Positions 1 through 64,000 of a stretch of 64,000 nt of DNA are shown here, one piece after another. Source of the DNA: Halovenus rubra (lineage in GTDB: Archaea > Halobacteriota > Halobacteria > Halobacteriales > Haloarculaceae); NCBI RefSeq assembly GCF_026586665.1, contig NZ_JAODIY010000009.1:248001-312000 (forward strand). The letters run 5' to 3'. Within the stretch, counting starts at the first letter, position 1. Every line of letters starts with the position of its first letter. Position numbers and translations under genes: made by a program. The notes beneath the pieces were generated by a model. That model was given only the letters and a program-made list of their open reading frames with translations, was not told the origin of the DNA and searched no databases.

Positions 1-706
1 GATTCCATAGAACAGCTAACGCCCCACCAAGGTACGTCGTGTTGAGAAACACGAGGGATCCAGCAATCACAGCTAATTCCGATCCCAGCAACTCTGGAAG
101 GGGCAAGACAATGTTCAGAGAGACATTGAAGGCACTGGTGATGAGACCAGCTGACATCGGTGAAAGAAGTGCGATGACATAGAATGGACCACGTGGCGAA
201 TGTAGTAATAACTTGAAACTTCGATATGGGAAGTGAAACAGTTCATAGGCACCGTACAGCAACAGAAGTGCTACAACTAGCCCAATTACCATCTCGATCA
301 GACCATTCGGTTCTGGGAAGGCATCATAAGCACCAGTTAGGAACATGATATTAACTGAAGACACAGCCCAGAACGCGTATGGGCCAAATGAGAGGTTGTC
401 TTCAGTTCCGTTAAGGAAGGCGTCTGTCTTCTCAGTAGAATATGGGCTGAGCCAGGTAAACGGCCATCCTAAAAGTGCAACTGCCAGTGGGATGGTAACT
501 GGGGGAAACACCATCAGGATCGGTCGAACGATACCGTAGATAAGGTTCCACACAAAGGAGAAGACTGAGAAAATAGCCCAGATAACACCGATAATTCCGA
601 CTATAACAGCGAATATAAGTACGAAGCCAGAGCCGCCACTACCTCCGCCACCACCGCGACCACCGGTCACCCATCGAAACGCTGCGTATTTGCCAAGAAA
701 TCCCAT
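1..706 (-). CDS. Membrane protein, partial (runs off left edge)
   Basis: The minus strand is open from an ATG at 706 to the window edge, giving 235 residues with no stop. After a short N-terminus (MGFLGKYAAFRW) comes a Gly/Ser-rich stretch, then several hydrophobic segments (around FVLIFAVIVGIIGVIW, ILMVFPPVTIPLAVALLGW, MVIGLVVALLLLYGAY, FYVIALLSPMSAGLI). It is an integral membrane protein with at least four or five helices. I do not recognise the family. An A/T-rich box at 719-730 lies just upstream. The 48-base gap to the hydrolase on the same strand would allow cotranscription from the hydrolase side. Confidence 0.75.
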   Translation of the reverse strand, partial: MGFLGKYAAFRWVTGGRGGGGGSGGSGFVLIFAVIVGIIGVIWAIFSVFSFVWNLIYGIVRPILMVFPPVTIPLAVALLGWPFTWLSPYSTEKTDAFLNGTEDNLSFGPYAFWAVSSVNIMFLTGAYDAFPEPNGLIEMVIGLVVALLLLYGAYELFHFPYRSFKLLLHSPRGPFYVIALLSPMSAGLITSAFNVSLNIVLPLPELLGSELAVIAGSLVFLNTTYLGGALAVLWN

Positions 707-754
707 GTGTCTATTGTGTTTTTAAATTAGTTTGAAAACACTACGTGAGCTGGA

Positions 755-2446
755 TTAGTCTTGTAACCGGTTTTTGAGTGAGTAGAGGCCTCCAGCAGCA
801 CTTGTCACAGCCACACCGACTCCAACGCCGGGTAACGTAATTCGTAGATCAGTGATGGTTTGTTGGTCAGCTTGTTTTCCCACAGTAAGTGTTGTCTCTG
901 TTGTAGCTGTCCGTCCGTTATTATCGACTACACTGAGATTGACGCTGTGTTGACCTGGTTCTTCAAACCGGTGTGTTACCGTTTTACCCGCCGAAGTTTC
1001 GCCATTTGGGAACTCCCACGTGTACGCGAGGATTTGTCCACGACTGACTTCTGTAGAACTCGCATCAAACTCAATTGGCTCTCCAACCTCAGGTTGCTCA
1101 GTCGTATATCCAATTGTTGGTTCAATGCCAAGATCTTGGTTGAAGCTACTCACGTCCTCTCCATTGAGACTCCGCTGATGAAACTCCACGATATCCTCTA
1201 CTGCTGGGCGAGGACTATGGGCAACCCCTTCGTATATTTTGAACTGTGCGTCAACACCGGCTTGCTCGTATGCAGACTGACAGTATGGGAATCGCTCCGC
1301 AACCATCTTTTCTCCATAGACCTCAAGAGCGATTTCCCGCATCTCTTCACTCCATGCATCATCGTACGGGATCGTATCGTTTGAATCCTCACCGCCCATA
1401 AAGAGGAACTGATTGACTTCACTGAGCGCATCTAAGTCAACCGGCTCTCCAGTAAGTTCCTCAACGTCTGCGATTCCGATATGGAAATTCAGCGTATGGC
1501 CCTTTACTTCCTCAAGCGGAAGCATCGCCATCCCGTTCAATCCGCCAGCAGTGACAGATCGAACACGATCTGGATGAAGAACAGCAAAGCGATCAACAAA
1601 GTTTCCTGCAGCAGAAAATCCGTTCAGTAGAATCTGATCGTCAACGGTGTAGGACTGATCGGATAGCATCTCCTGTGCGTGATCCACCATCCGTAAGAGT
1701 TGAAGATCAACTCGTTCGAGAGGGCCATCCGAAATTTGCATCGTCTGGCGATCTAACGCATGGACGTAGTGTCGCCAGTCCACCGGATCTGTTTGCGGTC
1801 GGGGGAACACAGGAATAAGTAACGGCACAGATAGCCGTTCACTGACCGTTCGTGAGATTCCGTTTTCAATCCGGTTTCGTGCAGACTGCTTATGAGTATC
1901 GAAGTTATCAGTTGTTTGACCGCTGTTATTGGGTTGAACGAGGATTGAACCGGGACTGCTATCGGTTGGTCGTGATGGTGCGTAGAGGAAGTATGGATAA
2001 TTGAAACCCGCAGCAGGGTCTGCTTCAACAAGCGTGGGGCCGATCCCAGAAGCGAACTCTCCCGGATCTCCAACAGTGATTCTCGCGGTATCACGCGCAA
2101 TATTTGAGCCGCTTGAGTCATAGAGATTCGCCGAAAGCGTTTCTGCTTCTGTGAGTTCCGTTGAGAGGTCTACTTCATATTCTTCAACGGCAGTTCCTGC
2201 GTCAAATGTAACCTGGCCGCCAATTCCATTCGAGTCTTGATCACGGATTATAAAACGTGCCTCGACCTCGGTTTCGATTTTCCCGACTGTGACTGAACTA
2301 CCGTCTGATATCTGGTCATTGAATGTTATGGAAGCCTCCGGGTCCTCTTGCCCAGCAGATGTGCCAGCGGTACCGAGCATTGCCATCCCTACGATTCCTG
2401 TGCCAGTACGACGTAGTAGTCCACGTCGGCTCCAAAACGTGTTCAT
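755..2446 (-). CDS. Tat-exported alpha/beta-hydrolase with C-terminal PKD domain and membrane anchor
   Basis: The 563-residue protein starts at the ATG that gives MNTFWSRRGLLRRTGTG, a twin-arginine signal, followed by an Ala/Gly-rich cleavage region. A short beta-rich N-terminal domain precedes an alpha/beta-hydrolase domain. The nucleophile motif is in LNGFSAAGNF (G-F-S-A-A-G), and a candidate catalytic His lies in GVAHSPRP. A PKD-like domain (FDASSTEVS...YTWEFPNGETS...HRFEEPGQHSVNLSVVDNNG) and a C-terminal hydrophobic anchor follow. It probably sits on the outer face of the cell membrane. An esterase or depolymerase role is possible but the substrate is unknown. The upstream in-frame extension to 2536 is not hydrophobic and would bury the Tat motif, so it was rejected. 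Confidence 0.8.
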   Translation of the reverse strand: MNTFWSRRGLLRRTGTGIVGMAMLGTAGTSAGQEDPEASITFNDQISDGSSVTVGKIETEVEARFIIRDQDSNGIGGQVTFDAGTAVEEYEVDLSTELTEAETLSANLYDSSGSNIARDTARITVGDPGEFASGIGPTLVEADPAAGFNYPYFLYAPSRPTDSSPGSILVQPNNSGQTTDNFDTHKQSARNRIENGISRTVSERLSVPLLIPVFPRPQTDPVDWRHYVHALDRQTMQISDGPLERVDLQLLRMVDHAQEMLSDQSYTVDDQILLNGFSAAGNFVDRFAVLHPDRVRSVTAGGLNGMAMLPLEEVKGHTLNFHIGIADVEELTGEPVDLDALSEVNQFLFMGGEDSNDTIPYDDAWSEEMREIALEVYGEKMVAERFPYCQSAYEQAGVDAQFKIYEGVAHSPRPAVEDIVEFHQRSLNGEDVSSFNQDLGIEPTIGYTTEQPEVGEPIEFDASSTEVSRGQILAYTWEFPNGETSAGKTVTHRFEEPGQHSVNLSVVDNNGRTATTETTLTVGKQADQQTITDLRITLPGVGVGVAVTSAAGGLYSLKNRLQD

Positions 2447-2597
2447 CTTAGCACTCACTCCCCTTCGAGCAGTAACGTAGGGTCCAAACTTCGTCCATTT
2501 CGTATGGCGATTGTGATATCTACAGTGTAAATGCATTCACTGGGAAAGTGACCATGTTCTGGATGTTCTCTCAGGTACTGGAAGAGAATAATCAGCC

Positions 2598-2607
2598 CTA
2601 AAAAGGC
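2598..2607 (+). promoter_or_regulatory. TATA-like box for the winged-helix gene
   Basis: CCTAAAAAGG lies 20-29 bases before the ATG at 2627, the usual position for a haloarchaeal leaderless promoter. Confidence 0.5.
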
Positions 2608-2626
2608 CAATTTGGTTTAGTACGGT

Positions 2627-3400
2627 ATGACAGGTACGGAGGGAGAACAGTTGCGTGATGTATTTTCGAAGAGATACTGGCTCGTTGAAGCACTTTCTGG
2701 GGAGCCCAAAACGAAACCCGAGCTAGTGGAGGAACTGGAGTATTCCAGATCAACGATCAACCGGGCAATGGATGAGCTTCTCGATGTCAGGTGTGTCGAA
2801 CCAACTCAACCAGCAGGACAGCAGTTCCAATTGACAGTGGCAGGACAGGCAGCTCTTCAATTTCACCGAGATTACCGGACGGACACTAAGCAGGTTCAAA
2901 GCAATACTGCATTGTTAAACACCCTGCCCTTAGATTCGCTCGATAAAGCGTTCCTCGCTGATGCAGACGTCTATTCATCAGTCCGTACGCCAGATATAGC
3001 TCATCAGCCTGGCACAGAATTACTGGAAGAGGCAAGCAGCATGATTGGAACTGCACCCGTTGTCCAACGCGAATATTTCGACTACCTTCTGGAACGTCTA
3101 CGAGATGATGACTTCGAATTGGAGCTAATTCTCGAAAGTGACCTTCTGGAAGCGATAGAGCAGAATTATGAAAACGAATTCGAATCCCTCATAGAATCAG
3201 ACACAATCCAGATATATGTTATCGATGAGCCGTTTCCCTATGCGCTCTGGCTGATTGAACACGGGACATGTGAATACGCAGGGATCACACTGTACGAAAA
3301 TGGGGGAGTGAACGGTACAATTGTCAACGACACGGCTTCTGCGATTACGTGGGCGAAGGCCCAGTACTCTGAGTACCGCGAATCAGCCTCGGAACTATAA
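2627..3400 (+). CDS. Winged-helix transcriptional regulator, FilR1-like
   Basis: The 257-residue protein begins with a winged helix-turn-helix (residues about 10-75; SRSTINRAMDELLDV is the recognition region). The C-terminal domain has the arrangement of the FilR1/DUF1724 middle domain found in many haloarchaeal regulators (ELLEEASSMIGTAPVV...EYFDYLLERL...LILESDLLEAI...IQIYVIDEPFPYALWLI). The same architecture forms the N-terminus of the large NTPase at 54159-57902. The target is unknown. It is divergent from the hydrolase at 755-2446, which is a possible target. Confidence 0.75.
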   Translation: MTGTEGEQLRDVFSKRYWLVEALSGEPKTKPELVEELEYSRSTINRAMDELLDVRCVEPTQPAGQQFQLTVAGQAALQFHRDYRTDTKQVQSNTALLNTLPLDSLDKAFLADADVYSSVRTPDIAHQPGTELLEEASSMIGTAPVVQREYFDYLLERLRDDDFELELILESDLLEAIEQNYENEFESLIESDTIQIYVIDEPFPYALWLIEHGTCEYAGITLYENGGVNGTIVNDTASAITWAKAQYSEYRESASEL

Positions 3401-3809
3401 CGGTCTATCTGACGGCAGCGGTACTCATTCTCAAATTCTCCGGAATCTTTCTATGACACCTTCTTCCTGCTTACCCTTCCAATCATGAAGGATATATTAT
3501 ACTCGGGGCTCGCGCGCTGAAACGCTGTTTTATGTTGGGTTATCGTTTGGGAAACGCGCACTGTAACGGGGGGTGTCCGGAACTTTTTCGCGGGCATGAG
3601 GGTGAGCCTGGTACTCTATCCTTGAGGTATCCATTGGGTGTCCCGTTTTTCTGATGTCGCGCCAGATGTCCAGACCGTGAATCGCGGGCACGCGCCGGCA
3701 ACCCCAGCGAGGTGAAGCTCCCGGTACAGACTGTTAGCGACACGAGAAGCCGAGTGGTTGAATACTGACGACGCACGCTTTCTTGTCACCGAGAGACGTA
3801 CGGTTCTAC
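3401..3809. other. Gene-poor stretch before the first small acidic gene
   Basis: No convincing gene seen. An A/T-rich TATA-like run (GATATATTATACTC) lies near 3491-3504. From about 3540 the sequence becomes more G+C-rich and marks the left side of the atypical block that runs to about 6230. Confidence 0.4.
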
Positions 3810-3998
3810 ATGGACGACGACAGGCGCGAACCGACCGACGAGGACCTCCGACGACGACACGCCGCCAGTCTCGCCCAGCTCAAACGGATGTTCGACCACG
3901 CAGAGGGTGAGTGTCACGCGGAGGGCGAGTGTCACGCTGACCCGATAGATGAGGAAGCCCTTGACGCCGAACTCGATGAACTGGAAGAGGAGCAGTAA
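3810..3998 (+). CDS. Small acidic protein with Cys-His motifs (copy 1)
   Basis: The 62-residue protein starts MDDDRREPTDEDLRRRHAAS. I do not recognise a family. It has a helical core (ASLAQLKRMF), a tandem duplication of AEGECH, and a very acidic tail (EEALDAELDELEEE). A paralogue with the same core, one EGECHAD unit and the same tail lies at 5032-5211, so selection for the protein is likely. Cys/His pairs could bind metal. I chose the ATG at 3810 over an upstream TTG because similarity to copy 2 begins after it. Confidence 0.6.
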   Translation: MDDDRREPTDEDLRRRHAASLAQLKRMFDHAEGECHAEGECHADPIDEEALDAELDELEEEQ

Positions 3999-4105
3999 CA
4001 CCCAGTAACGATACTATCGATCCTGTCAACGGCAGCGGACAGGAACAGTGTCACCCCAGTAACCTTGATCACCCACTGTTGCCTCTCACAGCGGTCAAGA
4101 AGTGT

Positions 4106-4283
4106 GATTGCTCACAGTGGCCGCGCAGTGTTACCGTACGGTGTTATCGCCCAGAGCCAACACGATAAGTGACCACGAACACAGGGAACCACTGTCCACA
4201 CGACCATACTACCCGGTAACGCAAAGCAGCAACCCTGTACCCCCAACCACTGCGGTCAGGATCTGTGTTCTCCCCAGCCACCC
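4106..4283 (+). repeat. Diverged repeat, unit A
   Basis: First of four related units. Shared order: CACAGTGGCCGCGCAGTGTTAC, then GGTGTTATCGCCC, then AACACGAT, GAACACAGG, ACGACCATAC, TAACGCA, AGCAGCCCTG and GCGGTCAGG. No reading frame is conserved between units, so the unit looks non-coding. Confidence 0.6.
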
Positions 4284-4313
4284 ACGGTGAGCAACCACGG
4301 TGACCGGAAAGTG

Positions 4314-4500
4314 TTATTGCCCACAGTGGCCGCGCAGTGTTACCGCGCAATGTTATCGCCCCGAGTTAACACGATGAATGAGCGCGAACACAGGACACTA
4401 ACAGAACGAATCACGGACTGCCAGCACGACCATACCGCCATTAACGCAGAGTAGCAGCCCTGCACCCCATGCCCGCGGTCAGGTTCAGTGTTACCCACTT
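4314..4500 (+). repeat. Diverged repeat, unit B
   Basis: Best match to unit A. It shares CCACAGTGGCCGCGCAGTG, TGTTATCGCCCCGAG, AACACGATGAATGA, GCGAACACAGG, GCACGACCATACC, TTAACGCAGAGTAGCAGCCC and CGCGGTCAGGTTCAGTGTT in the same order, with one longer spacer. Confidence 0.6.
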
Positions 4501-4679
4501 CTCAACAACCACCGAACCCCCACTTTCACTACGCCGACTCTCTGAAAACCGCCAGCAAGCGCCACCCGCAACATGAGTCATGTTCGACTCTCCCAGCCCA
4601 AACCGGTGATCGAACACCTGAACCCCAAGCTATACGGGGATTATCCTCGACTCTCAGAAAACACGGGCAGAAGTGGGCC

Positions 4680-4945
4680 GGCGGAAGGCAGGTCATCGTA
4701 TACCTCACAACCAGAGCCGAGAATCATGGTTTCACTACTTGTTTCGAGATTATCTGCGTACCCGATAACTGGTGTTTCCTCCTTCCGGGCATACCCCAAT
4801 TCGAAGTGGGTTCCAGAGTCGAGATGATCCAGTAATTCGAACACCAAGTCTGCGACCGTCAACGACGTCGTCAAGGACATCAGGGGGATCGAGCGCGAGC
4901 ACGAGGGCGACGACGGCGATGACGTGACACCGCGACCCGAGTAGT
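4680..4945 (-). pseudogene. Remnant of a nucleoside 2-deoxyribosyltransferase-like gene
   Basis: The minus strand reads LDSGTHFELGYARKEETPVIGYA, matching the conserved D-x-GT-x-FE-x-GYA...PVI-x-Y signature of the nucleoside 2-deoxyribosyltransferase family. In another frame just upstream it reads AVVALVLALDPPDV, the family's preceding strand and DPP motif. The two parts are out of frame and there is no full-length gene, so this is a decayed copy. It lies between the two repeat modules. Confidence 0.5.
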
Positions 4946-5031
4946 AAGCGACGCTCGGATCCGCCGCTGGCAGTAACATCCAGCACGGACCGGCACTGAC
5001 TCTTTTGCCATCAGACACCGTGGAACTCACC

Positions 5032-5211
5032 ATGGACGGTGATGAGGACGAGGAGACCCGGCGCGCCGCCGCCAGTCTCGAACAATTGAAACGAATGTTC
5101 CGACGATCGGGCGCGGAGGGTGAGTGTCACGCGGACCGGGTAGATGACGAAGCTCTCGATGCCGAACTTGATGACTTGGAAGAGGAATTGCGCGAAGAGC
5201 GTGGACGGTAG
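5032..5211 (+). CDS. Small acidic protein with Cys-His motif (copy 2)
   Basis: The 59-residue protein is a paralogue of 3810-3998. It begins MDGDEDEETRRAAASLEQLK, then has a shared RMF, one EGECHAD unit and the acidic tail EALDAELDDLEEEL. It lacks the AEGECH duplication of copy 1. Its G+C content looks higher than the surrounding core genes. The family is unknown. As with copy 1, two repeat units follow downstream (5470-5740), so gene and repeats appear to have been duplicated together. Confidence 0.6.
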   Translation: MDGDEDEETRRAAASLEQLKRMFRRSGAEGECHADRVDDEALDAELDDLEEELREERGR

Positions 5212-5469
5212 CCGGTATCTTGTCAACTGTGTTCCGGCGGGGTGGTTTTGCGATTCTATCAGAGAGTCCCGCCGCTAAGGCTGTTACCGGTGGTAGCCGG
5301 CGCACACTGGGTGTGTTTCACGAGGCCGAGCCATCTGCTTGATCTTGCTTCCCGCGCCCGGGCTGGGTACCCGGGCACGTAGGATCGATACCACACGAAT
5401 CGTCACCGACGATCTTGGTCAGCCGTCAGTGTTCTCCCCAGTCACCCACCCATTGCGATCACCCACAGT

Positions 5470-5590
5470 GACCAAGAAATGTTACCGCCCACAGTGACCG
5501 CACAATGTTATCGCGCAAGGTTATCATCCCCAACGGTCACGATGAACGACCATAACGCCCACTAACTCAAAGTAGAAGCCCTGTACCATA
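5470..5590 (+). repeat. Diverged repeat, unit C
   Basis: Carries GTTACCGCCCACAGTGACCG, AATGTTATCGCGC, GTCACGATGAACGACCATAA, CTAACTCAAAGTAGAAGCCC and TGTACC in the order of units A and B, but shortened. It is preceded by CAGTGTTCTCCCCAGTCACC, which matches the end of unit A. Confidence 0.55.
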
Positions 5591-5625
5591 ACTTCGATCA
5601 CGCACTGTTACCACACACAGTGAGC

Positions 5626-5740
5626 GCTCATGGTGGCCGGGTAGTGTTATCGTGCGGTGGGGTCGAATGATGTTATCGCCCCGTGCCGAGACGAAGAGTG
5701 AGCACGGGTAGACTATCAACGATCGCAATCAGGATCAGCG
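5626..5740 (+). repeat. Diverged repeat, unit D
   Basis: Most decayed unit: GCTCATGGTGGCCGGGTAGTG, TTATCGTGCGGTG, TGTTATCGCCCCGTGCCGAG, ACGAAGAGTGAGCACGGG. The order and spacing match units A and B. Confidence 0.5.
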
Positions 5741-5800
5741 CCCTCCCTCTCCTCTCGTACTGTCACCGATTAGCGACGGGAGAGGGATTGTCAATACAGA

Positions 5801-5846
5801 CAGCGGGACCGGATTGGAACCGGGGGACTCCTACGGGACAGCGGAC
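5801..5846 (-). repeat. Inverted fragment of a tRNA-Leu 3' half
   Basis: On the minus strand this reads GCTGTCCCGTAGGAGTC, then CCGGTTCCAATCCGGTCCCGC. That is the variable arm, T arm and part of the acceptor of the tRNA-Leu-like gene at 6005-6102, with a few changes. It lacks the anticodon arm and D arm. It is in inverted orientation, about 250 bases from the larger copy. Confidence 0.6.
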
Positions 5847-6004
5847 GGCGAACGGTTGTATCGCAGAACGCTGTGCCGCGCGTTACTTTTATACTTCGCG
5901 GGGGAGACGGTGGCGATACAAGCAAGACCGCGAGACGCCAGGGGTCCGCCAGACGCCCGCGAGAGCCCGCGCACACCGCGAACGCGCATCCCATGTGATT
6001 TCAG

Positions 6005-6102
6005 GCGCGCGCCGCCGTGACCGCCAAAGCGGGCACTTATAAGGCGCAGCGCTTAGGACGCTGTCCCGTAGGGGTCCGCCGGTTCGAATCCGGTCCCGCG
6101 CA
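6005..6102 (+). tRNA. tRNA-Leu (UAG), 5' part abnormal; probably a partial or pseudo tRNA
   Basis: The 3' two-thirds is a good class II tRNA. The anticodon stem is CAGCG/CGCTG with loop CTTAGGA (anticodon TAG), followed by a long variable arm, T stem GCCGG/CCGGT with loop TTCGAAT, acceptor 3' strand CCCGCGC and discriminator A at 6102. The 5' part is poor. GCGCGCG at 6005 can pair six of seven acceptor positions, but it leaves a D arm about 13 bases too long. A shorter D arm (GCC at 6023, GGC at 6043) has no matching acceptor strand. CTTATAAG inside this part looks like a TATA box. It is most likely a tRNA 3' end left by integration, with the functional gene elsewhere. Confidence 0.5.
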
Positions 6103-6197
6103 CTGAACAAAAACTGCGAGCGTAGCGAGCAGTCTGCAGTGAGGAGACAGGACCAATTCAAACCCTAGAAGACACACGCAACGAAGTGAGCACGTCT

Positions 6198-6225
6198 GTA
6201 TCCGGTTCAAATCCGGTCTCGCACG
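6198..6225 (+). repeat. Third tRNA T-arm/acceptor-like fragment
   Basis: TCCGGTTCAAATCCGGTCTC followed by GCAC is in direct orientation to the 3' end of the tRNA-Leu-like gene, 122 bases downstream. It holds a complete T stem-loop but no other tRNA arm. It may be an attachment-site duplicate. Confidence 0.5.
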
Positions 6226-6661
6226 TGTGAATTAGATTTTTCAGACGCCTTTTGACCTGTTTCAGCCTAGCTAATAAGCAGTATAAGCTAAATCCCCACT
6301 AGCACCCTCGTCCAGAGAAAAAGTGTCCGGAAATCGAGTCCGACCGTAACATAGTGGCAATATCAAAGTCGAATGAAGCTGGCTGAACGGCAACAACTTC
6401 TCACCGACAGACAGCACAGAGTGCTATTCCAGACATGGATGTAGCTTTGTTATCGGTCGGTTGGTGACCAATTCGGAGTCTGGACTACTGGCTCGACGAG
6501 GTCGATGAAGAGACTCTTATTGGGGTGTTGTTCAGCTACCGGCTGGTTGTTACCGTCAAAATCTCTTGTACCCACGAAACGTCATTTTCGTCGAAAAGCA
6601 AGAAACGAACTGAAACAGTTCAACACGACGTGTCGTCTCTAATGAACTGTGTAGGACAACT
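6226..6661. other. Spacer between tRNA fragments and halorhodopsin
   Basis: I see no gene on either strand. The sequence is of ordinary composition and contains the 3' flank of the halorhodopsin gene. Confidence 0.4.
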
Positions 6662-7465
6662 TCACTCCGCAACTGTTCCGGATTCGACGACTTGCTGATT
6701 ATTGGCAACCCAGCGCAACAACAGGAATGCGAAGACGTACTTCGCAAAGATATCGAGGCCCGAGTAGAGCCACGAGGTGGTGCCAACCGATTCAATCAGT
6801 GCTAGACCCTCCACGCCAACAGCCCAGACAATTGGATATCCAAGCCATAACACAACCGTCAGCAGGCGGAGCGTATCGAATATCTCAGAAGTCCCGGCGG
6901 CCTGTGCATCCTGTGGCCACGTGACTAACAGGGCATACAGGACCGCAATGAAAAAGGCACAACTCACCAGATAGAACGCCCAGCGCAACTCTATGGACGC
7001 TGTGGTCTGGGCTGCAGCCAGTCCGGTAAGGCACATACCGATGTCGGCACCGATTACCGCGACCATGTCGGCTTTGTCTACACGGGCGAGCCAACCGAGA
7101 GCACCGAGAATAAGTGGTGTCGACAGCGACCACGTCAGATAACGGCCCCACTGGCTGATGACTTCATCCAGTGGATGTCCCGCCGGCATTTCGAGTGTCC
7201 CGATGGTAAGACCGGACAACAGTCCGAGGTAACTTGAAATCGAGACAAGAGGGATAAATAGTGCCACTACCCAAATCAGTCTGGAACGCTCCCCACGGAC
7301 CGACAGTCCCATATACGTGAACAGCAGGGCTGCTACCCCTGCGAGTGCAACATTTACCCAGAGTGACGAAGCAAGCAGTGAGTCGCCTTCGACAACCTCA
7401 GCAACCTGCAGTGGGTACGCTATACTGAACTCCGTCAGTACCGCCTCGATGTATCCTAACATCAT
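6662..7465 (-). CDS. hop: Halorhodopsin, light-driven chloride pump
   Basis: This 267-residue seven-helix retinal protein imports chloride in light. Helix C reads WGRYLTWSLSTPLILGAL, giving Arg108, Thr111, Ser115 and Ala122: the T-S-A pattern of halorhodopsins, where proton pumps have Asp-Thr-Asp. Asp238 and the Schiff-base Lys242 are in GLDIFAKYVFAF. The numbering coincides with Halobacterium halorhodopsin. The conserved B-C loop (LTIGTLEMPAGHP) and helix F region (WLGYPIVWAVGVEG) are present. Starts at ATG 7465 or 7462 are both possible; an upstream GTG is less likely. It is divergent from the transducer at 7729. Sensory rhodopsins lack this helix C pattern, so it is not the light receptor of that transducer. 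Confidence 0.95.
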   Translation of the reverse strand: MMLGYIEAVLTEFSIAYPLQVAEVVEGDSLLASSLWVNVALAGVAALLFTYMGLSVRGERSRLIWVVALFIPLVSISSYLGLLSGLTIGTLEMPAGHPLDEVISQWGRYLTWSLSTPLILGALGWLARVDKADMVAVIGADIGMCLTGLAAAQTTASIELRWAFYLVSCAFFIAVLYALLVTWPQDAQAAGTSEIFDTLRLLTVVLWLGYPIVWAVGVEGLALIESVGTTSWLYSGLDIFAKYVFAFLLLRWVANNQQVVESGTVAE

Positions 7466-7728
7466 GACCACATATTAGATAGGGTTACTATGTGTTAATA
7501 TTAATCCATGATATGTAAAAATATAACTATAAGTATGTTGGCAGTAATGCGAACAGTACAACTGGGATCTAACTAACGTTGTCTGACTGTCTATCTCTCT
7601 TAATCAGGCTGTGTTCGCCCACTGAGTCCAGTCCAGTTGTTATCAACGATATCGTGGTATGTTATATCAAATTCACTCCTGATAATTGGTCGGATAACTA
7701 TATACTCTTGGGGGAGTCCCTCAATAAC
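7466..7728. promoter_or_regulatory. Divergent promoter region of halorhodopsin and transducer
   Basis: The 263 bases are A/T-rich around 7472-7545. TTAATATTAATC at 7495-7506 suits a minus-strand promoter for the pump, and TAAAAATATAACTATAAG at 7516-7533 suits a plus-strand promoter. The run GGGGGAG at 7710-7716 precedes the transducer ATG and could be its ribosome-binding site. Confidence 0.45.
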
Positions 7729-10158
7729 ATGGGCATAGGAGCGTACATACCGAGAGTGCTGCGAAAAAGCCTTACCCGTAAGGCAGCAGTGGTGATTTTG
7801 GTTATCACACTCGTCCTCGGGGGGATCGGGTTGTTCACAGTCCTGGACGTTTCTTCTGAGGTGACTGAACAACGCGACACAGAGTTACTCACGAGTACTG
7901 AACAGGAGGCAGAAGCGTTAGAGGAGTGGATTGGCCGACAGCGTTCTGCTACAACGTACCTCTCACAGGATAACAAGATACAGACTGCAGAGCAATCAGA
8001 AAGAACACAGGTGTTGCAAAATCGCATTTCTAGATTAACGTCGACAGCTGTGGCAATACACTACGTCGACATGTCCACAGAGCAGGTGTTATCTTCGACC
8101 GACGATAGTGTCGAGGGGACGTCATACAGCTCGCTCTCGATACCGTGGCGTGGGAATGGACTGAACTTCTATGGCGGTGGCGATGCTATCATGTCGAGCG
8201 CCTTCGAGTATCAGGGGCAATCGGTTCTGGCGTTCGCCAGCAAGCAACCCGAGTCACAAAAAGCCGTTTTGGTGTTTCATAGCGTCGAAACACGTGGGGA
8301 AGGGTTTAGCAGGAACATCGACGGTAGTTACACGCAAGTCGTTGATATCAACGGCCAGGTGCAGTTTGCAGCGGATGAGTCTTCGATTAATGCCGAATAC
8401 GGTGCTGGAAGCGATGCCCCCGTGATTGCAAAGGGACTGACAACGGCGACTGGTCTCGAGTCCCGAAACGACCTCCTTATCGGACACTCGAAGATAGCGG
8501 GTTCCGACTTGGTGCTTCTCAAACACGCACCGAAGTCGAACGTATACGCTCTCCGTCAGACCGTCCAGACTGATATTATTATCCTAGTAGTGGCCGCCCT
8601 CGCCGGTCTTGGGGCGCTCGTGCTTATTATTGGCCGTGATGCGTTGACATCACTAAGTGCTCTCTCGGACCGCGCAGAGGAGATCGCAACTGGCGATATT
8701 GACACAGAGATCGAAGATGAAGGGCGACTCGACGAAGTCGGACAGCTGCGAAACTCGTTCCGACAGACACAGGCATATCTCCAAACGGTTGCCGGACAAG
8801 CGGACGCACTTGCACAACAACAGTTCGATGCTGATGTCCTCGACGAGGATGTGCCAGGACGGCTTGGAGAATCACTCAATCAAATGCAATCGGACCTTGA
8901 AACCTCGATTGCGGAACTTGAAGAGGCACAGCAGACCGCCGAAGCATCTCGACAGGAAGCCGAAGAGCTTGCGGCGGCACTGGAGTCACAGGCAGAAAAC
9001 GTGCGAGATGCAGTCGAGCATGCCGCCGATGGAGACTTGACGCGTCGGCTCGATACAGACACCAGCCACGATTCGATGGAGGCGATTGCGACGGCGTTCA
9101 ACAGCCTTCTCGATGAACTTGAACGAACAATCCATCGGATTCAGGAGTTCTCGGAGGATGTCGCCGACTCGAGCGAACATATCAACACTAGCGCAAAGGA
9201 AGTGAAACGAGCGAGTACCGAGGTGAGCGAGACGGTCCAAGAGATGTCTGCTGATGCCCAACAACAGGACGAAATCGTTCAAGAAGTCTCAAATGAGATG
9301 ACTGACCTCTCGGCAACAATCGAAGAGATTGCGTCTTCGTCCGACGAAGTTGCCCAACAATCCGGTAGCGCAGTGAGGGTCGGCGATGACGGACGAAAAC
9401 AATCGGTGAAAGCCATCGAAGAGATGGAAGCAGTCGACGAAAAGGCAAACAAAACGATTGCCGAGATGGAAGAATTAGACGATGAGATGGCTCAGATCGG
9501 TGAGATTGTGACACTTATCGATGATATCGCTGAGCAAACAAACATGCTCGCACTTAACGCCTCGATTGAAGCAGCCAGGGCAGGGGAAGCCGGCGAAGGG
9601 TTCGCTGTTGTCGCAGACGAAATCAAGTCACTGTCGAGAGAGACGACAGAAGCAACAAAAGAAATCGAGACGCTCATTGCCGATGTTCAGGAGTCTACAA
9701 GCGATGCTGTCGTCGACATGCGAGATATGGGAGAGCGACTTACTGAAGGGATGACGACGGTCGAAGATACCGTTGAAACACTCGAAACAATTGTCGAGCG
9801 AGTCGAGGAAGCAAATGACGGAGTCCAGACGATAAACGATGCGACTGACGAGCAGGCAGCCACGACTGAAGAGGTGGTTACGATGGTCGACAAAGTTGGA
9901 GCCATCAGTGATGACACAGCGGACCGGGCAGAAGACGCCGCTGCTGCTGCAGAAGAACAGACTGCTTCGATAACTGAGGTCACCGAACACATGCAGGACC
10001 TCTCGACGCAATCGGCTGACCTGTATGACCTCCTGACACAGTTCGAGGTGAGAGAGAAAAAAGCGGCCGCAGACGGAGGCCAACCTCCCGAAACAACGGC
10101 AGACATCAATCCATCACAGGACGCAGATAGCACGAACTCCCACAATACAGAACCATGA
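7729..10158 (+). CDS. Halobacterial transducer (methyl-accepting chemotaxis protein)
   Basis: The 809-residue membrane receptor has a first transmembrane segment at about residues 19-40 ([18 protein letters not shown]), an extracellular sensor of about 240 residues, a second membrane segment near 280-302 ([20 protein letters not shown]), HAMP regions and a long cytoplasmic methyl-accepting coiled coil. The signalling hairpin ([20 protein letters not shown]) is near residue 600. Start: [20 protein letters not shown] puts the first membrane helix at the N-terminus, so the 50-residue upstream extension was dropped. Its stop overlaps the start of the binding protein by ATGA. By analogy with BasT/BasB and CosT/CosB of Halobacterium, it probably reads ligand through that protein and signals to CheA. 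Confidence 0.9.
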
Positions 10159-11393
10159 CAGACAACAACGACCACTCTCGACGACAGTTTATGAAAGCAG
10201 CCACAGCCAGTACAGTTGCGAGCTCGGCGCTCGCTGGTTGTACTGGGATTCTTGGGGGTGACGAGAGCAGTGGGGGCGAATGGAGAAACGAGGAACTCGC
10301 GACAGTGACGGCAACATCATTCGACGATTTGTACCAGCCTGACACTGTGGACTCAGATCCTGGGACTGTGAATCATCTGACTTGGTCGGGATACGATGCG
10401 TCGAACGTCCAAGCCCCGTTCCGAAAAAAATTCAGTTGCGACACAAGTCTAGACCTGTTCACGTCCAACCCTGACGCATTTGCCCGGCTTGACAGTGGCG
10501 AGTGGCAGGACTTTCATCACGCTACCTTCGATATGGCGTGGCTGCCAAACCTCGCCGAAGCGGGCCTAATCCGTCCACTCGACTACGAGCAATGGAAGCC
10601 GTATACATTTGACAAGTACACAGAAAGGTTCCAGAAAGAGGAAGGCTACAAGTACGCGTTCCTCAATGAAGACGACTACTCCTTCGATGTCGATGGAAAA
10701 ATGTACGGAGTCCCCCAGCGGTACGGCTGGGCGTCGTTTGCCGTGAATACGAACACCGTCGATTCATCTGATTACAGCAGCTACGATGCAGCCTGGTCCG
10801 AAGAGTACGATGTTGGCATCTATGATCTTCCGTTTTGGGGCGTTCAGATTGTGATGCTCCGTGAAGGTATCGAGCCGTACAAAAGCCATTCCGAGGCCGA
10901 AATCGAACAGATCCGAGAGGCGACGGTTGACTTGTTCGAGAACGCAACGACTGTGTTATCCGATATTCCGTCACTGAACTCTGCTCTGCGGAACAATGAA
11001 ATCGACATTGGGTTCATCTCGGGGAGTTGGATTAACGGAAGTCTTCGTCGGGGTGGCGACTTCCAGTACCAAGCCCATGTTCCCGAAGAGGGTAGTGTTA
11101 TTTGGGTGGAAACGACGACGATGCTCAAAGGAGACCACCCCGCGGTCTCGGACAACTATCTGGCGTATATGCAACACGGAATTACCGCGAAGAATCTGAT
11201 GTGGCCGACATCCGGCGGAACGAACGTCGTGCCACACCAGTCGGCCATTGACAAACTCAACAGACGCCAACGGGATGTGTTACGCGTTGATGATATCTCA
11301 GAAATTATCGACAGGTCGGTCTTCTATACTGGCGTTCCCGACCTGAGCCGGCTGATTTCGGTCTGGCAAGACGCAAAAGCCCAAGCCCAGTAA
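10155..11393 (+). CDS. Tat lipoprotein, PotD-like solute-binding protein
   Basis: The 412-residue protein begins with a twin-arginine motif ([10 protein letters not shown]) and a lipobox (ALAGC), so it is exported folded and lipid-anchored outside the cell. The mature part resembles spermidine/putrescine-type periplasmic binding proteins ([21 protein letters not shown], a typical second-lobe segment). No ABC permease or ATPase is next to it. Its start codon overlaps the stop of the transducer, so the two are translationally coupled. This fits a chemotactic co-receptor rather than a transport component. The ligand could be a polyamine or quaternary amine but cannot be read from the sequence. 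Confidence 0.85.
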
Positions 11394-11399
11394 CGCTGC

Positions 11400-12395
11400 T
11401 CAGGACCAGTCGAGACTCCCACCGCTTTGGTATTCTGTGACTTGTGTCTCGAAGAAGTTTTTCTCCTTGTTAAGGTCGACCTGTTCTGACATCCACGGGA
11501 ACGGGTTGTCGGTTCCGTACTGTGTCGGCAAGTCGAGCTGACCGAGACGACGGTCGGCAATATACTCGACGTACTCGGCGAACTGTTCACCGCTCATCCC
11601 AAGGATATCATCCGGACAGGCCTCATAAGCGTATATCTTCTCCAGTTCGACGGCCTCGTCAATTAGGCCGACAACCTCGTCACCAAACTCGTCGGTCCAG
11701 ACGGTTGGGTTCTCAGTTCGAATCTGGTTGATGAGGTCGACCCCAAACCCAACATGTAGCGACTCGTCGCGCATAATATACTCGAACTGTTGGCCCATTC
11801 CGACCATCTTGTTCTGGCGTTTCAGCCCAAGCATCATGGCGAACCCTGCATAGAAGAAGATTCCTTCCATAATGACATAGAAGCCGATAAGATCTCTCAC
11901 GAAGTCACGAAGGTCTTTGTCGGTCTCGATTGTAAACTCATCTTGATTAATTACTTTTGTCAGGTCGACAACAAAATCGTCTTTCTCTTTTATCGATGGG
12001 ACACGGTCGTACATACCATAGAGGTATTCGGGTTCGAAACCAAGTGAGTCACAGCAGTAGATGAACGTATCGGTGTGAATCGCCTCCTCGTAGGCTTGTC
12101 GGAGAAGGTACTGGCGACATTCCGGCGCAGTTACGTAATCGTAGACGGCGAGGACGATATTGTTCGCTGTCAGTGACTCTGCCGTCGAGAAGAAGCCAAG
12201 GTTCCACTCTACGAGTTGCTGTTCGGCCTCCGAAAGTTCCTCTCCGTTCCACTGAGAAATATCGTCTTGCATCGGGATTTCTTCGGGAACCCAGTTGTTG
12301 TTCACCCCCGCCTCATAGTATTCGCGCGCCCAGTCGTAGTCGATTGGTAGTATTTTGTTCGGGTCATGTTCGGCAGCGTTATTGATTATTGGCAT
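11400..12395 (-). CDS. nrdB: Ribonucleotide reductase small subunit, class Ic-like
   Basis: The 331-residue R2 protein generates the radical for NrdA. The metal ligands are readable: Glu73 (TAESL), Glu104 and His107 (YEEAIHTDTF), Glu177 (MEGIFF), Glu211 and His214 (DESLH). The spacing equals that of Chlamydia R2c. At the position of the radical Tyr there is Phe111, and the first ligand is Glu instead of Asp. Both are hallmarks of class Ic enzymes, which use a Mn/Fe cofactor in place of a tyrosyl radical. It is the last gene of nrdR-nrdA-nrdB, 33 bases after nrdA. The 3' end converges on the binding protein with only 6 bases between. Confidence 0.93.
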   Translation of the reverse strand: MPIINNAAEHDPNKILPIDYDWAREYYEAGVNNNWVPEEIPMQDDISQWNGEELSEAEQQLVEWNLGFFSTAESLTANNIVLAVYDYVTAPECRQYLLRQAYEEAIHTDTFIYCCDSLGFEPEYLYGMYDRVPSIKEKDDFVVDLTKVINQDEFTIETDKDLRDFVRDLIGFYVIMEGIFFYAGFAMMLGLKRQNKMVGMGQQFEYIMRDESLHVGFGVDLINQIRTENPTVWTDEFGDEVVGLIDEAVELEKIYAYEACPDDILGMSGEQFAEYVEYIADRRLGQLDLPTQYGTDNPFPWMSEQVDLNKEKNFFETQVTEYQSGGSLDWS

Positions 12396-12428
12396 TGGTA
12401 AGCGAGTGATGAAACGCGGTAGCTATTG

Positions 12429-14870
12429 TTACTGGCAGGCGTCACAGGTTGGGTCTTCAACTGTACAGAGGTCGCTATCGTCATCTGACCGACGGCCACC
12501 GTCGGAGACGGCTTCTCCGGCGCTCTCGTCGTTTCGGTGCTGTGTTTTCCCGTATTCGGACATGTCGAGCGTCGACTTCTCAACCTGAGAGGCCCCGAGC
12601 GTTCGGAGATAGTAGGTCGTCTTGAGCCCGAGTTCCCAAGCGAGTTTGTACACGTCGTCAAGTAGTGTCCCATCGGTCGATGGGAAAAAGACGTTGTGAG
12701 ACACGGATTGGTCAATCCAGGTCTGTCTGTGTGCGGTCAGACGCAGCTGGTGGCGGGGATCAATTTCGAACGCACCGCGGTATAGTTCCTGTAAGTCATC
12801 AGGAACGGAATCAATCTCCTGAATGGAACCGTCGTGGTATTTGATGCGGTCGACCATCTCTTGGCCCCAGAGGTCCCGCTCCTGTAAGTCTGCGACGAGC
12901 TTGTCATTTATAATGGTGAAATCACCAGACATGTTCGATTTCACGTAGAGATTGGAGTACAGCGGCTCGATTGACGGGGTTGTCCCGTTTATTGTCGAAA
13001 CAGTTGCAGTCGGTGCAATGGCCATTGTATTCGAGTTTCGCATGCCGTGCTCGGCGATATGCTCACGAACCAGATACCAGTCGAGTGACTCCTCACGCTC
13101 AGTCGGAATTTCACGCCCGCGTTCCGTTTCAAGCTGGTCGACGGTATCCTGTGGCAACATCCCGCGGTCCCACTTTGAGCCATCAAACGATGGGTAGGCC
13201 CCCCGCTCGGCGGCGAGTTTCGAGGAGTTGTAGAGAGCGTGGTAGGAGACAAACTCCTGCCACCGGTTCGATTTTTCGACCGCTTTCTCAGAGTCCATCG
13301 GCACGCCCAACTCCATCAGCGCGTCGTGGAATCCCATCGTTCCGAGACCGACCGGCCGGTGTTGCATGTTGGAGTGTTTTGCCTCGTCAGTCGGATAGAA
13401 ACAGAGGTCGACTACGTTGTCGAGCATCCGCATTGCCGTCTCGATGGTCTCCTCAAGATGGTCTCTGTCGAGTGTTCCGTTAGCGATGTGTGTCGCGTAG
13501 TTGATGCTACCGAGATTACAGACTGCGTGTTCATCCTCACTTGTGTTAAGTGTAATCTCTGTACAGAGGTTTGAGGAGTGGACCGTCCCAACGTGGTCTT
13601 GTGGTGAGCGAATGTTACAGGGGTCTTTGAACGTCAGCCACGGATGGCCTGTCTCGAATAGACGTGTGAGCATCTGTCGCCAGAGAGATTCGGCATCCAT
13701 CTGCTCGTACTGTCTCAACTCACCGTCTTCGGCCTTTGTCTCGTATTCCCTGTATTTTTCTTCGAACGCCTCTCCTGACAGGTCGTGTAGTTCAGGCGCC
13801 TCATCAGGACTAAACAGTGTCCACTGGTCCCCGCTTTCGACGCGTTTCATGAACAGATCCGGAATCCAGGCGGCAGTGTTCATATCAGGCGTTCGTCGGC
13901 GTTCGTCGCCCGTATTCCGCTTCAAGTCGAGGAACGAGGGGAAATCGAGATGCCAGCAGGCGAGATAGCCACAGGCTGCACCGCGACGTTTACCCGAGCG
14001 GTTAATCGCAGCTGTCACGTCGTTACTGATCCGGAGAAACGGAACAACGCCGGTCGACTCGACCCCTGTACTCTCGATGAGAGCACCGTCGGACCGAAGG
14101 TTCGTCCAATCGTTACCCAGTCCACCGCTCCATTTTGAGAGCTTAGCGTGGTGTTTGTAGGCAGTAAAGATATCGTCGAGGTCGTCGGACACCGTCGTCA
14201 GGTAACACGAGGAGAGCTGTGGATGGGTCGAGCCGCTGTGGAATAGTGTCGGTGTCGAAGGTGTAAACTCGAGTTTCGAAAGAACATCGTAGAACTCTTT
14301 TGCTCGCTGTTGGGGCGTATCTTCTTCAATAGCAAGCCCCATCCCAACCCGCATCCAGAACGCCTGGGGCAGTTCGAGGTGGTCGCCGTCCTCCTCTGTC
14401 TTGAGGAAGTATCGTTGATACAGCGTCTCCATTGCCATGTACTCGAACTGTTTGTCACGTTCGGGTTCGAGGTAGTCAGCAAGGTCATCGAGGTCGAACC
14501 GCTCTAGAAGTCGGTCATCGAGCAGGTCGATTTCGACCGCGCGTTTGAGGTTAGCCTGAAAGGTTTCTCGGTACTCTCTGTCGAGGTCAAAGCCTGTCAG
14601 ATCCTCTCCGATAACATCACGATAATAACGTTGCCGAAAGACTGCAGCGGCGATGCGTTTGAAATCTGGCTCCCGTTCGATACGGGACGTGAGTGTCTGG
14701 AGTATCGCTTGGTAAACTTCATCTGGGGTCGCCCCATCGTAGAGATCTCGTTCGACATCGTCGACAAGGCTACCAAGTTTTGCTTCTGGAAGGGCTGCCT
14801 CGTAGTCGTCGCGTGCACGTTTAAGAATCGATTCGATTTTTGCTGTCGTTGTACTTTGTTGTTGGCTCAT
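12429..14870 (-). CDS. nrdA: Ribonucleotide reductase large subunit
   Basis: The 813-residue catalytic subunit converts ribonucleoside diphosphates to deoxy forms. Active-site motifs: SSCYLTT (redox Cys), NLCTEITLN (Asn-x-Cys-x-Glu with the thiyl Cys), AVCNLGSIN (second redox Cys) and a Tyr-Tyr pair (KTTYYLRTLGASQ) for radical transfer. The C-terminal tail ends DPTCDACQ, the Cys pair that passes electrons from thioredoxin or glutaredoxin. A canonical ATP-cone opening (VVKRDG-like) is not visible; the N-terminal ~100 residues are helical and may be a degenerate cone. It lies between nrdR and nrdB. Confidence 0.95.
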   Translation of the reverse strand: MSQQQSTTTAKIESILKRARDDYEAALPEAKLGSLVDDVERDLYDGATPDEVYQAILQTLTSRIEREPDFKRIAAAVFRQRYYRDVIGEDLTGFDLDREYRETFQANLKRAVEIDLLDDRLLERFDLDDLADYLEPERDKQFEYMAMETLYQRYFLKTEEDGDHLELPQAFWMRVGMGLAIEEDTPQQRAKEFYDVLSKLEFTPSTPTLFHSGSTHPQLSSCYLTTVSDDLDDIFTAYKHHAKLSKWSGGLGNDWTNLRSDGALIESTGVESTGVVPFLRISNDVTAAINRSGKRRGAACGYLACWHLDFPSFLDLKRNTGDERRRTPDMNTAAWIPDLFMKRVESGDQWTLFSPDEAPELHDLSGEAFEEKYREYETKAEDGELRQYEQMDAESLWRQMLTRLFETGHPWLTFKDPCNIRSPQDHVGTVHSSNLCTEITLNTSEDEHAVCNLGSINYATHIANGTLDRDHLEETIETAMRMLDNVVDLCFYPTDEAKHSNMQHRPVGLGTMGFHDALMELGVPMDSEKAVEKSNRWQEFVSYHALYNSSKLAAERGAYPSFDGSKWDRGMLPQDTVDQLETERGREIPTEREESLDWYLVREHIAEHGMRNSNTMAIAPTATVSTINGTTPSIEPLYSNLYVKSNMSGDFTIINDKLVADLQERDLWGQEMVDRIKYHDGSIQEIDSVPDDLQELYRGAFEIDPRHQLRLTAHRQTWIDQSVSHNVFFPSTDGTLLDDVYKLAWELGLKTTYYLRTLGASQVEKSTLDMSEYGKTQHRNDESAGEAVSDGGRRSDDDSDLCTVEDPTCDACQ

Positions 14871-14884
14871 AGGTCGTTAAATCG

Positions 14885-15364
14885 TCACGATGGTGGTTCG
14901 AAGTCGTCGACTTCAGCATCGAGCACTGCATCGAGTTCGCGGAGAAACTCTTCTGGTTCGGAGAAAGCCTTGTAGACTGAGACGAATCGGATGTAGGCCA
15001 CCTTGTCGACATCGCGTAACTGCTCTGAAACGAGCTCGCCGATTAGACTCGAATTGATAATACGGGTCTGTCGGTCCTGCAAGCTATTTTCAACAGCGTC
15101 GACGATGGCAGTTACCGCGTCATCAGTTACTTCACGCTTTTCGACGGCGCGTTTAATCCCGACACGGAGTTTGCCGCGTTCGAAAGGCTCGATACTTCCA
15201 TCTCGTTTTTTGACTTGGAGGGAGTCCCATTCCGGACGCTCATACGTCGTAAATCTGAACGAACATCGTTGACACTCACGACGTCGCCGCACTGAGCTTC
15301 CGTCGGTACTCGTCTCGGTGTCGATGACGCGTGTTCGCGTATCGCCACAATCCGGACATTGCAT
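14885..15364 (-). CDS. nrdR: NrdR transcriptional repressor of ribonucleotide reductase
   Basis: The 159-residue protein has an N-terminal zinc ribbon (MQCPDCGDTRTRVID...CQRCSFRFTTYE) and an ATP-cone (VKKRDGSIEPFERGKL). In bacteria NrdR senses dATP/ATP and represses nrd genes. I chose the ATG at 15364 because family members start directly at the M-x-CPxC zinc ribbon; 35 additional upstream codons are open but unlike the family. It is the first gene of the nrdR-nrdA-nrdB set, with only 14 bases to nrdA, so it probably autoregulates the operon. Confidence 0.93.
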   Translation of the reverse strand: MQCPDCGDTRTRVIDTETSTDGSSVRRRRECQRCSFRFTTYERPEWDSLQVKKRDGSIEPFERGKLRVGIKRAVEKREVTDDAVTAIVDAVENSLQDRQTRIINSSLIGELVSEQLRDVDKVAYIRFVSVYKAFSEPEEFLRELDAVLDAEVDDFEPPS

Positions 15365-15394
15365 AGTTGTCACTGTTTGACCCTCCAGCGTTGT

Positions 15395-15410
15395 AACCCT
15401 ATATGTTGGG
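15395..15410 (-). promoter_or_regulatory. Possible NrdR box or TATA element upstream of nrdR
   Basis: AACCCTATATGTTGGG is an imperfect palindrome with the CTATAT core of bacterial NrdR boxes, 31-46 bases before the nrdR ATG. It may equally be the basal TATA element, or both may overlap. Confidence 0.35.
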
Positions 15411-15620
15411 CCTGCTACGACTGAACCGCAATATCTGGTGTCATCGCTATCCATATAAAATTTACCCAATCAATTTGAATTAGTACAATCTAAGTTTACT
15501 TATTGTCGTGGCATCAAGGAATGACAGTTATGAGGCCGAATACAACTTCGAAGTATAAAGAATATATACATATATAGAATTATTATAAACGCTCATACAG
15601 AGATATCTAAATTTGATAAT

Positions 15621-17942
15621 ATGGGGTCCCTAAGAAACAAAATTGCCTTGAAAAACCGTTATAAACTAAAATTCTGTCTTGCGTTACTATGTATTTTCTT
15701 GATAACAGGGGTTGCAGGTGGCTATATATATTTGACAGTCGACGAAAACATAACAGAGAAAACACAAAATCAACTAACATCGACAGCTGAGGGCGAAGCT
15801 GAAGAGCTCTCTAACTGGGTTGATCTAACTGACCAGCAGTTAGTTTCTTCTGCACGTACGACTGCGGTCCGTTCCGGTGATACGTTCCAGATTGCGGATC
15901 AGCTCACACGGATTTCCGAGCGAAATTCAATTACGGAGACACATCTTGTCGACGGTGAAACCGGCGATGTTCTCGTCCAGACCGGAACTGAGCAGATACT
16001 TACTGACAACCAGACCCTCACCGACGATGTATTCACTCGCATCAAAAATACCACCGCAGAGAGTAAGGCTGATGTTGAATTTTCGGCACCGTTCTCGGCT
16101 GGCGACGGGAAGCCGCTGGTGCTGGCAACCAAGGAAACAGCAAGCCGTGACGGTCGGGTGCTCGTCTCAGCTATCGACCTCAGGACACTTTCGAACCAGC
16201 TGATATCGGCAGGCCACGATAAAAAGAACAACCGAACAATTAGCGTTCTTGGTCCTGACGGCACCACAGTGCTTTCAAACAACGGCTCGGCCATTTTGAC
16301 CAAGGATGAAACCTGGGAGAAAGCGGTGTATAACGGAAGTGGCTACGGAACCTACTCTACCGGGACCGAACTCGCAGTTGGGCATGCCAGTCTCGACAAT
16401 CAACCGTGGGTTGTAACCGACCAAGTTGAAACTGATGAGGCCTACGCGCTTCGGAGCAGTGTCGCGAACCAAATTCTCCTCTTGCTGGGGTTGTTGCTCG
16501 CTGGACTCGCTGTATTCGGTCTCACAATCGGACGGGATACGGTTCGGACTGTGCAATCACTCGTCGCTGAGGCAGAAACCCTCCAGTCTGGGACACTAGA
16601 TACACCAATCGAAACGGACCGCAACGACGAGTTTGGTGACATCTTTCGAGCACTCGAACAGCTGCGAAACTCACTTGGAACCAAGATTCAGGAAGTCGAA
16701 ACAGAGTACGAGCGTGCGGAATCAGCTCGTGCGGCCGCAGAGACAGCTAAATCTGAGGCAGAACAAGCCCGCTCAGAGGCAGAGGACCTGAACGAACATC
16801 TCGAGCACAAAGCTCACTCTTTTAGTGCTACGATGGCAGCGGCCGCAGACGGAGACCTCACCCAGCGCATGGATACCGAGAGCAAGAATGAGTCGATGTG
16901 TGAGATTGCCAAGTCGTTTAACGAAATGATGTCTGATTTAGAGGAAACCTTCGGAGAGATACAGGCCTTTGCCAAAGAGGTTGTTCGTGCAAGTGAACAC
17001 GTAAACAGATCTGCAGACGAGAGTCAAAACGCCAGCCTACAGGTTGCTGAGTCTATAGAAGAGATTTCAGCGGATGCAAACACACAATCTCGGAGCCTCA
17101 CATCGGCAGCCAAGGAAATGCAAGAACTGTCTAAAAACATCGAACAGGTATCAGCGCTGGCTTCCGACGCGACCGAGATAGCAGCACAAACAGCAGAGAC
17201 TGGGGATAGTGGCAAGACAGCCGCCTCAGAGGCTATCGCGGAAATGAACTCGATAGAAGAAAAATCCGAAGAGACGGTCAGAGAGATGGAAAATCTCGAC
17301 TCGAAGATGGCTGAGATACGGAGGATTAGCGAGCTGATCGGCGAGATTGCCGAGCAGACCAACACCCTCGCATTGAACGCATCAATTGAAGCGGCACGGG
17401 CAGGCGAGGGAGGTGACGGATTTGCAGTCGTCGCTGATGAGATCAAAACACTCGCAGATAACTCCGCCACGGCGACTGAGGAGATTACAGAGTTAGTTGA
17501 CGAGGTTCAGGAAACGACCGAACACGCGGTAGACGACATTCGAGAGATGAACGCACAGGTCGTCGGTGGCTCGACGACCATTGAGGAGGCACTGAATGCG
17601 CTTGAAGATATGTCTCACAACGCCAAAGCGGTCAACGACCGAATGCAAGATATCAACGCTGCGATGGACGAGCAGGCTGATTCGACCAGTGAAGTCGCCA
17701 AGACCATGGACGATGTTGCACTTGCATCCGACCAAGTGAGTTCTGAGTCAGATACTGTTTCAGCAGCCGCACAGGAACAGACTGCTGCGTTGAGTGATGC
17801 CGTCCAGCAGGCAGAGACCCTCAACGAGAAGGCAACCCATCTCGAAACAGAACTCGAGACGTTCACGTTGGCCACTGGCAGCCAATCAGTGTACTACGGT
17901 AATTCGACCGAGCTGACAACACCCGCAAAGACGGACGATTAA
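15621..17942 (+). CDS. Second halobacterial transducer (methyl-accepting chemotaxis protein)
   Basis: The 773-residue receptor has membrane segments at about residues 17-40 ([20 protein letters not shown]) and 283-304 ([19 protein letters not shown]). Between them is an extracellular sensor of Cache type (a late segment reads [14 protein letters not shown]). HAMP and a methyl-accepting domain follow, with the hairpin tip [20 protein letters not shown] near residue 575. The cytoplasmic half is clearly related to the transducer at 7729-10158, but the sensor is different and there is no adjacent binding protein or opsin, so it probably binds a small ligand directly. A TATA-like run (AATATATACATATATAG) at about 15560-15577 precedes it. 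Confidence 0.9.
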
Positions 17943-18015
17943 CCGGTCTAGCCACCTCTCAGCGTTTTATTGAACACGGTACTGACCGAACTGAGCTATG
18001 AGTCTGTGTCTGCTC

Positions 18016-19263
18016 CTAACTATCATAAACAATCAAGATACCTGCCAGCGCCAGCGCAATCCCTGCAAAGCTAGCAAGCAGCCCAAAGACGGTACTTACC
18101 GAGCCGTAGGTGACTGCAGTACCGACAAGTGACGCGCCCAGCGCACCGACGCCAAATATTGCAAAATAGGTGTACCCAAACGAGAGACCGCGATGCTCGG
18201 GCGGTGAGTACTTCGCTATTGTCGCTTGGCTGAGTGGCTGCATCGCAAACAATGTAAAGCCAAGAGCAACACTCACCAGCACTAGCATGGAGAGTCTATT
18301 TGACGCCGGGACAAAAAGTAGTGCAATCACGACCAACAAAGAGAGCATCCCTGCAAGACCATACTCTGACCTGATTCTATCAGTCAACAACCCACCGATG
18401 TACTGCCCGACAATACCAACAGCTAGCAGTCCTGCATAGAGATACTGTGAGAGGTCGAACTCCGAAGCAACCGGGCCGTCGGGAATCGGCCCAATTCCGT
18501 TCTCTGGAGCGGTATCAAGCAACGTATCGAGAAATCCGCTGAGTAACTCTGGAAGGAACGTCAGCATTCCCCGATAGTAGAGCCCGTTGAACAGCACAAG
18601 CACAGTCAGGAACCCTACCGTAAACAGCCGCTTTGATGCTGTAACGAACTCTCTTACTGATGTAATACTCACGGAGGAGTCGCCGCCATCGGCTACAGCA
18701 TCAACGGCCGCCCGCTCATCGAACGAGATGGACAACCCAGCAACTGCTGTGAGGAGAGAGGGTACCGCAAGTATCACGACTGCTGTCCGCCAGTCAAGAG
18801 TGATAAGCAACACTGCAGTCAAGAACGGACCGCCAGCGATACCGATATTCCCTGCCATGCCATGATACGCAAACGCGGCCCCACGCTGTTCAACACCATT
18901 GCTAATCAACGCCAGCCCAGCAGGATGATAAACACTGGCGGTGATACCCCAGATGCCAAGGGCAAGCGTGATGCCAGCCACTCCGGGAACAGCACTGAGT
19001 AAGAGAAATGAGACCCCCATCCCAAGTAAGCAACAAGTGATGAGTGTTTTCGAGCCGAACCTGTCTACAAGAATGCCCCCCGGAAGCGCACCGATGCCAA
19101 ACAGGGCATAGCCGACAGCCACGACTGTGCCAAGCGTCGCAGAGGTGACCGAAAAGTCGACCAGCCAGACTGTCATCAGTATCGGAATTGATAGCTCGTA
19201 GGTGTGAACCATCACATGTCCAGCCATCGTAAACCCGGTAATTCGGCGGTCGTTGGCGTTCAC
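18016..19263 (-). CDS. MFS transporter
   Basis: The 415-residue protein has twelve or so hydrophobic segments. The MFS loop 2-3 motif is in GGILVDRFGSKTL, and a related repeat follows after the central loop (GGLLTDRIRSEYGL). An acidic central loop with Asp/Gly precedes the second half. I chose the GTG at 19263 because GGAGG sits at 19270-19274, six bases upstream; a TTG at 19278 would include that site. The substrate is unknown. It is convergent with the second transducer and has no operon partner. Confidence 0.85.
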   Translation of the reverse strand: MNANDRRITGFTMAGHVMVHTYELSIPILMTVWLVDFSVTSATLGTVVAVGYALFGIGALPGGILVDRFGSKTLITCCLLGMGVSFLLLSAVPGVAGITLALGIWGITASVYHPAGLALISNGVEQRGAAFAYHGMAGNIGIAGGPFLTAVLLITLDWRTAVVILAVPSLLTAVAGLSISFDERAAVDAVADGGDSSVSITSVREFVTASKRLFTVGFLTVLVLFNGLYYRGMLTFLPELLSGFLDTLLDTAPENGIGPIPDGPVASEFDLSQYLYAGLLAVGIVGQYIGGLLTDRIRSEYGLAGMLSLLVVIALLFVPASNRLSMLVLVSVALGFTLFAMQPLSQATIAKYSPPEHRGLSFGYTYFAIFGVGALGASLVGTAVTYGSVSTVFGLLASFAGIALALAGILIVYDS

Positions 19264-19591
19264 TGTGACCCTCCGCAAGCAGCGTCAGTCAGGATGAAGT
19301 GTGGGCGTCTCATCGTGTTGATACCTACGGGGGGAGTATTCAATGCGGTTATTGTTCGATATTTTGTGTCAGCTGAGTTGCTTACCTAAACTTCCGAACC
19401 CAGTGCCGTCTGCCAAGCAGTTACTGAGGTGGGTGGGGAAATTCCAAGCCGACAATAGCCGAAAAGAGCATCTCAACGTGTCCATTAATACAGTCCTTTG
19501 GTTTCCAAACCCGTCAGCTTGGTCCGAGACCGAACCACAGCGTTCAGACGGAAGATAACGCCTATACGTATTGTATCTGGCTATTAACCCA
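19264..19591. other. Spacer upstream of the MFS gene
   Basis: It carries the Shine-Dalgarno site of the MFS gene and otherwise no supported gene. Short open frames on both strands show no recognisable domain. Confidence 0.35.
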
Positions 19592-19740
19592 GTGAACGAT
19601 TCCGAGCGCGAAAGCGCCGTTTCGCCTGAGGAATTCGAGGACGGTGCACCAGTGACGGGACAAGTGTACCAGACAAGTTCACCTCCGACGAAGTCTTTCA
19701 GCGTATTGTTGTGGATGCAGAACACGAAGTAACTGGGTGA
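19592..19740 (+). pseudogene. N-terminal remnant of a formate/nitrite transporter-like gene
   Basis: In one frame it reads VNDSERESAVSPEEFEDGAP. After a frame change at about 19670 it reads DKFTSDEVFQRIVVDAEHEV, which resembles the cytoplasmic N-terminus of haloarchaeal FdhC/FNT family channels. No membrane segments follow. It is a truncated, frameshifted fragment; the family assignment rests on one short segment. Confidence 0.35.
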
Positions 19741-19839
19741 CCTCTCGCTCAACGGAAATTTCGGCGTGATTATAGAACGATGTCAGCGCCCGAATCATGT
19801 ATTGGTCCACTGCGGGTGCGTCGTAGCCTTCTGAGAAAA

Positions 19840-20820
19840 CTATGAGGAATTATTTAAATTCACAGTTGAGGGAGTATATAGATTCTCCTCCAAATAATCC
19901 CAGTCGCTAAATTGACTCTCCGAACCTGAATATCCATAATAATCATATGGCGTGTTATAACTCATCACACTATGATAATTTGTGAAAGAAATCTGGGTTG
20001 AGTCAATCCCCCGATATATATTTGGACTTAGGCCGAGAGAGTGACCTAATTCATGCATAAATACGGTCCCAATACGCAGATCATCCGCGGTACCGGTTAC
20101 TGTAATAAATCCATTCCCGCCGCTTCCATCATAGAGATCGCGGTTGTCATCAGGTTGCGCAGGAAGTGTGGTATGATTCATTAGTACCACATAATGGTAT
20201 CCCTCACCGTGATGGTCGAAATCATTTGACTTTATATTGGACCATTCATCATCTGACAGGACACTTTCATATGAAACTTTATTATCACGGGTGACATGCA
20301 AATTGATCCCGTTGGACCCGTCCGGGTTTGTGACAGACGCTGTTCGAAATTCATCCTTTATTTTTGACAGTTCCGTGTCGGGGATAGAATAGTCATTCAT
20401 ATAATCAATTTCCAAGAAAATATCCATTTGAAGAGGATCTGCACCTGGGAGCGCCCCCTTGTTGTTCACTTCAGCTCCGTCTACTAGATTATCGCCATCT
20501 GTGTCTGAATCTAGGGGGTCGGTCCCTAAACTCACCTCAGTCCCATCTTCTATTCCATCCCCGTCAATATCGGCGACGGTCGCATCCGTGACTCTTTCCA
20601 CTTCAGTTGGATCATCTAACCCGTCTTCGTCCGTATCGGCCACTGTCGGGTCTGTCCCCTGTTCCTCTTCATACCCTTCAGTAAGGTCTTCATCGCCGCT
20701 GTCAACTGTCGTCTTCATGACGACCGTTGAGTTTTCCTTGCCAGTTTCACTGGAGATACCGCTACAACCTGCCAGAACGATTAGAAGTAGTATAATTATC
20801 AGTGGTGAATATCGCGGCAT
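19840..20820 (-). CDS. Secreted lipoprotein metalloprotease with calcium-binding repeats
   Basis: The 326-residue protein has a Sec-type lipoprotein signal (LLLIVLAGC). Thrombospondin type 3-like calcium repeats follow, with the pattern D-x-D-x-DG-x-x-D (DTDEDGLDD, DIDGDGIED, DTDGDNLVD). The C-terminal metalloprotease domain has the zinc motif HELGHSLGL near residue 255 and a downstream Met-turn-like SVMSYNTP. The usual third His after the zinc motif is not obvious (SPNIYRGID follows). It is probably an extracellular calcium-stabilised protease. The gene looks more A/T-rich than its neighbours, which suggests separate origin. Confidence 0.8.
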   Translation of the reverse strand: MPRYSPLIIILLLIVLAGCSGISSETGKENSTVVMKTTVDSGDEDLTEGYEEEQGTDPTVADTDEDGLDDPTEVERVTDATVADIDGDGIEDGTEVSLGTDPLDSDTDGDNLVDGAEVNNKGALPGADPLQMDIFLEIDYMNDYSIPDTELSKIKDEFRTASVTNPDGSNGINLHVTRDNKVSYESVLSDDEWSNIKSNDFDHHGEGYHYVVLMNHTTLPAQPDDNRDLYDGSGGNGFITVTGTADDLRIGTVFMHELGHSLGLSPNIYRGIDSTQISFTNYHSVMSYNTPYDYYGYSGSESQFSDWDYLEENLYTPSTVNLNNSS

Positions 20821-21588
20821 AAACTTTCAGTTGGGTTAATATATATATTAAACATTTTTATTCGTCTGAGCTATCTATTACTTTTTACTGATGGCATTGA
20901 TTTTGGGACAGCACTGTCACTCTCGAAGCCGTCCCTGCAGATCTCGAGTTGACTGCCAAGAGTACACAACACTTCGGACTACTTTTGAAAAACTTGGAGG
21001 ACACCGGATCGAATAGACAGGACTAGCTTCAGAGAGCTAGAAACACAGTCGAGAACTCTAATTGGCAAAAGAAACTCTACATGACTCGACCAATTGGCCG
21101 GTGATTATGAGTTTTCTCTGTGCGATATTCGGCCTCTGTACTGACCAGACCACCGTCGTATGAGCCAGCCGATAGCATTCTTGTACGTCGGAGAAGCGTG
21201 AGACACGTACGAAGAGCGCGGCCGGGAGATCGGTACCTACGTCGGCGAGTCGCTCTTGCCAGTAGGACACCGAGTTCGGCGGAATCACCAACGCGGCGGT
21301 ACTGATCTGTGATTTTCCAAGTCGTCCGTCATCCTTGGTTGGATACGGAAAGAATGCCAATGCAGTACGGGTGAGCCGGTCGCGTCTCTGTAGAAGACAA
21401 CGTTCTCCTGCGCGTTGCGTACGATTCCTGTAATATAGTGGATTCCGGGAGTATCAGTGAGCAAGGGGACAGATATAGACCAGAATCGGACGGCAAGGCG
21501 TATCAGTATTCAGGTTATCTGAGTGTTACTAGGTTCGACTGTTGTCTCTCTCAGTTATTAATGCCGGCAGGACAAAGAAGCGTTCGTA
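20821..21588. other. Intergenic stretch with a possible glyoxalase-type remnant
   Basis: No intact gene. On the minus strand at about 21150-21310 the reading QISTAALVIPPNSVSYWQER followed by LADVG resembles a segment of vicinal-oxygen-chelate (glyoxalase/ring-cleaving dioxygenase) proteins. No start, metal ligands or C-terminus can be followed, so this is at most a decayed piece. The rest shows nothing recognisable. Confidence 0.3.
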
Positions 21589-22638
21589 ATGTTGTATGAT
21601 AACGTCTCCGGTCTCGAAGTTGAAATAGATGCCTACGACCTCGAACAGCGCGAACGGGACACGTCCAGTGGCTTCACCCGTGCGACAACCATCGTCTCGG
21701 TACACGGCGATGGCGAAACCGGGCGGGGCGAGGACGTCACATACGACAACGACGCACACGATGCTCTACACGGTTCTATAGGGGACTTCTCCATTACGGG
21801 CGAATACACCCTTGACGAGTTCTCGGGCCAAGTATCCGAGATGGATTTGTTCCACGGCACCGAACCGGATCAGGCCATCTTCCGTAATTATCGACAGTGG
21901 GCCTTCGAGAGTGCCGCACTCGACCTTGCATTGAAACAGGCCGACACGAACCTCTCCGATTGTCTTGACCGCACCTATGATCCAGTTCGATTCGTCGTAA
22001 GTACGCGTCTGGAGGAGCCGCCGACCGGCAACGTCGTGGGCGACTGGCTCGACCGCAACCCGGAACTAGAGTTCAAACTGGATCCGACATCGGAGTGGAC
22101 TACAGAGGTCATAGAACGCCTCGCGGCAACCGACGCCGTCCAAACACTCGATCTTAAGGGCCAGTACCACGGAACGACGGTCGATCAGCCTGCCGACCCG
22201 GAACTGTACGAGCGAATCATCGAGGGCTTTCCCGAGGCACTCATCGAAGATCCAGAACTGAACGACGAGACGCGACCGCTGTTTGAGGGTCAGGAAGCAC
22301 GCGTGACGTGGGATTACCCGATTCGCGGAGTCAACACAGTCGAAGACCTCCCGTGGGAGCCGGAGTGGCTCAACATCAAGCCGTCCCGGTTTGGCTCGGT
22401 GCAGTCGCTCTTCGACACAATCGATTACTGCCGAGAACACGACATCCGGATGTTCGGCGGTGGTCAATTCGAACTTGACGTCGGACGCGAGCACATCCAC
22501 GCGGTTGCCTCTCTGTTCTACTCGAACGCACCCAACGACGTGGCTCCAAAGGCCTACAACGACCCCGATCCGAGCGGTGATTTGACGCCGAGCCCGCTCG
22601 CCCCGCCCGAGACGCCACGGGGCTTCTCGTGGGAGTAA
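21589..22638 (+). CDS. Enolase-superfamily protein (muconate cycloisomerase/OSB synthase-like)
   Basis: The 349-residue protein has an alpha+beta capping domain (residues about 1-120) and a barrel whose strand ends carry acidic metal-binding candidates: KLDPTSEW, LDLKGQY, LIEDPELN and IKPSRFGS. GGGQFELDVGRE fits the last barrel strands. The family abstracts a proton next to a carboxylate with Mg2+. Several canonical Lys motifs (K-x-K) are altered, so the substrate is uncertain and the assignment is to superfamily level only. No cofactor-pathway neighbours indicate a role. The ATG at 21589 begins the conserved N-terminal strand (GLEVEIDAYDL). Confidence 0.65.
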   Translation: MLYDNVSGLEVEIDAYDLEQRERDTSSGFTRATTIVSVHGDGETGRGEDVTYDNDAHDALHGSIGDFSITGEYTLDEFSGQVSEMDLFHGTEPDQAIFRNYRQWAFESAALDLALKQADTNLSDCLDRTYDPVRFVVSTRLEEPPTGNVVGDWLDRNPELEFKLDPTSEWTTEVIERLAATDAVQTLDLKGQYHGTTVDQPADPELYERIIEGFPEALIEDPELNDETRPLFEGQEARVTWDYPIRGVNTVEDLPWEPEWLNIKPSRFGSVQSLFDTIDYCREHDIRMFGGGQFELDVGREHIHAVASLFYSNAPNDVAPKAYNDPDPSGDLTPSPLAPPETPRGFSWE

Positions 22639-22739
22639 GGACAGACAGCGAGTGACCGGAACGGTGGAATATGACTCGTCCACGCGGTGTGCAGTTTATC
22701 ACCGACGTATATCGTCAACGCGGATTCTCTAATGGGTTT

Positions 22740-23230
22740 GAGAGCGGTTCGAAAGGGTTGTTCGAACGCTACAAGATACAAACGGGACTGAGGTAAACCT
22801 GTTCCACCTCGTCAATACGCCTGCAGAGCGACAAGCCAGAGAGCAATTCTTGGAGGAGTGGGCGACGGAACACAACCACAGTGATGCCACGACTACCGTT
22901 GACAACAGCGGGAGTATTGAAGATGCCATCGTTAGAGAGGCCGACAACGCGATGATGCGCGACCTTGGGACAACTGAACGGGAAATGCTCTCGCGACTGG
23001 TCAGCGATTCGCTTCATTTAGATGTTGTCGACGATATTGAGTGCTCAGCCCTGCTTGCCGAGCGCCCCAGCAACCGGGGACACATCGAGTGGTTGTTTGG
23101 TCGTGGCCGGCGTCGAAAGGAGGCAACTGCCGGCAACGGTACCCCTCAACTCCTGGTATCTGAGAACTGCAGTCACTCGTGTCGGAGCGCCTCGATGGGG
23201 TTGACTTTCGCTGCTCGCCAGGCCGGATAG
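22740..23230 (+). pseudogene. Truncated UspA-domain remnant
   Basis: The frame reads RTLQDTNGTEVNLFHLVNTP, then AERQAREQFLEEWA, and near the end TTEREMLSRLVSDSLHLDVV with CSALLAERP. This is the C-terminal half of a haloarchaeal universal stress protein domain, as found alone or behind amino-acid permeases. A stop at 22739-22741 closes the frame and no start follows before the domain is already under way. The 3' end runs 58 bases into the converging ABC permease gene, so its original end is probably lost. Confidence 0.55.
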
Positions 23231-24390
23231 ATGCCCGAAAGAATTCCCACTGTGAGGCCAACAGCGACTGCGATGAGAATCCAGTTGACTGGGTATGCCA
23301 TCGGCCAGCCAATGAACGTGACCGCAAGGAAGCCAAGTCCCAATCCAAGGACCACACCAAGAACTGCCCCAACAGCACCCAGAATGGTTGACTCAACCAG
23401 GAACAGTTGGATGATGTCACGCTTGCGTGCGCCGACAGCCTTCATCACACCAATTTCTCGCGTGCGCTCGGTAACGCTTACAATCATGATGTTTGCAATT
23501 CCAATAGACCCAACAACCAGCGATATGCCGGCGATACCGCCAATAAACACCGTCAGTTGGTCGATGACGGCTGTAATCTGGTCGATTGCGTCATCGACTG
23601 TCTGGACTGCGATATCCTGTTCTTCCTGTTTCAGTTCTTTTGCGTCAGAATCAGTCTCGAAGTACTCAGTTGCTTCCTGCTTGATGCTATCGACGGCAGA
23701 TGCGTCTTCGGCTGAAATAATTAACGAGCTATAGGCCTGTTCTTGTGTCCCACGAGGCGTCTCAACTGTGGTGTTATAGTGGTCCACAAGCGAGACAAAC
23801 ACTGCCGCGTCTGGGCCGGATCCGAATCCTTCTTCGACGATGCCGGTTACGACGTACTCCTCGCTTACCCCTCCCTCAAAGTTAATTGTCACGTCGTCAC
23901 CGGGACCAACCGCTCCGCCAAGCGTGTCGACCATCGCTTGGGTGAGAACTGCCTCGTTACCGCTTGAGTACATCTCCCCTTTGACCATGTCTTCCTCCGA
24001 GTACTGTTCGACATCAACTGCCTGGACGCCAAATCCGCCGGTTTGGAGCGTATCTCCGAAACTGAGTTGACTCGCCTGGAGGTTTGCTTCCGGAGCGACA
24101 AACTCGACTCCGTCAATTGACTCAAGCGTCTGAATATCTGTCTCAGTGTAAATTGGTGATGGAACAATCTCGAAACCCTGGTTCGTATTCTGTGTATTCA
24201 CCCACATCCCGGGGTCGCCTTGGTCTTCTTCGAAGTCTTGGACAATGTTGGCCTCAAATGCACCACCGAGAACCATAAACACAATCACAGCGGCAATGCC
24301 GATAATGACGCCAATAGCTGTCAGCGAGGATCGAAGTTTATGCCCAGTAATGGACCGCCAACTGATGCGAAAGCTCTCTGCAATCTTCAT
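23173..24390 (-). CDS. ABC transporter permease, MacB/FtsX type
   Basis: The 405-residue protein has the MacB layout: a first membrane helix after the N-terminal [20 protein letters not shown], a ~200-residue extracellular domain, then three C-terminal helices with the conserved [20 protein letters not shown] loop that contacts the ATPase. The family couples ATP hydrolysis to movement of lipoproteins, peptides or drugs on the outer face rather than solute import. Its start overlaps the stop of the ATPase gene (ATGA at 24387-24390), so both are expressed together. The substrate is unknown. Confidence 0.9.
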
Positions 24391-25136
24391 GCAGTCTCAC
24401 TCCCTTGGACTGGCGGGTTCTCAGTGACGTGCTCGATTTCTTCAATCTGTCCGTCAACGAGGTGGATAATGCGATCGGCGTGTTCAGCGATGTGGCGTTC
24501 GTGAGTGACCATCAAAATGGTACTGCCGTCGTCGTGGAGTTCGGCAAACAACTCCATGATTTCGCTGCCCGTTTCCGTGTCGAGATTTCCAGTGGGTTCG
24601 TCGGCAAGAATCACTGACGGCTCGTTGACGAGTGCCCGCGCAATCGCGACACGCTGGCGTTGGCCCCCCGATAATTCTGGTGGCGTGTGGTCTAAGCGGT
24701 CCCCAAGACCAACGCGAGTCAACAGTGTCTTCGCCCGGTCGCGTCGACTTTCACCGACAACGTTCTGGAACACCATCGGCAACGTCACATTCTCGGCTGC
24801 GGTCAACCGTGGCAGCAAGTTGAACTGCTGGAAAATAAATCCGAGTTCACTTCCCCGCAGTCGTGCCCGCTTGCCGTCCGAAAGCGCTCCCACGTCCTGC
24901 CCGTTGACTGTGACTGTCCCATCATCCGGAGTATCAAGACAGCCCACCATATTCATCAACGTGCTCTTGCCAGAACCAGACGGTCCCATCACAGCCGTAA
25001 ACGACCCCTCTGGCAGCGAAAGCGAGACCTCATCTAATGCGTGCACCGGCTCCCCCAGATAATACGTCCGCTTTACCTCTGAGAGCGTGACGATACCATC
25101 GGTAGCGGTCTCTTCTTGCATATTAGAGACTGACAT
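24387..25136 (-). CDS. ABC transporter ATP-binding protein, MacB/LolD type
   Basis: The 249-residue ATPase has Walker [13 protein letters not shown], signature [15 protein letters not shown], Walker B with the family-specific [16 protein letters not shown], and the switch His in VTHERH. The EPTGNLD stretch places it with the LolD/MacB/FtsE group. It drives the permease encoded directly downstream with a four-base overlap. Confidence 0.92.
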
Positions 25137-25342
25137 TATGACGATCGTCTATTTGTCTCATCTTTACTTGTCCGAGTCTACGCAAACGTGAGTCAGATGT
25201 GTTGACGTGCTCTCCCTGCCTCATTGCTCTGTATGTACGTATACTGTCTAACAGCCTATCAACAGAGGCTAGCTATAGAGAAACATTCGACACCCCCATT
25301 CTAGTAATACAGACAATATCCAGCGTGTCGATAACAGCGACG

Positions 25343-26566
25343 TTAGCGGAGCAGGGTTCCGAGGCTGTCAGGCACCACCAGCACGTCGCTCCCGGGTTCG
25401 ATTGCGTCCTCAACTGTCGGTGCAGTTTGCATCAGACAGTCTTCGACGACAGCTGGCTGCTCGCTATCGGTAATCCAGACATCGTAATCGCGCAGCGCTC
25501 GGGCGACGACGAAGGCGCGCTGTGCACCCGGGTCGTAGCCTGATTTCATCCGCTCGAAAAGAGAGTCAGGATCTGTTGCGTCCGAGAGCCACTCGTAGAA
25601 CCGCTGTTCACCAGTCCCCTCACCTGCGCCCTCGTGTAGCCGTGCTGGAACAACGACTCGCCCGCCCTGCCGGAGTGGGTTTGTTGCACCGAGGATTATG
25701 TACGTTGCCGCTCTCGTAGATTGATACAGATTTGCATCTTTCGGTGCACCAACACCAGCGACGACAGCATCATATTTTCCATCGATATCGACTGCTAACG
25801 CTTCCAGTGCGGTATTTGCTAGCTCGGAGACGACCGCACGTGGGTCCCCAGCACTTACATCGATGATACCATTGCTTCCTTTGGTCACGTTTAGACAGAA
25901 CTCGACACAGGCACTGTCACCGGCGCGGTCGAGAAATTCGCGGAATGGGTTGTCATCAATTCGACCGAGTCGAACTCCCTCCTGTCCAAGTAAACCCGGC
26001 CCGTGAGTATACCGAATCTGTGACTCGCCACCAGCACCAATAACTGCTGTCTTCGCACCGCCGGAAAAACCAGCGTACTGGTGGGGTTCGACCATTCCAG
26101 TTGAGCAAACCACATCCGCCTCTGCGACAGGCTCGAACAGTTCGATAGCACAGCTATCGACAGTCCCAACTTCGACAGTCTGTTCTGGGTTATGGTTGAC
26201 TGCAAGGTCGGCAAGATCGCCAAAAGCAGCGTCAATCTCTTCGTCAGTCATCGGCCGATGGAGGCCCAACCCAATGACAACGGTGACGTTCTTTCGGTCG
26301 ATACCTGCGCGGTCGAGTTCCCCAAGCAATACGTCCAATAGAACGTCGTCCGGTGTTGCTCGGGTTACGTCTGTCACAACGATAGCGACCGAGTCGTCGG
26401 GGTTGACACGCTCGGTAAGTTCTACACCGTGTGGGTTGGCGACTGCGTCGTCTGCTGTTTTACGAACGTCGATAGGTGTCCCACCAGCAGCCGTCGCAAC
26501 GGTGATATCACAGGCCGGGAGAGAAACAGTAACTGGCTTCTCACCATGTGGCACCTCAAAGCTCAT
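25343..26566 (-). CDS. larA: LarA-family protein (nickel-pincer lactate racemase family)
   Basis: The 407-residue protein carries the LarA signature. DVTRATPDDVL is followed by His103 (GLGLHRPMTDEE), His162 and Lys172 (EPHQYAGFSGGAKTAV) and His188 (RYTHGP). Spacing of the last three equals that of Lactiplantibacillus LarA (His174, Lys184, His200), where the Lys holds the pyridinium cofactor and His200 binds nickel. The family racemises or epimerises alpha-hydroxyacids. No larB, larC or larE is present in the window, so cofactor supply must come from elsewhere. The ATG at 26566 (MSFEVPHGEKP) is chosen; the upstream extension is unlike the family. Confidence 0.85.
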   Translation of the reverse strand: MSFEVPHGEKPVTVSLPACDITVATAAGGTPIDVRKTADDAVANPHGVELTERVNPDDSVAIVVTDVTRATPDDVLLDVLLGELDRAGIDRKNVTVVIGLGLHRPMTDEEIDAAFGDLADLAVNHNPEQTVEVGTVDSCAIELFEPVAEADVVCSTGMVEPHQYAGFSGGAKTAVIGAGGESQIRYTHGPGLLGQEGVRLGRIDDNPFREFLDRAGDSACVEFCLNVTKGSNGIIDVSAGDPRAVVSELANTALEALAVDIDGKYDAVVAGVGAPKDANLYQSTRAATYIILGATNPLRQGGRVVVPARLHEGAGEGTGEQRFYEWLSDATDPDSLFERMKSGYDPGAQRAFVVARALRDYDVWITDSEQPAVVEDCLMQTAPTVEDAIEPGSDVLVVPDSLGTLLR

Positions 26567-26667
26567 ACCAATCTGTTGAGTGCCATGTTGAAAAGCGGTT
26601 GCGGTCAGGATATTGCCCGGGCAGATTTGGCCGCCACAGCACTGAGAATGCCCGACCAAGCAAACGG

Positions 26668-29349
26668 TTACCTCGCCCAGTCGACCATTCGGAGATACGT
26701 ATCATCAGACGAGAGCGTGTCGGCATCTCCAATCAGGACAAGCGCTTTCTTTGCCCGAGTCAGTGCAACGTTAATACGCCGATAATCCTCGAAAATTGGG
26801 CCATCGAGGCTGCCAGTCGCCACAAAAGAGACAATAATAACCTCTTTGCTCGACCCCTGGAACCGGTCGACAGTATCGACCGCTACATCTTCTGGAACTG
26901 ACTTACTAATTTCTGCAACCTGTGCGCGAAATGGCGCGATGACACCGATTTCCTCGGCTGGCACACCGGCATTCAGATACGCAGTGACCGTCTCTAGTAT
27001 CGTCTCTGCCTCCTGTGGGTTCGTGTTCCCTTGCTGGTGTCCATCCGGGTCGATGAACGTGACGCCATCACGGAGGTGGGATGGGAGTAAATCGGACGAA
27101 ACTCCGTTGAGGTCATCAAGACGCTGACCTGCGACCTCGCCGGTTGCTGGGCGAAGCTGACCATCGTAGAACTCGTTCGAGGCATACGCCTGGATACGCT
27201 GGGACATCCGGTACTGTCGGTCAAGCAGTACACCAGCCGCCGGATACGTCTCGATAAGCCGCTCGAATAGCGACTCCTGTAGGTCGTTTTCGGCTTGCAC
27301 GACCGGCGGCAGTTGCTGATGGTCACCCACAAGGACGAACCTGTCGGCACGGGCGATTGCAGCGAGCGTTCCCGGTTCGGTCAACTGGCCAGCCTCATCG
27401 ACGATAGCAACGTCGAAATCCTGTGTTTTCAGCGCGCGGGAGCCACAGGATGCTGTTGTGGCCGCCACAACCGAGCCAGCCTGGAGACTCTCCGCACAGG
27501 CTGCCGGCTTACCTGACTGTTCGAGCCGATACTCTTGCATATCGTCTCTCACTCCGCTTTCGGTCCCATACCGAACGATGTCTGTCACGCCTTCTGACTC
27601 AAGTGCCTCAACTGCATTGTCGACAGCGCGGTTGGTGAACGCCGAGACAAGGACACGCTGGTCGCGTTTGAGTAACTCCGCAACGATACGGGCAAGTGTA
27701 TAGGTTTTTCCCGTCCCTGGCGGTCCATGGACCAGTGCAAAGTCCTCGGCTCCGACAGCTTTTGTCACGGCTTCATCCTGTGCCTCGTTGTTGTCGATGA
27801 AGGTTTCACCTGAAAGGTCAAACGCTGGCTCTCGTCGTTCAAACAGCGGGTCTTTCCATTCCGGTGGTTGTGTGAGTAGGGCGTCGTGAAGCGATGTCAG
27901 GAGGCGGTCAGTCGTCAACTCGGAGGGGTAAACATCGAGACGATGGAGGTCGACAGGTTCGTCCGCAGTGACCACAATATCCTCACCGTCGGCAGTTCCA
28001 AGCCGTTCAACTCGGGCGAGTTCAGCCCCACCACCGACAGGGTCGCCATCACTTGCTAAAACAACATCGCCCGTCCGAATCTTCGAGACAGCACCGGTTC
28101 CTTTGGCACGGAGTTCCCAGCGACCGTCATCGAGTTGGCATGTTTCCGTGGGTTCGAGGTCAACAAGTGCACGGTCAGCATCTGCGCGTTCTGCCGGCGA
28201 CTGTTCCCACAGCTTGACATATTCATGATGGATTTCACGACGTTCCTCCTCGATAGCAGCGTACATCTGCCCGAAGTAGTCCCGTTCATCTGCGGGGAGC
28301 TCCGTCCCAACTTGTCCAGCTTTTGATTCTTGGTCAAGTCGGCCGGATACAGCCATGCAGGTGTCTTGCTCGAAGCAGTATTCGCATTTTGCATTCCCCT
28401 CGTACCCTGTTGGCGTCTCACCTTTGGCTTCCATGGCTGCGAGATGGTTCCGGGCACGAAGGATAAACTGCAAGAACCCCGCTGAGATAGAAAAGTCCTT
28501 GGCTGGAGAGAGGTCACCGGATTGCTCGTCCCTGTCGACGGCAGCGTTTTTTGTGTAGAGGAGTGTTCCGGTGTCAGGACTCGCTTCAACTGATTGCTCA
28601 CTCTCTCTCTCACCGAGCAAGAGTGCATAGCAGCCAGCCTGAACTTTGTCCTGGAAGCGTGGCTCACGGTTGGTGTTCTTTCCGGTTTTGAGTTCGACAG
28701 GAGCGCCACGGCGGACTGCGTCGGCGCGTCCCTTGAGGCCGTATCGCTCACTGATGAGGAGTTGCTCCGAACGCCATTCGTCCTCGTCAGTCAATCGACC
28801 TTGTTGGAGCCACCCCTCGATTGCCCCGGCATGCTCTTTAACTGACTCCCGCATCGCGTTGGCATCTGCACCGAGTAGGCCGAGGTCGAGACCAGCGTCT
28901 TCGATACGCCTGTCAACGGCCTCGTCGAGGTCTGCGCCACGGAGCAGGTCACCGAACACCTCGTGGACAATTGTTCCTTTGACCAGTGGTTCGGAGACAT
29001 CTGCCCCGTCGAGTTTGTTAAGATAGTAGAGCCGTGGGCATTGAACCCACGAGCGTACGTCGGTTACGTTAACGAGAAACTCCGGTTCCACAACAACCAT
29101 CGACTCTTTTCCAGTTGTATACTGTTTTTCTCCACGATACTCACGGGTATCTACATCGTAGACAGCCATCTCCATGCCAGATTCGAGATACTCCGCAGTT
29201 TCCGTCCAGTCACCCCACAGTGTCGCTACCGTTGGCTCGCCTGCACCACCGTCAGGGCGTACCGTCACCTCCAGTAGCTCTGATTCCCCGTACTGCGTAC
29301 TGACTGTGTTCGGTCCAGCGACGTCGACGACAACCCCACGAACGTGCAC
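26668..29349 (-). CDS. dna2: Dna2-like nuclease-helicase
   Basis: The protein has about 893 residues with an N-terminal OB-like region (VRGVVVDVAGPNTV), a Cas4/RecB-type nuclease with an iron-sulfur cluster (one Cys in WVQCPRLYYL and three in KCEYCFEQDTC; nuclease Lys in VELKTGKN), and an SF1 helicase (Walker A HGPPGTGKTYTL, Walker B IVDEAGQ, late motifs VDTVDRFQGSSKEVII and NVALTRAKK). This is the Dna2 architecture used in flap processing and end resection. I favour the GTG at 29349: an A/T run at 29371-29378 sits where a leaderless TATA box should. A GTG at 29397 would add 16 unconserved residues. Confidence 0.9.
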   Translation of the reverse strand: MHVRGVVVDVAGPNTVSTQYGESELLEVTVRPDGGAGEPTVATLWGDWTETAEYLESGMEMAVYDVDTREYRGEKQYTTGKESMVVVEPEFLVNVTDVRSWVQCPRLYYLNKLDGADVSEPLVKGTIVHEVFGDLLRGADLDEAVDRRIEDAGLDLGLLGADANAMRESVKEHAGAIEGWLQQGRLTDEDEWRSEQLLISERYGLKGRADAVRRGAPVELKTGKNTNREPRFQDKVQAGCYALLLGERESEQSVEASPDTGTLLYTKNAAVDRDEQSGDLSPAKDFSISAGFLQFILRARNHLAAMEAKGETPTGYEGNAKCEYCFEQDTCMAVSGRLDQESKAGQVGTELPADERDYFGQMYAAIEEERREIHHEYVKLWEQSPAERADADRALVDLEPTETCQLDDGRWELRAKGTGAVSKIRTGDVVLASDGDPVGGGAELARVERLGTADGEDIVVTADEPVDLHRLDVYPSELTTDRLLTSLHDALLTQPPEWKDPLFERREPAFDLSGETFIDNNEAQDEAVTKAVGAEDFALVHGPPGTGKTYTLARIVAELLKRDQRVLVSAFTNRAVDNAVEALESEGVTDIVRYGTESGVRDDMQEYRLEQSGKPAACAESLQAGSVVAATTASCGSRALKTQDFDVAIVDEAGQLTEPGTLAAIARADRFVLVGDHQQLPPVVQAENDLQESLFERLIETYPAAGVLLDRQYRMSQRIQAYASNEFYDGQLRPATGEVAGQRLDDLNGVSSDLLPSHLRDGVTFIDPDGHQQGNTNPQEAETILETVTAYLNAGVPAEEIGVIAPFRAQVAEISKSVPEDVAVDTVDRFQGSSKEVIIVSFVATGSLDGPIFEDYRRINVALTRAKKALVLIGDADTLSSDDTYLRMVDWAR

Positions 29350-29370
29350 GCCACAGGGGAAGGGCGGCGG

Positions 29371-29378
29371 TAAAAAAA
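29371..29378 (-). promoter_or_regulatory. TATA-like box for the Dna2-like gene
   Basis: TTTTTTTA on the minus strand, 22-29 bases before the GTG at 29349. It falls inside the coding region if the longer start at 29397 is used. Confidence 0.4.
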
Positions 29379-29475
29379 CGCTATCGGTCACGCACACGTC
29401 TATCTAATAACAGCAACGCAACGATGCCAATACCGTTGCGTATAATCTTCTTGAGTCCATACCAGCGGTATAGAG

Positions 29476-30027
29476 ATGCGTGTTAGAGACTGGGACGACA
29501 TTCTCAGCGATGTCGTCGAAAGCAATGTTGATCCAGACGGGTGGCGTGCAGTGGGGGGAGACCGAGCCACAGGAATCGGCGAAGACCTGTATCTTGCTCA
29601 TCCAGGTGTCGGAGCGTTCCAGCTCAAAACGTACGCAAAGAACCCATACAATGTCGATGGAGTCGGTGCGAAGGTCGCCCGACAAGTAGACGGAGACATC
29701 GACCCACTGTTCCCATCTCAGGAGTCAGGTACTAGTCTTTTTGGTGTCCAGCAGTCTGCAGAAGACGAGAAAGCAGCCACTGAGCGTGCAAAGGAGCTAG
29801 AATCTGTCGTCAAAACACACGCCGATGCACCGACGACACCCGGAGCATTGTTCGAGGATATTATGGACGCACTAGATAGTCCCGCCTATGGGCCAATGGA
29901 GTTCGACCACCACGACCGCCCCGAGACGATGGACGACCTGACAGAGACCTTTGAAGAGGCAGAAGAACTCCTCGAACAGGAGTTCGAAGATATCATCGAC
30001 GAAGATGTCGACCGGGGCTTTTACTAG
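29476..30027 (+). CDS. Conserved haloarchaeal hypothetical protein
   Basis: The 183-residue soluble acidic protein has no signal peptide or membrane segment. The first 75 residues (MRVRDWDDILSDVVESNVDP; GDRATGIGEDLYLAHPGVGA; FQLKTYAKNP) look like a compact domain. The rest is helical and charged, ending with Glu-rich helices (EEAEELLEQEFEDII). I do not recognise a function. It is divergent from the Dna2-like gene with about 80-130 bases between and precedes the cohesin-like protein gene on the same strand by 57 bases. Confidence 0.7.
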   Translation: MRVRDWDDILSDVVESNVDPDGWRAVGGDRATGIGEDLYLAHPGVGAFQLKTYAKNPYNVDGVGAKVARQVDGDIDPLFPSQESGTSLFGVQQSAEDEKAATERAKELESVVKTHADAPTTPGALFEDIMDALDSPAYGPMEFDHHDRPETMDDLTETFEEAEELLEQEFEDIIDEDVDRGFY

Positions 30028-30084
30028 CCTCACGAATGCCTTGACAGGAAACAGCTAACTAACTCCGAGTCGTAGCGTCGGCAA

Positions 30085-30759
30085 ATGACGTTTCGGGTCC
30101 CACTGGTCCTCGCTTTCGTGGTCGTTGCGCTTGTTCCAGCAGGCACAGCGGTCGCCAGCGATCAGCCGACAATCCTCTATCCAGAACACCAAGAGCGTAC
30201 AGTAAGCCCTGGCGAAACCATTGAGATACGAATGTTCGTCGACAGCGATGGTGGCTTCCAAGACGTTGGTATCGCTCACCTCACGATGAACGCGTCGTTC
30301 GAAACAGAAAACCTTCGGGCAACCAGCGTCGAAACTGCGTCCTATTTTGAACAAGGTGACTCGACCGACGTGTACAACAAAACAGCAGTTGATAACCAAG
30401 ATGGGGTTGTTGTTGCCGAACAATGGCGTGAGCCAGAACGCAACGGGTCGACCGGAACAGCGCGGTTCGCTACGGTAACGTTCAAGATTTCAGAGGATGC
30501 ACCAGAGACGAACACCACCATCACCTTCGAGAACTCCACGGCACAGCTGGTCGACGACTATGACGTACTGGTCTACGAGCACAACGCAACGCTGCGTATC
30601 GATGATGACGCGGGAAGCCAACGAAACGCCAGTGCCGGAAAAACAGCGGATGGGGATGCCAGCGAGGCTGACTCAGTTGGAACGGAGACACTGCTTGCAT
30701 CGCTGGCAGGTGTCGTGTTGTTCGTCGGTCTCGCAGCCGTACTGCGCCAGCGAAAGTGA
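30085..30759 (+). CDS. Cell-surface protein, cohesin-like domain
   Basis: The 224-residue protein has an N-terminal signal peptide (VPLVLAFVVVALVPAGTAVA) and a beta-sandwich domain with features of cohesin-type folds (VSPGETIEIRMFVDSDGGFQ early, RFATVTFKISEDAP late). A low-complexity linker rich in Asp, Ala and Ser and a C-terminal membrane helix before RQRK follow. Several N-x-S/T sequons could be glycosylated. It is probably anchored outside the cell; the partner is unknown. Confidence 0.75.
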   Translation: MTFRVPLVLAFVVVALVPAGTAVASDQPTILYPEHQERTVSPGETIEIRMFVDSDGGFQDVGIAHLTMNASFETENLRATSVETASYFEQGDSTDVYNKTAVDNQDGVVVAEQWREPERNGSTGTARFATVTFKISEDAPETNTTITFENSTAQLVDDYDVLVYEHNATLRIDDDAGSQRNASAGKTADGDASEADSVGTETLLASLAGVVLFVGLAAVLRQRK

Positions 30760-30788
30760 GGCGTCGATACCGTCTTTCCGTCGGGCGT

Positions 30789-32072
30789 TCAGTTGGTGGT
30801 GTTTCCGTAGGGAGGGACGCTATACCCGTCGAAGTCATCCGTAGGGCGAACGTTCAGCCCACGGAAATCAGGAAGTGATTTCCCCTCCATAGACGAGCGT
30901 GTGGCCTCGGTTTCGGTGTCTGAATACTCCCCAAGTGGGTCCGGTTCGACGACATGGCGTAACTCACGGGTTGTGACATCAAGCACGGCAATGCCGGGAG
31001 TGACACCTGAGGAAACAGGCTGTCCCTCGACTCTCTGAGCCGGACCGCGAAGCGTCACGAACGCGTACTGGCCATCAGGAGAGAATCGTAAATTGCACCG
31101 AGTGTCGCGCTTGGCTGCAGTTTCGGATTCTTTTGGGCCAACTGCCCCAATCTTGTCGATAACCTCGTTCGTTTCCGCGTCAACCACAACACCATCATTT
31201 GTTTTGCTGTTCAGAATCCAGAGTTCTGTTCCATCCGGTGAAAGGCGAACGGATTTTGGGTCAGCACCGGCCGTTTTACCCTTATCGATCAGTTCGTTGG
31301 TGTCGGTATCGAGGACGTAGTATTCGCCGATGGAGCCATTTGTTGTGCTTGATGAGGACCCTGCAGTCAGGAACATCTTCTCTGCAGTTGGGTGAGGGAC
31401 CGCATCACCGGTTGCTGGGAGCACGTCACTGGAGAACGCTGTTTCGACAGTCAACTGCGCATAATCTACAATGACGACGCCACCACTGCGGTAGCGAGGC
31501 CCGAGCGTGTGTACCGACCGACCATCCTGTGTATAGGTATGAAATCCAGGTACACCAGCCCCGCTACCGAGGCCCTCAACCGACTCGTCGACGCTCCGTT
31601 CGTCCGAAACCTCAAAGACCTCTTCTTCAAAATCGACGTCGATGCGAACAATTTTTGACTCACCGGCTACATCAACCAGAATTGCGTTATCGTTCGGTGT
31701 GAAGCTGGCAAATCGGGTGTTTGCGCCTGTTTCGAGGTTGGCAACCTGTTCGCTATCTTCAGTCCGATACACAAGCGTGCGACCACTTCCGGGACAGGAA
31801 ACGACCGCGTACTCGTACTCTGTAGAGAATGTAATCGTATTTGGGTCGGTTCCATTTTCAGCGCCGGTATCAATTGACCCAACTTCATCAAACTCTACTG
31901 TCTCTTCGTTTGGTTCGGAGTGAGCCTCGTGGATGTAGATACTGTTTGTTCCGCTATCGACCGACCACACCTCATATCCCTCGTCTGTCGTAGTTAAACA
32001 GCCAGACAGACAGAAAAGACTCACGCCGGCTGCTCCGGCAAGAAACGCTCGCCTCGAAGCGTGCTCAACCAT
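30789..32072 (-). CDS. Tat lipoprotein with seven-bladed (YVTN-like) beta-propeller
   Basis: The 427-residue protein starts at the ATG giving MVEHASRRAFLAGAAGVSLF, a twin-arginine signal with a lipobox ending in SGC. The mature part has repeating beta-propeller strands typical of the YVTN/surface-layer group (SVRLSPDGTELWILNSKTND; NLRFSPDGQYAFVTLRGPA). It is likely an extracytoplasmic binding scaffold. A TTG five codons upstream was rejected because it precedes the Tat signal without reason. It converges with the cohesin-like gene, 29 bases apart. Confidence 0.8.
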   Translation of the reverse strand: MVEHASRRAFLAGAAGVSLFCLSGCLTTTDEGYEVWSVDSGTNSIYIHEAHSEPNEETVEFDEVGSIDTGAENGTDPNTITFSTEYEYAVVSCPGSGRTLVYRTEDSEQVANLETGANTRFASFTPNDNAILVDVAGESKIVRIDVDFEEEVFEVSDERSVDESVEGLGSGAGVPGFHTYTQDGRSVHTLGPRYRSGGVVIVDYAQLTVETAFSSDVLPATGDAVPHPTAEKMFLTAGSSSSTTNGSIGEYYVLDTDTNELIDKGKTAGADPKSVRLSPDGTELWILNSKTNDGVVVDAETNEVIDKIGAVGPKESETAAKRDTRCNLRFSPDGQYAFVTLRGPAQRVEGQPVSSGVTPGIAVLDVTTRELRHVVEPDPLGEYSDTETEATRSSMEGKSLPDFRGLNVRPTDDFDGYSVPPYGNTTN

Positions 32073-32132
32073 ACCCGATGGTGACAATGCGGGCAGTATA
32101 TAGTTGGCGTTACACGGTCTCAGGCAGGGGTG

Positions 32133-33803
32133 TCACTCGAGCCGTTTGCTGACGTACGGCCCGTCCTGTCGGAACTCAAGCTTCTTACGATAATACTGGC
32201 GGACACCGATACCGCTGAGGACAGCGAGTTTACCGTAGCCGGCGTCTCTGGCAATTCGTTCAGCTTCTGCAAGGAGGCGTGTTCCGTACCCCTGGTGTTG
32301 GTGCTGGTCAACCGGCTCTTGTTCGCTCGCAGTATCGCCGACGCCGACCTGACTGCCATAAACGTGTAGTTCTCGGACGACTGCCGCCTCTTCGAGTTCC
32401 CGGCGGACGGGGTTGTTCGGGAACCGAAGCCGACAGAAGCCGACAAGCAGGTCTTTCTCGAAGTCTTCGAAGCTGATGAAGTGTTCTGTCCCACCAGCCA
32501 CCTCGTATGTAGAGATGTTGAGTGTGACTGTCTCCGGTTTTTCATCGTTGTGGCCCACCTCCCGACAGCGGATACAGTCACAGCTCCAGCCGTGTTCTTC
32601 CATGCGCTGTCTGGCGAGTTGACGGAGGTTTGATTTCCAGACGCCCCCTTCGATGAAGTCGGCCGGAATATCGCGTTGGACGCGCTGAAGGCGCGTGTAG
32701 CGAGGAATCATTGATTTGATTTCAGCGACGAGTTCCGCTGCCTCGTTGTTGTCCAGTGGGTCGAACTCGTCGTTGTGCCACGAATCGTAGACGGCCGTTC
32801 CCTCGACGACAAGCGTGGGGTAGATTTTGAGGAAATCTGGTCGCCACTGTGTCTGCTCGAAAATCCGACGGAAATCTTCGAGACACATTTCCTTAGACAT
32901 CCCCGGTTGACCGGGCATCATATGAAAGCCTACCTTAAATCCAGCGTCCCGGAGACGTTGGTTGGCGTCGATAGAGTCTTGTGTCCCGTGACCGCGGTGC
33001 ATCTCTCGGTTAATCCGCTCGTAGGTTGTTTGCACACCGACCTCGACTTTTGTGCCACCAAGGTCGAGCATGCGGTCGATTTGCTCTGGGTCACACCAGT
33101 CTGGCTTCGTCTCGAATGTCGTTGCGATGTTGCGAATATCGCCAACCTCGTTTTCGGCAATTACATCTTCAAGATAACTGAACTCGACATCTTCCTGTGC
33201 AGGTGCAAAACTCTCTCCCTCGGCGGGCTCGGGCCGTCTGTCGGCGTTGTAATCGTTCATCGCCTCCAATGCCCGCTTGACAAACCACTCTTGATAGTCG
33301 TGAGAACGAGCAGTCATCGTCCCGCCCATAAGAATCAACTCGACCTTGTCAACGGGGTGCCCAATCTCTCTAAGTTGCTCAAGTCGGAGTGTGACCTGCC
33401 CATACGGGTCATAATCGTTTTGGACCCCGCGTGCGGCTGCAGGCTCGTGTCCAGTGTAACTCTGTGCGCTAGAGAATTCCGAATCTGGACCACCCGGACA
33501 GTAGAGACATTTTCCGTGAGGACACCGCTTGGGCGATGTCATGATCGCGACCGGGGATACGCCAGATGCCGTTCTGACAGGTTTGCGCTGTAAAACCTGT
33601 TCGAGTTCTTCTCGTTGCTCGAAGGGAACGAAGTCCAGTAGCTCTGAGTTCTTGGGGACTTTTGGCGACGAATATTTACCGCAGATATCTTTTTTTGCCT
33701 GTTCAACGTCGTCGCGCTCAATGTCACCATCCAGAATTCGTTCGACAAGCTCCGAGCAGGCCTGCTCGAACGCATCTATCTCCTCCCCGGTGTCCGTACT
33801 CAT
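32133..33803 (-). CDS. elp3: Elp3, tRNA wobble-uridine carboxymethyl-modifying enzyme
   Basis: The 556-residue protein has a radical-SAM domain with the cluster motif CPHGKCLYCPGG (three Cys) and a C-terminal GNAT acetyltransferase domain (YGTRLLAEAERIARDAGY binds acetyl-CoA). Archaeal Elp3 acts without other Elongator subunits and puts a carboxymethyl group on C5 of U34. Zinc-binding Cys are visible in CDCIRCREVGH. The start at 33803 (MSTDTGEEIDAF) is an ATG; a TTG one codon earlier is weaker. The gene stands alone, downstream of the HalX/KaiC-like pair on the same strand. Confidence 0.95.
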   Translation of the reverse strand: MSTDTGEEIDAFEQACSELVERILDGDIERDDVEQAKKDICGKYSSPKVPKNSELLDFVPFEQREELEQVLQRKPVRTASGVSPVAIMTSPKRCPHGKCLYCPGGPDSEFSSAQSYTGHEPAAARGVQNDYDPYGQVTLRLEQLREIGHPVDKVELILMGGTMTARSHDYQEWFVKRALEAMNDYNADRRPEPAEGESFAPAQEDVEFSYLEDVIAENEVGDIRNIATTFETKPDWCDPEQIDRMLDLGGTKVEVGVQTTYERINREMHRGHGTQDSIDANQRLRDAGFKVGFHMMPGQPGMSKEMCLEDFRRIFEQTQWRPDFLKIYPTLVVEGTAVYDSWHNDEFDPLDNNEAAELVAEIKSMIPRYTRLQRVQRDIPADFIEGGVWKSNLRQLARQRMEEHGWSCDCIRCREVGHNDEKPETVTLNISTYEVAGGTEHFISFEDFEKDLLVGFCRLRFPNNPVRRELEEAAVVRELHVYGSQVGVGDTASEQEPVDQHQHQGYGTRLLAEAERIARDAGYGKLAVLSGIGVRQYYRKKLEFRQDGPYVSKRLE

Positions 33804-33869
33804 CAACAGTATATCCCTGCTTGGCTTGAATAAGCGTGTCGCTTGTCGAAAGCAGGCACAGCTCTTGGG

Positions 33870-34553
33870 CTACGATAATGGCCGCCACTCGGTTGGCTGA
33901 CTACCTAGCCCCAACACGCGTCCTTGCTTTTCACCATCGACCTCCCGAATTTCGATATTTGCATCGAAGGCCTGTTTAATCACTGAGATTGTCTGTTCAT
34001 CGTGTGCGTCCGAGTTGAGAGTAAACAGCCCGATAAACCCAGCAGAGTTCAGCCGCTGTGAGAGAACATGACAGAACTTGAATACTGTTTTCTGGTCGGC
34101 GTATCGAACCATCGTCGACAGGGAGGTGAGCGCCAGTCGCCCACGTGTCACGTTTGCCTCTTCAGCCCGACTGAACGCGTCGGTAATGCCGATACCAATG
34201 CTCGTGAATTCGGAGGGAGACGAAACGCTGTAAACACACGACCCGTCGTCGCGTTCGGTCTCTTCGCGGTCACTCTGTGCACGACAATCTATCGCTGAAA
34301 GTAACGAATCATCAGCTGTCTCAGCTTTCGACCGAACCATGTCGACAGACTCTCCACCATCTCCATCTGTCGTAACGACAATTCCGGCCTCATTTTGACT
34401 GACACCATCTCCGAGGACATCGTAGAGCAGTCTGTCTTTTCCCGCCATTGTTGGTCCGGTAACCAGCACACTGGTGCCGGGTCTCAGCGAGGAAAGACCC
34501 TCGAAAGGGAGCATCTCTGAGAGATCGTACGTAAATTCAGCGCTATTCGACAT
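33870..34553 (-). CDS. KaiC/RAD55-like P-loop protein paired with response regulator
   Basis: The 227-residue protein has the RecA-fold outline of the short KaiC-like proteins of haloarchaea: SVLVTGPTMAGKDRLLYDVL (Walker A), GIVVTTDGDG, then RLALTSLSTMVRYADQKTVF (Walker B region) and a last-strand GFIGLFTLN. Walker A reads GPTMAGKD, with Asp where the Thr/Ser that holds magnesium is expected, so catalysis may be weak or absent. The start overlaps the end of the response regulator gene by 11 bases. It is probably a signalling partner or output of that regulator. Confidence 0.75.
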   Translation of the reverse strand: MSNSAEFTYDLSEMLPFEGLSSLRPGTSVLVTGPTMAGKDRLLYDVLGDGVSQNEAGIVVTTDGDGGESVDMVRSKAETADDSLLSAIDCRAQSDREETERDDGSCVYSVSSPSEFTSIGIGITDAFSRAEEANVTRGRLALTSLSTMVRYADQKTVFKFCHVLSQRLNSAGFIGLFTLNSDAHDEQTISVIKQAFDANIEIREVDGEKQGRVLGLGSQPTEWRPLS

Positions 34554-35118
34554 CACTCAGCCCACGGATTGTCGCAATAAAGTCTTCATCATCTTCGATA
34601 CCACCGAGTGTTTCTGAGAGCTCATCGCGTAACTCAGCGATGCGCTCGCGGAGATCGTGATATTCGTCGCTGTTTTCTAGCTCCGTTGTTCCTTTTGTCG
34701 CTTCGATTGTGGCCTGTTTTTCGACCATTGAATAGTACTCCTGCAGGAGTGAATCATACTCCGACCGTTCGAGTAGATTCTCTACGGTCGACCTGAGTTG
34801 CTGACTTTTAACAGGTTTCGAGAGATACGCATCGAACCCCATCTCCAAAATATCGAAGTCAGGTTCAACTGCGGTCACCATCGCAACCCGACAATCCAGT
34901 TCCTGTGAGCGAATTTCCGAGAGGACTTCACTGCCGGACAACCCCGGCATCATCCGATCAAGTAACACCACGTCGACACGCTCTTCAAGCATCTCAAGGC
35001 CTTCGTCACCGCTTTCTGCGACAATAACTGTGTAGCGCTCTTCGAGCCAGAGACGATATGTCTCCGCGACATCCGGCTCGTCTTCGACAACAAGTACGAC
35101 TTGGTCCGTATCTGCCAT
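34543..35118 (-). CDS. Response regulator with HalX domain
   Basis: The 191-residue protein has a receiver domain with acidic pocket Glu12/Asp13, phospho-acceptor Asp54 (VVLLDRMMPGLSG), Thr82 and Lys101 (LSKPVK). The C-terminal helical HalX domain (about residues 120-185) is specific to halobacterial regulators. No DNA-binding domain is evident, so output is likely through proteins such as the overlapping KaiC-like protein. No histidine kinase is encoded nearby. Confidence 0.9.
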   Translation of the reverse strand: MADTDQVVLVVEDEPDVAETYRLWLEERYTVIVAESGDEGLEMLEERVDVVLLDRMMPGLSGSEVLSEIRSQELDCRVAMVTAVEPDFDILEMGFDAYLSKPVKSQQLRSTVENLLERSEYDSLLQEYYSMVEKQATIEATKGTTELENSDEYHDLRERIAELRDELSETLGGIEDDEDFIATIRGLSDVE

Positions 35119-35185
35119 CAGCTCTCTTGATAGACGATTTGGCTTCGACGTACATAGGTTTATGGGAGAGCGCTCGTTTCAGCCG

Positions 35186-35614
35186 CTACGACCGACGGTC
35201 GATAATTCGATCTGCAATCTGTCGTGATGACATAATGCCACCGTCGTACGCGGCTTCGTGTTTGGTTGCTCTCGTCACCTTGCAGTCGATACCGCGTGCA
35301 TTGAGTTCGTCTTCTATCACACTATCTTCGTGGTGCTGGTCGTGGCCAAGCACGATAAGTTCGGGCTCAATCTCTTCGATAGGAACGAAAATATCATCTG
35401 GATGACCGAGCCGTGCTTCATCGACCGGCTCCAGCGCCGATACCATCTCGACGCGCTGTTGGTCAGGAATTACAGGGCCAGATTTGTGCGTCACATTGCC
35501 AGACCGTGCGACGATGACGTGAAGCTCGTCTCCCATCGACCGTGCTTCCCGGAGATAATGGACGTGTCCCGGGTGAAGAATATCGAAGGTTCCCTGTGCA
35601 ACAACGCGTTTCAT
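35186..35614 (-). CDS. ribL: FAD synthase RibL
   Basis: The 142-residue archaeal adenylyltransferase makes FAD from FMN. It has the cytidylyltransferase HxGH motif ([14 protein letters not shown], His14 and His17) and the second nucleotide-binding segment [14 protein letters not shown]. The length is typical. Its start overlaps the stop of the JAMM gene by ATGA, which suggests coupled expression of the two. Confidence 0.92.
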
Positions 35615-36105
35615 CGGTTGTCCTCCTCACGAAGCTCTCGGTCGATATCTTCCTGAGTGAAATCGAAGAACTCCTCTTCTGGCGGGTCAATATCAAGAAC
35701 AGGCAGCTCGATTTCCTCGCCATCACGGTCAAACGCTTGCCAGTCCTCTTGTCCGTAGGGCGCGCCGATGATAATGTGGACGTGGTTTCGAGAGAACGTT
35801 CCAAGGTCTGCTGTACTCGGACGAAGAACCCCGTTCGGGTGCGAATGAATTGAGCCTGCAGCGCTCAGGTCATTTGGGGCGTGAATCGGTTTGAACTCGG
35901 CACTGACCGGGTTTGATTTTGTTCCGGGTACAACGAGGACTTCAGAGAGTACCGTCCCATCCCGGTCAAGCCCAAGGTTCGACGCGTCTTCCCCACGAAG
36001 CATACCCATGTACTCGTTAGGGTGGGCCTCTTCAGAAGCGGCCAGCGCGAATTCGAGTGCCGACTCGGCGATACCGAGTATCTCACTCGAACGAAACAGT
36101 CCCAT
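35611..36105 (-). CDS. JAMM/MPN metalloprotease, putative desampylase-like
   Basis: The 164-residue protein has the full JAMM zinc motif: Glu31 (NEYMGML), then [14 protein letters not shown] (His87, His89, Ser97, Asp100). Archaeal relatives cleave ubiquitin-like SAMP conjugates or small-molecule isopeptides. It matches the second type (JAMM2-like) that lies next to ribL in other haloarchaea, as I recall; specificity is not determined. The C-terminal extension is acidic. It is the first gene of a two-gene unit with ribL and is divergent from the DHH phosphoesterase. Confidence 0.88.
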
Positions 36106-36200
36106 GTAGCAAACTCGGCAGCGGCCCTTTCTAAGGGTTCCGGATGCGCCTTCTTCGTGGCTATCTCGGCTAGGGTGTCAAGCCGGATGTATATCGAAGC

Positions 36201-36209
36201 TTAAAAACC
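36201..36209 (+). promoter_or_regulatory. TATA-like box for the DHH phosphoesterase gene
   Basis: TTAAAAACC, 24-32 bases before the ATG at 36233, supports a leaderless start there rather than at the GTG at 36215. Confidence 0.5.
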
Positions 36210-36232
36210 GGCAAGTGACGTACTTAACCTAT

Positions 36233-38155
36233 ATGTCTACACCAAACGGTACCGGAGAAAACGGTACCGACCTCGCTGACGAGTCTGCAGAATCGACTGT
36301 TGTCTCCGACCTTGCACCGCAATGTACCCTTGATGCTGTCGACTCTGAGGGGTACTATGTCGGAACAGTAAACGGTGTCGTCGAATACGGCGTCTTTGTC
36401 GATCTCTCGGACTCAGTCTCTGGACTTGTTCACTCGTCGAATCTTAACGGAGCGTACGACGTTGGCGACGAGTTAGTCGTCGAACTCGCCGAGGTTCGCT
36501 CGGATGGTGACGTGAGCTTTGCCGAAGTAGAACTTGACGAGTTTTCCCGGAAAACAGTCGGTCCAGGTGAAAAGATTACCGCAGCTACCCTTTCCGAGAA
36601 GACGGGCGACCTCGGTCATCTTGACGGTCGTGTCGTCCAGATAAAACAGACAGGCGGCCCCACAATCTTCCAAGTCAGGACCACAGCTGGGGTTGTGCCC
36701 TGCGCTGCCTTTGAGGATGCGGGTGTCCGAGCCTACCCCAGCATCGAACTTGACGATATTGTCAGGGTTGTTGGAACACCTGAGCCACGCGATGACTATA
36801 TTCAGATAGAGACCAACAGCCTCTCAACGCTCACTGGAACTGATGAAACTGAAGTCGTCGAACAGCTTGATGCCAGAACCTCCGAGTTGGCGCAGCCGGA
36901 AGATGTTGACACACTTGTTGACTGGCCAGCCTTCGAAAAGCTCTCCGAGGACCTACAGGATGTCGCTCAGCAACTTCGGGAGACAGTTCTTGACGGTCGT
37001 CCAATTCGCATTCGTCACCACGCCGATGGCGATGGTCTCTGTGCCAGCGTTCCGTTGCAGCACGCACTCGAACGGTTCATTGCTGAGACGTGGGAAGACC
37101 CGGAGGCACCACGACACCTGCTCAAACGACTTCCAAGCAAGGCCCCATTCTACGAACTCGAAGACGTTACACGGGACCTGAACTTCGCGCTCGAAAACCG
37201 GAAACGCCACGGGCAAAAGCTCCCACTATTCTTGATGCTTGACAACGGGAGTACTGAAGAAGACACGCCTGCCTACCGCAATCTCAAACACTATGACGTT
37301 CCGATTCTCGTAGTCGACCATCACCACCCCGACCCTGATGCGGTTCGAGACCTCGTAGAGAAACACGTCAACCCATACCTCGACGGTGAAGATTATCGCA
37401 TCACAACGGGAATGATGTGTGTTGAAATTGCGCGGATGATAGATACTGAGATTACGGACGATATTCGACACGTTCCAGCCGTTGCCGGTCTCTCAGACCG
37501 TTCAGACGGCGAAGCGATGGATGACTACCTTGCACTCGCCCAGGAAGAAGGGTATACCAAACGACGCTTGGTCGACATCGGCGAAGCGCTCGATTATGCA
37601 ACGTACTGGCTCAAGTACAACGATGGGCGGGAGTTGGTGAACGACCTACTCAACGTGAACTGCGACGACCACGAACGACACGAGGAACTCATCGATATGT
37701 TTGCCGAGCGTGCACAGCGCGATGTTGACGCACAGCTCGATGCTGCACTCGAACACGTCAACCACGAGGAACTCGATAACGATGCCCATCTTTATCGAAT
37801 CGACGTGGAGAGCCACGCGCGGCGGTTCACTTATCCCGCACCCGGTAAGACAACGGGAAAAATCCACGATCAAAAAGTCAAAGAGACGGGCGATCCTGTC
37901 ATCACAATCGGGTATGGTCCTGACTTCGCTGTTTTGCGCTCGGACGGTGTCAGACTCGATATCCCTGAGATGGTCGCTGAGCTAAAAGAAGAGGTCCCCG
38001 GCGGCGGTGTCTCCGGTGGTGGCCACCTCGTAGTCGGTTCTATCAAGTTTGTCAGCGGCATGCGCGAGGAAGTCATCGACGCACTCGTCGAGAAGATGGC
38101 AGATGCCGAACTCGACGAGGGACTCGGTAGCTCTGCGGTGCTTTCCGAGGAATAA
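36233..38155 (+). CDS. DHH-family phosphoesterase with S1 domain (RecJ-like)
   Basis: The 640-residue protein starts MSTPNGTGENGTDLADES. An S1-type OB domain (GYYVGTVNGVVEYGVFVDLS) and a second OB-like region (DGRVVQIKQTGG) come first. The DHH domain follows (RIRHHADGDGLCASVPLQ; FLMLDNGSTEED; VDHHHPDPD), then a DHHA1 domain with GGGVSGGGHLVVGSIKF. This is the archaeal RecJ/GAN-like set-up for single-strand nucleic acid exonuclease activity. The nuclease ligands (DGD, DN, DHHH) appear intact. It stands alone, divergent from JAMM-ribL. Confidence 0.9.
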   Translation: MSTPNGTGENGTDLADESAESTVVSDLAPQCTLDAVDSEGYYVGTVNGVVEYGVFVDLSDSVSGLVHSSNLNGAYDVGDELVVELAEVRSDGDVSFAEVELDEFSRKTVGPGEKITAATLSEKTGDLGHLDGRVVQIKQTGGPTIFQVRTTAGVVPCAAFEDAGVRAYPSIELDDIVRVVGTPEPRDDYIQIETNSLSTLTGTDETEVVEQLDARTSELAQPEDVDTLVDWPAFEKLSEDLQDVAQQLRETVLDGRPIRIRHHADGDGLCASVPLQHALERFIAETWEDPEAPRHLLKRLPSKAPFYELEDVTRDLNFALENRKRHGQKLPLFLMLDNGSTEEDTPAYRNLKHYDVPILVVDHHHPDPDAVRDLVEKHVNPYLDGEDYRITTGMMCVEIARMIDTEITDDIRHVPAVAGLSDRSDGEAMDDYLALAQEEGYTKRRLVDIGEALDYATYWLKYNDGRELVNDLLNVNCDDHERHEELIDMFAERAQRDVDAQLDAALEHVNHEELDNDAHLYRIDVESHARRFTYPAPGKTTGKIHDQKVKETGDPVITIGYGPDFAVLRSDGVRLDIPEMVAELKEEVPGGGVSGGGHLVVGSIKFVSGMREEVIDALVEKMADAELDEGLGSSAVLSEE

Positions 38156-38178
38156 ACAGAATCCTGCTCTGTGAAAGG

Positions 38179-38520
38179 TTACTCCAGTAATCCGAGATCA
38201 GTCGCGTGCCGTTCGAGACGACTATTCTCTCGGTAATCCTGCTCGGAGAGTTTCGTCTTGTGTAACCGATAGGTATTTTGCGTGTTGTCATACCGCAGAT
38301 AGCCAAAGTTGACGAGTTCGCGGCGAACCAGAACAGGGTCATCAAAGTGAGACTCAAGTGTTTCAGTAACTTCGTTTTTCTGGTAGGTATCTCCTCTCTC
38401 GAATTTCTCGGCGAGACGTTCTAGAATAATCTGTTTCAACGCATCGTTTCTTGGAAGTCTCGCTCGTTCCAAACACGACTGGTAGAACGATTCTGGGTCA
38501 CGGTCGTAGTTAATATCCAT
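38179..38520 (-). CDS. DUF2087-type small protein
   Basis: The 113-residue protein has the DUF2087 feature in its second half (RRELVNFGYLRYDNTQNTYRL), a winged-helix-like fold that often accompanies nucleic-acid regulators. The first half is helical (LKQIILERLAEKFERGDTY). Its role is unknown. It is convergent with the DHH gene, 23 bases apart, and 38 bases downstream of the phospholipase D-like gene on the same strand. Confidence 0.75.
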   Translation of the reverse strand: MDINYDRDPESFYQSCLERARLPRNDALKQIILERLAEKFERGDTYQKNEVTETLESHFDDPVLVRRELVNFGYLRYDNTQNTYRLHKTKLSEQDYRENSRLERHATDLGLLE

Positions 38521-38558
38521 AGGAGTTCGTCTAATGGAGCTAAAATGTGTTTTTTGAT

Positions 38559-40157
38559 CTACTCTTCAAATCTAATTTTCTGTCCAGCGATAACCGCGAT
38601 GATTGCACCGACTAGACAGGCAAGAATGTATCCAACGGGAACGTCAGTCCCCTCGTCGCTGCTCCAGTCGCTTTCGAACACAGTCTGGAAATAGTCCCCG
38701 ACCGCTTGGCCTTCGAGTAACAGACCAACCTCTCTGTTCTCCCGAACAGAGTTGTTGTTCCAGTTTGCACTCCCGACAAAAGTTTTGTTTCCATCAACAA
38801 TTAGTCCTTTTGCATGAATTTTCTCGAACTGGCCGTCCGGCTCAGCAATACGGACAGAGAGTGACAAATCCTTGCTTGCGGCCTGTTTATCGAGCCAGCG
38901 CTTTAGTTGACGGTTCTCTTCTTCGGCATACCACGCACCCGAGAGGAGAATACGTACCTCAACACCGCGTTTGGCGGCATCGATAGCAGTAGTCAGCAAT
39001 GGGAATCCGCGGCTCCCGATTTGAACCTGCATAATATCGATTGACTCCTCTGCATTCCGGATTGTCTCGGTCAACGTTGCTTCGAGATTATCGGGCGCAA
39101 GTAGCAAGTGCGTCCGGTCGACAGGCAATGACGCCGCCTCGAACTGTTGTGGAAACTGCTTGTCAGCTGGTTCCTCTTCAGTCACAGTTTGTTTTTCAGA
39201 GTTCAACCATGACTGCGTATCGACCCAGCTCGAATCAGCCTGAAAGGTTTCGGCTAACCCCGTTACAATGTGTTGTTGGTCGGTTATGACTCCCCAGCCT
39301 CGACTAGACTCACCTCCAAGCCCCGAGCGCTTCCAGTTTTCTGTAGTGACGAGTGCGCGGTCGTCGACGATTGCATACTTCGGATGGTGGTATCTGTACC
39401 GAGCCAACTCACCTGAAATTACTTGAACGTCAATGCCAGAGCGGGTTAGGCGGTCGAGAGCTGATGCGCTTTGAGAACTGAGTCCGCCCACAGGACTGGC
39501 TTCAAGAAGTACCGTGACGGTAACCCCACGGTTGTGTGCTTCTATTAACTCATCTATATAATCGTCTGAAGAAATCGTATATCCAGCTAACAAAATACGC
39601 TCGGTGGCATTAGAAAGAAAGTGAACCGCACGTGCAGGTTCATCGGGTAGGACAAACGCTTCAATGTCCTCTCCTGTCTGTGTGACAATCGGCTGGTCAG
39701 TTCGACCAAGTGCCTCCCATGTCTCCGATGTAGTGTTGTACCGTTCCCCCTCAGGTGCGCGCCCATACCTAACCTCGTCGACAACTGTGCCGTTCCGAAG
39801 AAGCTGTACCCGTTCACCGTTGTTCGCTAGTTGGATTCTCTCAGGGAGCGACACAACATTGTGCTTTGTCACTGACTGCGTTCGGTTAGCTGCTGTCGAA
39901 AATGTAAGATACGAACGGTTGGTTGCCGTAGTACTGGGCCGAGCCGAGAGGCGAACTGACGCCTGTTCATCGGCAAGCCGGTAGGCAGAAATGTTCGTTC
40001 CTTCCGGTGCCGTGATTCTGACAAACTCGCCGCTATCGCCGGGTGTCACCGGGTTCGGATATATCTCGACGATTTCTGGCTCGGCAGTCTGTGGTGATCC
40101 GATACCAGCGAAGAGGCAAACACAGAGTATCGCTGTTGCGTACACTGCTGAATGCAC
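38559..40157 (-). CDS. Exported, membrane-anchored phospholipase D-like protein with lamin-tail domain
   Basis: The 532-residue protein starts at the GTG giving a Sec signal (AVYATAILCVCLFAGIGSPQ). A lamin-tail-like beta domain (VEIYPNPVTPGDSGEFVRIT) follows, then two PLD domains with H-x-K motifs: HHPKYAIVDD...TTENW and KIHAKGLIVDGNK...GSANWNN. A C-terminal membrane helix (YILACLVGAIIAVIAG) anchors it. The active site faces outside, so lipids or extracellular DNA are the likely substrates. The start is fixed by a TATA-like box at 40181-40189. A further 63 in-frame codons upstream have no signal character and were dropped. Confidence 0.88.
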   Translation of the reverse strand: MHSAVYATAILCVCLFAGIGSPQTAEPEIVEIYPNPVTPGDSGEFVRITAPEGTNISAYRLADEQASVRLSARPSTTATNRSYLTFSTAANRTQSVTKHNVVSLPERIQLANNGERVQLLRNGTVVDEVRYGRAPEGERYNTTSETWEALGRTDQPIVTQTGEDIEAFVLPDEPARAVHFLSNATERILLAGYTISSDDYIDELIEAHNRGVTVTVLLEASPVGGLSSQSASALDRLTRSGIDVQVISGELARYRYHHPKYAIVDDRALVTTENWKRSGLGGESSRGWGVITDQQHIVTGLAETFQADSSWVDTQSWLNSEKQTVTEEEPADKQFPQQFEAASLPVDRTHLLLAPDNLEATLTETIRNAEESIDIMQVQIGSRGFPLLTTAIDAAKRGVEVRILLSGAWYAEEENRQLKRWLDKQAASKDLSLSVRIAEPDGQFEKIHAKGLIVDGNKTFVGSANWNNNSVRENREVGLLLEGQAVGDYFQTVFESDWSSDEGTDVPVGYILACLVGAIIAVIAGQKIRFEE

Positions 40158-40180
40158 AGTGCGTGCTGGCCACGGTATCG

Positions 40181-40189
40181 GATATAAAC
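40181..40189 (-). promoter_or_regulatory. TATA-like box for the phospholipase D-like gene
   Basis: GTTTATATC on the minus strand, 24-32 bases before the GTG at 40157, indicates a leaderless transcript. Confidence 0.55.
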
Positions 40190-40594
40190 TATTGGCTGTT
40201 CGGCCAGATTTCAATGTGCTGCCCAACCTCAACACAGAACCTTGATTACACGGCACGACACTACATCTTAATGAGAGTGGTGGCGATGACGAAACGTTAC
40301 CCCCACTGAGCCCTTTCTGATGAGAGCGTTTGGACCGAGCCACCACAACCTCAGTCTGTGTGTATGAGGGCCGTCTGTGGCTGATAGATTAGTGAGATAT
40401 TCATTACTGAAATGTTAAAAGTATGTGTGATGGATTATGATACATACAATACAATTCGAACCCAGAATTAGAGAAAATAATTAAAAAAGAGTACCTGGCG
40501 TTTGAGAAGCTATCTGAACAATGTGTAACGCTAACGATGATATTACAACTTCTCGTTAGAATTAATACCAACGAGATGAAAGTGACTAGTAGCG
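40190..40594. other. A/T-rich spacer upstream of the PadR gene
   Basis: No gene seen. The part from about 40380 to 40580 is notably A/T-rich. GAATTAATACC at 40559-40569 lies about 26-36 bases before the PadR start and could be its promoter. Confidence 0.4.
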
Positions 40595-40870
40595 ATGCAC
40601 GACTTGACAGGATTTCAGCGTGACTTGCTGTACATAACTGCCGGAATGACTGAGCCACATGGCTTGGCGATCAAAGAAGAACTCGAAGAGTACTATGGGA
40701 CGGAAATCCAGCACGGCCGGCTCTACCCAAACTTGGATACACTGGTCGAAAAGGGCCTCGTCGAAAAAGGAGAAATCGACAAACGAACCAATTCATACAA
40801 TGTAACGAACCGTGGTGACCGAGAGCTTAAAGCACGAGAGGACTGGAAAAAACAGTATATCGAATTGTAA
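40595..40870 (+). CDS. PadR-family transcriptional regulator
   Basis: The 91-residue winged-helix protein matches the PadR core: LTGFQRDLLYITAGM, then GLAIKEELEEYYGTEIQHGR and LYPNLDTLVEKGLVEKGEID. The length fits the short haloarchaeal form, which lacks the C-terminal coiled coil. The target is unknown; glpA-glpB downstream is 606 bases away. Confidence 0.9.
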   Translation: MHDLTGFQRDLLYITAGMTEPHGLAIKEELEEYYGTEIQHGRLYPNLDTLVEKGLVEKGEIDKRTNSYNVTNRGDRELKAREDWKKQYIEL

Positions 40871-41476
40871 CGGCGTCTGTAGCTTGGACTCTCAGTTGTC
40901 AACCTCTCTGGATACCCTCTCTATATACCCGTCTATGGTACCGGGCCGGGTGGGAGACCGATTCACTGGTTTGGGAGTGGTTCGGACCAATTACTTTTCT
41001 TTCGTAGTGTCATCGAGGGCATCAATTGAAACACACTCCACTGAAGAATCCGTGAGATAGTTAGCCGGTATTCGTTCCAGACATTGTGCGAGTCTGCTGT
41101 CTGGAGAATATCAAGACCCACCCTCTCAGAGAACGAATCAGCAAAAGAGATGACATAGCAGGAGGTGCCACTGCCGAGAAAACAGGCTGAAGTCACGTTC
41201 TCAGTCTGACTCCGGGTGGTACAGTCGTCACTTACGGTGCTGCCGAGTATCTGGACATAGTGGACCGAGCCGTTGTTGGAGCCTTCGGAACATCACTCGG
41301 ACAAAGAGCACAACAGAATGCCACACGCAAAGTTCAGAATAGTTTTCTGGCCACAGTTGTGGGCAATCACGGAAGTTACGAACAGTCTCGGTCTGTCTTT
41401 GACCATACTGTCGGTTGCTTTCTCGCAGGACAACACACAAATTAAGTGGGCGGATGCCACAGTTAGGTGTACTTGA
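40871..41476. other. Intergenic stretch upstream of glpA
   Basis: The 606 bases hold no gene I can support on either strand. AAATTAAG near 41438-41445 may be part of the glpA promoter. Confidence 0.4.
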
Positions 41477-43225
41477 ATGGGGTACACACCGCACATTCTC
41501 GTTATCGGCGGCGGAGTCATTGGAACAGGCATTGCCCGTGATTTTGCTATCCGAGGGCTTGATGTCACGCTTGCCGAGCGCGGAACGCTCACGGCTGGTA
41601 TAACCGGTCGTTGCTTGGGCGTTCTCTACAGCGGTGCACGCGCTCAGAGCGATCAGTTAGCACAGCGCCTCAAACACGAAAACGAAATACTACACGGGAT
41701 TGCAGGCCACTGTATCAACCACGACGAAAGTCTGCTAGTTACAGATAACGAGGACATATCCGTTGATGAGTTATGTCAGCGCCTCGAACAGCGGTCAATT
41801 TCGTACGATGTTCTCGAAGGTGAGGAGATAGATGCAACTGAACCAGCTCTCTCCGACGACATTGACCGTTTGATACGTGTTCCGGATGCATCTGTTAATC
41901 AGTTCGAATTGACTATCGCCAACGCTCGTAGTGCTCAGAGGTACGGTGCTGAGATTCTGACACAGACCGAGGTGACTGATATTGCAGTTGAGGATGGAAC
42001 CATAGATACGGTTACTCTGGAGTATTCCCCACCCGGGAGAGCAAGCGATGCACTCACTCCTGATGAACCGGTGGCTGATGGCGGCGTACCCGGAAGTACC
42101 AGTGGTGGCACCATGCCGGGTGAGACCAATGACGAACCAAAACAAGTCGAGTCAGGGGAAACTGAAGAACGTGACCCAGACTACATCATCAATGCTGCTG
42201 GTGGGCAAGTCGAAGCGGTAGCTGCCGTTGCGGGAATCAATATGACGTTGGAGTCTCGGAGCGAAACGACTGTCTGTTTCGACAGCAAACCAGTCGAGAC
42301 GCCACTATCGCGCTATCGTTCGGGTAATCAAGAAGCGACAATGACGACAAAGCAAGGGACTGGGGTGCTAGGGACAGTATCCAAGGAAGTTACAGACCAA
42401 ACAGCAGTGACGCCGGCCAACACTAAACAGTTAGTTGATGAGATGAAAGCCATTGTCCCGGCAGTCGGCAACGCACAGCAGGTTCAGTTCTCTTGTGGCG
42501 TTCGGTCGACACATCCATCTCTGGCGAACAAACATGAGTACGCGCTCATCGACCACGGCGACAGACACAACTGCTGGGGAATGACAACAGTTGTCGGCGG
42601 CTCGCTTACAACCCACAGGTACATTGCTGAACGCGTCGCCAACGAGGTGTGTGCCAAATTTGGCATCAGCCGAGAGTGCAAAACAGAGTCCATATCCCTT
42701 CCTGCGACCGAGGAAGCCGTCGAAGCACCGGACATGTCTGCCCCAGAGTCTGTCATTTGTGAAACACATTCTGTCACCCGGTCGGACGTCCAACACGCTC
42801 TTGCTGACGACCTCGTGACTGAGACGGACCTCAATGAGGTTCGGATACGAACTGGTGTAGGACGTGGTGGGTGCAAGGGCAGTTGCTGTGCACACAGGCT
42901 CGTGATGGAGCTGTATCCGGAGTACGACGAAAAGACAATTCGTGCCTCACTCCAATCGTTCCTCGATGACCTGTGGACAGAACAACGAGGGACACTTCAT
43001 GGGAACCAGCTAAAACGTGCGATGCAGACGTATATTTTCCAGAAAGAGTGCCTGAATCTGGCGACACCAGATGTAACGTACGTCAGTACGTCGTCTGAGG
43101 ATGAAGAACACACTACTTCAGAGCCATCAGACAGTGATGAACAGAGAATCAACATAGCAGCGTACGATAGTGGGCCCAGCTCTACCGCTCGGGAACGACC
43201 GGTGTGGGGTGAGCGTCAGCGATGA
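41477..43225 (+). CDS. glpA: Glycerol-3-phosphate dehydrogenase subunit A (divergent)
   Basis: The 582-residue FAD enzyme oxidises sn-glycerol 3-phosphate to dihydroxyacetone phosphate. The FAD motif is VIGGGVIGTGIARDFAIRGL, and a BFD-like [2Fe-2S] region is near the C-terminus (GVGRGGCKGSCCAHRLVMEL). Two features are odd. The usual TGRMHGLLHSGGRYA segment after the FAD motif is TGRCLGVLYSGARAQ here, and residues about 190-232 are a low-complexity acidic insertion (GGVPGSTSGGTMPGETND). It overlaps glpB by ATGA. It may be a second, specialised copy. Confidence 0.88.
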   Translation: MGYTPHILVIGGGVIGTGIARDFAIRGLDVTLAERGTLTAGITGRCLGVLYSGARAQSDQLAQRLKHENEILHGIAGHCINHDESLLVTDNEDISVDELCQRLEQRSISYDVLEGEEIDATEPALSDDIDRLIRVPDASVNQFELTIANARSAQRYGAEILTQTEVTDIAVEDGTIDTVTLEYSPPGRASDALTPDEPVADGGVPGSTSGGTMPGETNDEPKQVESGETEERDPDYIINAAGGQVEAVAAVAGINMTLESRSETTVCFDSKPVETPLSRYRSGNQEATMTTKQGTGVLGTVSKEVTDQTAVTPANTKQLVDEMKAIVPAVGNAQQVQFSCGVRSTHPSLANKHEYALIDHGDRHNCWGMTTVVGGSLTTHRYIAERVANEVCAKFGISRECKTESISLPATEEAVEAPDMSAPESVICETHSVTRSDVQHALADDLVTETDLNEVRIRTGVGRGGCKGSCCAHRLVMELYPEYDEKTIRASLQSFLDDLWTEQRGTLHGNQLKRAMQTYIFQKECLNLATPDVTYVSTSSEDEEHTTSEPSDSDEQRINIAAYDSGPSSTARERPVWGERQR

Positions 43226-44493
43226 GCCATATTGTCGTCGTTGGGGCTGGTCTCAGTGGTAGTATCGCTGCCCTCTCTGCCAAAGAACACGCTCCAGACG
43301 CAGATGTTACACTGCTTTCGACTGCGCCTGAACGATACCGGTACGAATCCGGTCTACTGGGCGTCTTGGGATATACAAACGGTAAAGACCACCCGATAGA
43401 AAGCCCGCTTGAGTCGTTTGCAACCCTCAGCGAGACGCACCCTTATCGTCGAATCGGCGAGGGTGCCATGCGAGATGGGCTTGCGTTTTTCGACAATCTG
43501 TTCGACGCTGAGAGTAGTCTGTCATACAGTAGTGGAACGGAACAGAATGCACTGGTCCCAACAACCGTCGGTAACGTCCGACCCGTCTCCCGGTATCCGG
43601 AGGCTAACTCGGCTGGGCTCGTAAGCGACCAACGACCGATGCATATTGTCGGATTCAACGAGTTGACACACCTTGATGCAGAGTTTGTCGCTGAGTGCCT
43701 CGATAGCACCATGCCCTACGATGTCGACTGGTCGACAGTTCCTCTCCCTGACCAACTCTCTGAAATGACTGCGCTTGCGGAAATCGGTCGTACTCTCGAT
43801 ACATCTTTAGACGATTCACAACAACAGGTGTGCAAAGACCTTGCAGCGGCAGTCAGACCGGAACTCGACATTGAGCCACGTGTTGGCTTCCCTGCTATGC
43901 TGGGAGTGGAAAATCATGCGGCCGTCAGGAGTGAGGTGGCGTCATCACTGCATGCGGAGGTTTTCGAAATCCCGGCTGCCGAACCGCACGTCGGGGGTCT
44001 CCGCCTCAAACGTGCCCTACGTACTCTAGTTGAAGAGGCTGGCATCGAACAAGCCAACGTGACGGTCCGTGAGTTCGATAGCGAGAGCGGAACCATCCAG
44101 TCACTCTCTGTACACAAAGAAGACACCGAGGAGTCAACACGCATCAGCGGAGATGTGTTCGTGCTCGCCACGGGTGGTGTCGCGGCCGGCGGTCTCGTTG
44201 GCACACCTACCGGAGTTCGTGAACCAATCTTCGACTGTTCCATTACTGGACCGTCCAAACCAAGTGCATGGTCGGATTCACAGGCGCTGGGTGACCACCC
44301 GTTTGCAAGCTTTGGCGTCGACGTAACCGCAGAGTTCCAGCCAGCCTCTCCATCGGGCGAGGCAACATACGAGAACCTCCACGCCGTTGGAACAGTACTC
44401 GGTGGACACAACGCTGTACAAGAAGAGTCTCGTGGCGGTGTTGCTATCGCTACAGGATACTCTGTGGGAAAAGACATAGCTGAAAGGTACTGA
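43222..44493 (+). CDS. glpB: Glycerol-3-phosphate dehydrogenase subunit B
   Basis: The 423-residue flavoprotein has the N-terminal dinucleotide motif VVVGAGLSGSIAALSAKEHA and GlpB-type features (GLLGVLGYT, RRIGEGAMRDGLAFF, VFVLATGGVAAGGLVGTP). It is partner of GlpA in the anaerobic-type dehydrogenase. The usual third gene glpC, encoding the iron-sulfur membrane subunit, is not downstream; a convergent ABC ATPase gene starts 6 bases away. Electrons must pass through a GlpC encoded elsewhere or another carrier. Confidence 0.88.
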   Translation: MSHIVVVGAGLSGSIAALSAKEHAPDADVTLLSTAPERYRYESGLLGVLGYTNGKDHPIESPLESFATLSETHPYRRIGEGAMRDGLAFFDNLFDAESSLSYSSGTEQNALVPTTVGNVRPVSRYPEANSAGLVSDQRPMHIVGFNELTHLDAEFVAECLDSTMPYDVDWSTVPLPDQLSEMTALAEIGRTLDTSLDDSQQQVCKDLAAAVRPELDIEPRVGFPAMLGVENHAAVRSEVASSLHAEVFEIPAAEPHVGGLRLKRALRTLVEEAGIEQANVTVREFDSESGTIQSLSVHKEDTEESTRISGDVFVLATGGVAAGGLVGTPTGVREPIFDCSITGPSKPSAWSDSQALGDHPFASFGVDVTAEFQPASPSGEATYENLHAVGTVLGGHNAVQEESRGGVAIATGYSVGKDIAERY

Positions 44494-44499
44494 GACGAG

Positions 44500-45699
44500 T
44501 TATGTCCGCGGATACCAAGCCAGACCGTGGTCAGATTCCAGCGAAACCGAGACCTGCTGCCCGTGTTCGAACGTTTCAGCGTGGTTGTGAAGGCACCGAA
44601 CGGTAGATCCACTGTGTAGCTCTACCTGATAAACGAACGTCGGTCCGTTATACTGTCGGTGAACGATACGCCCGTCAGCAGTTGCTCCCTCAGACGAACT
44701 GGCTTCGAGGTCGTCTGGCCGGACCAAGATGTCAAGATCTGCTCCATCGTAATCCTTTAGCGGTCCGTTCAGTCGCTCTGTCCGAAAGTTCCCGATCTCT
44801 GTTTCGATCATATCATCAAGCACAGTACCGGGCAAGAAGCTTGCTCGCCCGAGGAAACTCGCCACAAAGCGGGATTCTGGGTTCTCAAAGACTTCTTCAG
44901 GTTTTCCGACCTGTTCAAGATGACCGTCGTTCATAATTGCTACACGGTCCGAAATCGACAGTGCTTCCTCCTGGTCGTGCGTGACTGAGATAGCAGTCAC
45001 GCCAGCTTCTTTGAGAATACGACGAACCTCTTCACGCATTTCGATTCGCAACCGAACGTCAAGATTTGAGAACGGCTCATCAAGCAAGAGGACATCTGGT
45101 TCCGGTGCAAGTGAGCGGGCCAGTGCCACACGCTGTTGTTGTCCACCGGAGAGTTGGTCGGGACTCTTATCGCTGTGGTCAGAGAGCCCAACCAGTTCGA
45201 GGAGTTCGTCAGCACGCTGTGCTTTTTTCGTTCTGTCCCAGTCCTTAATCCCGAACGTAATATTCTCTTCGACAGAAAGGTGTGGAAACAGTGCAAAATC
45301 CTGGAACACGAGGCCAACATCGCGGTCCTCTGATGGGATGAATCTGCTGTCGTCGGCGACAACTGTATCCTCAATTTGTATTGACCCTTCAGTTGGCTGT
45401 TCCAACCCCGCAATCATCCGTAGCGTAGTTGTCTTGCCACAGCCAGAGGGGCCAAGAAGTGTCACCAGTTCGCCTGCAGATACAGATAGCGACACCTCCT
45501 CGACAGCACACTCCTGTTCGTACTGTCGAGTCAATCCGTTAATCTTGAGGACAGTCTCGCCGGTCGTAGCGGCGTCGTTGACGGAGTGTGTTGGCGTGAC
45601 AACATTCTCCAATCGTTCCTGGGATTCGGTTTCCGATTGCGATGTGGATGTAATTCGTGCCATAGCAACGTATTCGAGCGGAAACTGCCACGCAATCAC
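44500..45699 (-). CDS. Orphan ABC transporter ATP-binding protein, PotA/FbpC type
   Basis: The 399-residue ATPase has Walker A LLGPSGCGKTTTLRMIAGLE, signature QLSGGQQQRVALARSLAPEP, Walker B VLLLDEPFSNLDVRLRIEMR and a C-terminal TOBE-like domain. The DEPFSNLD type marks importers for polyamines, iron, sulfate or thiamine. No permease or binding protein gene adjoins it. The PotD-like protein at 10155-11393 is 33 kb away. A TATA-like box near 45719-45727 fits a leaderless GTG at 45699; the ATG at 45663 (MARITSTSQSETES) is the alternative. Confidence 0.85.
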   Translation of the reverse strand: MIAWQFPLEYVAMARITSTSQSETESQERLENVVTPTHSVNDAATTGETVLKINGLTRQYEQECAVEEVSLSVSAGELVTLLGPSGCGKTTTLRMIAGLEQPTEGSIQIEDTVVADDSRFIPSEDRDVGLVFQDFALFPHLSVEENITFGIKDWDRTKKAQRADELLELVGLSDHSDKSPDQLSGGQQQRVALARSLAPEPDVLLLDEPFSNLDVRLRIEMREEVRRILKEAGVTAISVTHDQEEALSISDRVAIMNDGHLEQVGKPEEVFENPESRFVASFLGRASFLPGTVLDDMIETEIGNFRTERLNGPLKDYDGADLDILVRPDDLEASSSEGATADGRIVHRQYNGPTFVYQVELHSGSTVRCLHNHAETFEHGQQVSVSLESDHGLAWYPRT

Positions 45700-45855
45700 G
45701 GGTTGGCAGCTAGCTTCTTGATATACTAATTCTTAGGCCCGCAAAAAATATCTATCGGTCCCGTGCGCTCTGAAAAATGCGCTGTCCGCATCTCAGAACG
45801 GATATGAACCCATCTGTTCGGTTCACCTGACCAAAACCTACACGGCGCTGCCCGT

Positions 45856-45863
45856 GGAGAGGT
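45856..45863 (+). promoter_or_regulatory. Shine-Dalgarno site of the thiolase-like gene
   Basis: GGAGAGGT, five bases before the ATG at 45869, fixes the start in a genome where many genes are leaderless. Confidence 0.6.
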
Positions 45864-45868
45864 AAACC

Positions 45869-47020
45869 ATGGATGTAGCAGTACTCGGTGCGTCGATGAC
45901 GCCATTTGGAACACGCGAACCGTGGGTTCGTGAGTTGGCAACTGACGCCGCAATTGCCTGTCTTGACGATGCCGGAGTCGACCCCTCCGCGCTTGACCAT
46001 CTCTACCTCTCGAATATGGCTAGCGGGGAGTTCGAAGGGCAGACTGGTGTGATGAACGCCGTCGCACACGATATCGGTGCCGTCCCAGCGTACACACAAC
46101 GAGTCGGCCAGACATCTGCCTCGGGCGGGGCTGGCCTGTATGCCGCGTGGCAGTCAATTGCCTCCGGCGCAAGCGAACTGACGTTGCTCGTGGGTGCAGA
46201 GAAGATGACACAGCAGAGTACCGGTGAAGCAGGAGACGTTATCGCTTCGCTCACACATCCGGCAGAGTACGCCCATGGGGTTACCCTTCCATCGTTTGCG
46301 GGACTTACTGCCCGGACGTATCTCGAAAGATACGACGCACCTCGTGAGAGTCTCGCCCATGTAGCTGTCAAAAACCACCAGAACGCACGCAGGAATCCTG
46401 ATGCACAGTTTCAGAAAGATCTCGATATCGAGACGGCGATGTCCAGTCCTGTCGTTGCAGAGCCGCTTCGTCTCTACGATTACTGCCCATTAACCGACGG
46501 TAGCGCGGCGTTACTGTTTTGTCCTGTCTCAGTTGCACGCGAATACACCGACGAATTCGTCGTCCTCTCTGGCGTCGGCGGTGCAACTGATACACACGTC
46601 GTACACGAACGTGACGACCCGACTTGGATGAGCGCAGTTGCTAACAGTGGACGGCAAGCATTCGAAATGGCCGGTTGCGGTCCTGCAGATATCGATGTCG
46701 CAGAGCTTCACGACATGGTGACGCTGCTCGAAATCCTCCAGCTAGAGGCATTTGGCTTCGCTGAACGTGGTGAAGGATGGCGCTTTGCAGTAAACGGAAC
46801 GACAGCACTGGACGGGTCGCTCCCAGTCAATCCATCGGGCGGACTAAAAGCGCGTGGTCATCCACTTGGAGCCACTGGCGTGGCCCAGGCAGTAGAAATT
46901 TACCGGCAGCTACTCGGGAAGGTAGATGGGCGGCAGGTTGACGCAGAGCGTGGACTGACCTGTAACGTTGGCGGGTTCGGGAACTGTGTCACGAGTGCGG
47001 TACTGGAGGTGGCCGAATGA
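45869..47020 (+). CDS. Thiolase-family protein lacking the nucleophilic cysteine
   Basis: The 383-residue protein has the full thiolase fold of the archaeal SCP-x/acetoacetyl-CoA type, including ARGHPLGATG with the active His near the end. The acylated Cys, normally in a CASGG motif, is Ser (QTSASGGAGL), and the second Cys region reads NVGGFGNCV. Related haloarchaeal sequences share this as I recall, so it is a subfamily trait rather than a local error. Its stop overlaps the DUF35 gene by ATGA, as in archaeal thiolase/HMG-CoA synthase/DUF35 complexes, but no HMG-CoA synthase is present. Acyl-CoA binding without condensation is possible. Confidence 0.85.
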   Translation: MDVAVLGASMTPFGTREPWVRELATDAAIACLDDAGVDPSALDHLYLSNMASGEFEGQTGVMNAVAHDIGAVPAYTQRVGQTSASGGAGLYAAWQSIASGASELTLLVGAEKMTQQSTGEAGDVIASLTHPAEYAHGVTLPSFAGLTARTYLERYDAPRESLAHVAVKNHQNARRNPDAQFQKDLDIETAMSSPVVAEPLRLYDYCPLTDGSAALLFCPVSVAREYTDEFVVLSGVGGATDTHVVHERDDPTWMSAVANSGRQAFEMAGCGPADIDVAELHDMVTLLEILQLEAFGFAERGEGWRFAVNGTTALDGSLPVNPSGGLKARGHPLGATGVAQAVEIYRQLLGKVDGRQVDAERGLTCNVGGFGNCVTSAVLEVAE

Positions 47021-47430
47021 CAGAACGAGCCTCGTCTACAGATAGGGATGTCGAGCACCACCAACTGCTGGCACACGGGTGTCAAAACGACCATTTCACC
47101 GTTCCCGGTCATCCGCGCTGTCCGGCTTGTGGTGAGCCACAAGAAAAGACCCTAGACCTCACCAAAAAAACAGGCATCGTTAAAACCTGGACACGCGTAG
47201 CAGCCACCCCTCCGGGAGTTCGCGAACCGAATACACTCGCAATCGTCGAGTTTGCTCTCGAGGTGGATACCGTCAGCATGCTTGGAGGTACGATTGAACA
47301 AGTCTCTCTCGGGGAACAGGTACGACCAGTGTATATCGACACGCTGCGTGATGCCGACGAGAGCGTCCGGCAGGGGGCAAACCAATCGTGGGGTGGGTTC
47401 CGATTCGAGCCGGTGTCACCCGACGAGTGA
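47017..47430 (+). CDS. DUF35 OB-fold acyl-CoA-binding protein
   Basis: The 137-residue protein has the rubredoxin-like zinc ribbon at the N-terminus (CQNDHFTVPGHPRCPACG, giving C-x13-C-x2-C) and the OB-fold (TWTRVAATPPGVREPNTLAI). DUF35 proteins bridge thiolase and HMG-CoA synthase in archaea and channel acyl-CoA. The four-base overlap with the upstream thiolase-like gene indicates a shared complex. Confidence 0.85.
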   Translation: MTERASSTDRDVEHHQLLAHGCQNDHFTVPGHPRCPACGEPQEKTLDLTKKTGIVKTWTRVAATPPGVREPNTLAIVEFALEVDTVSMLGGTIEQVSLGEQVRPVYIDTLRDADESVRQGANQSWGGFRFEPVSPDE

Positions 47431-47469
47431 ACCAGCACACGTAAATATAGCCACATGCCACCGGTACAC

Positions 47470-48324
47470 ATGGACGCACAAGCGTCAGCTCCTGGGGCAG
47501 GGACTGTGTTGAATGCGCTGGCGACCGGTGTGGGCTCCGCCTTCGCAATCGACCTGACGGTAACAGCAACTGTTTCGCTGACGGATACGACAGGCGTGAC
47601 TGGTTCTATTGACGGTGTTGAAGGGGCTGATACGCACCTTATCGAACGTTGTGTCGAGATTGTTACTGAGAGGTATGGTACTGGGGAAGGTGGAACAGTC
47701 AGAACCGAAAGCGAGATTCCAATCGCGTCTGGGTTAAAATCATCCAGCGCGGCGGCCAACGCGACAGTCCTCGCTACGTTATCAGCCCTTGGCGTCGCAG
47801 ACGAGGTGTCACGGACGAAAGCCGCAAAGATTGGGGTGGAAGCTGCGCGGGATGTCGGGGTCACTGTCACTGGTGCATTCGACGATGCTAGCGCGAGCAT
47901 GCTCGGTGGCGTTACCGTCACAGACAATGAAACAGACACTGTGATTCACAGCGAGAACCGAGAGTGGGACGTTCTTGTCTGGACACCACCCGAACAGGCT
48001 TTTAGCAGCGAGGCATCGGTCGACCGGTGTCGACAACTCGCGCCCGTTGCAGATCTTCTTGCAGACCTTACACTCGATGGGGCATTCGAGAAAGGAATGA
48101 CTCTCAACGGCTTTCTATTCTGTGCGGCTCTAGATTTCTCTCCCGAGCCGCTGATGGAGGCATTGCCGGATGCAGCGGGCGTTTCGCTTTCGGGAACTGG
48201 ACCAAGCTTTACAGCAGTCGGGACGCGGGCTGAGCTAAAGCCTGTTAAGGAACGCTGGCAACAGCGACCCGGAACGACACTGCTTACAACCACTGAGACA
48301 AATGGAGCAATCATCCATGACTGA
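47470..48324 (+). CDS. aroK: Shikimate kinase, archaeal GHMP type
   Basis: The 284-residue kinase belongs to the GHMP family rather than the bacterial AroK fold. It has motif 1 (SAPGAGTVLNALATGVGSAF), motif 2 (PIASGLKSSSAAANATVLAT) and motif 3 (VSLSGTGPSFTAVG). It phosphorylates shikimate in aromatic amino acid synthesis. The start MDAQASAPGAGT at 47470 is preferred over a codon five residues upstream. It overlaps the chorismate mutase gene by 8 bases, and the two enzymes act two steps apart in the pathway. Confidence 0.93.
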   Translation: MDAQASAPGAGTVLNALATGVGSAFAIDLTVTATVSLTDTTGVTGSIDGVEGADTHLIERCVEIVTERYGTGEGGTVRTESEIPIASGLKSSSAAANATVLATLSALGVADEVSRTKAAKIGVEAARDVGVTVTGAFDDASASMLGGVTVTDNETDTVIHSENREWDVLVWTPPEQAFSSEASVDRCRQLAPVADLLADLTLDGAFEKGMTLNGFLFCAALDFSPEPLMEALPDAAGVSLSGTGPSFTAVGTRAELKPVKERWQQRPGTTLLTTTETNGAIIHD

Positions 48325-48628
48325 ACATACAGCAACAGATGACGGCATCGACCCCGAAGAGATGACACTCGAAGAACTCCGCGAAGAAATCGAAGGTATC
48401 GACCAAGAGCTGGTCGAACTCATTGCGCGGCGGACCTACGTGGCACACACGATTGCCGAAGTAAAAGAACAAAGGGGGCTGCCGACTGTCGATGAAGGCC
48501 AAGAACAGCAGGTGATGGACCGTGCTGGCGAGAACGCTGAGCGGTTTGATGTCGATGCAAACCTCGTAAAAGCCATTTTTAGACTCCTCATCGAGTTGAA
48601 CAAGGTCGAACAAAGACAAAATCGGTAA
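48317..48628 (+). CDS. Chorismate mutase, AroQ type
   Basis: The 103-residue all-helical enzyme converts chorismate to prephenate. AroQ features: LEELREEIEGIDQELVELIA with active-site-type Arg/Glu in the first helix, RRTYVAHTIAEVK, and a C-terminal helix ending LLIELNKVEQ. The ATG at 48317 lies inside the end of the shikimate kinase gene and gives MTEHTATDDG; a codon at 48302 is in frame but less likely. It is coupled to shikimate kinase. Confidence 0.9.
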   Translation: MTEHTATDDGIDPEEMTLEELREEIEGIDQELVELIARRTYVAHTIAEVKEQRGLPTVDEGQEQQVMDRAGENAERFDVDANLVKAIFRLLIELNKVEQRQNR

Positions 48629-49735
48629 ATCGCAAGACATCGCTGCGATGGTGGTTCTTCCAGAAAGTCGTTTAAATAGGGTATAAGCCAACGAAGCAGA
48701 AACGCAAAAATAGTCGCTCTGTCGAAATACTCGTCGGGTGCCCGGAATTGCGTACTAAAGACGGATCACTTATTTAGCTCTGAACTCACAGAGACAGAAT
48801 CTAAATCGAGTTGGCACAGAGGGTAATAGAACTGGTTGTCAGACTCTCAGCAACCTTCCTGACTATCTAAGACCTTACTGAGAAATCGGGTTGTGCTGTA
48901 CACATTCCGGCCTGTGTAGTTTTGACCGAGAGTATACCAGACTGGCACCACTCACATATTGTTGGCCCAAGCAGTTGACGCGCCTCATACCGAGATGTCG
49001 GTGGTGTCAAATAGCTCAGTTCTGTCAGTGAGCTGTGGCTCGCCTTTGTCAATATAAAGACAACACTCGGCATCACTTCTTGCTTGGCTCGGTCAATGGC
49101 GAAAACACCACCATCCAGTGTACTCCTCTTGCCGACCAAATCTTCAGACAGATGGAGTATGAGCCCGGAATCCGGGGCACGCGCCAGGGGCCTCAGCTCC
49201 CCGGCGAACTTGTCCACGGGATGTGGGAAGTCAAACTGCTGTATACGGAAACTGGTGGAGACAGGGGAGAACAACAAGGAAGATTAACCGAAGGTGGAGG
49301 TTCTCCACAGTTGGCCGAGATCGAGCGTGAGGCCTTACGCGAACTCCTCGTAGGTTACTCTGGCCCTCAGCGAGACAATCTGGAGTCCCTCGCCGACACA
49401 CTAGATATTTCTGCCAATCAAGAACAGACCGATCAGAATGGGGGCGGTTCACTGTCTTCATCCTCACGCCAACCTGGTTTGACATGGGCACCCGTCAGCA
49501 CTTAGGGAATAGAAGGTGTTCACCGGAAACCAGATTTAGCTCCGAGTTTCTTAGGACCGAAGAGGTCCACCCGAACCCCATTTTGCCGCGAACAACTCGT
49601 GAGCGGCAACTGGGCGCAGCGGGTTCGAGAGAGAAACGAGCGACGAGAAAAGCGACTTTCGCGTGGTTTGCAGTGAAGACAACGAGAGTGTGAACCGTGT
49701 GATCGACACGGGAGCGTTCCGTCACTCGGTCGTCG
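48629..49735. other. Gene-poor boundary between core genes and accessory block
   Basis: The 1.1 kb holds no gene I can support. A plus-strand open frame at about 49035-49505 has one HTH-like stretch (LESLADTLDIS) and may be the decayed end of a bacterio-opsin-activator-like regulator, but nothing else in it fits. It marks the left edge of the accessory, often higher-G+C region. Confidence 0.35.
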
Positions 49736-52700
49736 TTAGTTCAGGTCGTTATAGAGCTCTTTTCCGCTTCCGGTGATTTCGGCTTCGTGCCAGAACGTGC
49801 CACCAGCCATCGCTCGCGTTTCGATGTAGCCGTACTTAGCTTTCCCCAAGAAGAGGTCGTCGACCCACTTGCCAAGCGTGTCGAGATACCAGATGGTGCG
49901 GTCGAGTTCTTCCTCATCGAGGAACGACACCTCTTGCATCTGTTCTCGAGTGATCGCCGGCGTGTCCGGATTATGACGTGCTTCCTGGTAGAGGGGTTCG
50001 AGCACGTCCAGTATCTTGTGTTCCTCGACGACTTCCTCGCCGGTGTGATTCTCATAGAGGTGGATACCGCCCGGTCGGCTCTCGATGAGCGCGTACCGGT
50101 TTTTGTCTTCGTAGCCAACACAGCCTTTCTTCGCGAGTTGCTGGAGCGTGTGCTTGGCCAGTCCTTCGCTTGCGCCAGAAACGAGGTCGTCGACCTCACT
50201 CTGAATGTTGTTCGAGTTGAGGTGGACAAATCTGTCACTGTCGACCCACTGGTCACAGATGATACCCAGAACGACCGCTTCGAGTTCCTCATCAGTTGGT
50301 TCGTCGGGGTCCTCGACCTGCTCGAGTGCAATCTGGGTGAACTTGTCGTCGTCTTCGGTCTCGTCGTCTTCGGGCTGTGTTGCAGTTTTGCCCTCGCGGA
50401 CATCCATTGACCCAACACTCGCGTCGGGCTCGATTGGGTCTGCACCTTCGGTGAGTGCCAGCAGTGGTTCGTCGTGTCCGTTTTCGACGACGAACACTGC
50501 GCCGTCAGCGATAATTGGGTTGGTCTTGACGCCCTCGTTTTCGTACTCCCAGACCATCTCTTTGGCCTCAGGGTCGATCGCCTGAATCGATCCGCCGGCA
50601 TTCCCGGCAAAGAAGAGTCCGTCGGCAAAGCTGAGCGTTCGGAGTCGGTCGTCTGACTCGTACATGTAGAGTTCCTCTCCGCTTTCGATGTCGTAGCCGA
50701 CGATTCCGTTCTGCGTAATGGCGTAGACGACGTCGTCAACGACGGTCGGCGAGCTGTAGTGAGAGTTCGTCGAGCGCCAGACCTGTTCGCCGGTTTCGGA
50801 GTCGAGGGCGTTCATATCGGAGTAGCCGCTGTTCATCACGAAGATGTGGTCACCCGCCGCTGCGGGTGCTGTCTCGAACTCGGCCCTGGTCGGTTCCCAC
50901 TTCCACTCGTCGATCTCGTACTCGGGGTTGATCGCGTAGAACGCGTCGCCACCGTCACCGAAGTAGACCCAGCCGTCGTGAACGACTGGGGAACAGGTGA
51001 CATAGCGGTGGTCTGCCTCGAAGCTCCAGTCTACCTCGCCAGTTTCGGCATCGAGTGCATACAGCATACCGTTGCCACGGCACGTGATGTAGACGAGGCC
51101 GTCGTCGATAGTCGGTTTGGCGACGAACCCAAGTGATGCTTCGTCCTCCGGTTCGAACGTCCATTCGAGTTCGCCACTCTCGGCGTCGATACCGAAGACG
51201 ATGCCGTCGCGTGTTCCACCGACCACGTACCCTTCGCCCGCTGAGACATTTGTCTGCATCGGCTCGTCGAGTTCACACTCCCAGAGTACACCACCTGATT
51301 CGACATCGTAGGCACGAACACTGTCATCGTTTGTCGCGGTGAACGCTGCACCGTAGGCAATCGCAGGCGGTGCGTCGTTAATCGAGTCAGCCGTCCACGG
51401 TGGCTTTTTGGGTTCTTCTTCCGGCACACCGCCGCCCGCGTAGCCGGTCCGCGTCGCAAGGCCCTGAGACGTCGACCAGCCGTCGTCTGCAGTCTGGTCA
51501 GTCTCCATCGATGGGCCATCGTCGGCGTCTTCTTCTGGCGGTTCGTCCTCGACAGCTTCGTCTTCGAGTTCGGCGTCGCGAATATCCATCTCGCCAATCG
51601 AGGCGTCGGCCTCAATCGGGTCTGCGCCTTCGGTGAGTGCCATCAGTGGCTCATCCCAGCTATTCTCCATGACAAACACTGCGCCGTCGGCGATAACTGG
51701 ATTGGTGTCGACACCCTCGTTTTCGTACTCCCAGACGAGTTCGTCTGCGTCAGGGTCAATTGCCTTGACCGAGCCTCTGGTGTTACCGGCAATCAGCAGC
51801 CCTTCGGCGAACCCGAGTGATTCGAGTTTGCCATCGGCCTCGAACGTGTAAATCTCCTCGCCGTCTTCGATGTCGTACCCGACGATACCGCTGTCGGTGG
51901 CCGCATAGACAGTGTCACCGACGACAGTCGGAGAGCCGTTGTGGAAGTTGGTGCTGCGCCAGACCTGCTCGCCGCTCTCGGCGTCGAAGGCGTGGAGATC
52001 CGTGTCAGCGTTGGCGATAATCAGGTCACCAGCCACCGCTGGTGCGGTCTCGAAGTCAGCGCGCATTTCGTGGGTCCACTCGTCAATTGCGTACTCGGGA
52101 TTGACAGCGTAGAAGTCACCGCCGCCGTCGCCGAAGTACACCCAGCCGTCGTGGACGACCGGTGGGCATCTGAGATATCGTTCATTTGCTTCGAAACTCC
52201 ACTCTTCGTCGCCACTTTCGGCGTCGAGTGCGTAGAGCATGCCGTTGCCACGACATGGGAGGTAGACAGTCCCGTCGTCAATGGTGGGACGTGCCATGAA
52301 CGCCAGCGAGGTATCGGCTTCTGGTTCGAACGTCCACTCGGCCTCGCCAGACACGGCGTCGATGCCGAAGGCGACCCCGTCGCGGGTGCCACCGAAGACG
52401 CGTCCGTCTGCGACCGCGACGTTGGATTTTACCTTTCCATCCACGTTACACTCCCAGTGCAACTCGCCGGATTCGATGTCGTAGGCGCGCACTGACTCGT
52501 CGTCTGAGGCAGTGAAGACAGCGCCATATGCGACCGCAGGTGCAGTATCGTTGTCTGCCTCGGCTGTCCACGGTGGTTTCTTTGGCTCCTCGTGTGGAAC
52601 ACCGCCGCCAGCGTAGCCGGTCCGCGTCGCGAGACCCTGGGACATCGACCAGTTGTCTGTTGTTGTCTGTGTCGTCTCGGTCGACGGCCCGTCGTCGAGG

Positions 52701-53881
52701 TCTTCTTCTGCGGGTTCGTCCTCAATGTCGTCTTCGTTCTCGTCGTCGATAGCCATCTCGCGGATATCCATCTGGCTGACTGTTGCCGCTGGCTCGATGT
52801 CGTCAGCACCTTCGGTGAGGGCGTAAAGTGCGTCGCCGGTGGTCTTGTCGACTGCGAAGACTGCCCCGTCTGCGACGACGACCGGCGACTCAACGCGCTT
52901 GTCCGTCTCGAACTCCCAGAGGGTTTCGTCTGTCTCGGTATCGACGGCAACGATTGTCTCGTCGTACGTGGCGAAGTACAGCACGCCGTCGGCAAACGCT
53001 GGCGAAAAGTTCTTGCGGGCATCAGTCTCGTAGGTAACGATCTGCTCGCCAGTCTCTGCGTCGTAGCCGACGATACCGTCGTCGATTCCAGCGTAAACCA
53101 CGTCATCGACGACTGTCGGAGAGCCGTTGTGCGTGTTTGTACTGCGCCAGACCTGCTCGCCGCTCTCGGCGTCGAAAGCGTGGAGATTCGAGTCAGAGTT
53201 GGCGAAAATGAGGCCGTTGGCTGCTGCAGGCGCAGTCTCGAACGTGCCACGCATCTCGTGGGTCCACTCGTCGATTGCGTATTCGGGATTGACTCCGAAG
53301 AAGTCGCCGTTGCCGTCGCCGAAGTACACCCAGTCGTCGTACACAACTGGTGGGCACTCTAGGTATCGGTAGTTCGCCTCGAACTCCCACTCGGTCTCGC
53401 CGGTTGCGGCGTCGAGTGCGTACATCATACCGTTGCCGCGACACGGCGTATAGACGACGCCGTCGTCGATCGTTGGCTTTGCAGTAAACGCCAGTGACGC
53501 CTCGGCCTCTGGTTCGAACGTCCACTCGATCTCGCCACTCGCCGCATCGATTGCGAAAAACTGCCCGTCGCGTGTCCCCCCGAACACACGACCGTCGGAA
53601 ACAGAGACGTTCGCGTTCATCCGCCCGTCGACATCACACTCCCAGAGTGTCTCACCGGACGCGATGTCGTACGCACAGACTGATCCGTCACCAGACGCAG
53701 TGAACACTGCACCGTAGGCGACTGCCGGCGGACTCTCCCGAATTGCTGCCGCCCGCAGCGGTGGCTTTTTCGGTACCTCTCTTGGTATATCTCCGCCGGC
53801 GTAGCCTGTTCGTCGCCGATCGAACTGTGAGGTTGTCCACTCTTCGTTCTCTGCTTCCTGTCGGTGTTGTCCGTGTGACAT
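49736..53881 (-). CDS. Giant protein with three PQQ-type beta-propellers and winged-helix C-terminus
   Basis: The 1381-residue protein starts MSHGQHRQEAENEEWTTSQF. There is no signal peptide or membrane helix, so it is predicted to stay in the cytoplasm. Three tandem copies of a ~390-residue unit each begin RTGYAGG, continue with EEPKKPPWTA-like sequence, and contain PQQ_2-type blades (AYDIASGETLWECDVDGRMN; YALDAATGETEWEFEANYRY). Glu/Asp-rich linkers join the units. The last ~180 residues contain two winged-helix-like segments (GLAKHTLQQLAKKGCVGYED; REQMQEVSFLDEEELDRTIW). PQQ-dehydrogenase residues are not evident, so a binding scaffold or sensor is likelier. It is divergent from the wH-NTPase-TPR gene. 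Codons look G+C-rich. Confidence 0.88.
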   Translation of the reverse strand: MSHGQHRQEAENEEWTTSQFDRRRTGYAGGDIPREVPKKPPLRAAAIRESPPAVAYGAVFTASGDGSVCAYDIASGETLWECDVDGRMNANVSVSDGRVFGGTRDGQFFAIDAASGEIEWTFEPEAEASLAFTAKPTIDDGVVYTPCRGNGMMYALDAATGETEWEFEANYRYLECPPVVYDDWVYFGDGNGDFFGVNPEYAIDEWTHEMRGTFETAPAAANGLIFANSDSNLHAFDAESGEQVWRSTNTHNGSPTVVDDVVYAGIDDGIVGYDAETGEQIVTYETDARKNFSPAFADGVLYFATYDETIVAVDTETDETLWEFETDKRVESPVVVADGAVFAVDKTTGDALYALTEGADDIEPAATVSQMDIREMAIDDENEDDIEDEPAEEDLDDGPSTETTQTTTDNWSMSQGLATRTGYAGGGVPHEEPKKPPWTAEADNDTAPAVAYGAVFTASDDESVRAYDIESGELHWECNVDGKVKSNVAVADGRVFGGTRDGVAFGIDAVSGEAEWTFEPEADTSLAFMARPTIDDGTVYLPCRGNGMLYALDAESGDEEWSFEANERYLRCPPVVHDGWVYFGDGGGDFYAVNPEYAIDEWTHEMRADFETAPAVAGDLIIANADTDLHAFDAESGEQVWRSTNFHNGSPTVVGDTVYAATDSGIVGYDIEDGEEIYTFEADGKLESLGFAEGLLIAGNTRGSVKAIDPDADELVWEYENEGVDTNPVIADGAVFVMENSWDEPLMALTEGADPIEADASIGEMDIRDAELEDEAVEDEPPEEDADDGPSMETDQTADDGWSTSQGLATRTGYAGGGVPEEEPKKPPWTADSINDAPPAIAYGAAFTATNDDSVRAYDVESGGVLWECELDEPMQTNVSAGEGYVVGGTRDGIVFGIDAESGELEWTFEPEDEASLGFVAKPTIDDGLVYITCRGNGMLYALDAETGEVDWSFEADHRYVTCSPVVHDGWVYFGDGGDAFYAINPEYEIDEWKWEPTRAEFETAPAAAGDHIFVMNSGYSDMNALDSETGEQVWRSTNSHYSSPTVVDDVVYAITQNGIVGYDIESGEELYMYESDDRLRTLSFADGLFFAGNAGGSIQAIDPEAKEMVWEYENEGVKTNPIIADGAVFVVENGHDEPLLALTEGADPIEPDASVGSMDVREGKTATQPEDDETEDDDKFTQIALEQVEDPDEPTDEELEAVVLGIICDQWVDSDRFVHLNSNNIQSEVDDLVSGASEGLAKHTLQQLAKKGCVGYEDKNRYALIESRPGGIHLYENHTGEEVVEEHKILDVLEPLYQEARHNPDTPAITREQMQEVSFLDEEELDRTIWYLDTLGKWVDDLFLGKAKYGYIETRAMAGGTFWHEAEITGSGKELYNDLN
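50395..51451 (-). repeat. Propeller unit 3 (coding repeat)
   Basis: Third copy of the ~390-codon unit. It begins at RTGYAGGGVPEEEPKKPPWT and ends near PDASVGSMDVRE. It is nearly identical in layout to units 1 and 2, which points to recent internal duplication or conversion. Confidence 0.7.
51452..52624 (-). repeat. Propeller unit 2 (coding repeat)
   Basis: Second copy, 391 codons from RTGYAGGGVPHEEPKKPPWT to the acidic linker before unit 3. It shares long stretches with unit 3, for example VWEYENEGV and SPTVV. Confidence 0.7.
52625..53812 (-). repeat. Propeller unit 1 (coding repeat)
   Basis: First copy, 396 codons from RTGYAGGDIPREVPKKPPLR to the acidic linker (EDEPAEEDLDDGPSTETTQ). It is the most diverged of the three. 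Confidence 0.7.
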
Positions 53882-54158
53882 CAACTGAACGAAAACCGTG
53901 TACCCACCTTAACTCACCGTCTGTGAACGTGTTCACCCCGTGACCACACTTGTCTGAATTATATAACGAATTAGCAGACTGATGCTGTCTAGCTGTACTC
54001 ACCGAGTGGTCGCTGCTCGTCGGCAAATCGGTCCCAGATGGCGGGCAGAGAACGATTATCAGTATCACGAAGCCACCCACAGTGACTGGTAGAGCGACGT
54101 GTTGGTCGCCACGACGACAACGACGTATTTTTATCATCTTCAGGTAACTGTTCCCATC
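53882..54158. promoter_or_regulatory. Divergent promoter region of the propeller/NTPase pair
   Basis: The 277 bases separate the two start codons. TATTTTTATC at 54126-54135 is placed 24-33 bases before the NTPase ATG, and A/T-rich GAATTATATAACGAATTAG at about 53956-53974 may serve the propeller gene. A regulator bound here could control both genes; both products carry winged-helix-like domains. Confidence 0.5.
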
Positions 54159-57100
54159 ATGGAACGAGAGGAACTGGCAGTATTGGGAAACAGGCTAGAA
54201 TTCGTCGAGGCACTCGAAGACGAGCCACTCCACAAGGCAGACCTCGTCGAAGAGTTTCACCACTCGCGGTCGACTGTCGACCGGGCGATCAACGAACTTG
54301 AAAACGTGGGCTTCGTCGAGCGCGTCTCGCGTGGCTACGTCACCACGCAGACCGGCCAACTCGTCGCCAAACAGTACCGCCAGTTTCTCGGCTCGTTCGA
54401 CAGACAACTCGATATCGCCGACGTCGTCGACGCGGTTCCAGCGGAGTATGAACTCCCACACACACTGTTCGACGACTCGACTGTCGAGTCCATCGACGGA
54501 CCGCACGAACTATTCGCGCGCGTCACGGACGTCATCGGTGCGGGCGAAACCTGTCGAATCCTGTTGCCGAAGGTGTTTGACTCCCGGCACGTCCAGGTCT
54601 GGCACTCCCAGGTGGTTCGTAGTGACCGCACCGTCGAATTGTTCACCGACGAGCTCGTACTCGACCAACTCGAGGTGGAGTGTCCCGACCTGACGAACGA
54701 GCTCGCAGACACCGACGGCTTTGAGGTATACGAGATTCCGATGCCGGCGTTCGGCATTGTTGTTCCAGTCTCACACGGGACACGCAACCAAGACCAACCA
54801 GTGTTAGTCATTACGTACGAAGACGACGGAATTGCTGGGGTTATAGAGACGAAAAGCTCGGATGCGCATGCGTGGGCGCGAGACCAGTTTCAGGAGTATC
54901 GCGACGAGTGTGAACGCGTGACCGACCGACTCTGGTCCGAAGACAGAGCAGAGACGATTGGGATCGTTTCGGGTGCAGGACTGTCGCCATCGCTCGAATC
55001 AGAGGGGTTCGAGCTGGTCGACGAGGACTTCTTCGACGAGCGTGAGCCGATTGCGCCCGAAACTGGCTGGCGTGCGGGTCTCGGACTGGCAGAAGTAGCT
55101 GATGGACAGTCAGTCGACCGGGAACTCGACGACGAAACACTCTGCGAGCACGTTTCGGAGAAGCTTACAGACGGCACCGACATCGTGGTACTGGGTCCAG
55201 CAGGTGCAGGCAAAAGCACGCTCTGCAAGCAGGTGGCCTGCGAGTGGTCCCGCGAGCGCGACGGGCACGTCATCTACCGCGAGAGCGGTCTGGGTTGCCC
55301 GTTCAGTTCCACACGGATGCTCGAAGAACACGTTCGGGAAGCCGAGGAACACGTTCTCGTGGTCGTCGAGGACGCTGTCAGGAGCGAAGCGAGCGACATC
55401 GTGACGGTGATGAACCGACTGGCCGGGCGCGACGACATCAGCTTCTTGCTGGACGCCCGGGAGGAGGAGTGGCACGACTCCGAATCGCCACTCGATGCAC
55501 GCATGGACGCGTTCCGCCATAGCGCACTGGACGTGGTGTCGGTGCCGGCACTCGAGGAAAACGACGTCGAGAAGCTGATGACGACTGCGGAATCGCTGAT
55601 GAACGCAACGGTAGAGATCGAGCCACCAGAGTTGCTGGCAGAGGTACGCGAGGGAAATACGGGCGACAGTGGGGCGATGTTGCTACTGATACACCGCCTG
55701 GCTCGACTCGCAGACCCATTGGACGACAATGGCGGTGCGACGGCGCTCGACGACGACGTCGACAGGGTTCGGGCAGACCTCAAGTCAATCGGCGAGACGG
55801 CACTGGACGTTGGCTTGCTTGCGAACACGCTGAACGCGGCCAGCATCGAACTCCATCCGGAACTGCTGTACGCCGTCGCACTCCCCGAGACTGACGGCTC
55901 GGTTGCACAGGTCTCGGACGCGCTCGACCGACTCGACGGGCACGTGCTGCTTTCCCGTCAAGGCGACCCATTCTGTCACGGTCCCCACGAGTCGTGGTCG
56001 GTTCGCTTTCTGGAACGATACGCCGAGAGGGCAGAGACTGAGCGGGCCAAGCAGCGGTTCGAACAGTGTCTTCAGGCCGTCTTTTCGCTGGCCGACAGAC
56101 CACAGCGGTGTGACAGACTCGTCGGAATTGTCGACGGAGAGACGCCCGCGTTGGACCGGATCGCAGCGGACCGTCGGAAATGGGCTGAAGACATCGCCAC
56201 CGGACTTTTCAGACTTGGCACGACCAACGCGAGGGTCGCACCACTGTTTGCACCGAGCGAAGAGTCGACGCTGTCGCTGCCCCGTGTCTGTTCGACCGAA
56301 ACCCGGGCCGAGTGTTTGTTACAGCACGGTGAGATGTACGCGGAAGCAGGCGACTACGAGGCCGCGAGCGCGGAGTTTCGTCGGCTCGAATCCCTCGGGA
56401 GCGATGCATCGCTGCCCGGCTATCGTGGAGAGGCTCTCAGACGACTCGGGAGTCTGGCTGGTCGACAGGGTGACTTCGAGCAGGCCGACTCGTATTTCCA
56501 GCGGAGTCTTGCAATCGTCGAACGGACCGACGAGAAAAAACAGGAGGCAGACTGCCTCAACGGTCTCGGACTGAGCGCCGTGAAACAGCGCGACCTCGAC
56601 AGAGCACGCGGGCTACAGGAACAGAGCCTCGAACTGTACCGAGAACTGGACGATCCACACGGAGAGGCGAAAGCACTACACAATCTGGGTGTTCTCGAAA
56701 GGAGCGAAGGCAACCACGACCAGGCGGGCAAGTACTACGAGCAGAGCCTCTCGCTCGTCCGCGAAACCGGAGACAGGAAAGGCGAAGCACAGACGCTCCA
56801 CAATCTGGCGGAGATCGCGATAACCCAGGGTCAGTACGACCAGTCCCGAGAGTATCGAAAGAAAAGTCTCGACATCTTTCAGGAAATCGGTAATCCGGAG
56901 GGAATCATGAATAGCCTGAACGGACTGGGGTCAATCGCATACCATCGCTCCCGGTACGACGAGGCGCGCGAGTACTACGAACGAAGTAGAGATATCGCAG
57001 CAGAAATTGGCCAAAAACCGCTAGAGGCAACGTCATTGAACAATATCGGACTCATCGAGTACCAGCGCGGTGAATACGAACACGCACGACAGTACTTCGA

Positions 57101-57902
57101 GCGGAGTCTCGAAATCAGGCGGACACTCGAGCAGCAGTCAGACGAAGCCAGTACGCTGAACAACCTCGGCAGTCTCGCCCGGAAGCGTGGCGCGTACGAT
57201 CGGACCGAAAACCACCACGAGCAGGCACTCGACATTACACGGGAGATCGACGACCGCCACCGGGAAGCTGAGAGTCTCGCCAACCTCGGAACAATCGCCA
57301 GGATCCGCGGTGAGTTCGAGCGAGCTAGAGACGCGCTGACCGAGGCGCTCGACATCGCGCGTGACGTCGGGGTTCTCGAACCGTGGGTGAGCAGCCGTCG
57401 CGAGCTCGGCGCAGTCTCACGGGAAACGGGAGACCACGAACGGGCGGCCGAGTACCTCGACGAGGCGCTCGACGCCTGCACCGACGACGCAGACCAGGTG
57501 CAACGGGTACGGATCCACCTCGAACGGGCCCGTCTCGAACTGGCGAGAGACGAGCCCCGGTCGGCACAGCCTGTACTTGACCAGGCACAGGACAGACTTG
57601 CCCGGATAACAGCACCACACGACGCCGCACGTGCGGCGGTGATCGAAGGGCGAATCGCTACCGCCACCGGTTCTCCCGGACGGGCCCGCGAACACTGGCA
57701 GGAAGCACTCACGACCTTCGAAGACGTCGGTGCACCGCAGGACGTGCTCGGGACGCTCGGGTTGCTCGTCGAGGTGTGTCGCGAGTTGGGCGACGACGAG
57801 CGGGTAACGCAGTTTCTCGAACGGGGTCAGCGAACACTGGAAACTGCGCCGGAACCGGTCCAGCGCCGCGACTGGTTCGATCGGGGGCCACCGGAGCAGT
57901 AG
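54159..57902 (+). CDS. Winged-helix/FilR1-like, P-loop NTPase, TPR fusion protein (STAND-like)
   Basis: The 1247-residue protein starts MEREELAVLGNRLEFVEALE. Residues ~5-75 are a winged helix (HHSRSTVDRAINELENVGFV) and ~100-265 a FilR1-like domain, as in the regulator at 2627. A P-loop NTPase follows: Walker A GPAGAGKSTLCKQ near 343-355, Walker B-like VLVVVEDAV near 400, then SFLLDARE. From ~725 to the end there are about ten TPRs of 40 residues (for example ALHNLGVLERSEGNHDQAGK, SLNNIGLIEYQRGEYEHARQ). The order resembles STAND regulators such as MalT or AfsR, but with an archaeal wH/FilR1 front end. It is G+C-rich and divergent from the triple-propeller gene. Confidence 0.9.
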   Translation: MEREELAVLGNRLEFVEALEDEPLHKADLVEEFHHSRSTVDRAINELENVGFVERVSRGYVTTQTGQLVAKQYRQFLGSFDRQLDIADVVDAVPAEYELPHTLFDDSTVESIDGPHELFARVTDVIGAGETCRILLPKVFDSRHVQVWHSQVVRSDRTVELFTDELVLDQLEVECPDLTNELADTDGFEVYEIPMPAFGIVVPVSHGTRNQDQPVLVITYEDDGIAGVIETKSSDAHAWARDQFQEYRDECERVTDRLWSEDRAETIGIVSGAGLSPSLESEGFELVDEDFFDEREPIAPETGWRAGLGLAEVADGQSVDRELDDETLCEHVSEKLTDGTDIVVLGPAGAGKSTLCKQVACEWSRERDGHVIYRESGLGCPFSSTRMLEEHVREAEEHVLVVVEDAVRSEASDIVTVMNRLAGRDDISFLLDAREEEWHDSESPLDARMDAFRHSALDVVSVPALEENDVEKLMTTAESLMNATVEIEPPELLAEVREGNTGDSGAMLLLIHRLARLADPLDDNGGATALDDDVDRVRADLKSIGETALDVGLLANTLNAASIELHPELLYAVALPETDGSVAQVSDALDRLDGHVLLSRQGDPFCHGPHESWSVRFLERYAERAETERAKQRFEQCLQAVFSLADRPQRCDRLVGIVDGETPALDRIAADRRKWAEDIATGLFRLGTTNARVAPLFAPSEESTLSLPRVCSTETRAECLLQHGEMYAEAGDYEAASAEFRRLESLGSDASLPGYRGEALRRLGSLAGRQGDFEQADSYFQRSLAIVERTDEKKQEADCLNGLGLSAVKQRDLDRARGLQEQSLELYRELDDPHGEAKALHNLGVLERSEGNHDQAGKYYEQSLSLVRETGDRKGEAQTLHNLAEIAITQGQYDQSREYRKKSLDIFQEIGNPEGIMNSLNGLGSIAYHRSRYDEAREYYERSRDIAAEIGQKPLEATSLNNIGLIEYQRGEYEHARQYFERSLEIRRTLEQQSDEASTLNNLGSLARKRGAYDRTENHHEQALDITREIDDRHREAESLANLGTIARIRGEFERARDALTEALDIARDVGVLEPWVSSRRELGAVSRETGDHERAAEYLDEALDACTDDADQVQRVRIHLERARLELARDEPRSAQPVLDQAQDRLARITAPHDAARAAVIEGRIATATGSPGRAREHWQEALTTFEDVGAPQDVLGTLGLLVEVCRELGDDERVTQFLERGQRTLETAPEPVQRRDWFDRGPPEQ

Positions 57903-57917
57903 CGGTCTGACGCGGGG

Positions 57918-58074
57918 CTATTCTCGCGGAACGAGACAGCGTAGCGTCCGTTCCTCGTCGACGAATGCCAGCATGTTCGACCCTACGGCAGGGGCATGGG
58001 CGTAGCCAGCAGTTGAAGCGCTGTATTCCCACTGCTTTGACCCATCTGTGGTGACGAGTGCCCGTGATTGGGCC
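57918..58074 (-). pseudogene. C-terminal remnant of a PQQ-type propeller gene
   Basis: The minus strand reads ALVTTDGSKQWEYSASTAGY, then AHAPAVGSNMLAFVDEERTL and RCLVPRE followed by a stop: one or two PQQ_2 blades and the typical end of a haloarchaeal PQQ-like protein. Upstream the frame loses similarity and no start is visible. It lies just behind the NTPase gene and suggests that the locus once had another propeller gene here. Confidence 0.5.
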
Positions 58075-58444
58075 CGCGGTATTATAGTTCTCACTCTATT
58101 CGAACGATGGGGAGCTTCAACCCAACGAGGTTCGTCTGAATCCATGTCCGATTGACGGGACACATACCCGCTAACACACGGATGGAGTACGGCACTTCCG
58201 TTGATCGCCAATATCTCGGTCCTCTCCGGTAGGTCGACGGAACTGGCTACATATACTGTTTCTCCTCAGCATGATCTCCCCAGAAGCCGTTTGGATCACT
58301 CATCTTGTATCCGCTTGCTCTCTGAACCACTTCCTCAATCAAACGAAACACCTGCAGCCTCCAGCGGACTCATGCAGCAGTCGTCTACCGTCGAGTTTCG
58401 GCCATCACCCCTTCCGTTGGACTGAGCGGTTCGCTTTATTGTGA
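58075..58444. other. Spacer with no recognised gene
   Basis: I see no coding sequence with recognisable features in this 370-base stretch; it may contain decayed upstream parts of the propeller remnant. Confidence 0.35.
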
Positions 58445-59257
58445 TTAGTCGATTTCTATCGTGAGGTCGGCGGTAACTATTTCGTGGCCCTGTTCAACTG
58501 ATACCCTGAACGATTTATCGGCCCTAAACACACCAGATCCGACACTATCTCGCTCAGCTTGAATTTCGTATTTCTCGCTGATGGATGCTCCGCTGTCGAG
58601 GGTCACAGCGACTGCGATATCGTTTGCACCGACGACGTCCCCGTCATGGGTTTGGACATGGCCACTCTCCGCATATGCATCCGCCCACAACAGGAGTTCA
58701 TCGGCATACAGCGTCCCAAACGGACGCGGTGGCCCGGTGGACCATCGGAGTGGTTCCTCGCTCGTGTTTTCAGCCCGGAGTTCGAAGACAGCTGGATCAT
58801 CTGGTGTCGCGGTATCGTCGAGGAGGTCAACAGTAATCGACAGTCGTGGGGGCGTATCAAGATCAATTTCGCGCAACTCGAAACCCACGTACTGCCATGA
58901 GTCGTTGGTTTCTCCATAATCAACGAGGTCGTACTGGTTCAGAACTCGGCGGGTTCCATCAGGCAGCGTATCCGCTCCATAGGAATCTTCTCGGGCGGAC
59001 TCAAAGACAGACTGGAGTTCCGGCGAGAGTTCCTCCAGCTTGAGAATCCTATCATTTTGATTGACATCGTTGGTGTCGACCCATCGGGTTGGTTCGAGTG
59101 TGTATGGATGATTGGGATACGTTCGCTCGGAATCCACCCTAGCTGACATTATATCATACGACGAATTGCCCAACAGCGGCCCCTCTTGGGTGAGGCATCC
59201 ACTGCAGATGAGTGTCACCCCGCCGACACCCGCTGCGAGAAACTCCCGACGTTCCAT
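58445..59257 (-). CDS. Tat lipoprotein of unknown function
   Basis: The 270-residue protein starts at the ATG giving MERREFLAAGVGGVTLICSG followed by the lipobox Cys: twin-arginine signal plus lipidation. The mature part has an N-terminal helical-mixed half (RTYPNHPYTLEPTRWV) and a C-terminal Ig-like beta-sandwich (PAVFELRAENTSEEPLRWST; GVFRADKSFRVSVEQGH). I do not recognise a family name. An upstream in-frame codon at 59281 was rejected; the TATA-like box AGTATTTATT at 59281-59290 marks the leaderless ATG at 59257. Confidence 0.78.
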   Translation of the reverse strand: MERREFLAAGVGGVTLICSGCLTQEGPLLGNSSYDIMSARVDSERTYPNHPYTLEPTRWVDTNDVNQNDRILKLEELSPELQSVFESAREDSYGADTLPDGTRRVLNQYDLVDYGETNDSWQYVGFELREIDLDTPPRLSITVDLLDDTATPDDPAVFELRAENTSEEPLRWSTGPPRPFGTLYADELLLWADAYAESGHVQTHDGDVVGANDIAVAVTLDSGASISEKYEIQAERDSVGSGVFRADKSFRVSVEQGHEIVTADLTIEID

Positions 59258-59280
59258 AATAATTGGCCACGGCGGAGACA

Positions 59281-59290
59281 AATAAATACT
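59281..59290 (-). promoter_or_regulatory. TATA-like box for the Tat lipoprotein gene
   Basis: AGTATTTATT on the minus strand, 24-33 bases before the ATG at 59257. Confidence 0.5.
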
Positions 59291-59409
59291 TTCGTGAGGG
59301 TTAAAACTGTATTATTCACCTTCCTCCAGTCCTGGGACGACGTCGCTGACGCACTGTCGGCGCGTGGCCTTGATCGTGGCCATATCTTCCACCTGCCGGA
59401 GCCCGACCA

Positions 59410-59664
59410 ATGAGGTGTTGGGTGGAGGCCCGCCAGCGAACCCGAAAGTGCGCCGATTCGTTACGTGGCCATGCTGTCGTCGAGGCCGTCGACGTGCTCC
59501 CGCCTGCGAAAGACCCCACCGACCGGTGGACAGTCGAGGTTGTGTTGCGTGAAGGTACTGGTGGGGTGCCCCACCAAGTGCTGGACACATTCGGAAGCTA
59601 CCAGTTGACTCTTCGCGACGTCTCGCCACAGGGACCGTACTGGGTGGCTGTAGGGACCGCATAG
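59410..59664 (+). CDS. Small conserved haloarchaeal protein
   Basis: The 84-residue soluble protein has no signal or membrane segment. Its core (GHAVVEAVDVLPPAKDPTDR; WTVEVVLREGTGGVPHQVLD) followed by LTLRDVSPQGPYWVAVGTA looks like a compact alpha/beta domain that I have seen as a stand-alone hypothetical protein in many haloarchaea. The function is unknown. Its 3' end is duplicated 1 kb downstream (60651-60696). Confidence 0.65.
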   Translation: MRCWVEARQRTRKCADSLRGHAVVEAVDVLPPAKDPTDRWTVEVVLREGTGGVPHQVLDTFGSYQLTLRDVSPQGPYWVAVGTA

Positions 59665-59691
59665 GCATACGCGTCAGAATTTTCGCCGGTG
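59646..59691 (+). repeat. Direct repeat, left copy (gene 3' end)
   Basis: It covers the last codons of the 84-residue protein gene (AVGTA and stop) and GCATACGCGTCAGAATTTTC plus GCCGGTG. The right copy at 60651-60696 matches 24 of the last 27 bases and reads AVGAA with a stop at the equivalent place. Confidence 0.65.
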
Positions 59692-59958
59692 GGATAAAGC
59701 GAAGAGGGCCAGGCTTCCGGGTTTCCGGATAGCGAGGTTTGCCTTCGAGAAACTCGGAGGGAAACAGTGTAGTGAGCCGACGCATGATTCTCGTTGAGGA
59801 GCGAGGGTTGTGCACAGACTTCTCCACCTCACTCCTTCCGAAAAGTAGCCTCGATAAGCCGCTGCTGTCACGCGGTTCCTCTCCTAACTAAAGACGGATG
59901 AGGAGACTTGTTTGAATATACGAAAATAATTAGTATTTCAGGAATAAAATACGGAACT
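59692..59958. other. Spacer upstream of the lipoprotein
   Basis: No gene seen. The last 60 bases are A/T-rich (AAAATAATTAGTATTTCAGG near 59923-59942) and probably hold the promoter of the lipoprotein gene at 59959. Confidence 0.35.
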
Positions 59959-60342
59959 ATGAACCGACGTTCCCTACTAACCGTATGTGGTGCCGGCCTA
60001 CTGGGTTCCGTTGCTGGTTGCATATCATTATTTGACGGATCGGGTATCGATCCAGAAAAATCAAACTTTACCAAACAAGAGGGCTGGCACTTGGCAGTGA
60101 TACAAAACAACCGGTCAAGGCCAGTTGAGGTTACGATAACTACAACCGGCGACCAATCGGACATTGACTATTCGAATACGCTGAGCCTAGAAGCAGAGGA
60201 GTCCAGACAAATCACTGACTTATTCACACATGGAGCTGATGCGCACGTTCTCCGCGTAGTAACTAAGGATCATGAACTAGAAAAAACGATTCGGTCGGTC
60301 GAGAAGGGAAGTCCGTGTTTGAGATACATACAGACCGAATAA
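59959..60342 (+). CDS. Tat lipoprotein, first half of a probable frameshifted gene
   Basis: The 127-residue reading frame starts MNRRSLLTVCGAGLLGSVAG and continues with a lipobox Cys. The mature domain (EGWHLAVIQNNRSRPVEVTI; SRQITDLFTHGADAHVLRVV) is a small beta-sandwich. A second copy of the same kind of domain continues in another frame from about 60315, and the last residues here (PCLRYIQTE) do not look like a natural end. The gene is probably broken by a one-base change near 60300-60340, or the two frames are joined by programmed shifting. Base use is A/T-rich. Confidence 0.6.
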   Translation: MNRRSLLTVCGAGLLGSVAGCISLFDGSGIDPEKSNFTKQEGWHLAVIQNNRSRPVEVTITTTGDQSDIDYSNTLSLEAEESRQITDLFTHGADAHVLRVVTKDHELEKTIRSVEKGSPCLRYIQTE

Positions 60343-60647
60343 ACTACCGGAAGGAGCTCCGGAGAGCTGCTGATATCACACTCTCGAATCATCTTGAGAC
60401 ACAGGCAACATTCAAAATCACAATTGACCCTGCGTCATCAAGTGAACCACCAGTATATGACCGGATACAACTTCCAGCGGGAGATTTTGTCGGATTTACT
60501 GACATTTTTACTATCGGAAATGAGTATGAAGTTGAGGTTGAGGCTAATGGGACGACCAAGTCAGAGAATCACTTGGCTTCGTCTACCAATAGTATCACAA
60601 TTACGTTAAATCAGGATGGGATGAAAATAGGGGAATCCGAGAACTAG
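60315..60647 (+). CDS. Second domain of the probable frameshifted lipoprotein
   Basis: The 110-residue frame (from a GTG) has no signal peptide. It reads RAADITLSNHLETQATFKIT, then QLPAGDFVGFTDIFTIGNEY, which parallels the first domain (LAVIQNNRSRPVEVTI ... ESRQITDLFTHGADAHVL). It overlaps the first frame by 28 bases. Most simply it is the C-terminal half of one exported two-domain protein. Confidence 0.5.
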   Translation: MFEIHTDRINYRKELRRAADITLSNHLETQATFKITIDPASSSEPPVYDRIQLPAGDFVGFTDIFTIGNEYEVEVEANGTTKSENHLASSTNSITITLNQDGMKIGESEN

Positions 60648-60650
60648 CTC

Positions 60651-60696
60651 GGCTGTTGGAGCTGCGTGAGCATACACGTCAGAATTTTCTCCGATG
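60651..60696 (+). repeat. Direct repeat, right copy
   Basis: GGCTGTTGGAGCTGCGTGA followed by GCATACACGTCAGAATTTTC and TCCGATG is a second copy of the 3' end of the 84-residue protein gene at 59646-59691. The ~1 kb between the copies contains the A/T-rich lipoprotein. Confidence 0.65.
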
Positions 60697-60752
60697 ATAG
60701 GCTCTGGTGAATCACTAGACGGCGCTGGAACGAACCGTCAGAACGTGGAGAA

Positions 60753-60971
60753 TGAAGCGGGAAATCGTGGATGTCCATGTCCAAAATCTCCCGCTTCACG
60801 CAGAGAGTGGTGACATTAGCAAAAAATGCTGTTGGTGGCCGAGGCGAAGCGGCCGCCCCCGAAAGGGGTGGCGGATTCGTCTCCATCGCCAGTAACTCTT
60901 TGAGAAATCGGGACAATCTCTCCAGTGAAGCGGGAGATTTGCGTCATGGACAACTGAAGTCTCCCGCTTCA
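60753..60971. repeat. Twin hairpins forming an inverted repeat (MITE-like)
   Basis: Hairpin 1: TGAAGCGGGAAATC (60753-60766) with AATCTCCCGCTTCA (60785-60798). Hairpin 2: TGAAGCGGGAGATT (60926-60939) with AGTCTCCCGCTTCA (60958-60971). Both loops have 18 bases and contain complementary TGTCCATG and CATGGACA. The whole is a 46-base palindromic end in inverted copies around a ~127-base centre with a G+C-rich internal stem (GGCCGAGGCGAAGCGGCC; CCCCCGAAAGGGG). It looks like a small mobile element or the ends of an IS200/IS605 relative. Confidence 0.6.
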
Positions 60972-61303
60972 GCTCCTTCGATTTAGCGAACGATCCTGCT
61001 ACCGTCTAGTGATTCAACAGAGCCCTTTGAGACTACTGTTTGATCACAGAGAGATTGTATTGCCAACTAAAACACGCATGAATTGATACGAAACAGTGAA
61101 AACATTCCGTCGTCGATATGTGGGATATGAATGTGCAGTCGGTAAGACCGCAGGAAATGTACTTGGTGGGTTAATTTGGTAGACGAATCGGCTCTATGAC
61201 TGGTATTTAGTTACATACACTAATATGAATAAAATAACTGTATTGGAAACAACTGATATAGACACTTCCGCAGCTTTCAACAGATACAGGATGCTATTTT
61301 CAT
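60972..61303. other. A/T-rich spacer
   Basis: No gene or repeat recognised. It separates the twin hairpins from the 3' end of the nucleotidyltransferase gene. Confidence 0.35.
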
Positions 61304-62107
61304 CTACTCTACTGGTTTTACTGTATTACCATTTTGACGTACTCGGTCGAACTTCTGGTGATACTCGATCCGTTCGCCAACGTCAGCGACATCCAGATAT
61401 AATTCGACGGCCATTTCGTCGATCGTCATCGGCTCATCGAGTGCCTGAAGCACTTCGAGCCCCCGGTAGTACCTGTTCGTGAGCTCCTGAACGCGGTCCT
61501 CAATCGGTGTGGTCACCCCGTACCGTTCCTCGAGTTCGACCAGGGCCTCGTTCGCGAACGTGGCGAACTGATCGTCCCCCAGACGTTCGATCTGGGCTTC
61601 GAGTTCATCTCGGACGACGTCGTAATCGAGGCCAGTCTGTACGAGCATATTCATGTCCTCGATGTCGTCGTCACGGCCCGCAATCGCCTTGAACAGGAAG
61701 ATATCCTCGTTGCTGACCAGCCGGACCGTCAGTCGATCCGTGTCGAGGAACGGCTCGCTGCGCTCTTGCATGCCGTCGGTGAGCACGAGCTTGTTCGCGA
61801 CCTGCTGGTTGAAGATGTCGAAGCGACACCCATCGTGGTTCTCGACACAACTCGTCGCCCCCAGCGCCCGATAACCTGGATCCAGCGACTGGACCTCCGC
61901 ATACCCGAGGTCCATCAAGACGGCCCACAGCTGACCGTACGCGTCGCCATTCGGGACGACCAAGTCGATATCTTTCGTCGCCCCCTTGAGGTCGCGCAGC
62001 GACATCGCACCACCACCAATCAGGTATACCGTGAGCGGTTCAGATAGCCCGCCCCCGATTCGCTGGAATTCGTTCTCGATGTACTCACGTCCGAATGTTG
62101 GTCTCAT
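61304..62107 (-). CDS. Nucleotidyltransferase-fold protein, probable toxin component
   Basis: The 267-residue protein has a nucleotidyltransferase signature: VYLIGGGAMSLRDLKGATKD followed by IDLVV (GG...KDIDL), and a later acidic strand in CRFDIFNQQ. This fits the DUF6036/AbiEii-like group. The C-terminal part is helical (VRDELEAQIERLGDDQFATF). Its start overlaps the upstream winged-helix gene by ATGA, the arrangement of nucleotidyltransferase toxin-antitoxin systems. G+C content looks well above the core. The target, if a toxin, is unknown. Confidence 0.8.
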   Translation of the reverse strand: MRPTFGREYIENEFQRIGGGLSEPLTVYLIGGGAMSLRDLKGATKDIDLVVPNGDAYGQLWAVLMDLGYAEVQSLDPGYRALGATSCVENHDGCRFDIFNQQVANKLVLTDGMQERSEPFLDTDRLTVRLVSNEDIFLFKAIAGRDDDIEDMNMLVQTGLDYDVVRDELEAQIERLGDDQFATFANEALVELEERYGVTTPIEDRVQELTNRYYRGLEVLQALDEPMTIDEMAVELYLDVADVGERIEYHQKFDRVRQNGNTVKPVE

Positions 62108-63030
62108 TGTGGTAGTGGCACCTCGTAGTCAGCCGCCAGCTCCTCGAACTCGTCCCACTCTGGGAGCCGGTCGTCATCAACCTCGCCGCCCGTCTCGAGG
62201 TAGCGGAGCAAGGCGTCGATTTCGTCTTCGAGGCCATACTTCGCCGCCTGCTCTCGGAGGTCCGCCTCGTCGACGTCGACGTGGCTGAGTAGGAGGAGAC
62301 AGTACGAGCGGTGGCGGCTTCCGTCGTCGATCAACAGCGTGTGACAACACAGCTCCGCCGGCGAGACGGCGTCGATCTCCTCGGAGTAGATGTAGTATCG
62401 ATGGCCGGTGAGCAGGAACTGGAGGTCGAAGGCCGCGAATTGAGCGAGGCCAGTTTCGTGGAACGTCTCCGCGTCGATCTCCGTCTCGGTCTGAGCGAGG
62501 AATTCGTCGTAGTCTTCCCAGAGAATCGTGCCCTTCGGGGCGACGGCTTCGAGGCGGTGACGATGTAGATGATGTGCGAGTTCACGTGCGAACTTGTGGA
62601 GGCGGTCGAAATCGGCGTTGAAGTCATAGCAGCCGTCGGCCGTCCGGACGAGACCACGGTCACGAAACCGCTTGAGGACGCGGCTGACCGTGTTGCGGTA
62701 GTTGTCGCTCCGGGCGGCGATCTCGGAGACGGTTCGGGGCTTGTCGAGGTAGTACAGCACCTCGAGTGCTTTTCCGGTCAGCAGCCCGGGGAACTCGATG
62801 TGGGAGTGCTGGCGGACGAGGTCCCGATAGAGTTCGACGGCGCGAGCATCCGATGGGACGGCTCGTTTTCGACGGCCATCGCGTTCCGTGTAGACGAGCC
62901 CCTTCTCGACGAGGTCACCGACGGCACGAGAGAGATAGCTCTCGCTGTGGTCGAGCTTCGTCGCGAGTTCGGAGATCGTGTCGCCGCGGTCGACCGTTGC
63001 GAGGACTTCGAGTTCGATGCGCCGGAGCAC
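62104..63030 (-). CDS. Winged-helix protein, probable antitoxin/regulator of the nucleotidyltransferase
   Basis: The 308-residue protein (GTG start) has two winged helices: residues ~1-60 (TISELATKLDHSESYLSRAV with DLVEKGLVYTERDGRRKR) and ~85-140 (VSEIAARSDNYRNTVSRVLK). The C-terminal half is mixed alpha/beta (GTILWEDYDEFLAQTE; LQFLLTGHRYYIYSEEIDAV) and resembles AbiEi-like antitoxins, which bind DNA and counteract a nucleotidyltransferase toxin. It is upstream of and overlaps the toxin gene. TATAAATAA at 63056-63064 supports a leaderless start. Confidence 0.8.
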   Translation of the reverse strand: MLRRIELEVLATVDRGDTISELATKLDHSESYLSRAVGDLVEKGLVYTERDGRRKRAVPSDARAVELYRDLVRQHSHIEFPGLLTGKALEVLYYLDKPRTVSEIAARSDNYRNTVSRVLKRFRDRGLVRTADGCYDFNADFDRLHKFARELAHHLHRHRLEAVAPKGTILWEDYDEFLAQTETEIDAETFHETGLAQFAAFDLQFLLTGHRYYIYSEEIDAVSPAELCCHTLLIDDGSRHRSYCLLLLSHVDVDEADLREQAAKYGLEDEIDALLRYLETGGEVDDDRLPEWDEFEELAADYEVPLPQ

Positions 63031-63055
63031 AGTGTAACTCAGTACGAAACTACTG

Positions 63056-63064
63056 TATAAATAA
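63056..63064 (-). promoter_or_regulatory. TATA-like box of the nucleotidyltransferase operon
   Basis: TTATTTATA on the minus strand, 26-34 bases before the GTG at 63030. Confidence 0.5.
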
Positions 63065-63113
63065 GTTTCGAGTAATGTTACAGCTAGCAGGTGCGAGAAC
63101 CGTCTCCACCGAC

Positions 63114-63159
63114 TTAACCAACAAAGCTATGGACTCGTGGGTCGTGTTGGTTAACACGA
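63114..63159. promoter_or_regulatory. Nested inverted repeats before a small gene
   Basis: TTAACCAACA (63114-63123) and TGTTGGTTAA (63146-63155) are exact reverse complements. Overlapping them, TCGTGTT (63142-63148) pairs with AACACGA (63153-63159). The nest ends 9 bases before the ATG at 63169. It could be an operator or a leader RNA structure. Confidence 0.5.
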
Positions 63160-63168
63160 GAGTAGCCG

Positions 63169-63492
63169 ATGTCCTACGAACCCCCGACCCCACCGGCGAA
63201 CCTCCCGACGGAGATCGTCAACAGGCTCAACGAGTCAGACCCGGAGCAGCTCCGAGAAGTTGCGACGTACGCTGAGGCGCTCGCCGAGCATAAGGAACGA
63301 GAGGCCCGTCTCGAGAAGTCACCAGATCAAGAAGAGGTCGAAGAGCGACCAGATGATCTTCCGGACGACGTCCCTGCCAAAGCGACAATCACGATCAAGG
63401 AGATCAACGACAATCGCTACTACTACTGGCAGTGGCGGGAGGGAGAGAAGATTCGTTCTCAGTACAAGGGCCCGGCCGACCCGGACGAGTAA
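63169..63492 (+). CDS. Small acidic haloarchaeal protein of mobile regions
   Basis: The 107-residue soluble protein starts MSYEPPTPPANLPTEIVNRL. The N-terminal half is a charged helix (QLREVATYAEALAEHKEREA). The C-terminal part (ATITIKEINDNRYYYWQWRE with GEKIRSQYKGP) is a short beta domain seen in hypothetical proteins of haloarchaeal plasmids and islands. The function is unknown. It is divergent from the nucleotidyltransferase operon and preceded by nested inverted repeats. Confidence 0.7.
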   Translation: MSYEPPTPPANLPTEIVNRLNESDPEQLREVATYAEALAEHKEREARLEKSPDQEEVEERPDDLPDDVPAKATITIKEINDNRYYYWQWREGEKIRSQYKGPADPDE

Positions 63493-63563
63493 AACTCGAT
63501 GAGGGAGGACACCCACCCCCGCGTTTCCGTCGTTTCTCCACGACGGCGTAGGGAGAGGCTACG

Positions 63564-63586
63564 ATTAGTAGTAGGCAGTTACTAAT
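63564..63586. terminator. Hairpin between the small gene and the transposase remnant
   Basis: ATTAGTA (63564-63570) and TACTAAT (63580-63586) form a 7-bp stem with a 9-base loop; a second stem CCTAGA/TCTAGG lies at 63595-63611. These may end transcription of the small gene or belong to the insertion-sequence boundary. Confidence 0.3.
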
Positions 63587-63681
63587 TCTGTTGACCTAGA
63601 ACCAATCTAGGGATGAACCAACTTCTGGGGCGGTGTTCAGATAAGGATGGAAGAGTGAGACGTAGCGTTTTCTGAGTTATC

Positions 63682-64000
63682 ATGCCCGAAAACGCTCGCC
63701 TCAGCGGTAGTATCGACCAGATCGACTTAGAGTTTATTGAACACGAAGCGACACCGCGATTGCTGATGAAACTCAGTATTCAATTACATCTTGCTGGACT
63801 ATAGCTTTCGAATACTGTTTCTGTTCTTGAAATATTTGGTGTCGAACGTGCCCGCTCTACCGTTCACAACTGGGTTCACAAGGCAGATCTACAGCCCGAA
63901 GACGGACAAAATCCGGATCACATTGCGGTTGACGAGACTGTGATCCGACTCAATGACGAGCAGTACTAGCTGTACGCTGCTGTCGATCCTCAAACGAACG
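63682..64000 (+). mobile_element. IS6-family transposase, inactivated and cut by right edge
   Basis: The frame from ATG 63682 (MPENARLSGSIDQIDLEFIE) reads through a helix-turn-helix (ERARSTVHNWVHKADL) into the DDE start (HIAVDETVIRLNDEQY), typical of haloarchaeal IS6-family transposases. Two in-frame TAG stops interrupt it, at 63802-63804 (where Ser is expected, TCG to TAG) and just after NDEQY near 63967 (where Trp is expected, TGG to TAG). The copy is therefore dead unless suppressed. Its left end probably lies at about 63630-63650. Confidence 0.75.

Follow-up and report, generated by a model that had tools for sequence, protein, structure and literature searches.

The tyrT locus of Escherichia coli, with its rtT RNA, contains direct repeats at a single tRNA locus, each of which carries the 3' end of tRNA-Tyr, and the attC sites of integrons, which form an array behind a fixed site, are imperfect palindromes that contain an unpaired base and a variable part. 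The haloarchaeal tail units described below resemble the tyrT repeats in lying behind a tRNA gene and in each carrying a copy of the tRNA 3' end, but they combine inverted and direct copies with hairpins and follow many tRNAs across a class. With attC they share the imperfect palindrome, the unpaired base, the variable part and the arrangement in an array behind a fixed site; unlike in integrons, no gene cassettes were seen in the units of 83–170 bp, and their site derives from the tRNA end.

Among integrated elements, genomic island 3 of Haloquadratum walsbyi HBSQ001 is described as having an integrase immediately behind an intact tRNA, a displaced 43-nt 3'-end repeat on the far side and cargo of the restriction type (PMC3119063). 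The locus analyzed here has the integrase behind the tRNA, the displaced 3' repeat and the restriction-type cargo in common with it, and differs in the tRNA used, tRNA-Leu(UAG), in its length of 34 kb, and in the tail unit and second, decayed integrase that lie beyond the far fragment. Integrated elements of Thermococcaceae are reported to combine a complete tRNA copy with a partial one, which can resemble a tRNA gene (PMC9897764), and both features recur here. In the available portion of that report the elements have direct copies only, with no hairpin units bearing an inverted T arm, whereas the haloarchaeal units have both. As no title found among the accessible part of the open-access literature describes such tRNA-tail repeats, a hairpin repeat carrying the tRNA's own tail behind haloarchaeal tRNA genes is apparently undescribed.

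A 34.2-kb element in the tRNA-Leu(UAG) gene

The window, that is, the whole stretch of 64,000 nucleotides analyzed here, corresponds to positions 248001-312000 of contig C48 in the Halovenus rubra genome (3.57 Mb, 48 contigs). An earlier note on this DNA had recognized three 3' pieces of tRNA-Leu, one of them inverted, and all three exist with slightly shifted boundaries (Table 1; the third matches over 6202-6222). It had also attributed the pieces to integration of an archaeal element at the 3' half of the tRNA, and for tRNA-Leu(UAG) and the fragment at 6041-6103 this proved correct. The search that it recommended for an intact tRNA-Leu(UAG) elsewhere located the sole intact copy of the genome at C48:219757-219842, outside the window and 34 kb to the left of attR. 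An integrase ORF of 347 aa (C48:219863-220906; PF00589, E 9.3e-14) starts 20 bp behind this tRNA. Its product matches the HSTV-2 integrase with 43.1% identity over 96%, and this pairwise match exceeds the limit of 30% identity across 60% of the protein by which the HSTV2 integrase family is delimited (PMC8371274). The empty site, which the note had suggested seeking in a relative, was found in G003, a Halovenus relative: there the intact tRNA, a tail unit and the rhodopsin flank follow one another without an island, colinear with window 6041-6222 and 6678-7484. Three marks by which tRNA-integrated archaeal elements are recognized are thus seen together, namely the integrase beside the intact tRNA, the direct repeat at the far end and the empty site in a relative. 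It is clear that a tyrosine-recombinase element occupies the genome's one intact tRNA-Leu(UAG) gene, that attR, at 6041-6103, is the 3' part which the gene originally had and which has been displaced, and that the gene now working owes its 3' part to the element.

Table 1. Features at the right end of the element and behind it (window positions unless a contig is named)
Feature	Position	Strand	Evidence and details
Integrative element	C48:219843-254040 (34.2 kb); right end, window 1-6040	+	Intact tRNA, 63-bp repeat and integrase
Inverted tRNA-Leu 3' piece, inside the right end of the element	5803-5843	-	92.7% over 41 nt to the intact tRNA, E 5e-12
attR, original 3' part of tRNA-Leu(UAG), now displaced; extends from the anticodon arm to the 3' end	6041-6103	+	Direct repeat of the intact tRNA, 96.8% over 63 nt, E 1.3e-25; colinear with the intact tRNA of G003
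Decayed tail unit	6103-6224	+	h1 hairpin (about 6113-6134), inverted T arm (about 6150-6165), h2, T-arm copy; window 6041-6222 85.2% to tRNA and unit of G003
T arm and 3' strand of the tRNA, copied in direct orientation (third piece)	6202-6224	+	95.2% over 21 nt
Decayed leader and first codons of a G007-type integrase gene, abutting the T-arm copy	6226-6442	+	69.5% DNA identity over 6202-6442

Most of the element, including the integrase and the primase, lies to the left of the window. Its cargo comprises a 1247-aa primase (PriCT_2), an Eco57I-type methylase with DrmMI and type IIG matches, an SNF2-type helicase with BrxH and DrmD matches in the first 462 aa, which were scanned, a GmrSD protein (HEC-05) and an MrfA/HRQ1-type helicase. 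The methylase, the two helicases and the GmrSD protein form a defence-type gene cluster at C48:231376-247746, left of the window. A PHROGs scan of nine element proteins detected no virus structural family, the one terminase-like match being weak (E 0.005) and to a helix-turn-helix protein. The small genes and repeats at 3540-5740, which the earlier note had suggested might be remains of the element, do lie inside it; the element, however, is a 34-kb island situated mostly left of the window and no remnant. An element confined to 3540-5740 was rejected, given the intact tRNA and integrase far to the left. Two short acidic ORFs inside the island, at 3783-3998 and 5005-5211, appear by eye to be copies of each other (ASLxQLKRMF ... 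GECHAD ... LDAELD).

The segment 6005-6102 had been described as a tRNA-like gene, and its 3' 63 nt are indeed nearly intact, as would be expected if it were a functional second tRNA-Leu gene. We reject this as exceedingly improbable: ARAGORN makes no tRNA call within the window, the Rfam scan of the window at gathering score finds no tRNA at 6005-6102, the 43 tRNA-family matches of the whole genome include the intact tRNA-Leu(UAG) and not this segment, and it folds no better than its shuffles (z -0.92). The intact gene elsewhere in the genome likewise speaks against a second functional copy.

The inverted piece had been taken for a fragment left by integration. It is internal to the right end of the element, and by eye a correspondingly placed inverted tRNA-Leu 3' piece precedes the tRNA fragment of the related G042 element, the integrase of which shows 79% identity over 312 aa; locus L254 also matches window 5803-5985 at 72%. 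This piece would therefore appear to be an end structure of this element family. Both here and in the G042 element (L344), the interval from the inverted piece to attR contains a TATA-like stretch (window 5886-5897) together with the conserved words ATCGCAGAACGCTGTGCCG. A small RNA gene ending in a tRNA-like 3' half could possibly lie in this interval. A fourth, degenerate direct piece near 5940-5975 was dropped, the match spanning only 11 nt (E 0.3).

The decayed tail unit and second integrase behind attR

The third piece had been interpreted as a scar of the same element, and this was rejected because island-free relatives carry that repeat directly behind the intact tRNA. By itself its match to the intact tRNA (6202-6222, E 7e-4) would carry little weight, but an end-to-end alignment of window 6041-6222 with the tRNA and first repeat of G003 extends over 182 nt, and hence the piece is no chance match. 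What lies behind attR is an older, decayed tail unit of the kind that directly follows tRNA-Leu(UAG) in most of the haloarchaeal genomes examined, and other tRNAs in some. The segment 6104-6225 folds no better than its shuffles (z -0.38). Directly against the T-arm copy begins another integrase gene, of a different kind and decayed: translated, 6226-6442 matches the G007-type integrase at 52% over 23 and 53% over 17 residues, in differing frames of register. To the right of the tail unit there is a rhodopsin gene (6662-7471, PF01036), which adjoins a long ORF on the opposite strand (7579-10158) that by eye is signal-transducer-like.

An older integrase behind a T-arm copy, as at 6226-6442, is what serial integration would leave, and tail units in general could on this basis be explained as passive scars of repeated integration and decay at tRNA 3' ends. 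Such ends are targeted by integrases and fragments of this kind are known (PMC9897764, PMC3119063). We nevertheless regard this explanation as decidedly improbable, given the distribution and uniformity of the units set out below.

Tail units across haloarchaeal tRNA genes

The anatomy of the unit in relatives is firmly established: an h1 hairpin, an inverted T arm, an h2 hairpin and a direct copy of the T arm with the 3' strand follow one another within 83–170 bp, the copy included. Loci were drawn from a search with matches in 136 of 145 genomes, 30 loci from these and 60 further stretches being taken; removal of 4 of 110 loci (two fragments and two with less than 300 nt downstream) left 106 intact loci from 106 genomes. 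A T-arm copy, defined by at most 5 mismatches of 23 within 300 nt, was detected behind tRNA-Leu(UAG) in 75 of these 106 genomes and in none of 2120 shuffled stretches, and 10 of the 11 sampled haloarchaeal families have at least one copy. A single architecture with pairing arms in so many families argues against passive scars. The exact two-copy pattern occurs in 77 stretches of the genome collection, all in haloarchaeal records, and the variable T-loop base is the same in the tRNA and the first copy in 70 of 76 cases.

Where the copy is absent (31 of 106 genomes), searches with four query integrases placed an integrase directly behind the tRNA in 7. Six of these seven (G000, G007, G020, G042, G163 and G165) have an array behind a tRNA fragment elsewhere; the seventh, G176, has none. 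In G020 the fragment and its array are distant from the tRNA and on the opposite strand, which requires a rearrangement. An adjacent unit is missing here and in about 30% of genomes, yet the tRNA functions in them; it can therefore do without the unit. In G161 (L341), two identical tandem tail units stand behind the displaced tRNA-Leu fragment of an 11-kb island.

Other tRNA genes are also followed by such units. A palindrome pattern was matched in 34 of 116 Halobacteriales genomes (46 matches, with 7 palindromes matched on both strands), and the reversed-pattern control gave none; across the wider phylum it was matched in 16 of 40 Halobacteriales versus 1 of 156 others (G298). A tRNA was present in 31 of the 32 stretches fetched, namely that for Leu, Pro, Cys, Phe, Met, Lys, Gly or Asp. 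In G109 (L293), the unit is behind a tRNA-Cys that itself lies behind the 5S rRNA of an rRNA operon. One further rule, the recurrence of a tRNA's own last 24 nt within 300 nt, was applied to four genomes, with 29 of 42 tRNA matches tested in G139, 31 of 47 in G117, 33 of 43 in the window genome and 30 of 51 in G280, a non-haloarchaeon of the phylum. Own-end copies were detected behind 20 of 29, 8 of 31, 0 of 33 and 0 of 30 genes, respectively, and the ends of other tRNAs recurred in 14 of 783, 11 of 899, 0 of 1023 and 0 of 630 comparisons. In 18 of the 20 cases in G139 and 5 of the 8 in G117, the own-end copy has an inverted arm in front of it. That 20 of 29 tRNA genes of one genome carry copies of their own ends is a further point against passive scars, as is the extent of the copies: fragments at most islands seen here reach from the anticodon arm, and unit copies from the T arm only.

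Related loci differ by exactly one unit at the tRNA end, with a length of 106 bp (L142/L026), 120–121 bp (L135/L133), 128 bp (L183/L179) and 113 bp (L183/L184) in pairs whose flanks are 94%, 87%, 80% and 84% identical, respectively. One h1 module and one h2 module each recur in three families, in differing combinations. Integrase genes abut the T copy in six places (G022, G104, G056, L211, L242 and the window, at 6226-6442), where either the integrase used the copy or the unit was inserted later between the tRNA and the element, and the far fragment of the G176 element begins only at the T arm. All four observations would suit an explanation of the units as miniature, gene-less cassettes of about 80–170 bp, bounded by tRNA 3'-end repeats and moved by tyrosine recombinases acting on the T arm; by analogy with integron attC, the inverted and direct arms might act together as a folded attachment site. 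However, loss through recombination between the 23-bp repeats explains presence and absence equally well, no circle was seen, and the copies carry each tRNA's own 3' strand, which speaks against a simple hop between tRNA species. We therefore consider such cassettes rather unlikely.

Pairing, strand preference and possible roles of the units

The inner arms vary among units and yet pair. In 92 of 103 units (11 without a recognizable inverted arm were excluded), the mean duplex energy was -9.59 within units as against -7.30 (sd 0.25) for permuted arms, the lowest permuted value being -8.11 (0/2000). Covariation was measured on 31 of 58 sequences chosen by eye for variety. With relatedness ignored, these 31 units gave 62 double-change cells against 20.9 (sd 4.0) in shuffles (0/500), and a covariation score of 0.300 against 0.140 (0/500), which dropped to 0.07–0.09 when slid. 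Two of the five measures fell within the shuffle range for the same units: 9 pairs with double change compare with 7.5 (68/500), and 24 further pair types with 21.7 (79/500), neither of which is unusual.

The h1 hairpin is more stable in the sense strand in 84 of 92 units, and the inverted-arm hairpin favors sense in 65 and antisense in 26. Over 11 arm positions there are 55 G.T and 18 A.C mismatches, with 6 and 7, respectively, at the variable T-loop base. A tandem-GA hairpin pattern, picked after viewing the sense strand, was counted 63 times in sense as against 0 in antisense. G-U pairs over whole folds number 95 in sense versus 117 in antisense and are thus not commoner in sense. On balance, though not strongly, the strand evidence indicates that a single strand is involved, and RNA more simply than DNA; strand-biased hairpins would be unexpected for the double-stranded site of a mobile cassette. 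Intact tail units matched no family of Rfam 15 (12 stretches at gathering score, 4 of them also at E 0.5), the listed matches being only tRNA and rRNA.

A structured trailer RNA is the role that we favor, with a mobile mini-cassette second and passive scars third. The tRNA and an intact tail unit would be transcribed together, yielding a structured trailer; there, pairing with the downstream copy would hold the inverted arm off the real T arm, the copy serving as a decoy for the antisense T arm. From sequence comparison, we judge that intact units act in this way with close to, though short of, an even chance. Integrases may also land on the copy, as suggested by the several integrase genes that adjoin it and not the tRNA. 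Somewhat more doubtful is the broader proposal of an undescribed class of tRNA-tail units, in step with their own tRNA, that are either trailer RNAs with an antisense T arm and a decoy doubling as a landing site or gene-less tRNA cassettes; the two covariation measures and the G-U count slightly lower its odds. Taken jointly, the account of an island in tRNA-Leu(UAG), its attR, an older decayed unit, a second integrase and putative trailer and landing-site roles is in our view highly probable.

The island and its scar, taken alone, are ordinary, whereas the tail units are unusual. They would represent either a trailer RNA of a new type, with a part in the maturation or quality control of tRNA, or a new minimal mobile cassette. 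They also caution against reading every haloarchaeal tRNA 3' fragment as the end of an island.
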